Positions 1 to 21,599 of a stretch of DNA of 21,599 nucleotides are shown one piece after another. Origin of the DNA: a virus; IMG/VR virus record IMGVR_UViG_3300042991_001421, positions 1 to 21,599 of that record; one strand, given 5' to 3'. Numbering within the stretch: position 1 is the first letter of the stretch; every line of letters begins with the position of its first letter. Made by a program: the position numbers and the translations under genes. The notes under the pieces were generated by a model, which saw only the letters and a program-made list of their open reading frames with translations, had not been told where the DNA came from and made no database searches.

Positions 1-79
1 CGGCGGTAGCGCCGACTGGTGGGGCAGTTCCTCCAGCGACGGGCCCCTCCCAGTCCCCTCCGCCTTCACCGTCACCCGC
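1..79. other. GC-rich segment outside the putative phage end
   Basis: This stretch is clearly richer in G+C than the following 200 bases. Two minus frames and two plus frames are open right through it, so no coding direction can be chosen. One plus frame from base 2 reads GGSADWWGSSSSDG and continues past base 80, stopping at 146-148. It may be host DNA next to the prophage, possibly part of an interrupted host gene, but the piece is too short to recognise. Confidence 0.35.
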
Positions 80-128
80 TGTAAGACGCCAAGAGGTTTG
101 CACAATTTATACGAGAGGTTTGCGCAAT
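80..128. other. Putative right end of the Mu-like element with two transposase-binding repeats
   Basis: Two near-identical 15-base direct repeats, AGAGGTTTGCACAAT at 92-106 and AGAGGTTTGCGCAAT at 114-128, differ at one base and have a 22-base period. A TGT begins 12 bases outside the first one, at 80-82. Mu-family elements end in 5'-TG and carry adjacent transposase sites of about 22 bp at the right end. The location fits: the last tail gene stops at 284 and points toward this end, and base composition changes sharply near base 80. The exact terminal base is inferred, since the target duplication and the left end lie outside the window. Confidence 0.55.
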
Positions 129-148
129 CACAGAATTTACATAATTAA

Positions 149-206
149 CACTTTTTAAGGTCATTTTTTGTGGGGATTTGGGGGCAGAAAAAGACCCTTA
201 AAAGTG
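149..206. repeat. Inverted repeat downstream of the last tail gene
   Basis: CACTTTTTAAGG at 149-160 is complementary, with one extra base, to CCTTAAAAGTG at 196-206, with about 35 bases between the arms. It lies beyond the last tail gene and could end late transcription, but the loop is long and the stem AT-rich, so a terminator role is only a guess. The rest of 129-283 shows no recognised gene apart from the small open frame listed separately. Confidence 0.3.
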
Positions 207-277
207 CCTTTGAAACCACCCCCTCGATTGGGCCCAAAATACACCATCCAACCCGTACCGAAATCACCCCTCTTCAT
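161..277 (-). CDS. Possible 38-residue small protein after the last tail gene
   Basis: An ATG at 277 opens a 38-codon frame ending in TGA at 161-163. The product begins MKRGDFGTGWMVYFGP and is rich in Gly, Phe and Lys. It starts 6 bases after the stop of the hub gene. The AGAGG before it touches the ATG, which is too close for a normal ribosome-binding site, so any translation would probably depend on coupling to the upstream gene. I do not recognise the product. It may be a chance frame in the AT-rich phage end. Confidence 0.2.
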   Translation of the reverse strand: MKRGDFGTGWMVYFGPNRGGGFKGTFKGLFLPPNPHKK

Positions 278-283
278 CCTCTA

Positions 284-2704
284 TTATAGAGAGCGGTCGA
301 ACTCTCGCTTCTGCGCTTGCCAGGATACTCTCCCATCACATGCGGATTCAAGCTCAAAACGCAGGTGGGCATTGAGCCTTCCCAGGCCAGAATCCGCGAT
401 CTCCGTGGCTTCAGGGTAGGTATAGCTCGTACCCGAAAGGCCTGCCTCCGTATGGATTAGGGCGTCCGTCTCCCCGTAGATCCGAAGTGTATAGGTTGTC
501 CCGGACTCCGGGCCGACGCTCGAAGCGGTCTGCTGGACGAGATCCTCTTGCAGGAGGCGATCCCTGTGAGCCCACGAAACCGCCAGCTCGCCCGTGATCT
601 CCGTGGGGTAGCCCTGCCCATTGGCCATGACGTGTCCGGGAGGATATGGGCGCAAGGAGCGCCCCTCCAGGGTGATGGAGTGCGCCGTTGCGCTCTCCAG
701 CGCCAGCAGGCTGAGGCTCGCTCGCGTCCTGCATTTGATGTTCAGGGTGTCCCCGTCATCGTAGGCTACCCCCGGAGATCCACAACCCGCGCTGAGGAAC
801 CACACCCGTTCGTTGGCGCCGTGCGCAGCCGGGGTTGTGTCGAGCAGCCCCCGCCATACGCCTGTTAATGTATACGTTCCGTCTTCGTTGTCGGTGACCC
901 CCCCATACGCAGCCAGTTCGACACCGATCTGGAACAGGCTCCACCCACGTTCCTGCCGATCGGGAGTCGTGAGCCATTCCATCCCCGAGTCTGCGTACAC
1001 GACGATCGTGCTGGAGTCCTCCTGTCCGAGCGCCTCATCCAGTAGGCCCACCGGCGTCCAGTACCCGTCACCATGCTGCACGTAGGGCTGGCCGCTCTGG
1101 CCGGCGAAAAGGTCATACACCGGCGAATCCTGCGTAGGGCGCGCCGCCAGAATCATGGGGAGCGCGCGAGCCGGATCGACGCCCGTCCGTGCGTTTTGCA
1201 CGAAATAGGGCATCTCCACCAGTTCGACCAGGGCGGGGTCCTCGCCATCGCTCCCCGGATCCTCCCAGCCGGGTTCCCCCGGATCTGCATAGATGGAATC
1301 ACTCATGGCGTATACGTCCTGAGAGAAGGATACCGTGATCCATCCATCCTTCAGCTCACCGTAGCTCACCTTGAGAGCGCGCACCACCATCTGCACGATC
1401 CCCAGCGGCTCCCAATTGAGAACGAACGCGGCTCCTGGCGCAATGTCACTCCCTTCCCGGTTGATCTTGAGGGTGCCCTTCGCCAACGGAAAGGTCAGCG
1501 CCTTCAGGTCGCGGGCCGCCAGCTTGGAGGCGTTGGCCGCATTGCTGATACCGGGGTACTGGATCTCTGTGGATACCAGGACGCCCTGGGTTTCCCAATT
1601 GGCGATGTCCTGCGCCATCGCCGTCCGGTCCTGGTACCGGGCGTTGCGATCGCAATAGACCACCCGCACCTCATTGGTGGTCTCATCCCATGCCATCCTC
1701 GAGTAATCCTCCAACTTCGCGTTGGAGGCGCTGAATACGGGCAGATCGCCTACCGCGTAGTCTTTTCTGGCAAGCGCTAGCGTGAGCTTCCCGGTATGGA
1801 TGTCCGTGTAAATAAGCCCGTCGATGTGGCGGAGGATCTCCGCGGCCATGTCCTCGATCGTGCGCCGGTTATCCCACTGCATCGAGAGGCCCAGCCCCTC
1901 GTCGTAGAGTGTGGTCGCCGCCGCCAGAAAACTCACCTCGTCAATCACAGCGGGATCTGCCCCCATCCCCCACCGCGCATCCGTGAGCAGCTCATAGAGC
2001 ATTTCGGCAGGGTTCGCATCGCCCGCGATGTCCTCCTTGCCACTGGCCAACCCTCGGGGCAGGCGCCGCACCGCGAATTTAAACGCCTTGATGTAGGTGG
2101 ATGTCCCAATATAAAAATGGCGAAACACGATACTGCACACGCCCCGGTAGGCCGGTATACCCCCGGAGATGTTGCTGGAGAGGTAGCCGTCCGCTACCTG
2201 GCTTGGGGAGCCAGACCACACATTCACCTGTCCGTAAGGGATGTAAATCGCAGGGTCGTGCAGCCAAACCAACTGCCCGAGGCCGCCCTCCATTTCGGGC
2301 CCACCGAACAGATCGCCCTTGGCGATCTGGATGGTCTCATCCATCGTCACGGCCGGCGGCGATTCGAGCCACGCTTTTTTATCATTCGCCCGGATCTGAA
2401 CCAGGGCGTCCACGGGGCCGTGACAAACGACAAAGTGCAGCCCGATAAAATACGCCCACGCCACGGTCTGCCCCGATTTTTGAAGCGGCATCACTTCGAG
2501 GTCGCCATACCACACCAGGTTTGGGCCGGAGACTTCCACGGTCCCCCACACTACCGGCACCGGCCTCGATTCTGACACCGTAGGGAACGTGAAATCTCCC
2601 AGCCCGGGGGGCTTCGCATTATTGGTGCTGGGCCGAGGCTTCAGCATCTCTCCTACGATGTAGGAGACAACCCAGGAAATGACCCACCACCAGAACTGGA
2701 GCAC
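284..2704 (-). CDS. Tail hub / central tail tip (receptor-binding) protein
   Basis: This 806-residue protein is the last gene of the tail operon and probably forms the distal tip of the tail, where the host surface is recognised. It begins with a Trp-rich hydrophobic stretch (residues about 3-19), then a region typical of phage tail hub proteins. Roughly residues 250-450 resemble the 'putative phage tail protein' domain (Phage-tail_3) seen in B3/D3112-like phages and gene transfer agents. The C-terminus resembles a fibronectin-like sandwich, with GTTYTLRIYGE followed by GLSGTSYTYPEA. The GTG start at 2704 shares one base with the TAG stop of the upstream gene (TAGTG), with AAAGGG about 8 bases before it, so translation is probably coupled. 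The receptor cannot be predicted. The call rests on size, position and these family-like segments. Confidence 0.8.
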   Translation of the reverse strand: MLQFWWWVISWVVSYIVGEMLKPRPSTNNAKPPGLGDFTFPTVSESRPVPVVWGTVEVSGPNLVWYGDLEVMPLQKSGQTVAWAYFIGLHFVVCHGPVDALVQIRANDKKAWLESPPAVTMDETIQIAKGDLFGGPEMEGGLGQLVWLHDPAIYIPYGQVNVWSGSPSQVADGYLSSNISGGIPAYRGVCSIVFRHFYIGTSTYIKAFKFAVRRLPRGLASGKEDIAGDANPAEMLYELLTDARWGMGADPAVIDEVSFLAAATTLYDEGLGLSMQWDNRRTIEDMAAEILRHIDGLIYTDIHTGKLTLALARKDYAVGDLPVFSASNAKLEDYSRMAWDETTNEVRVVYCDRNARYQDRTAMAQDIANWETQGVLVSTEIQYPGISNAANASKLAARDLKALTFPLAKGTLKINREGSDIAPGAAFVLNWEPLGIVQMVVRALKVSYGELKDGWITVSFSQDVYAMSDSIYADPGEPGWEDPGSDGEDPALVELVEMPYFVQNARTGVDPARALPMILAARPTQDSPVYDLFAGQSGQPYVQHGDGYWTPVGLLDEALGQEDSSTIVVYADSGMEWLTTPDRQERGWSLFQIGVELAAYGGVTDNEDGTYTLTGVWRGLLDTTPAAHGANERVWFLSAGCGSPGVAYDDGDTLNIKCRTRASLSLLALESATAHSITLEGRSLRPYPPGHVMANGQGYPTEITGELAVSWAHRDRLLQEDLVQQTASSVGPESGTTYTLRIYGETDALIHTEAGLSGTSYTYPEATEIADSGLGRLNAHLRFELESACDGRVSWQAQKREFDRSL

Positions 2705-3498
2705 TAGGACAGCCCTTTGTTAAAGGGATTTTTGGTGGGGATATTTGGGAACCCCCCGTAGTTCACCAAATTGTTGAAGGTCGCAATGCACGTGGCTTTG
2801 GATCGGTCGCACCCGGCATAGGCATCGAGGCGCTCACCGGGGATGAGGCCCTCAAACGGCAGGATGAGCGTTACCGTGTCCCCAATGTGCGATACCATCA
2901 TCCGGGGGTCGTTACCCCGCATCAGGTATCCGGATTTAAACCAACCGTCCGCCTTGGTGGCAAATTCTTCGGACTGTATTGCATCCCCGTCGATGGCATC
3001 CACGGTCACGACGGTTTTGTAAAGGAGCTGGTCTTTCCCGCAATCGTCACCGTATAGCATGTGGTTGCAAGTAGCTTGGTATTGGTATCTCAGGCCGTCG
3101 CGCTTCATCCCCGCCGATGTGGGCTCGCAGCGCAGCTCGGCGGTGGCGCCCTTCCACGTCACGCACCGCACAGACCCCGTCCAAAAACAGATAACCTCGG
3201 CATCGTCCCGGTGTTTACGATAAATCGTCAAGCCCATGCTCCTGGCCGGAACGTACACCCTGTAGAGGAGTGCCACGTCCATATCGGCCGGAACGATCAG
3301 CGTCAATGCGGAATCCCCGCCCTTGCCCGCCTGCTCGGGCACCCCCCGTAACAGAGGCGCGGGAGAATAGGTGAGCGCGTTGTAACCGATCTCCTCATCC
3401 CCGCTGGTGTAACACCAGTTTTGCCCGAGCAAGGTAAATTTAAGCAGCTCAATAGGGTTGCCCGTGCAAACCCCGGTCTCCCGAGAGGCGTAGGTCAT
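2704..3498 (-). CDS. Tail tip protein, DUF2163 / phage BR0599 family (lambda L-like)
   Basis: This 264-residue protein starts at the ATG at 3498, which overlaps the upstream stop as ATGA. A longer frame to 3552 exists, but its extra residues would lie inside the preceding gene. The N-terminal half resembles DUF2163 and the C-terminal half the BR0599 family. The C-terminal half has a cysteine set, CNHMLYGDDCG near residue 144 and GCDRSKATC near residue 228, followed by FNN and NYGGFPNIPTKNPF near the end. Lambda gpL, which has the equivalent job at the distal tail, holds an iron-sulphur cluster through C-terminal cysteines; metal binding here is inferred. It lies between the 563-residue tail protein and the hub, so it probably joins the tape-measure complex to the tip. 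Confidence 0.85.
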   Translation of the reverse strand: MTYASRETGVCTGNPIELLKFTLLGQNWCYTSGDEEIGYNALTYSPAPLLRGVPEQAGKGGDSALTLIVPADMDVALLYRVYVPARSMGLTIYRKHRDDAEVICFWTGSVRCVTWKGATAELRCEPTSAGMKRDGLRYQYQATCNHMLYGDDCGKDQLLYKTVVTVDAIDGDAIQSEEFATKADGWFKSGYLMRGNDPRMMVSHIGDTVTLILPFEGLIPGERLDAYAGCDRSKATCIATFNNLVNYGGFPNIPTKNPFNKGLS

Positions 3499-5186
3499 GC
3501 GGGCACCATGCGCAGGCGCACCGAAACGGTCGCCACGGAATCCGAGACCCACGCCAGATCCACCTGGTCATGATCCAGCCGGCACAGGTTCATAAACGAA
3601 ACCAGCGGCAGTCCAGTGATAGGAACGGCGACGCCGAGTGGGGCATCCAGCGCGAGGAGTTCCTCGCCTGCATTCCCGGGGGTGACCGAGGTGATTCTCC
3701 TAAAAAGCCAGGAGCGGTCCGGCAGCATGAACGCCAGGTCGCGCCTCAGCGGGTGCCCGTCATAATAGCGTTCGTAACCCGCATCCTTCACCCCGATCTG
3801 CGTATCGGCGGGCAAAATGGGCCGTGTCAGCTCGATATCGTTCTGGAAGGTGGGCGCCCAGAACGGCGTCCACCGGCCCACCCGTGCCTCCAAAAACGCG
3901 AGGAACGCCGCGATGGCGGCACGGCCCTGTAACAGCCAGCCAAAGGGCGTTCCGATCTGAGGGTGGTCCACGCGCGTCACGGCCGAGACCGCGCCGGTTT
4001 CGAAATCGATGCGCTCAAACGATCTCAAAACCTCCACGTTTTGGGCGTCCTTCCGGTTCGGCAGGGTGGTCAATACGTCATAACCCTGGTAATCCGGGGG
4101 CGCCCACGACCCCAACCCGCCACGGCCGAGCCCCGGCTCGATCGCGAAAGAAATCATGGTCTGGCCAACCGTATCCGTGACCCTGGAGATGGAGACGGCC
4201 GCGGGCAGTCGCGCCAGCCGTGCGGGCATGACCATGGTTCCGGAGGGCCAGGAATTTTGAGTCGGGGTGGAGGGCGTCACACCCCCGGGAGAGACACTCG
4301 CCACCTCGATCGCCTCGAACGTCCCCCCATTCTGCCACAGGATTACCAGCCCCCCCGCCACATAGCCAAGGTACTGCGTCGCCAGGGGCACCGAGAGGGA
4401 GCCGGCGGCAAGGCTTGCGGAGAGAAACCGCGCATCCATCCACAGGGGCATGGCGTAGACCCGGCTCTGCCAGCCCCAAAGAAGCGCATCCAGCCGGTTC
4501 AAATCGTTACCGCGTAACGTGTATTGCCACTCGAATTCCCGCCGCGGGTTGTTTCGCAAACGCACCCGCTGTTCCGTCCCGTCATAGGCCGTCATGACAT
4601 CCGTGAGCCAGCCCATCCGCTCGACACACCCGTCCGACCAGTCCGGCGCCAACCCCATGACCGAAATGCGCCAGCCCGTCACATGCAACGTGGGATTGTT
4701 CGGAGGGAAGAGAAACGTGTACCATCCGTCAATACGGCCCGGCCCATCCAGCGTCACGAGAAGGTCGTACATCCTCGATTCGAGCGGGACATAGTCCGTG
4801 GGTGGAACTGCGGGGCCATAGAGCCCGAGCCCCTGAGTGAGCGCCTCCGTAATCGCGCTCAGGTTCTGCACCGCATCCGTCGCGTTCCACACCTCAATGG
4901 GGTAATGCGTCTCGGCCATGAGGTTGCCCACGTCCACGATGGGCGGAACGACATGGATCCCCTGGTAGTACCAAGCGCCCCAGCATGGGACCAATTCACC
5001 ACTCAGGGAGATCGCGGGCTCTTCCGTGGGCACGACAAAGGTCGCGTCGCCAGATGACGGATTGGCAGGAACAGCAACACCAAAAAACTCGAAGTCCCCC
5101 TCATCGGGGAGAATGTCCACCGACAGGTTGTAATTGTCGGCATCCAGCGAGGGGGCGCAGCACAACGCGCCCAGGACCGTTGGCAT
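3495..5186 (-). CDS. Distal tail protein, B3/D3112-like (563 residues)
   Basis: A 563-residue tail protein with no enzymatic motif that I can see. Its product begins MPTVLGALCC and contains a segment around QSRVYAMPLWMDARF of a kind found in the conserved tail protein after the two ~300-residue proteins of B3/D3112-like phages. The frame is open further upstream to 5249, but the ATG at 5186 is better: it overlaps the preceding stop as TGATG and has AAGGTGG a few bases before it. It overlaps the next gene by four bases (ATGA), so the whole tip module appears translationally coupled. It is probably a baseplate-like or distal tail component. The exact role is unknown; the family assignment is from order and remembered sequence character. 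Confidence 0.75.
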   Translation of the reverse strand: MPTVLGALCCAPSLDADNYNLSVDILPDEGDFEFFGVAVPANPSSGDATFVVPTEEPAISLSGELVPCWGAWYYQGIHVVPPIVDVGNLMAETHYPIEVWNATDAVQNLSAITEALTQGLGLYGPAVPPTDYVPLESRMYDLLVTLDGPGRIDGWYTFLFPPNNPTLHVTGWRISVMGLAPDWSDGCVERMGWLTDVMTAYDGTEQRVRLRNNPRREFEWQYTLRGNDLNRLDALLWGWQSRVYAMPLWMDARFLSASLAAGSLSVPLATQYLGYVAGGLVILWQNGGTFEAIEVASVSPGGVTPSTPTQNSWPSGTMVMPARLARLPAAVSISRVTDTVGQTMISFAIEPGLGRGGLGSWAPPDYQGYDVLTTLPNRKDAQNVEVLRSFERIDFETGAVSAVTRVDHPQIGTPFGWLLQGRAAIAAFLAFLEARVGRWTPFWAPTFQNDIELTRPILPADTQIGVKDAGYERYYDGHPLRRDLAFMLPDRSWLFRRITSVTPGNAGEELLALDAPLGVAVPITGLPLVSFMNLCRLDHDQVDLAWVSDSVATVSVRLRMVPA

Positions 5187-6091
5187 CAGGCCACCTTTTT
5201 GAAGGCGTACGCTCGGGTACCGGGAAATGCGCGCTCGCGGGACGACCACGGGAAGAGCTTCCAGGTGTCGGCGCCCACGGCCACCTCCTGGCCATCGGCG
5301 TAATTGGTGATATCACACAGCGCGATGTCAGGAGGATACCCGACTATGGACCAATAGGAACTCGCGCGGCTTACCGCCAGCACCATGGGGAAAAACGCGG
5401 TGGCCTCGTTGAATGTGTTCGGCTGGCAAACCATGAGGTCTTCCAGCAGCCCCTTGTTGCGGCACGGCCCCAAACACCGTGGGGTGGAACTGACATTCCC
5501 CGTCATGGGCACCCATCCCAGCACGCCATCCACATCCGCGCGCAAATGGCTGCGGTACCCGGGCGGGTTGCTGAGTTGCCCCGCATCAAAATAGTAGCTG
5601 TGGCCCTGCGAATCCGTGTTCAAGCCGGTGGGCAGCTCATAGACCGCCCCCACGTGGGCGCCCGATTGCGCAGGGGCCAGCCCGGTTTTTGTGATGAGGC
5701 CCCACCCCGCATGGCGAAACGTGCCGGTCACCTGTTCAACGACCAGAAAAAACGAATCCCCGTTCGCGAAAAAATGATACGCGGCATAGGGCCCGGCCAT
5801 GTCCCTCAGCAGCGCCGATGGAGACGCGCCTGGCTGCGCGTTCCACGCGTCCCCGGCGTCGAAACCGTCAGAGCCACCCAGCCAGATATGGTGGCCCGTG
5901 TTCTGGGTATAGGTAGGGTTCGTCAAGGTAGAGCGCAGATTGACGTACTGGTCGCCCTTTTTTAAATGCAAACGCCAGCCGTCTCCGTCAGTGGCCCACA
6001 AGTTGAGACTCCACCCGCTGGCAACGGCAAACGTTTTGATTTTGTCGAGCAGGTCGTTTTCATCCAGTGCGGCCCCGGTTTCGTATGCCAC
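5186..6091 (-). CDS. Distal tail protein, second of a related pair
   Basis: This 301-residue protein starts with GTG at 6091, with GGAG about 7 bases upstream and only 3 bases from the preceding stop. Its opening (MAYETGAALDENDLLDKIKTF) resembles that of the gene before it (MAVEIGTATGYLDLLDKLRIF). Both have similar size and Trp/Tyr-rich beta-type composition, so the two probably arose by duplication. Proteins of this length sit directly after the tape measure in B3/D3112-like phages. It probably builds part of the tail tip, where lambda M/L-type proteins act, but no specific activity can be seen. The last base of its TGA is the first base of the next ATG. Confidence 0.7.
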   Translation of the reverse strand: MAYETGAALDENDLLDKIKTFAVASGWSLNLWATDGDGWRLHLKKGDQYVNLRSTLTNPTYTQNTGHHIWLGGSDGFDAGDAWNAQPGASPSALLRDMAGPYAAYHFFANGDSFFLVVEQVTGTFRHAGWGLITKTGLAPAQSGAHVGAVYELPTGLNTDSQGHSYYFDAGQLSNPPGYRSHLRADVDGVLGWVPMTGNVSSTPRCLGPCRNKGLLEDLMVCQPNTFNEATAFFPMVLAVSRASSYWSIVGYPPDIALCDITNYADGQEVAVGADTWKLFPWSSRERAFPGTRAYAFKKVA

Positions 6092-6094
6092 GGT

Positions 6095-7024
6095 TCACTC
6101 CAGTTTGAGGAGCCAGTAGTTTCCGGCGCTGGTCAGATAGACATTCTGGACGACCAGCAGGGTATTGGCGCCGTCCTCAACAATGTTTTCGGCTGCATTG
6201 TTGAACCCGGAGATGTAGTAACACCCGTCCAGTTCCCCGTAGCAGTCCCCGGTGAATAGTGTGCACGTCAGCACGAGCGGCAGGTACGGATAGGAGCCAT
6301 CCAGCCCCTCGCGGAACAGCTCGATCGGCACCGTGCGCTGGATGTTGGCCCCATAGTAGGGCCAGACGTTATAGCTGGGCCTGTAGTTGTTCAAAAAGCG
6401 CCCCCACACCCCTCCGGGCGTGCGAAGGCACAGCGTACTCGCGGACGGGGGCGCGCCGATGACAATCTGCCCACCCGGGTTTGTAAAATGGCGGACATCC
6501 CCGCTTTGGACGCTCCATCGTTCTCCGGCAAGGACGCATGACGAACCACCCACGACCAGTGGATACGGGTATTGGCCGGGCGTCCCGTACGGGCGCAGAA
6601 ACCCCAGATAGCACGCCTGGTATACGGTGGAAATCTTCGCAACCACGATGAGACGCCGGCCCGACCCGACAAACCAGTAGGGGATGGAATTCGGCCAGAG
6701 GCACACGCGAGGAGTATTCCCGGAGGTGGGGATGGCGCCCGGCTGCGTATCGAACGCCATGGCGCTCAAAAAACCGGCGTACCCCTGGAGTTTCCAGTTG
6801 TAATAATCGTTGGTCACGCTCCGGTAGGTCTTGATGCCCACCATGATTTCATCCAATTCCGCCAGGCCAGGCCCCTGGAGGACCAGTTCGTGGCCGTTGT
6901 CCTCGCTGTCGTGCACCCAACGAAGAACCGTCCACGCCTCGCCACCGGCGAGCCCTGTTGCGAAGATCCTCAGCTTGTCGAGGAGGTCCAGGTACCCCGT
7001 GGCGGTGCCAATTTCAACGGCCAT
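6095..7024 (-). CDS. Distal tail protein, first of a related pair
   Basis: This 309-residue protein begins with the ATG at 7024, immediately after the tape-measure TAG (TAGATG). A GGGGAG lies about 5 bases upstream, inside the end of the tape-measure gene. It has aromatic-rich stretches such as SIPYWFVGSGRRLIVVAKI and GTPGQYPYPLVVGGSS, which match the kind of protein found directly after the tape measure in B3/D3112-like transposable phages. The N-terminal 25 residues are similar to those of the following gene, which suggests a tandem duplication. It is presumably a structural component of the distal tail, with no enzymatic motif visible. Confidence 0.75.
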   Translation of the reverse strand: MAVEIGTATGYLDLLDKLRIFATGLAGGEAWTVLRWVHDSEDNGHELVLQGPGLAELDEIMVGIKTYRSVTNDYYNWKLQGYAGFLSAMAFDTQPGAIPTSGNTPRVCLWPNSIPYWFVGSGRRLIVVAKISTVYQACYLGFLRPYGTPGQYPYPLVVGGSSCVLAGERWSVQSGDVRHFTNPGGQIVIGAPPSASTLCLRTPGGVWGRFLNNYRPSYNVWPYYGANIQRTVPIELFREGLDGSYPYLPLVLTCTLFTGDCYGELDGCYYISGFNNAAENIVEDGANTLLVVQNVYLTSAGNYWLLKLE

Positions 7025-9979
7025 CTAGCTCCCCTGGCTCACGAGCTGCGCCACGCCCGAGCGATTTTTCCGGATGATATTCAACACGATTTTTTCCCCT
7101 TCGGCGCCGTTCATGTGGTCCGAAATGATGCTCGGATCCCACACGTTGACCACGCGGACCTTGGCGCCCGGCGCCGCGCCGGGGCCCGCCAACCCGCCGT
7201 TCGCCCGGTTGCGCGCGTCCGACCGGGAGAGCACCTCCTCGCCCGTCTGGAGGATCGCGGGAACCTCGTCGCGCCCCAGCCCCAGCAAGGCCCCGGCGTG
7301 CAGGCGAGGGGCCCCGACGAAGGCCCAGGGGGAGACAGATTTTGTGGGCAGGCCACCGCCACCGATGACGCCCCCGCTGTGGACCAGCACCCCCGCCGCA
7401 GCCCCGCCCCCGCCGCCGCCCCCGCCGCCGAACATCCCCATGATCATATTCGTCATCTGCGCCGCCATCCACTGGGCGACAATCTTCCGAATCATGTCCA
7501 CGAACGCCGCCAGAAGGCCTTTCAAACCCATTTTCATGGGGTCGTAAAAGAAGGTCTCGAAGGCGCCCTGCATCCCCTGGGCCGCATCCTGTGCCGCTTT
7601 TGCGAGGTCTGGGAATTCTGCCTTCCACTGTTCCATTTCGACGTGCGTCCGGACTCTCTCGGCATCCACCCCCGAAATGAGGCCCTGCCGCTGGGCGTTC
7701 GAGAGATCCCGCAACTGGTCGCGGTACTGTTTCATTGGGTCGATGGCGTTCAGCCATCCCGCCACTTCGCCCTCCAGCGCCGTCCGCTGCTGGTTCGCAA
7801 GCTCGACGAGGTCCTTCTTGACCTGAATGAGCTGTTCGGAATGCTCCTTCTCTGCGAGCAGGGCATCGGCCTGCGCGATCTGCGCGGGGGTCACCCCATC
7901 CTGCATGGCGAACTTGTAGAGTTGGAGCTGGCGTTCGGTGTACCCTACCGTGAGCGCCTCTTCGCGAAGAGCCGCGATGGTCTTCTCGATCGCCGCCTGG
8001 TTTTCCATATTCTGGAGAGCGTCCGTGCGAGACTTCGCCAGAGCCTTTTCGGTATCCCCGGCGTGGCGGGCCGCAAGCTCATACTGCACGAGGGCGCCCT
8101 TGCCCAGGCCATAGGTGGCCACCTCTTTTTCGAGGCTGGCCAGAAGCGAGTCCACCGCCCTCTTGTCTTGCTCGGCCTGCTTGGATGCCTCCGCCGAGGC
8201 CTCCTTGGACGCCTTCTTTGCCGCGGCGGCCGCAAGGTAGGCGCGAGCCTCGGCAATTTGCTGGGGCGTGGCTTGCTTCGAATGAAGGAGGGCGATCACC
8301 TCGGCGGCGTTCGTCTCGTCGATCGCCTCGGCCTTTTTCTTCAGCGCCGCCACGAGTTCGTTCACCGCCTCCGCGTTCGCCTTGTCCGCGGGCGAGGTGC
8401 CCGGTTTGGATCCAACGGTGACGCCGCCAAGAAGCGGGGATGGCGCCGCGCCTAACGTGGGTGTCTTCGCGCCCCTCATCCACGTGTCAATGAGTTTTTT
8501 TGATTCGGTGTTCCCTTCGGCAAAATCTTCCAATATTTTTCCTGCCCAAACGGCGCCAGCCTCCTCAAGCCCATCGGTCGCTTTGGTCAGGCTATCCGCC
8601 GCACCTCGGAGGCTGGCGGCGGCGCCGTAGCTCATGACGCCCGTCGCCTCGCCAGCCGCCGCAATGCCCCGCATGATGAGAGCCAGTGGATCGTTGACGA
8701 AACGCACTAATTCAACCCCAATGCCCACCACAACCGCGCCGATTAGGCGAAACCCATCGTGGAGACCTGCGACTAAGAGGGATGCGGCACGCAGGACTAG
8801 AATGACCGAATCGAGCAACGGCCGGATCGTGCCAGCTTCAGCATTGGTCTGGACGATAAGGGCCAGTAGCGTACCGGTCTCCCGGACGAGGTCCGCAGCC
8901 GACCGAGCTGCGAGTGCAATCTGATCTTTGTTTTCCTCCATCCATGCGGCCACTTTCGCCGCGCCGTCCACCGCCGCACGGATCCCGTCCGCCAAAAGGC
9001 CCCCGGCGACGGTCGCAGCATCCCTCAGTGCCGTACCGATCCCCTGGAACTCCTTCGCCACCTCCCCGCCCTTGAACACCTCGCCGAAGGCGTCGAGGAG
9101 CGCCTTTTTCACTTGGTCGAAAAGGGGTTTGGTGATATCCCCCGCCTGCATCGAGAGGGCGTCCCTCATGTTGCTCGTGAGCCCCGCCCAGGTCTGCGCC
9201 CCGCGGGCGCCGGCCACGTTGAAGGCGGCCAGGGCCTTGCTCAGGTTCTCGAAATACTTATCCGGGCCTTGGTCTTTCCACTCCTGGAGCTTCTCCGCCG
9301 TGAGGCCCAGGGTGTTGGCGACCCTCGTGGTCTGATTGATCGTCCCGTCGAAGATGCTGCGGATTTCCTGCCCGAGCTGCCGCTCATCGAGGAGTACCGG
9401 GTCGATGGCCCCCGCGGCTTGGGTGAGCGATACGGTGAGTTCCCGCACCTGATCCAAATTGAGGCCCGCGGCCAACCCCGGCCCCAGCCCGATCTGGAAG
9501 CCCTTCGCGAGCTGCTCGAAGGTCGCGATGGTTTCCAGATTCGCGATACGCAGCTTCTTCAGTTGCTCGTCGGCGATACCGGTCGCGGCGGTGAGGGCCT
9601 CCTGGCCCTCCAGCACGTTACCGCCGGAATCCCGAAGCTGGGCCTGCGCGGTGATGAGGCTCGCGATCCCCAGCCGGGAGGATTCCATCACCGAGTTGTA
9701 GCGGACACCCTCCGAGACGAGGGCCGAAACTCCGGAGGCCACGGCGGCAATGGCCTTGTAGGCCCCGATGGCAGCGAGGAAGGCTCCGAACTGTGTGGCG
9801 AGGCCGCGCAAGCTAGACGCCGTCGCGCCCAGGCCCCCGCGCATCTGGTCGGTGGGGTCGGGGATCTTCTTCCCCGCGGTACCGGCGAGGCCCTTGACCT
9901 CGCCCGCGAGGCGCTTGACCTCGTCAATACCCTGGACGAGGGCGCGGATTTTCAGCTTGAGGTCGAGGTTTCCCGCCAT
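7025..9979 (-). CDS. Tail tape measure protein
   Basis: This 984-residue protein sets tail length and lies inside the tube. It shows the usual features: great length, Ala/Leu/Lys/Gln-rich helical repeats, hydrophobic segments in the N-terminal half (about residues 65-90 and 320-420), and a coiled-coil-like stretch at about 540-760. The C-terminus is lambda H-like, with a run of nine glycines, GVLVHSGGVIGGGG, then a VPAILQTGEEVL motif. A short motif recurs 126 residues apart (ATPQQIAEARAYLA near 570, VTPAQIAQADALLA near 696). Using the rule of about 0.15 nm per residue, the tail would be near 150 nm. The ATG at 9979 is preceded by AAGGGTGG. The neighbours are the chaperone pair upstream and the tail-tip genes downstream, the standard order. 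Confidence 0.93.
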   Translation of the reverse strand: MAGNLDLKLKIRALVQGIDEVKRLAGEVKGLAGTAGKKIPDPTDQMRGGLGATASSLRGLATQFGAFLAAIGAYKAIAAVASGVSALVSEGVRYNSVMESSRLGIASLITAQAQLRDSGGNVLEGQEALTAATGIADEQLKKLRIANLETIATFEQLAKGFQIGLGPGLAAGLNLDQVRELTVSLTQAAGAIDPVLLDERQLGQEIRSIFDGTINQTTRVANTLGLTAEKLQEWKDQGPDKYFENLSKALAAFNVAGARGAQTWAGLTSNMRDALSMQAGDITKPLFDQVKKALLDAFGEVFKGGEVAKEFQGIGTALRDAATVAGGLLADGIRAAVDGAAKVAAWMEENKDQIALAARSAADLVRETGTLLALIVQTNAEAGTIRPLLDSVILVLRAASLLVAGLHDGFRLIGAVVVGIGVELVRFVNDPLALIMRGIAAAGEATGVMSYGAAASLRGAADSLTKATDGLEEAGAVWAGKILEDFAEGNTESKKLIDTWMRGAKTPTLGAAPSPLLGGVTVGSKPGTSPADKANAEAVNELVAALKKKAEAIDETNAAEVIALLHSKQATPQQIAEARAYLAAAAAKKASKEASAEASKQAEQDKRAVDSLLASLEKEVATYGLGKGALVQYELAARHAGDTEKALAKSRTDALQNMENQAAIEKTIAALREEALTVGYTERQLQLYKFAMQDGVTPAQIAQADALLAEKEHSEQLIQVKKDLVELANQQRTALEGEVAGWLNAIDPMKQYRDQLRDLSNAQRQGLISGVDAERVRTHVEMEQWKAEFPDLAKAAQDAAQGMQGAFETFFYDPMKMGLKGLLAAFVDMIRKIVAQWMAAQMTNMIMGMFGGGGGGGGGAAAGVLVHSGGVIGGGGLPTKSVSPWAFVGAPRLHAGALLGLGRDEVPAILQTGEEVLSRSDARNRANGGLAGPGAAPGAKVRVVNVWDPSIISDHMNGAEGEKIVLNIIRKNRSGVAQLVSQGS

Positions 9980-9994
9980 CGTCCACCCTTCGCG

Positions 9995-10024
9995 CCGGGG
10001 CCTGCCCCGGACACCGATCCGGGG
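9995..10024. repeat. Overlapping hairpins just upstream of the tape-measure start
   Basis: CCGGGGC at 9995-10001 pairs with GCCCCGG at 10004-10010, and CCCCGGA at 10005-10011 pairs with TCCGGGG at 10018-10024. The two stems share bases 10005-10010 and so exclude each other. The element lies between the frameshifted chaperone stop (10034) and the tape-measure ATG (9979). There is no T tract, so it does not look like a terminator. It resembles REP-type palindromes, but could also affect translation of the tape measure. Confidence 0.6.
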
Positions 10025-10033
10025 TCAGAGATC

Positions 10034-10659
10034 CTACTCTTTTCCGACCCGGATCTTCTTCGCGGCCTGCCGGTACCCGTCGGCCGCTTTTTGCCGGCCC
10101 TTCCCGTCGCTCCAAAGCGAGCCGCCGGCCAGGATGCGGTCGGCGGCCTCATCGAGTTTCCGCGCCTGCGCCGCCCGGTGGAATAGGTTCACCTGGGCGA
10201 GGGTGTAGCCTCCGATGTCGGTGAACCGGTGGCCTGCGGCGAGGAGGCCTGAAACGATCTCCAGGAGTGGAGGACTTTCACCGCCGTTGCGAACACCGGC
10301 GCGAGAAATGCCGGGCTGCACAGCTCCTCGAAAAAATCGTGGTTCACCTCGAGCGCCGCCCGCGTGAGGCGCAGGCCGTCCCCCGCGGGGAGGGCCGACA
10401 CCCACCCCGAGGGCCGGTCGCAGATGAGGCCCAGGAGGGCCGCCGCGCCGTTGCCCGCTGCGGCCAGCACCCTGGGAAGGTCCATCTCCGCCGCGTCTTC
10501 CGGCTTGACCTTCGCCTCCGCAAAGCACTGCCAGAGGATCCCCGAGGCCGCGGGGATCTCCGCCATGGTCAGCACCCGCACGGTCACCTCTTCGCCCCCG
10601 GCCCGCACGGTCACGGGCTGGGGGAAGAGGACGTTCAGGTCGTCGCGTTCGTCGGTCAT
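10034..10659 (-). CDS. Tail assembly chaperone GT fusion made by -1 frameshift
   Basis: After the G frame, a second protein-like stretch is open in the -1 frame: it reads PPLLEIVSGLLAAGHRF, continues through GGYTLAQVNLF, and ends at TAG 10034-10036. It has no good start of its own. Its position just before the tape measure matches the T part of lambda-type G/GT chaperones, which are joined to G by -1 slippage at low frequency. Arithmetic on the two frames confirms that a -1 shift links them. The product would be about 209 residues if slippage happens at the heptamer at 10330-10336. The T part would bind the tape measure and recruit the tube subunit. The slip site itself is inferred. Confidence 0.7.
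10189..10659 (-). CDS. Tail assembly chaperone G (unshifted product)
   Basis: This 156-residue protein begins MTDERDDLNVLFPQPVTV. I chose the ATG at 10659 over an upstream one at 10701 because a strong AGGAGG lies 5 bases before it (10665-10670). It is located between the tube gene and the tape measure and is of the usual size for a siphovirus tail chaperone, which coats the tape measure until the tube is built. The C-terminus becomes low-complexity (SFQASSPQATGSPTSEATP) where the -1 frame becomes protein-like, as expected for overlapping G/T coding. The product is acidic and has no enzymatic motif. Confidence 0.75.
   Translation of the reverse strand: MTDERDDLNVLFPQPVTVRAGGEEVTVRVLTMAEIPAASGILWQCFAEAKVKPEDAAEMDLPRVLAAAGNGAAALLGLICDRPSGWVSALPAGDGLRLTRAALEVNHDFFEELCSPAFLAPVFATAVKVLHSWRSFQASSPQATGSPTSEATPSPR
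10330..10336 (-). promoter_or_regulatory. Candidate -1 slippery heptamer TTTTTTC
   Basis: Read on the minus strand in the G frame, the codons GAT TTT TTC give a perfect X_XXY_YYZ heptamer (T_TTT_TTC). Slipping back one base enters the frame that ends at 10034. The distance from the end of G (about 47 codons) is larger than usual, and an imperfect alternative, GGTGAAAG at 10275-10282, lies closer to where the second frame begins to look protein-like. Confidence 0.5.
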
Positions 10660-10670
10660 CCTCTCCTCCT
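10660..10670 (-). promoter_or_regulatory. Strong ribosome-binding site that fixes the start of chaperone G
   Basis: AGGAGGAGAGG directly precedes the ATG at 10659, with the AGGAGG core 5 bases away. It favours this start over the in-frame one at 10701. The rest of 10671-10740, between the tube stop and this site, shows no gene. Confidence 0.8.
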
Positions 10671-10740
10671 GGGGTGACCCGGGCGGGGTCAGGCCCAGCA
10701 TGGCCTTCCGGCCCTGCTGAGAACTGCCCCCAACCTCAAC

Positions 10741-11493
10741 TTACAGCTTGGTGTAGCGCCCGAACTGGCCGAGGGTCGCGTCCACCGCCTTGGTGCTGTC
10801 CGCCAGCGCCATGCCCTTGAGGACCATGCTGGAGAGGTCCTCGCTGATGGTGTCGAAGCTCTCGGCCGGATCGTACTGCCAGCGCCAGAACTCCACCAGG
10901 ACTTTGTTGGAATCGTCCGCCAGGTTGATCCCCTCGATGCGCAAAAACTTCTCGGCGGCCGGCGCGTTGAACATGGCCACATCGGTCCGCGCCGCGTACG
11001 TATAGGCGGCCTTGAAGGGCTGAGTGAGCGCCCCGAGGTTGAGGATCGTGTAGCTGCCGTGGTCGAGGTTCGCCGAATAGTTGGTCCCCAGCACCAGCGT
11101 CGCGGGCGAGCCGGCCGAGTCCGTGATGACCAGGGAGCTGACGGAGGGGTGCGCCAGCCGGACGATGTCCCCCACCACGAGGCCCGTGGGGGCGGTCTCC
11201 GCGGATACCGTACTGCCCGTGACGGCCACCGAGGTCCCGTAGAGGCCGAGGGCGACGTTGTCGGCCACGAACTCCTCCATGGTGATGTCTGCGGAGCAGG
11301 CCTTCCCGATGTTGATCCTCAGGTCCGTCTGTCGCTGTCCGGAGTAGGACTCCTTGTGCTCCAGGTTTTCCGATTTGATCCCCACCGCGCATTTCGGGCT
11401 GTTCCCGATCCAGCGGAACGCCTCGGGCTCCCCCAGCGCATCGCGGTCGGCGAGTAAAATCTTGCCTTGGAGGAGGAGATAGTTGCTGCCCAT
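10741..11493 (-). CDS. Major tail tube protein
   Basis: This 250-residue protein forms the stacked rings of the tail tube. It opens MGSNYLLLQGKILLADRD and contains KFLRIEGINLADDSNKVLVE and FWRWQYDPAESFD, features I associate with tube proteins of Mu-like siphoviruses. The segment ITDSAGSPATLVLGTNY in the middle may be a small inserted domain. The ATG at 11493 has AAGGAG 8 bases upstream. It lies between the gp37-like joining protein and the chaperone pair, exactly where a tube gene is expected. There is no sheath gene next to it, which supports a non-contractile tail. Confidence 0.85.
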   Translation of the reverse strand: MGSNYLLLQGKILLADRDALGEPEAFRWIGNSPKCAVGIKSENLEHKESYSGQRQTDLRINIGKACSADITMEEFVADNVALGLYGTSVAVTGSTVSAETAPTGLVVGDIVRLAHPSVSSLVITDSAGSPATLVLGTNYSANLDHGSYTILNLGALTQPFKAAYTYAARTDVAMFNAPAAEKFLRIEGINLADDSNKVLVEFWRWQYDPAESFDTISEDLSSMVLKGMALADSTKAVDATLGQFGRYTKL

Positions 11494-11530
11494 GGTCAGG
11501 TCTCCTTATCGGCCGGTTTCGGCCCTTTCG

Positions 11531-12019
11531 TCAGATCGGTTGAAGAGCCGTTTCGGCTTCCCACATCGTGGCAAAATACGCGAAACCTTCCCGGTACAGG
11601 CTCGCGACCCCCGGCGTGACTCTCCGCAGGGGCTTCCATGTCCGTTTGGTATCGGTGGACACCGGTGTCCACCCCGCGAGCGCGACGTGCGCCATCGTGA
11701 GCAGCGGCCCCGCCTCGGTCCGGGCAGCCTGCCCCGTAATCTGGTTGGAGACGTTGCGTACCGCGACCAGCACCAACCACCGCTGGATGACCTTATACAC
11801 GGCCCGGCTGGATACCTGGCTGCCGTCTCCCTGCGGAAAAAGGTCCCCCCAAAACAAGACGTGGAAAGCAGGCGCAGGCTGCGCTTTCTCCAGGATGCCG
11901 TCCAGGTCCGCCGCGGAGAGGTAGAAGATGGGCGGATGGTTGTGCCCGGTCTCCTCCAGCCTCGCCAGGATCAGCCCTTCCAGTTCCAGATAGTTCCACC
12001 GGTCCAGCACGCCACCCAT
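11531..12019 (-). CDS. Mu gp37-like head-tail joining / tail terminator protein
   Basis: This 162-residue protein follows the gp36-like gene with a one-base overlap (TGATG), as Mu gp37 follows gp36. The N-terminus (YLELEGLILARLEETG) is typical of small tail-completion proteins, and the C-terminal half has beta-type segments (RWLVLVAVRNVSNQITG, then REGFAYFATMWEAETA). It probably caps the tail tube and joins it to the head. The sequence itself carries no diagnostic motif, so the assignment is based mainly on position, size and the pairing with DUF1320. Confidence 0.7.
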   Translation of the reverse strand: MGGVLDRWNYLELEGLILARLEETGHNHPPIFYLSAADLDGILEKAQPAPAFHVLFWGDLFPQGDGSQVSSRAVYKVIQRWLVLVAVRNVSNQITGQAARTEAGPLLTMAHVALAGWTPVSTDTKRTWKPLRRVTPGVASLYREGFAYFATMWEAETALQPI

Positions 12020-12429
12020 CAGAAGCCCTCCAGGGTGGTTTTCGTAAAGATGCGGTCCTGATCGTCAAAGTCAGGTGTGTCGTGGGACACCGGCGCCGGG
12101 GTGACGGGCAGCGCGATGAGGCCCTTGGCGACGTTCTCCAGCCACCGGATGGCCATCTTGTAGCGCTCGATGACCACATCCGGCGGGGCGTCCTTGTAGA
12201 GCCGGTACCGCGCGATGTCCGCGCATTTGGGCACGAGCGCTGCGGGAATCATTTCGAGGGGCACGGTGTACCGGGCCGCCAGGTAGGAATCGATCTCCTC
12301 GGTCGCGGAATCGAGCGCCTGTTTCAACACCTCGGCATCAATCGCGCTGGCGCTGATGCGGTCCGTGAGTTGCGCCAGCTCCAACTCCCCGAACTCGTCC
12401 ACCATGTCGGCCTGGGTCGCGTACGCCAC
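12019..12429 (-). CDS. DUF1320 (Mu gp36-like) head-tail connector protein
   Basis: This 136-residue protein begins MAYATQADMVDEFGELELAQ and has a long helix followed by EEIDSYLAARYTVPLEMIPA, the signature of the DUF1320 family (Mu gp36), which also resembles the HK97 gp6-type adaptors that sit under the portal. The start is GTG at 12429, with AAAGG about 7 bases upstream. It lies right after the capsid gene and overlaps the gp37-like gene by one base. Its role would be to connect the portal ring to the tail. Confidence 0.88.
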   Translation of the reverse strand: MAYATQADMVDEFGELELAQLTDRISASAIDAEVLKQALDSATEEIDSYLAARYTVPLEMIPAALVPKCADIARYRLYKDAPPDVVIERYKMAIRWLENVAKGLIALPVTPAPVSHDTPDFDDQDRIFTKTTLEGF

Positions 12430-12462
12430 GGGAAGCCTTTCCTACGTCGGGCAGGGTGGGGC

Positions 12463-12493
12463 GGGGCTGCGGGTTGCCCAATCCCGCAGCCCC
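12463..12493. repeat. Perfect 11-bp hairpin downstream of the capsid gene
   Basis: GGGGCTGCGGG at 12463-12473 is the exact complement of CCCGCAGCCCC at 12483-12493, with a 9-base loop. It lies between the capsid stop (12529) and the start of the DUF1320 gene. On the minus strand no T tract follows, so a simple intrinsic terminator is unlikely. A role in protecting the 3' end of capsid mRNA, or partial termination that lowers expression of the following genes, is possible. Confidence 0.7.
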
Positions 12494-12528
12494 TTGATGG
12501 GGGCCTGAGGCGGCCCAAGCGGTATTTC

Positions 12529-13455
12529 TTACGCCGCGGCGTCCTGGATGAAGTAGCCCAGGTCGTTGGCCATCTGGATTTCTTTGACCGACTCGCCGAC
12601 GCGCACGATCTGCCCGCCGCGCAGTCCCACATTTTTGTCCTCCCAGTTCCCGGCGAGGCGCGTGCCGAACTGGGCCGTGAGGAACATGGTGAGGCCGCGT
12701 TGGGTGTTGGCGAGCTTGTTCCGGTAAATCAGGGCCGCGTGCTTCCCCCACACCCGGGCGAGGGTCGCCGTCTGGCCCTTCTTGGCGGTGTTGAGCCACG
12801 CCTCGCCCACGAGGATATCCTCCAGCTCGAACAGCTCGGCGATGGCCTTGCGCCGGGCGATGCCCGAGTCCGCCCCGGACGTGGAGCACGCCTCCACGAT
12901 CTTGGGGTTCTTGGCCAGCGCCGAGTAGGCCAGCCGCCCGATGACCATCACGTTGGGGCGCATCACGGGCACGTCGAGGCCCGCGCCGATGTCCCCGATG
13001 GGATCGCTCGTGGCGTCGCTCCACTGGTCGGCGCCGGCGAGCTGGACCTTGAACCCGGAGGCGTAGTTGGCGGCGGCGAAGATCTGGTCGGAGAGCCGGA
13101 CCTCGCGGTCCAGCGCCACCAGGTCCGTCAGCATCTCCGTGGCGTGGCCCAGGGGGTTGTAGTTGGGGGGGGCGTTGAGGATGTCCTCCTGGGGCACACC
13201 GTCTTCGAGGCCGTTGTCCTCGCACGACCCCGCGGTCTCGGCGGCGGAGAAGTCCACCCGGTTGGGCTGGCCCTTGCGCCCGACGTGCGTGTCGGGGATG
13301 GTGAACGCCTGCCCCTTGGGGAAGGAGTAGTACTTGAACTGCATGGAGCCCACGGGGACGCGGGGGCTCACGTCGTCCCCGATGAGCTTTGCGTTCCGGT
13401 AGGCCAGCGTGATGGCCATCAGTTCCGGGTTGGTGGGGAAGGGCTGGGTCGCCAT
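12529..13455 (-). CDS. Major capsid protein
   Basis: This 308-residue protein is the main shell subunit. It begins MATQPFPTNPELMAITLAYR and contains VSPRVPVGSMQFKYYSFPKG and LTDLVALDREVRLSDQIFAA, which resemble the phage capsid family found in B3/D3112-like and related phages and not Mu gpT itself. A HK97-type fold is expected but cannot be shown from the sequence. The ATG at 13455 has AAAGGAG just upstream. It follows the protease/scaffold and decoration genes and precedes the head-tail joining genes, the standard order. An 11-bp hairpin follows the gene. Confidence 0.87.
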   Translation of the reverse strand: MATQPFPTNPELMAITLAYRNAKLIGDDVSPRVPVGSMQFKYYSFPKGQAFTIPDTHVGRKGQPNRVDFSAAETAGSCEDNGLEDGVPQEDILNAPPNYNPLGHATEMLTDLVALDREVRLSDQIFAAANYASGFKVQLAGADQWSDATSDPIGDIGAGLDVPVMRPNVMVIGRLAYSALAKNPKIVEACSTSGADSGIARRKAIAELFELEDILVGEAWLNTAKKGQTATLARVWGKHAALIYRNKLANTQRGLTMFLTAQFGTRLAGNWEDKNVGLRGGQIVRVGESVKEIQMANDLGYFIQDAAA

Positions 13456-13505
13456 GGGTCTCCTTTCGGCGCGCTAGGCGCGGGGGTTTTCAGAAACGTA
13501 CGAAT

Positions 13506-13571
13506 GGGGTCAGGTCTTGCGTTGGCACGTGGCGCGCCTGGGAGGATGGCGCCAATGCAAGACCTGACCCC
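13506..13571. repeat. REP-like inverted repeat before the capsid gene
   Basis: GGGGTCAGGTCTTGCGTTGGC (13506-13526) matches the reverse complement of 13551-13571 at 20 of 21 bases, with a 24-base spacer. The CAGGTCTTGC/GCAAGACCTG type of palindrome is a dispersed repeat in many bacterial chromosomes, often linked to REP-associated (IS200-like) transposases; that link is recalled knowledge, not shown here. It fills most of the gap between the decoration gene (stop at 13582) and the capsid gene (start at 13455). Confidence 0.85.
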
Positions 13572-13581
13572 GCTCCATTTT

Positions 13582-14358
13582 TTACAGCACCGTATCGATG
13601 ATCTTGTAGCTGATCCGGCACTTCAGCGGGCTGTCGCCGGTGATGATTTCCGCCGTGAGGAGGCCCAGCACCAGCGCCGCGTTGGCCGCGGGGACGAACC
13701 CGCCCGAGGCCGCCAGCGGGTTGGCGTAGCGCACCTGGTCGGCGGTCTGGTCGAGGAACCCCGTGGTCTCCACCACCGCGCACTGGACCCCGCTGAGGTT
13801 CGTGTAGCACAGCGCCAGGTCCTCGCCCGCGGCGATGCCGGCGTAGGCGGCGGAGTTGTAATCGAGCATGAGGGTGAGGCCTGTGGGGATGAGGGCCTTA
13901 TTCGCCCCCGGGGCCGCCACGAGCTGCTTGGGGGTGGCGTTAAGGGCGAGCAGCTCCGCCGTGGAGATGGTCACGTCCACGGTGTACTCCTGGTCGTTGT
14001 CGATGGCGCCCGCGACGGCGAGCAACACCGACCCGATGTCCCCCGAGACGCCGGAGACCATGGCGATGCCGATGACGCGGTTGCCCGCGCTGGCGGCCAC
14101 GGCCTTGCCGTCGGCGTCGGCGGTGAGGCGCGCACCCCGGGTGACGACGCCGCCGTACTCCACCTCGGCCACGCCCGAGAGGATCACGTCGCAGCGCTCC
14201 GTGATGAGGGCCGCGATCTCGGTGGTGACGCCGAGGAGGGATTCGGTTGCCGCGGTGGCCTGGAGGACCGTGGTGTCCCCCGACCCGAATTTGACGATCC
14301 GGTTCGCCCCGATGGCGCCCCCGGCAACAAAATTGTGGGTCACTCCCGGATGGTTCAT
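13582..14358 (-). CDS. Head decoration protein, DUF2190-like N-terminus with extra C-terminal domain
   Basis: This 258-residue protein lies just upstream of the capsid gene. Residues about 5-115 are Gly/Val-rich with the short-strand pattern of DUF2190 capsid-cement proteins (NFVAGGAIGANRIVKFG, and a GNRVIGIAM segment). Residues about 120-258 form a second domain beginning YTVDVTISTAELLALNATPK that resembles separate small structural proteins of other phages. It thus looks like a fusion of a cement protein and a second beta-rich head protein. The ATG at 14358 follows an AGGAGA. It would stabilise the capsid surface. An older automatic label for DUF2190 proteins, 'RecA-like recombinase', is not supported. 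Confidence 0.7.
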   Translation of the reverse strand: MNHPGVTHNFVAGGAIGANRIVKFGSGDTTVLQATAATESLLGVTTEIAALITERCDVILSGVAEVEYGGVVTRGARLTADADGKAVAASAGNRVIGIAMVSGVSGDIGSVLLAVAGAIDNDQEYTVDVTISTAELLALNATPKQLVAAPGANKALIPTGLTLMLDYNSAAYAGIAAGEDLALCYTNLSGVQCAVVETTGFLDQTADQVRYANPLAASGGFVPAANAALVLGLLTAEIITGDSPLKCRISYKIIDTVL

Positions 14359-14385
14359 GTCCGTCTCCTGTCCAAGTGAGGTCCT

Positions 14386-14441
14386 GTAGGAGCGCCGCCC
14401 TCGGCGCGATAAGGGGATTCGCGGCGGGGCGCCGCTCCTAC
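14386..14441. repeat. GTAGGAGCG-type palindrome between scaffold and decoration genes
   Basis: GTAGGAGCGCCGCCC at 14386-14400 and a matching reverse-complement arm ending GCCGCTCCTAC at 14441 form an imperfect hairpin of about 56 bases. Palindromes with GTAGGAGCG ends are dispersed repeats in several GC-rich bacterial genomes. It lies between the protease/scaffold stop (14452) and the ribosome-binding site of the decoration gene. Confidence 0.8.
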
Positions 14442-14451
14442 CCCGGGATGG

Positions 14452-14952
14452 CTATTTGCCTTTCGTGACGTGGGCCACGCACTCCGTGATGCTCACGGTG
14501 CGCCCGGCCTTGGCCTCGGAAAGCTGGAAGTCCTGGGCCTTTTTGGCCACGGCCTGGGGGTCATCCTCGGCAAGGCCCTTCTCCTTCCCCGCCCGCTCGG
14601 AGAAGTCCACGGCCACGGGGAGGTTGGTGAGGAAGCCCTTGAGGACTTCGCCCGGCGCCTTGGTGACGGGCACCGCCTTGTCCCCCTCGCCCTCGGAGAA
14701 CTCCACGGCGCCGCCGGGGTCGAGCGATGCGAGCAGGGCTGTGACGGGGGCCTGGTCGCGCGGCAGGACCTTCCCCGCCTTCACCAGCCCCTCCACGAAG
14801 TCGGCCGATTCCTGTGCGAGGCGCTTGCGCTCCCCGGCCTGGATCTCGGTCTCCTTCGCGACGATGCCCGCCTCCCGCTCGGCGAACTCCGCCTCTTTGG
14901 TGGCGATCGCCCTCTCTCGGTCCTCCAGTTCCGTCTTCGCCTTTTCGTCCAT
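14452..14952 (-). CDS. Capsid scaffold protein from an internal start in the protease gene
   Basis: An in-frame ATG at 14952, inside the protease gene, has AAGGAG 5 bases before it (14958-14963) and would give a 166-residue protein beginning MDEKAKTELEDRERAIATKE. It is a charged, probably coiled-coil region (about residues 1-70), typical of scaffolds. In Mu, gene I encodes the protease and its 3' part is also made separately as scaffold Z; lambda C/Nu3 works in the same way. The scaffold would shape the prohead and then be cleaved by the protease. Confidence 0.7.
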   Translation of the reverse strand: MDEKAKTELEDRERAIATKEAEFAEREAGIVAKETEIQAGERKRLAQESADFVEGLVKAGKVLPRDQAPVTALLASLDPGGAVEFSEGEGDKAVPVTKAPGEVLKGFLTNLPVAVDFSERAGKEKGLAEDDPQAVAKKAQDFQLSEAKAGRTVSITECVAHVTKGK

Positions 14953-15576
14953 GGGGTCTCCTTCGGGTTCTGAAAACATGGCCTGGGGCACGGCGTCCGC
15001 CGCTTCCGCGTCGGCGAGGCCCTGAATGCTCCAGTCGGGCAGGGCGCTGTTTGCGGCGTCCTGCCCGAATTTTTCGATCACGAGTTCCCGCAAGCCCCGA
15101 AACAGCCGGGCCACGACGCCGGCAGGGGCCTCCGCAAAGTCCGCGAAAAACTCCACGACTCCCTCATCGCCCTCGGCCAGGTCGGCGGGGCTTCGCAGTC
15201 CCTTGACGGCGGGGGGCTCCGCACCCAAAAACCCCACATGGCGGAGGTACAGCGCCCCGGGCTTCGGGTTCGTGGGCTGCTCGGACAGGTAGAATGAGGC
15301 CGAGATCTTCTTGAACCGCCCGGCCTTCACCATTTCGGCAAACTGGGCGTCCACCTGGTGGGGCTCCGCCGACAGCCTCCCCTCCGAAAAAGCCAGGCTC
15401 TTGACCCACCCGTAGGCGGGGTTGTCGGTCTTGGGGTGCCCCACGACGATGGGGGCCTCGTGGGCCTCGGGGTCGTACCGCTGCGCCACGGCGGCGAGGA
15501 CGGTCTCGCTGAGATCGAACTCGCGGCCGTGCCGGTCGGTGACCTTCCCCGCTTTGCAGATCTCAATTCGCTTCAT
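14452..15576 (-). CDS. Prohead protease with scaffold region (Mu I-like)
   Basis: This 374-residue protein matches the Mu I family. The N-terminal ~140 residues form the protease domain, with KVTDRHGREFDLS, APIVVGHPKTDNPAYGWV and the segment KKISASFYLSEQ, where a Ser next to a Lys-rich strand fits the expected serine protease type. The exact catalytic residues are not assigned with certainty. From about residue 209 the protein is charged and coiled-coil-like (the scaffold part, with its own start). Asp/Glu-rich linkers join the two. The ATG at 15576 has GGGAGG about 9 bases upstream. It matures the prohead by cutting scaffold and possibly other head proteins. Confidence 0.88.
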   Translation of the reverse strand: MKRIEICKAGKVTDRHGREFDLSETVLAAVAQRYDPEAHEAPIVVGHPKTDNPAYGWVKSLAFSEGRLSAEPHQVDAQFAEMVKAGRFKKISASFYLSEQPTNPKPGALYLRHVGFLGAEPPAVKGLRSPADLAEGDEGVVEFFADFAEAPAGVVARLFRGLRELVIEKFGQDAANSALPDWSIQGLADAEAADAVPQAMFSEPEGDPMDEKAKTELEDRERAIATKEAEFAEREAGIVAKETEIQAGERKRLAQESADFVEGLVKAGKVLPRDQAPVTALLASLDPGGAVEFSEGEGDKAVPVTKAPGEVLKGFLTNLPVAVDFSERAGKEKGLAEDDPQAVAKKAQDFQLSEAKAGRTVSITECVAHVTKGK

Positions 15577-15654
15577 CTTGACAGCCTCCCGCGACGGTGG
15601 CAGGATAAAGAGGAGGGCACGGCCCGGGTAAGCCTGAAGGCGTTCATAGAGAGA

Positions 15655-15692
15655 CCCCCGAATCAGCCCCCAAAAACCCCCAATTCAAGCCC
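15655..15692 (-). other. Possible G-quadruplex tract
   Basis: On the minus strand, four G runs (3, 5, 5 and 5 bases) are separated by 8, 5 and 7 bases, read from 15692 down to 15655. This fits a relaxed G-quadruplex pattern and would lie in the mRNA about 80 bases before the protease start. There is no direct evidence that it folds. Confidence 0.4.
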
Positions 15693-15858
15693 TTCCTCCA
15701 AAAGCATCCCTGGCCCACCCCAGAACCCCGTTTAATTCTTCGCAGGCACCCTTTAATTTTTGCGGGAGCGACTTCCCCGCCCTGGTGGAGCGGGTAGGGG
15801 GGTCACTCTCGTCCTGGGCCGTTTTAACGCGAGATTTTTCGCCCCGCCCCGGCCCTCC

Positions 15859-15890
15859 TGTGGAAAACCTGTGGATAACCCTGTGGAAAA
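15859..15890. promoter_or_regulatory. Three phased DnaA-box-like sites
   Basis: TGTGGAAAA (15859-15867), TGTGGATAA (15870-15878) and TGTGGAAAA (15882-15890) lie 11 and 12 bases apart. The middle one is the exact complement of the DnaA consensus TTATCCACA; the outer two differ at one base. They sit next to an AT-rich stretch (about 15925-15970). DnaA binding is inferred from the motif only. Confidence 0.6.
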
Positions 15891-15947
15891 CTTTTTCTGG
15901 AAAAGCCACCTAAACCCCTGTTTGCGGGATATTAAAGATTTGAAGAT

Positions 15948-16511
15948 TTATTTTTCGTCCAAAAAATAGATATTCAGAATCTCCAGGATGGAGGTCTTAT
16001 CCTCCCGAGAGAGGCCCAGGAAGGGCCGGGCGGGCGTCTTTACCTCGTGCGCCCCCACCTCGACCTGGCTGAAGGAGAATCGGCCCGACTTGCTCTTGCT
16101 GGCCTTCGCCTTGGAGGAGCGCTTCCCCTTGGCGGTCCAAAAAACCGTTTTACCATGAGCGGCAATGGGGAAGGTCCCCCCAAACTGGTGGCGGGCCGCA
16201 TACTTCCGGTCCGACCCAAACTCCAGCCCGCCCGCCGCGAGCTGGTAGGCCATGGTTTCGCGCAGGTAGCCGTAGAGCGTAAGGATCTTGTCAGCGTTGC
16301 GTTTTTTCCGGGCCTGGTACTCAGGGGAAAGTTCGTCCCACTTTGCCCCCTCCGGGGAGACCTGGCTCCTGAACCGCCTTTCCGTGGAGGGGAAAAGCAC
16401 CTCCTCGGCGATGTTGCGTAGCACAGGGTCCACATTTCCCATCTTGGCCTGGAGCTGCGCCAGCGCCGCGAGGACGCCAGGATCGTCAACTTCGATCGTC
16501 ACGCCGGACAT
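15948..16511 (-). CDS. Phage virion morphogenesis protein (Mu G-like)
   Basis: This 187-residue protein belongs to the Mu G / phage virion morphogenesis family. Visible features are the N-terminal MSGVTIEVDDPGVLAALAQL, a central Arg-rich segment with SPEYQARKKR, the RHQFGGTFPI turn and the C-terminal ARPFLGLS motif that marks the family. A Lys/Ser-rich insertion (GKRSSKAKASKSKSG) near residue 135 is unusual. The ATG at 16511 follows GAGGA at a normal distance. Family members act at head-tail joining or tail completion, but Mu G itself has been placed in head assembly, so the exact step is uncertain. It is separated from the F-like gene by a structured 102-base element. Confidence 0.85.
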   Translation of the reverse strand: MSGVTIEVDDPGVLAALAQLQAKMGNVDPVLRNIAEEVLFPSTERRFRSQVSPEGAKWDELSPEYQARKKRNADKILTLYGYLRETMAYQLAAGGLEFGSDRKYAARHQFGGTFPIAAHGKTVFWTAKGKRSSKAKASKSKSGRFSFSQVEVGAHEVKTPARPFLGLSREDKTSILEILNIYFLDEK

Positions 16512-16544
16512 TGCATTCCTCGGAAAAAGGCCCTATACTTCCCT

Positions 16545-16646
16545 GGTTGTGAGGCCCTGACAACTGGGAAATCGCCGGTCCAGTTGGGTAACCCGTCAAG
16601 GGCCTCCGTTACGGGGAAGGTGGCGTACCCCCTGGGCCTCACAACC
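16545..16646. other. 102-base structured element with perfect 13-bp inverted ends between F and G
   Basis: GGTTGTGAGGCCC at 16545-16557 is exactly repeated in inverse at 16634-16646. Inside lie CAACTGG (16561-16567) pairing with CCAGTTG (16580-16586), the near-palindrome GGGTAACCC (16586-16594), and a further arm GTCAAGGGCCTC (16595-16606) that pairs, with one bulge, with GAGGCCCTGAC (16551-16561). That last pairing uses bases of the outer stem, so the two folds exclude each other. The TGA stop of the F-like gene (16639-16641) lies in one arm. It may be a structured RNA or a small mobile palindrome. Confidence 0.75.
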
Positions 16647-17907
16647 CTCCCTCCAGGACGACAAAGTTCGGACCCCTCAAGTTGATTGTCCCAACCAGCC
16701 CCGCCGTTCGGAAGCTGTTCGTGGTGATCGTTCCGTTCGCCGTCTTCAGGGAGAAGTCCACCCGGACCACGATCTTCGCCGCAGTGTCCCCGCCCATGGC
16801 CGGGTCAAACACGTAGAGCAGCGCGGGGTCCTGGGTATCCCAGAGAACGGCTTTTGGGTACGCGAGTTTCTCGGGCAGTGCGAGCAGGTCTGCCGCGGAA
16901 ATTCCCCCGCGGTACCCGGTGCTTTTCCAGAGGGTGGTTTTTTTGTCGCGCAATGCGTGAAGGATGTCCGTATCCCTCGCCACGATTTCGTAGGTGGCGG
17001 GGTTGATACCGAGGTCATCCAGGCCCTTTAGCGTCTTTAGGCTGAGGCCGCCCACGGGAAACACATCGCCCCGTGTGATCTTGGTTTCGATGATCTCCTT
17101 GGCCCACTGGCCAAAGGCCTCGGTGAGCGCCCCCAGCGGCGTTTTAAGGTGGAAGATATCAGCCATGGCGCCCGAGGCGACATGGGGGGGCAGGCTGGAT
17201 ATCTGATCGAGGAAGTTCTCGATGGCGTGGCCGTTCGCCGTGGCCCCGGGTGCATACCCGAAGCCGGGGTCAATGCCCTCGGGAACCCAGACCGTCCTTG
17301 GGGTGGGGCCGGTCTTCCCCACGGTCCACTCTTTCATTTCGATGGGGGGCGCGGTGTCGGGCCCCGCCTTCCCCATCTTCTCCAGGCCCGCTTGGGAGAC
17401 GGCCGTCACGGAGCACATGCAGCCCCAGCCGTTGGGCGGGTAGTGGGTCTTCCACCAGGGGTCGTCCTTGCGGAGGACGAGGCCGTCCCATGCGAGGTGC
17501 TGGGGCCTGGGGCGGACCACCGCGTGCGAATGGCGGTAGATCCAGTAGGGGAGCCCCGATTCCTGAAGCTGCTTCCAGCGCCCCGCCTGGTAGGCCGTCC
17601 GCAGGTTCGTGCCATAGATGATCCTGCTTCGCCAATCCCGGCCGCCCTTGTAATCCCAGCCGTGCGTGGCGACGATGCGGTCAAAGTCCTTTCGGAAGGA
17701 CTCCAGCGTGACCCCCTGCCCGATGACCTTGAGGACCGCCGCGTGGAAATCCGCCACCAGCGCGGCCTTCGACGCCCCGGCCACGACGAATCCCCAATCG
17801 TGCTGCGACTGCCACAGGTCGGTCCAGGTCTCCGTGGGCAGGTTGAGCTTGCCCCGGAAGAAGTCAATCGCTTCCTGGAACGGCAGGCTGGTTGGGGTGA
17901 CGGGCAC
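16639..17907 (-). CDS. Mu F-like minor head protein with probable C-terminal nuclease (toxin) domain
   Basis: This 422-residue protein has the MuF signature near residues 120-170: RPRPQHLAWDGLV, then KDDPWWKTHYPPNGWGCMC. MuF proteins sit at the portal vertex and help DNA entry. The C-terminal ~135 residues (from about 285) go beyond the head domain and contain VARDTDILHALRDKKTT with a His near 316, and later KIVVRVDFSLK followed by ITTNSFRTAG. This layout resembles the barnase-EndoU-colicin-RelE-like (PBECR) nuclease domains fused to MuF in phage polyvalent proteins; the match is by character and not by alignment. The GTG start at 17907 has AGGAG 7 bases upstream, made of the portal stop and following bases. 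No immunity-like gene is seen next to it. Confidence 0.85.
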   Translation of the reverse strand: MPVTPTSLPFQEAIDFFRGKLNLPTETWTDLWQSQHDWGFVVAGASKAALVADFHAAVLKVIGQGVTLESFRKDFDRIVATHGWDYKGGRDWRSRIIYGTNLRTAYQAGRWKQLQESGLPYWIYRHSHAVVRPRPQHLAWDGLVLRKDDPWWKTHYPPNGWGCMCSVTAVSQAGLEKMGKAGPDTAPPIEMKEWTVGKTGPTPRTVWVPEGIDPGFGYAPGATANGHAIENFLDQISSLPPHVASGAMADIFHLKTPLGALTEAFGQWAKEIIETKITRGDVFPVGGLSLKTLKGLDDLGINPATYEIVARDTDILHALRDKKTTLWKSTGYRGGISAADLLALPEKLAYPKAVLWDTQDPALLYVFDPAMGGDTAAKIVVRVDFSLKTANGTITTNSFRTAGLVGTINLRGPNFVVLEGGL

Positions 17908-17916
17908 GCGGCACTC

Positions 17917-19509
17917 CTACCGGAGTTCCTGCATCACGTCCCACCGCCCCGCCAGCTCGGCGGCGAGGAGGGCCTGTTCCATGATCTCGGTGAACCTCCC
18001 GGCGGGCATGTCTGGATAGGCTTCGAAGAGGGAGTCCCTCAACCCTTCGAGGCTGGTGGCCTCGCCCACGATCTTCCGGATGGGTTCCAGGAGGGCGGCC
18101 ACCGCGGGGCCCGCCTCGCGGGAGAGACGGTCTGCGAGGATGGATGGGGTATCGGGTGGGACAGGCGTTCCCGCCTGTCCAGTCTCGCCTTCGGCGAGGG
18201 CCACCGCCTGGTCCTTGTCTTTCGTGGCGCGGGCGCCCCCGCCCGCGAGGGGCCAATCTCCCCCTGCCCCCTCTTTTCCTAAGAGGGGGTTCTGTGCCCC
18301 CGCGGGCGAGGGCGCCCGCGCCACATCCAAGGGCGCCCGCGCCACGCCGGTATCGGTTCTCTCCCCGCCGTAGGTGTCTTCGATGTATTTCATGGTGGGC
18401 CGGAACCCCATCTCGTTCAGGGTCTTGTCCCGCTCGGCCACCTGGTTCAGGTCCTCCGGCTCCTCGATGCGGCGCCAGACCTTCGGGACCTTCGCCCCCG
18501 GGAAGTTCCACTCCGTGAGCCAGCGGGCGGGCCCCATGTTGAAGCTCTGGCACAGCAGGTCCGCGTCGGCCTTGATGAGGTCCTGCCTCACGTCCATGTG
18601 GGTCTGGGACTGGGACGAGCCCAGCCCCGTGTTCTTGGCGTCGGTGGTGAGGGTCTGGCCCAGGGTGACCTTGGTGATCGCGGCGTCCATGCGGTCGTAG
18701 AAGAGGCTGAAATCCGCCCCTGCCGCCCGCTTGGCCTCGATGAGTTCGATGGTCATCCCATCGGGGATGATCACCCCGGCGTCCGTCTGGATGGCCGCGA
18801 GGGCCGACAGGAGCTTCGTCTTCTCTTCGGCTGTGGCCCCCCGCGGGTATTTCCCCGAGGCCGTGGGCATGCCGTACTTGTCCAGGAAAATAGCCCAGAA
18901 CTTCAGGCCGTTGCGCTTGAAAAACACGGGCCAGTAGAGCCAGTGGCCCAGCCCCAGTCCGTAAGGCTCGTCGTCGTTGTCCGCCCCGCACGAGTAGGCC
19001 CAGAACTTCCGGTCCGGCAGCAATTCCCCCTGGGGGTTCGCGCTCGTCTTCAGGCGGAGGCGGTAGGCCCCGTCGAAGGCGAAGCGCCGCCGGTTGCGCA
19101 CGAGGGCCTTGTCGAGAGTGACCTGGGCGCCGTCCCGCCCCCACATGCACTCGGCCACGCTGTAGCCGTAGTAGACCCCGAAGTGCATCTTGTCCGTGGT
19201 GTCATCCCAGTCCAGCGCCTTCAGGTTGGCCTTCAGCGCCTCGGCCGCCTTCTTGTCCTGGCGCGAGTCGCCCCCGGCCTCCACCTCCCACTCGGCCTTG
19301 ACCACCGCCAGGCGGCGCTGCTGGAGCGTGGCGTGAACCTGGTCGTCCCTCAGCAGCTCCTCGTAGAGCTTCAGGTCGTACCCGCCCCGCGTCTGGAGGA
19401 CCGTGTCCGCCGGCATGAGGAGCTGGAGGGGGTCCACGAAGCCCCGGGTGATGTCCCGCCCGTCGCGCGTGGTGGCGATCTCGTTCATGTCTGGGGGTTT
19501 GCCCGGCAT
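17917..19509 (-). CDS. Portal protein, DUF935 (Mu gp29-like)
   Basis: This 530-residue protein is the dodecameric portal through which DNA enters. The DUF935 signature is clear: EELLRDDQVHATLQQRR near residue 50, VYYGYSVAECMW near 110, then FLDKYGMPTASGKYP near 210 and TLGQTLTTDAKNTGLGSSQ near 285. The start at the ATG at 19509 has GAGGT 5 bases upstream. Residues about 388-451 do not look like portal sequence: they are encoded by palindromic repeats that read through in frame (GVARAPLDVARAPSPAGAQ, then NPLLGKEGAGG, later GQAGTPVPPDTP). The normal family-like helical C-terminus resumes after them. The gene lies between the large terminase and the F-like gene as in Mu. Confidence 0.92.
   Translation of the reverse strand: MPGKPPDMNEIATTRDGRDITRGFVDPLQLLMPADTVLQTRGGYDLKLYEELLRDDQVHATLQQRRLAVVKAEWEVEAGGDSRQDKKAAEALKANLKALDWDDTTDKMHFGVYYGYSVAECMWGRDGAQVTLDKALVRNRRRFAFDGAYRLRLKTSANPQGELLPDRKFWAYSCGADNDDEPYGLGLGHWLYWPVFFKRNGLKFWAIFLDKYGMPTASGKYPRGATAEEKTKLLSALAAIQTDAGVIIPDGMTIELIEAKRAAGADFSLFYDRMDAAITKVTLGQTLTTDAKNTGLGSSQSQTHMDVRQDLIKADADLLCQSFNMGPARWLTEWNFPGAKVPKVWRRIEEPEDLNQVAERDKTLNEMGFRPTMKYIEDTYGGERTDTGVARAPLDVARAPSPAGAQNPLLGKEGAGGDWPLAGGGARATKDKDQAVALAEGETGQAGTPVPPDTPSILADRLSREAGPAVAALLEPIRKIVGEATSLEGLRDSLFEAYPDMPAGRFTEIMEQALLAAELAGRWDVMQELR
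18157..18345. repeat. Palindromic repeat cluster inside the portal gene
   Basis: The parts are: hairpin GGACAGGCG/CGCCTGTCC (18159-18167 with 18172-18180, 4-base loop); CTCGCC/GGCGAG (18184-18198); a large hairpin with a perfect 14-bp outer stem (GTGGCGCGGGCGCC at 18224-18237 with 18311-18324), a 7-bp inner stem (18241-18247 with 18301-18307), and a 9-bp hairpin CCCCCTCTT/AAGAGGGGG at its tip (18267-18275 with 18281-18289). A third copy of the arm, GGGCGCCCGCGCCAC, follows at 18331-18345 as a direct repeat of 18310-18324. The portal frame remains open through all of it. Such elements are normally intergenic. Confidence 0.85.
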
Positions 19510-19519
19510 GGTTACCTCG

Positions 19520-19595
19520 AAGATGAAGGATGAAGGATGAAGGATGATGGGTCGTATTTGGCTTTACTCATCTTTCATCCCTCATCTTTCATCTT
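19520..19595. repeat. ATGAAGG tandem inverted repeat between terminase and portal
   Basis: On the plus strand, 19520-19547 is a run of AAGATGAAGGATGAAGG-type heptads, and its inverse copy lies at 19568-19595; the two arms match at 25 of 28 bases, with a 20-base spacer. It fills the 90-base gap between the terminase stop (19600) and the portal start (19509), and one arm lies about 10 bases from the portal start codon. No gene is seen in the gap. It could form a strong mRNA hairpin near the portal ribosome-binding site. Confidence 0.85.
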
Positions 19596-19599
19596 GGTT

Positions 19600-20949
19600 T
19601 TAGAATCCCGTCATATCCGCGCCGCCGCCCACCGTGCCGAAGCCCCGGTCCTCGTTCACCCGAAGTTCCGAGGCGCCTTCGCGCAGGCCGAGCGATTGGA
19701 AGTCGATGGGGGCCGAGGGCGTGGCCGCCGCGCTGGTGGCCAGGAAGCACGCCCAGGCGCGGTCCGCGTGGCCCGCCGAATCGGAATCCGCCAGGAACCG
19801 GGGCGTTCCCGTCGGGCCCACGACCTTCTGGAGCTTGTGCAGGTCCGCCCGAAGGTCCGCGCTCCCCTCGGGGATCCGGATCTTCCGGTCTTCGAAGGTT
19901 TCCTTGCCCACGGTCGCCAGCGCGAGTTTGTTGGGGCCGGTGAACAGGACCCCCTCCACGCGCATCTCGCCGTGGCGGCGCTTGGCGTCCTCCACGGGCT
20001 TTTCGCCCATGCCCGTCTGGTCCATGCAGCACCGGACCACCTTGTATTTTCGAAACACCTGGTCCAAGAGGGCATCCTGTTCCGAAAAGGGCACCCCCCG
20101 CCGGGCGATGATCTCCCTCGTCCATGCCACGTCCCCGACGGCCTCCAGGACCCAGATCACGAACAGGTCACCCCGCGCGGCGATGTCCACGCCCACGAAA
20201 CACGGCCCCCCCGCGTACGTCTCGGGGAGCCCCGCATCCTTGTCCTCGCAGGCGTAGATGAGTTCGTACGGCAGCCAGGCGCTCGCTTCGTCCACCCATT
20301 GCAGCTCGAACTCCTGGCGCCACAGCTCGTCGTCGGCCATGCCCTCTTTGAGTTCCTGCACATTCCTGGGCAGCCCGTCGGCCACGGCCTGGTGGATGTC
20401 CACCACATGGCGGCTCCAGCGCGCGCCCTGCGCCGTCATCAGCTCATAGAACTTGTTGCCCTTCCCCTTCGGTGTGGAGGTGATCCGTATCCGCAGGCCG
20501 GAACGGGACGCCACCGGGAACAGCGCCCCCCAGATGGCTCGGGCATCCCGGTGGATGGCGAACTCATCGAGGAAGACATTCCGGCTATAGCCCCTCGCCG
20601 TGTCCGCATTCGCTGGGATCGCGGTGATGAGGCTGCCCCCGGGCAGGACCACCTCTTGCGAGGTGATCCGGGCGTCGAACGGCGCCTCGAACGCCTCGAA
20701 CCCCGCCTGCATGGCCTTCAGGTGGAGGTGGACCCCTTCTCGCATGGCCTCCTTGGCCTGGCGGTCCCCGCGCGAGAGGATGACCCAGTTGGACCGGCGG
20801 TTTTCCGATTCCGCCTTCAGGACATCGAGGACGATCTCGAGGGTGGTCGTGAACGTCTTTCCCGTCTGCCTCGCGAACATCCCGATCTTCCACCGGGAGG
20901 CGTCCTCAAGCCATCTCTTTTGGTAGGGGTAGAGTTCCAGCGCCGGCAT
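19600..20949 (-). CDS. Large terminase subunit (Mu gp28-like)
   Basis: This 449-residue protein is the ATP-driven packaging motor with a nuclease domain. The ATPase half has Walker A ARQTGKT (residues 26-32), Walker B VFLDEF (125-130) and the coupling segment STPKGKGNKF (158-167). The nuclease half has FVGVDIAARGD with Asp255, a later CCMDQTGMGEKP segment, and DSDSAGHADRAWA near the C-terminus, giving plausible acidic metal ligands. The frame is open further upstream, but that part is the other reading of the small terminase gene; the ATG at 20949 overlaps the small terminase stop by one base (TAATG). In transposable phages, this enzyme packages headful lengths starting in the phage left end and running into host DNA. 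Confidence 0.95.
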   Translation of the reverse strand: MPALELYPYQKRWLEDASRWKIGMFARQTGKTFTTTLEIVLDVLKAESENRRSNWVILSRGDRQAKEAMREGVHLHLKAMQAGFEAFEAPFDARITSQEVVLPGGSLITAIPANADTARGYSRNVFLDEFAIHRDARAIWGALFPVASRSGLRIRITSTPKGKGNKFYELMTAQGARWSRHVVDIHQAVADGLPRNVQELKEGMADDELWRQEFELQWVDEASAWLPYELIYACEDKDAGLPETYAGGPCFVGVDIAARGDLFVIWVLEAVGDVAWTREIIARRGVPFSEQDALLDQVFRKYKVVRCCMDQTGMGEKPVEDAKRRHGEMRVEGVLFTGPNKLALATVGKETFEDRKIRIPEGSADLRADLHKLQKVVGPTGTPRFLADSDSAGHADRAWACFLATSAAATPSAPIDFQSLGLREGASELRVNEDRGFGTVGGGADMTGF

Positions 20950-21494
20950 TACAGGATCCCGTATGCCGCTTCGACCACCCGCCGGAAGGTAGCCGGATCC
21001 AGGGAGGGCTTCGGCCCCTGGGTCTCCGCCTCCAGCGCCTTGAACTTGGCCGCCATTTTCTCCCGAAGCCCCGCCGCGTAGCGCTTGAGGCCCACGTCGG
21101 CGCGGGACACGTCGGCGATGGCGGAGGCCGCCCGGCTCAAGAGCTTCACCCGGTCCGCGGGCTCGGCCCCATTGGCCTCCTCCAGGGAGACCATGGCCTC
21201 GAAGAGGCCCGACTGGACGAGGGCGATGACCGCGGCCGAGCGGGCGCCCTCCTCGTCGGGGGCCGCATCGGCAATGAGCTTCGCCGCCTCCGTGCTCGCC
21301 TTGATGGCTTCGAGTTTTCGCTCGATTCCCTGGCCGAAGCGGTGGATGCCGCTCTTGGAGATCACGAACCCCAACGACTCCATCCACTCGGCGAGGGCCA
21401 CATACCCGGTGAAGTTCGACCCCACCAGGCGCCGCTCCAGCTCCTCCCGTACCTCGGGCGGCAGCGAAAACACCTTCGGGCGCTCGGGGCTCAC
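20949..21494 (-). CDS. Small terminase-type protein, DUF3486 (Mu gp27-like)
   Basis: A 181-residue protein if started at the GTG at 21494 (a GAGG about 8 bases upstream); the frame is open to an ATG at 21572, but that reading would overlap another open frame that ends at 21496. The N-terminal VFSLPPEVREELERRLVGSN and the GFVISKSGIHRFGQ segment are characteristic of DUF3486: a helix-turn-helix-like DNA-binding region followed by long helices for oligomerisation. It lies directly before the large terminase with which it would act to recognise DNA for packaging. The rest is Ala/Glu-rich helix. Confidence 0.88.
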   Translation of the reverse strand: MSPERPKVFSLPPEVREELERRLVGSNFTGYVALAEWMESLGFVISKSGIHRFGQGIERKLEAIKASTEAAKLIADAAPDEEGARSAAVIALVQSGLFEAMVSLEEANGAEPADRVKLLSRAASAIADVSRADVGLKRYAAGLREKMAAKFKALEAETQGPKPSLDPATFRRVVEAAYGIL

Positions 21495-21495
21495 G

Positions 21496-21599
21496 TCAGC
21501 GCCTCGGGGGGCGGGCGATGCCCGGGTCGCAAGGGACGGCGTACTCCACCAGATCCACGCCGGACCGGGCAATGTCGGCCATCCAGACGGCCACGTGGT
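21496..21599 (-). CDS. 3' end of an unrecognised upstream phage gene
   Basis: A stop-free frame enters from the window edge and ends in TGA at 21496-21498, one base before the GTG of the DUF3486 gene. The visible 33 residues end VEYAVPCDPGIARPPRR and contain VAVWMADIARSGVDL. The tight spacing is typical of this operon and supports a real gene. I cannot assign a family; in Mu-like phages lysis or small structural genes often lie here. Confidence 0.5.
   Translation of the reverse strand, partial: HVAVWMADIARSGVDLVEYAVPCDPGIARPPRR

What the first reader, a model, noticed from the sequence alone, without database searches (positions are those of the whole stretch)
16545..16646. Structured 102-base element with perfect 13-bp ends and two competing folds, between F and G
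The outer 13-bp inverted repeat is exact. The inner arms can form either separate hairpins closed by the outer stem, or a long alternative stem (16551-16561 with 16595-16606) that uses half of the outer one. Two mutually exclusive stems at an operon junction, with the F stop codon inside one arm and the G ribosome-binding site about 30 bases beyond the other, resemble a translational or transcriptional switch. It could equally be a small non-autonomous mobile element with 13-bp terminal repeats. I know of a structured RNA class downstream of Mu gpT genes, but this lies in a different place.
Basis: partly seen in the sequence, partly recalled or inferred. Interest (0 to 1): 0.75.

Follow-up and report, generated by a model that had tools for sequence, protein, structure and literature searches.

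The report
tRNA-like antisense RNA beside phage toxin
Many Mu-like phages carry, just after a head gene whose tail end looks like an RNA-cutting toxin, a small tRNA-shaped RNA gene on the opposite strand that is present only where the toxin's key residues are kept, so it is probably the antidote; it is absent from the curated RNA-family library we searched.

Summary
The 102-base element is real, but it is neither a switch in the late mRNA nor a mobile palindrome. It is one member of a family of structured RNAs that has no Rfam match. The family lies antisense to the late operon (window + strand), with sigma-70-like promoter sites placed so that transcription would start at the first paired base. 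More than 50 distinct copies were found, nearly all directly behind a Mu F-like gene in diverse phages and prophages. Evidence: all 12 outer-stem pairs and a loop-loop kissing pair show compensatory changes; G-U pairs occur on the antisense strand (44 against 5). A second subtype is a cloverleaf with a textbook T-arm, and its covariance model's next-best genomic hits are genuine tRNA genes. The RNA occurs where F's C-terminal domain (MuF-C/PBECR, a predicted RNase) keeps its His-Arg-Lys motif (6 of 7) and never in 69 relatives without it; phage Mu, whose domain is reported inactive, lacks it. RNA subtype follows the toxin domain's tree better than that of F's N-terminus. Tandem cassettes and one toxin-free plasmid copy exist. 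Best explanation: a tRNA-mimic immunity RNA for a virion-delivered RNase. RNA gene: strongly supported. Antidote function: inferred, about 0.6.

The parts
16545..16646 (+). small structured RNA gene (subtype 1), antisense to the late operon; four-arm fold closed by P1
   Evidence: 13-nt exact ends; covariance model R1 built from this and 4 homologues, 102 bits; covariation in 21 homologues
16545..16557 (+). P1 (acceptor-like outer stem), 5' arm GGTTGTGAGGCCC
   Evidence: P1: 12/12 aligned pairs with compensatory changes, 94.3% of cells paired
16634..16646 (+). P1, 3' arm GGGCCTCACAACC; contains (antisense) the F stop codon
16561..16586 (+). P4, D-arm-like hairpin CAACTGG-GAAATCGCCGGT-CCAGTTG with near-invariant loop
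16587..16612 (+). P3, variable middle arm (takes the place of the anticodon arm; in many homologues capped by a GNRA tetraloop)
   Evidence: alignment; 3 of 4 modelled pairs with changes on both sides
16613..16631 (+). P2, T-arm-position hairpin GGGG-AAGGTGGCGTA-CCCC
   Evidence: 100% of cells paired
16573..16576 (+). kissing-loop strand CGCC (P4 loop)
   Evidence: pairs with 16622-16625; fourth pair varies CG 14, GC 2, AU 1, unpaired 4
16622..16625 (+). kissing-loop strand GGCG (P2 loop)
   Evidence: homologues L133 CGCA/TGCG, L138 and L142 CGCG/CGCG
16511..16516 (+). predicted -35 box TTGCAT of the RNA's own promoter (17-nt spacer)
   Evidence: sequence; promoter score over 21 subtype-1 members 8.17 vs shuffled 5.28 +- 0.26. 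Not flagged by the stricter consensus scan
16534..16539 (+). predicted -10 box TATACT; places the start site at about 16545, the first paired base
16639..17907 (-). F gene: Mu F-like minor head protein
   Evidence: Pfam Phage_Mu_F E 1.2e-12
16642..17136 (-). C-terminal domain of F (MuF-C/PBECR-type predicted RNase); His codon 16957-16959, Lys 16939-16941, Asn 16717-16719, Thr 16705-16707
   Evidence: invariant H60, K66, D100, K121, N140 in 13 RNA-bearing homologues; AlphaFold2 pLDDT 90.9; PBECR active-site description in PMC5512222
15948..16511 (-). G gene: Phage_tail_S/virion morphogenesis protein
   Evidence: Pfam PF05069 E 7e-29

Best explanation
The element is a ~100-nt RNA gene on the + strand, with its own sigma-70-like promoter, antisense to the late operon. 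The RNA folds into a tRNA-like body: an outer stem, a D-arm-like and a T-arm-position hairpin whose loops kiss, and a middle arm that in many members carries a GNRA tetraloop instead of an anticodon. It is most likely the immunity (antitoxin) partner of the C-terminal domain of F, a PBECR-type RNase predicted in the literature to be packaged in the phage head and injected with the DNA. Proposed action: the RNA is made independently of the late promoter, so in lysogens and in cells making phage, and binds the RNase domain as a tRNA-mimic decoy or pseudo-substrate. Shown here by comparative sequence analysis: the RNA family, its strand, fold, kissing loop, promoter-like sites, tRNA-likeness of subtype 2, position behind F, link to the domain's catalytic motif, and subtype following the toxin domain. 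Inferred: transcription, RNase activity, tRNA as target, and neutralisation by binding.
For: Covariation: subtype 1, 31 pairs in 21 sequences, 93.3% paired, 21 pairs with changes on both sides, score 0.527 against 0.190 +- 0.015 shuffled and at most 0.142 slid; subtypes 2a and 2b likewise. Strand: 44 G-U against 5 A-C on the antisense strand in subtype 1, and the antisense strand folds better in most divergent members, e.g. B3 -62.4 vs -40.6 kcal/mol. Promoter: z about 11 and 7 against shuffles. tRNA-likeness: subtype 2 has T-arm CCKG-TTCGAAT-CMGG; of 15 weaker hits of its model in 399 genomes that were checked, 13 are ARAGORN tRNAs. Link to active toxin: in 76 F relatives chosen by protein only, RNA in 6 of 7 with HxxRxxK...N..[TS] and 0 of 69 without (hypergeometric p about 3e-8, ignoring kinship). 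Mu: motif deleted, F and G overlap, no RNA, and its domain was already called inactive (PMC5512222). RNA subtype needs 4 label changes on the C-terminal-domain tree and 6 on the N-terminal tree; the window's N-terminus groups with subtype-2b phages while its C-terminal domain and RNA are subtype 1. Tandem F-end+RNA cassettes in a prophage remnant and tandem RNAs. Promoter-bearing copy on a conjugative plasmid with no F-like gene nearby.
Against: No transcript, toxicity or rescue data. No terminator found at the 3' end. The window's C-terminal domain has no Pfam hit even at E 10 and no convincing PDB fold match (best E 0.1), so its PBECR nature rests on relatives' weak MuF_C/PBECR hits, the residue pattern and the literature. 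One motif-positive F (L071) lacks a subtype 1/2 RNA, and two motif-negative ones (L080, L101) seem to have an uncatalogued element. RNA and toxin domain adjoin, so shared recombination could by itself make their histories agree. Sequences are related, so p-values are overstated.
Confidence: 0.6

Rival explanations
1. The RNA is a structural or cargo partner of F: the C-terminal domain binds it and it is packaged or injected with F, in the manner of phi29 packaging RNA, rather than neutralising a toxin.
For: It is next to portal and F genes; the loops are complementary, so inter-molecular kissing is possible; Iyer et al. suggest that inactive PBECR domains bind RNA (PMC5512222).
Against: Phages with closely related heads but a degenerate domain lack it (Ps60, JBD67, phiSHP3, Fc02), so it is not a general packaging part. 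It tracks catalytic residues. A copy sits on a plasmid with no F nearby.
Confidence: 0.15
2. It is an antisense regulator of the late operon (transcriptional interference or asRNA that silences F/G in lysogens).
For: It is antisense, overlaps the end of F and approaches the G start; it has promoter-like sites.
Against: What is conserved is the fold and the loop sequences, not complementarity to any fixed mRNA segment; outer-stem sequence is free to change. The downstream gene is G in some phages and the protease in others. Presence tracks F catalytic residues, and the plasmid copy has no target operon nearby.
Confidence: 0.12
3. The RNA is a substrate or sensor of the F nuclease (cleaved by it, or an activator), not an inhibitor.
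For: The tRNA-like shape next to a predicted RNase is compatible with substrate recognition; in type III systems the toxin also processes its antitoxin RNA (general knowledge).
Against: Tight retention with active toxin domains, and loss when the domain decays, are better explained by protection. Not excluded by sequence.
Confidence: 0.1
4. Mobile palindrome (MITE/REP-like) inserted at the F-G junction.
For: Terminal inverted repeats; presence/absence between related B3-like phages.
Against: One copy in nearly every phage record, at the same gene end in the same orientation; the 'terminal repeat' sequence differs between members but keeps pairing.
Confidence: 0.02

Closest known systems
MuF polymorphic toxins with downstream immunity genes (Jamet et al. 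2017, PMC5576092)
   Same: MuF N-terminus, variable C-terminal effector, small element directly behind it, restricted to temperate phages; predicted delivery from the head
   Different: There the immunity partner is assumed to be a small protein ORF; here it is a structured RNA on the opposite strand with its own promoter-like sites
MuF-C / PBECR predicted RNase domains (Iyer et al. 2017, PMC5512222)
   Same: The F C-terminal domain; His in a helix plus C-terminal Thr/Ser; Mu's copy inactive
   Different: No RNA partner is mentioned in the passages read or found in our searches
Type III toxin-antitoxin systems (ToxIN and relatives)
   Same: Works like: an RNA partner for an endoribonuclease; tandem RNA copies in some loci
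   Different: From general knowledge: type III antitoxins are tandem repeats on the same strand, upstream of the toxin, with an H-type pseudoknot. Here mostly one copy, antisense, downstream, tRNA-like, and the toxin is a virion protein domain
tRNA (Rfam RF00005/RF01852)
   Same: Cloverleaf order and T-arm with TTCGAAT loop in subtype 2; its model's next hits are tRNA genes; one copy weakly matches tRNA-Sec (25.8 bits, E 0.21)
   Different: Not called as tRNA by ARAGORN; middle arm often GNRA-capped, no anticodon loop evident
Mu-gpT downstream structured RNA
   Same: A structured RNA among Mu-like head genes
   Different: Different gene junction; no Rfam family matches here

Membership tests
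MuF polymorphic toxin (F side) | PF04233 MuF domain encoded directly behind the portal gene | tested here: met
   Phage_Mu_F E 1.2e-12; portal gene 17917-19509 immediately upstream
MuF polymorphic toxin (F side) | C-terminal toxin-domain family recognised by Pfam | tested here: inconclusive
   No hit for the window; relatives hit MuF_C/PBECR2/PBECR3 below the curated cut-off
PBECR/MuF-C RNase | His in an N-terminal helix and Thr/Ser in a late strand | tested here: met
   H60 in helix 55-67 and Thr of NSFRT in a long strand of the AlphaFold2 model
PBECR/MuF-C RNase | RNase activity | not testable with these tools
   needs an assay
Type III toxin-antitoxin | Antitoxin RNA is a tandem repeat array on the same strand upstream of the toxin gene | tested here: not met
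   Single copy, opposite strand, downstream
Type III toxin-antitoxin | RNA neutralises an endoribonuclease by direct binding | not testable with these tools
   needs an assay
tRNA | Cloverleaf with anticodon loop, recognised by tRNA finders | tested here: not met
   ARAGORN finds none of the elements
Any Rfam 15 family | Covariance-model match at E <= 1 | tested here: not met
   none for subtype 1; subtype 2 only tRNA-Sec, below the gathering score
MITE/REP | Dispersed multi-copy with conserved terminal repeats | tested here: not met
   single copy in nearly every phage record; variable terminal sequence

The most novel reading that the evidence does not exclude
A new kind of immunity system: phage-head-borne RNase toxins whose cognate antidote is an anticodon-less tRNA mimic, encoded antisense to the toxin gene, exchanged between phages together with the toxin domain as a cassette, and carried without the toxin by a conjugative plasmid as stand-alone immunity.
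Probability: 0.45. Interest if true: 0.95.

Novelty: new variant of a known kind. Interest (0 to 1): 0.86.

Why it matters
It reveals an apparently undescribed structured RNA family in Mu-like phages (including phage B3, sequenced long ago) and offers a partner for the MuF-C/PBECR domains, whose targets and self-protection have been open since they were predicted in 2017. A tRNA-shaped antidote would point to tRNA or tRNA-like molecules as the target of these injected RNases. It would extend RNA antitoxins from type III systems to virion-delivered polymorphic toxins. It is directly testable with two short constructs in a laboratory strain.

Tried and rejected
Late-mRNA switch: the antisense strand is the structured one and the alternative fold is not conserved. 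Mobile palindrome: no dispersed copies. Rfam family: none. A 28-nt BLAST match in Bordetella phage BPP-1 lies inside a coding gene and is chance. Pattern hits L024, L025, L027-L029, L033, L042 and L134-L136, L141, L143, L144 were judged chance. One viral scan was wasted on a wrongly written pattern. The subtype-2a model R3 found nothing in 399 genomes, and a 2a element has no match in E. coli genomes. PDB fold search of the F domain found nothing convincing. Papers: no description of an RNA partner found, in an open-access library only.

Full report
Check. The window is a virus record. Its late operon runs on the minus strand: large terminase-like ORF, portal, F, G, protease-like ORF (Pfam for portal, F and G). 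The element lies between F and G and includes the F stop codon in its outer stem.

A family. A sensitive DNA search found one similar locus, behind an F-like gene in a Rhizobium lusitanum plasmid, and inspection of Pseudomonas phage B3 showed the same element behind its F gene. Two pattern scans of IMG/VR gave about 20 further contigs with the element; wherever the upstream gene could be read, it is an F-like gene ending directly at the element, and the next gene is G in B3-like phages and the protease in others. A covariance model made from five members scores B3 relatives not used in building it at 54-67 bits, and finds one strong copy per phage record (one 84-kb record has two). Rfam has nothing.

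Structure and strand. In 21 aligned members, 31 pairs are 93.3% paired, 21 pairs show changes on both sides, and the covariation score is 0.527 against 0.190 +- 0.015 for shuffles and at most 0.142 for slid structures. Every P1 pair covaries. The fourth pair of the kissing helix between the P4 and P2 loops is CG in 14, GC in 2 and AU in 1. The alignment was fitted to the model, which favours the structure, but the kissing helix was not part of the model. On the strand antisense to F, 44 cells are G-U and only 5 A-C; the antisense strand also folds better in most divergent members.

Promoter. On the same strand, -35/-10-like sites sit just before P1 (window TTGCAT-17-TATACT, 16511-16539). The mean score over 21 subtype-1 members is 8.17 against 5.28 +- 0.26 for shuffled flanks, and over 39 subtype-2 members 7.60 against 6.24 +- 0.20. 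The stricter consensus scan did not flag the window's site, and no terminator was found.

Second subtype and tRNA-likeness. Relatives of F retrieved by protein included two with a different antisense cloverleaf behind F, as in Pasteurella phage AFS-2018a. A pattern for it found 72 IMG/VR stretches, 39 distinct. It has a D-arm-like hairpin, a variable arm, and T-arm CCKG-TTCGAAT-CMGG; P1 again covaries. In 399 Pseudomonadota genomes its model has one strong hit (55.9 bits), behind an F gene with an intact motif; of the next 15 hits examined, 13 are tRNA genes by ARAGORN. So the RNA is tRNA-like without being a tRNA. Homology between subtypes 1 and 2 is inferred from architecture, strand and position; the subtype-1 model does not detect subtype 2.

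Link to the toxin domain. Iyer et al. 2017 (PMC5512222) predicted that the C-terminal domain of Mu F (MuF-C) is a PBECR-fold RNase, inactive in Mu but probably active in some orthologues; Jamet et al. 2017 (PMC5576092) described MuF proteins as head-delivered polymorphic toxins with downstream immunity genes. In RNA-bearing phages the domain keeps H, K, D, K and N invariant, and the model is confident (pLDDT 90.9). Ps60, CF53b, JBD67, phiSHP3, Bhz63 and Fc02 lack the motif and the RNA. Among 76 complete F relatives chosen by protein alone, the motif HxxRxxK...N..[TS] occurs in 7; six have a subtype 1 or 2 RNA and none of the other 69 does (with L074 counted from the covariance search; my hypergeometric p is about 3e-8, alone gives 1.1e-6; kinship ignored). 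Mu lacks both.

Cassette behaviour. On the tree of the C-terminal domain the RNA subtypes need 4 changes (minimum 2), on the N-terminal tree 6. The window's N-terminus groups with subtype-2b phages, its C-terminal domain with subtype-1 phages, and its RNA is subtype 1. On the tree of the neighbouring G protein subtypes are also mixed, but that tree is small and poorly resolved. Physical linkage alone could explain part of this. A prophage remnant carries two F-end fragments, each followed by an RNA; two contigs have paired subtype-2 RNAs and others an extra T-arm upstream. A copy with promoter-like sites lies on a conjugative plasmid of Methylotuvimicrobium, with no F-like gene nearby.

Conclusion. 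A structured, antisense, independently promoted RNA gene is well supported. Its role as a tRNA-mimic antidote to a virion-delivered RNase is the most economical reading of where it occurs, but transcription, toxicity and rescue are untested.

Noticed in passing
L238 2490-2575 (Methylotuvimicrobium alcaliphilum plasmid NC_016108.1, about 85275-85350): Intact subtype-2 RNA with a TATACT -10-like box on a conjugative plasmid, between a hypothetical gene and a UvrD-like helicase, with no F-like gene nearby: possible stand-alone immunity.
   Followed up: partly
L047 5796-7044 (genome G018): Prophage remnant with two successive F C-terminal fragments, each followed by an antisense RNA, then a protease fragment: tandem toxin-end/RNA cassettes.
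   Followed up: partly
L071, L080, L101, just behind F: Other long-stemmed antisense folds (L101 with a perfect TATAAT box) behind F proteins with variant motifs (HLRRPAK or K..RH..AG.[AG]L): probably further RNA subtypes not caught by the models.
   Followed up: no
L157, L158, L159, L175, L194: Subtype-2 RNAs behind F proteins with a different C-terminal domain (in L158 and L175 the motif is K..RH..AGNAL); several show a second T-arm directly upstream, i.e. tandem tRNA-like RNAs.
   Followed up: partly
L194 4397-4489 (minus): ARAGORN calls a tRNA-Gly(ACC) preceded by a TATAAT box, possibly another tRNA-like element, elsewhere on a contig that carries a subtype-2 RNA.
   Followed up: no
L011 3740-3838 (phage B3 ORF34, AAQ13952.1): The annotated B3 hypothetical ORF34 largely overlaps the RNA element on the other strand and may not be a gene.
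   Followed up: partly
G004 (84 kb virus record), 20728-20836 and 63146-63249: Two strong copies of the RNA in one record, perhaps two prophages side by side.
   Followed up: no

Follow-up and report, generated by a model that had tools for sequence, protein, structure and literature searches.

The portal gene in a 21.6-kb viral contig (the window, meaning the whole stretch of DNA that was analyzed) contains palindromic REPs of the GTAG/GTGG type that are translated in frame as part of the portal protein. REPs are usually regarded as intergenic elements of bacterial chromosomes. In the explanation that we favor, at a probability of about 0.82, the window belongs to a Mu/B3-like temperate phage in which host-type REPs were inserted, most likely when it resided as a prophage in a host rich in REPs, and were tolerated in a probably processed linker of the portal protein.

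The palindrome cluster within the portal gene

The head genes of the window follow a Mu/B3-like order (Gp27, terminase, PF06074 portal, Mu F, and tail S). The portal protein was assigned to PF06074 by a profile match over residues 47-381 (E = 4e-112, 375 bits against a cut-off of 23.9), it is 48-59% identical to the portals of named phages such as phage B3, and its fold agrees with those of the JBD30 and Mu portals. Within this gene, which is on the minus strand, a palindrome cluster occupies positions 18156-18345, confirming the original prediction of about 190 bases of nested and tandem palindromes. Folding of the cluster was 8-9 standard deviations stronger than that of shuffled sequences, both as DNA (- 76.8 kcal/mol compared to - 48.2 ± 3.4 for dinucleotide shuffles; z = - 8.4, 0/200) and as RNA (z = - 9.0). 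The 101-base hairpin-on-a-hairpin described earlier was found at 18224-18324 as an inverted doublet of one unit, REP A, and its 28-nt arms (18224-18251 and 18297-18324, 93% match) form the strongest inverted repeat across the window. The extra copy of the arm was found as well, at 18330-18345. A second GTGG-tagged element, REP C, lies 44 nt from the doublet and has the same tag, stem, and loop lengths, so that GTGG, an 8-bp stem, and a 4-nt loop occur twice in REP A and again in REP C. Coordinates are listed in Table 1.

Portal residues 389-451 are encoded by 189 bases of the cluster. The span of about 388-451 had been proposed to be repeat-encoded throughout, which held for about residues 389-431 and 443-451, the actual inserts, while residues 437-442 (ALAEGE) proved to be native family sequence. 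The proposed alignment with family members made this distinction, as the repeat peptides are absent from relatives and ALAEGE aligns with their conserved FAE motif; the small palindrome at 18184-18199 was rejected as a part of the insert on this basis. The frame is open across the cluster, as predicted, though this is weak evidence here because 37% of base-shuffled versions are likewise stop-free at 74% GC. The portal core was expected to be unaffected, and indeed the inserts follow the core, and past them the C-terminus typical of the family continues with the frame unchanged.

Table 1 Features of the window and of two acidobacterial contigs (L312, L215)
Feature	Position	Strand	Basis
Inverted repeat GGGGTCAGGTCTTGCGTTGGC between genes, probably another REP-like element	13506..13571	.	
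Intergenic GTAG-tagged inverted REP-like doublet	14386..14441	.	
Putative head protease/scaffold protein, 12 [FL][AS]E motifs	14452..15576	-	Gene order and Mu biology
Mu-type portal protein gene, 530 aa	17917..19509	-	PF06074 profile match
REP C: GTGG tag + GACAGGCG / TTCC / CGCCTGTC	18156..18179	+	Sequence
Small palindrome encoding ALAEG, native (F/L)AE motif, candidate head-protease site	18184..18199	.	Alignment with relatives
REP A, second copy, inverted: GTGG + CGCGGGCG / CCCC / CGCCCGCG	18224..18247	+	Sequence, arm pairing, folding
Palindrome nested in the doublet spacer: CCCCCTCTT-TTCCT-AAGAGGGGG, 9-bp stem	18267..18289	.	Sequence, folding
REP A, first copy: GTGG tag + CGCGGGCG / CCCT loop / CGCCCGCG; encodes VARAPSPA	18301..18324	-	Sequence
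REP A, truncated third copy (tag, left stem, loop); extra 16-nt arm copy	18330..18345	-	
RAYT-like ORF with in-frame REP A	L312:769-1761	+	NF047646
RAYT-like ORF with in-frame REP A	L215:3-509	-	NF047646

The inserts lie in a variable linker predicted to be disordered

In 80 close relatives, the portal domain ends in YGG(E), a short and variable linker separates this end from a conserved xFAEx motif, and no repeat peptides are present; these proteins pass from YGGE/W to xFAEx without an insert, indicating that the in-frame insertion is absent from homologues. Across 163 non-redundant portals, the length of the linker is very variable, reaching 119 residues. AlphaFold2 gave pLDDT values below 50 for residues 395-450, between helices at 373-380 and 454-483, in agreement with the disordered loop that had been anticipated for the insert.

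The Mu gp29 and JBD30 gp32 portals share family and fold with the window portal but have no palindromic insert, and it is the insert that makes the linker of the window portal longer. The Mu structure lacks the C-terminal region: the final 124 residues of gp29 do not occur in the virion and are presumed to be removed by the head protease, protease I (PMC11915804). Mu residue 388, the last in the virion structure, aligns with approximately residue 368 of the window portal, placing the insert about 20 residues past the last ordered Mu residue, and the JBD30 model is likewise incomplete, covering 405 residues of a 526-residue chain. From these comparisons, an ordered decoration of the portal ring, suggested earlier in the form of twelve copies of the insert, is unlikely, since the insert is predicted to be disordered and follows the point at which the model of the Mu virion portal ends.

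The linker is also marked by a short motif, F[AS][EDA], which is present in 134 of 163 linkers compared to 4% of core windows of equal size. The density of [FL][AS]E in the putative protease/scaffold protein, which had no Pfam match, is 32 per 1000 residues compared to 0-6 per 1000 in the other proteins of the contig. The 12 copies in that protein suggest a head-protease cleavage motif. Judged from these sequence patterns, the (F/L)AE-type motif fits the role of a head-protease recognition motif of this phage group, and the linker is probably processed. If cleavage takes place at the (F/L)AE motif, the insert would either be left as a free tail at the C-terminus of the mature portal or be trimmed further.

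Palindromes recur in the linkers of other portals

Among the 163 portals, stems of at least 9 bp occur at 0.49/kb in linkers, 0.05/kb in portal cores, and 0.07/kb in the remaining ORFs of these contigs, a 7-10-fold enrichment of long stems over core or other genes (P = 2e-6 and 4e-6; 5e-5 and 1e-4 after two stems are discounted to allow for the window portal). With the window portal excluded, a best-stem score of at least 9 was reached by 12/161 linkers compared to 7/966 core windows (P = 1e-6) and 22/966 codon-shuffled linkers (P = 0.0015). Some stems also arise in codon-shuffled linkers (13 linkers observed at this score, 4 expected), indicating that composition accounts for part of the enrichment but not for all of it.

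The recurrent palindromes are of several kinds. CGTC-type REPs were found five times in 22.6 kb of linker compared to once in 178 kb of core, and the linkers that carry them (L461, L413, L045, L373, and L387; for example GTCATTCCCGCGCAGGCGGGAATCCAG) fall on five separate branches of the portal tree. The linker of L016 has a different palindrome, that of L063 has a 16-bp perfect stem, and the palindrome of the L033 linker has a second copy on the same contig, at 5258-5311. In the Planctomycetota prophage L323, two CCCCCTTTGT...AAGGGGGA units are present in the portal linker and also elsewhere in the genome, and the palindrome in the spacer of the window doublet (18267-18289) resembles the CCCCCT...AAGGGGGA palindrome of this prophage linker. 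For 14 portals with clear palindromic inserts, picked by eye and stem score, 12 changes are needed on the tree, where the portal nearest to that of the window is at a distance of 0.72. Linker repeats recurred on the same contig for 4/162 linkers and for none in five sets of core windows. This same-contig count alone was used; a BLAST comparison of linkers and core windows with other contigs was dropped because the counts for core windows are inflated there by unmasked fragments of portals.

Two other kinds of length variation were seen in these portals. The related portals of L036, L042, and L055 have a longer segment in the same linker (QQTALNGAQIKSL...), apparently a small domain and not a palindrome. 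The portal ORFs of L354, L363, L397, L399, L403, and others are 690-920 aa, compared to the usual 480-530 aa, and are possibly fused with the head gene that follows.

Palindromic inserts at the same place in several lineages, together with the great stability of the hairpin as RNA, could mean that the insert is kept for a function of the peptide or hairpin in portal processing, scaffold contact, or mRNA stability. However, the peptides are wholly different between lineages, most relatives have no insert, and the site is predicted to be disordered and lies in the part that the Mu particle lacks. Tolerance is therefore likelier than a shared function; a functional role is improbable, and the insert presumably has none of its own. 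The recurrence also bears on whether host REP DNA was joined to a phage gene in a chimeric metagenome assembly. Repeats often cause misassembly and the contig was taken from a set of viral metagenomes, but the return of the family C-terminus in frame, and the presence of comparable inserts at this site both in many independent contigs and in the Planctomycetota prophage, make a chimera very unlikely.

REP A and REP C belong to a known type of bacterial REP

In place of the host genome named in the proposed check, other bacterial genomes were used to count the repeats. The REP A 24-mer, GTGGCGCGGGCGNCCNCGCCCGCG, had at least 119 matching stretches in bacterial genomes from at least five phyla, with Acidobacteriota, Planctomycetota, Armatimonadota, Zixibacteria, and Verrucomicrobia among the matches listed, and many of the matches are paired as inverted doublets. 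In 18 bacterial genomes from several phyla, REP A was present in 3-95 copies per genome, the highest count coming from one genome, compared to 0-3 for a reversed control pattern. By a crude measure using stop-to-stop ORFs in GC-rich DNA, 48% of REP copies lie within ORFs of at least 250 aa, compared to 69% of random positions. The description of the portal palindromes as a usually intergenic type translated in frame was supported, and relatives do not have the repeat peptides.

In two acidobacterial contigs, L312 and L215, REP A lies in frame inside genes resembling those of REP-associated tyrosine transposases (RAYTs), where it is translated as VARAPSPA just as it is in the portal. These genes matched the RAYT model NF047646 below its curated cut-off (8.9e-21 for L312 and 6e-6 for L215), and a RAYT motif was found in 3 of the 119 loci among the matches listed. 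A GTGG REP lies just upstream of the HUH motif in both genes, and in L312 another REP copy, at about 1698, is encoded close to where the ORF ends.

For REP C, the Planctomycetota genome G004 contains four GTGG- or GTAG-tagged relatives, GGGACAGGC-TTTCC-AGCCTGTCC. The exact REP C palindrome had no match in the viral contigs or the genome contigs searched, and none was found with one mismatch in 294 Planctomycetota genomes; the host was therefore not identified in this way. Planctomycetota are not supported as the host, the best portals there being 35-37% identical. Matches to GTGGCGCGGGCGCCC in viral contigs were mostly chance coding matches, with few palindromes among them.

GTAG-tagged REPs have been described with a tetranucleotide tag, a 6-9-bp stem, a short loop, inverted dimers, and high copy number, and they sometimes lie inside ORFs (PMC3733652), all of which apply to the portal repeats. 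The tag is GTGG in most GTAG-20 elements of Opitutus terrae, and REPs are reported inside genes of several bacteria (PMC3733652). The likeness to GTAG-20 is one of tag and general description, and the main text of PMC3733652 makes no mention of phage, virus, or CGCGGGCG. Inverted REP doublets are by definition REPINs (PMC3116915), and the portal doublet is REPIN-like in having a spacer and a predicted hairpin. Its size is also of the REPIN kind, with a spacing of 71 or 110 bp in P. fluorescens and 101 nt in all in the portal. REPINs were described for extragenic space (PMC3116915), whereas the portal doublet is coding, lies in a phage gene, and holds a second palindrome in its spacer.

Hairpin-templated duplication in place during replication, without transposition, would fit the tandem truncated arm copy, and local duplication may account at most for that copy (18330-18345), but as the source of the cluster it is as remote as a chimera given that the GTGG-tagged 24-mer is identical in distant bacteria and that two further unrelated palindromes adjoin REP A. 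Functional retention, chimeric assembly, and local duplication are each less likely than insertion of host REPs.

Origin and significance of the insert

Insertion of host REPs would have brought at least three kinds of these elements into the portal gene, nested and side by side, the main piece being the GTGG-tagged, REPIN-like doublet whose spacer holds another palindrome. This most likely happened during the prophage state in a REP-rich host, with a host RAYT as the most likely mover. The repeats became coding because together they did not shift the reading frame and because units this rich in GC contain few stops. Frame-keeping insertions would survive in a linker that is flexible and outside the folded portal, with proteolytic processing possibly occurring at the (F/L)AE motif. 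Their tolerance is put down to the variable, disordered nature of this linker, which precedes a C-terminal segment that is absent from the mature particles of relatives.

The precedent cited in the original prediction, palindromic elements inserted in frame in Rickettsia genes (RPEs), is apt, as RPE-4 and RPE-6 are the CGTC-4 and CGTC-1 REPs, respectively (PMC3733652). As in the portal, RPEs are palindromes in frame in unrelated genes, and the CGTC-type inserts of other portals match the description of CGTC REPs. The window repeats instead begin with GTGG, and both host and gene class differ; the window insert behaves like an RPE without being one.

Intragenic REPs and Rickettsia RPEs are already known. 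What appears to be new is that such elements sit in a phage structural gene, are nested one in another, and have come to the same linker more than once, making it a repeated landing site. A literature search of incomplete coverage found no paper reporting REPs in a phage portal. Here, REPs have been turned into protein in a viral structural gene, in several lineages and in the same linker. This amounts to a natural experiment on which sites of a virion protein can accept added peptide, and it keeps within a gene a record of how REPs move in a replicon able to leave the chromosome. The repeats may also serve as a marker tying metagenomic phages to hosts. The chances are about even that the Mu-type portal linker, processed by the protease, serves generally as a safe harbour where host REPs are gathered time and again by temperate phages as coding sequence; if it does, portal linkers would preserve a history of the REP-rich hosts in which a phage lineage has lived.

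In addition to the two intergenic elements in Table 1, an inverted repeat at 16545-16646 also lies between phage genes.
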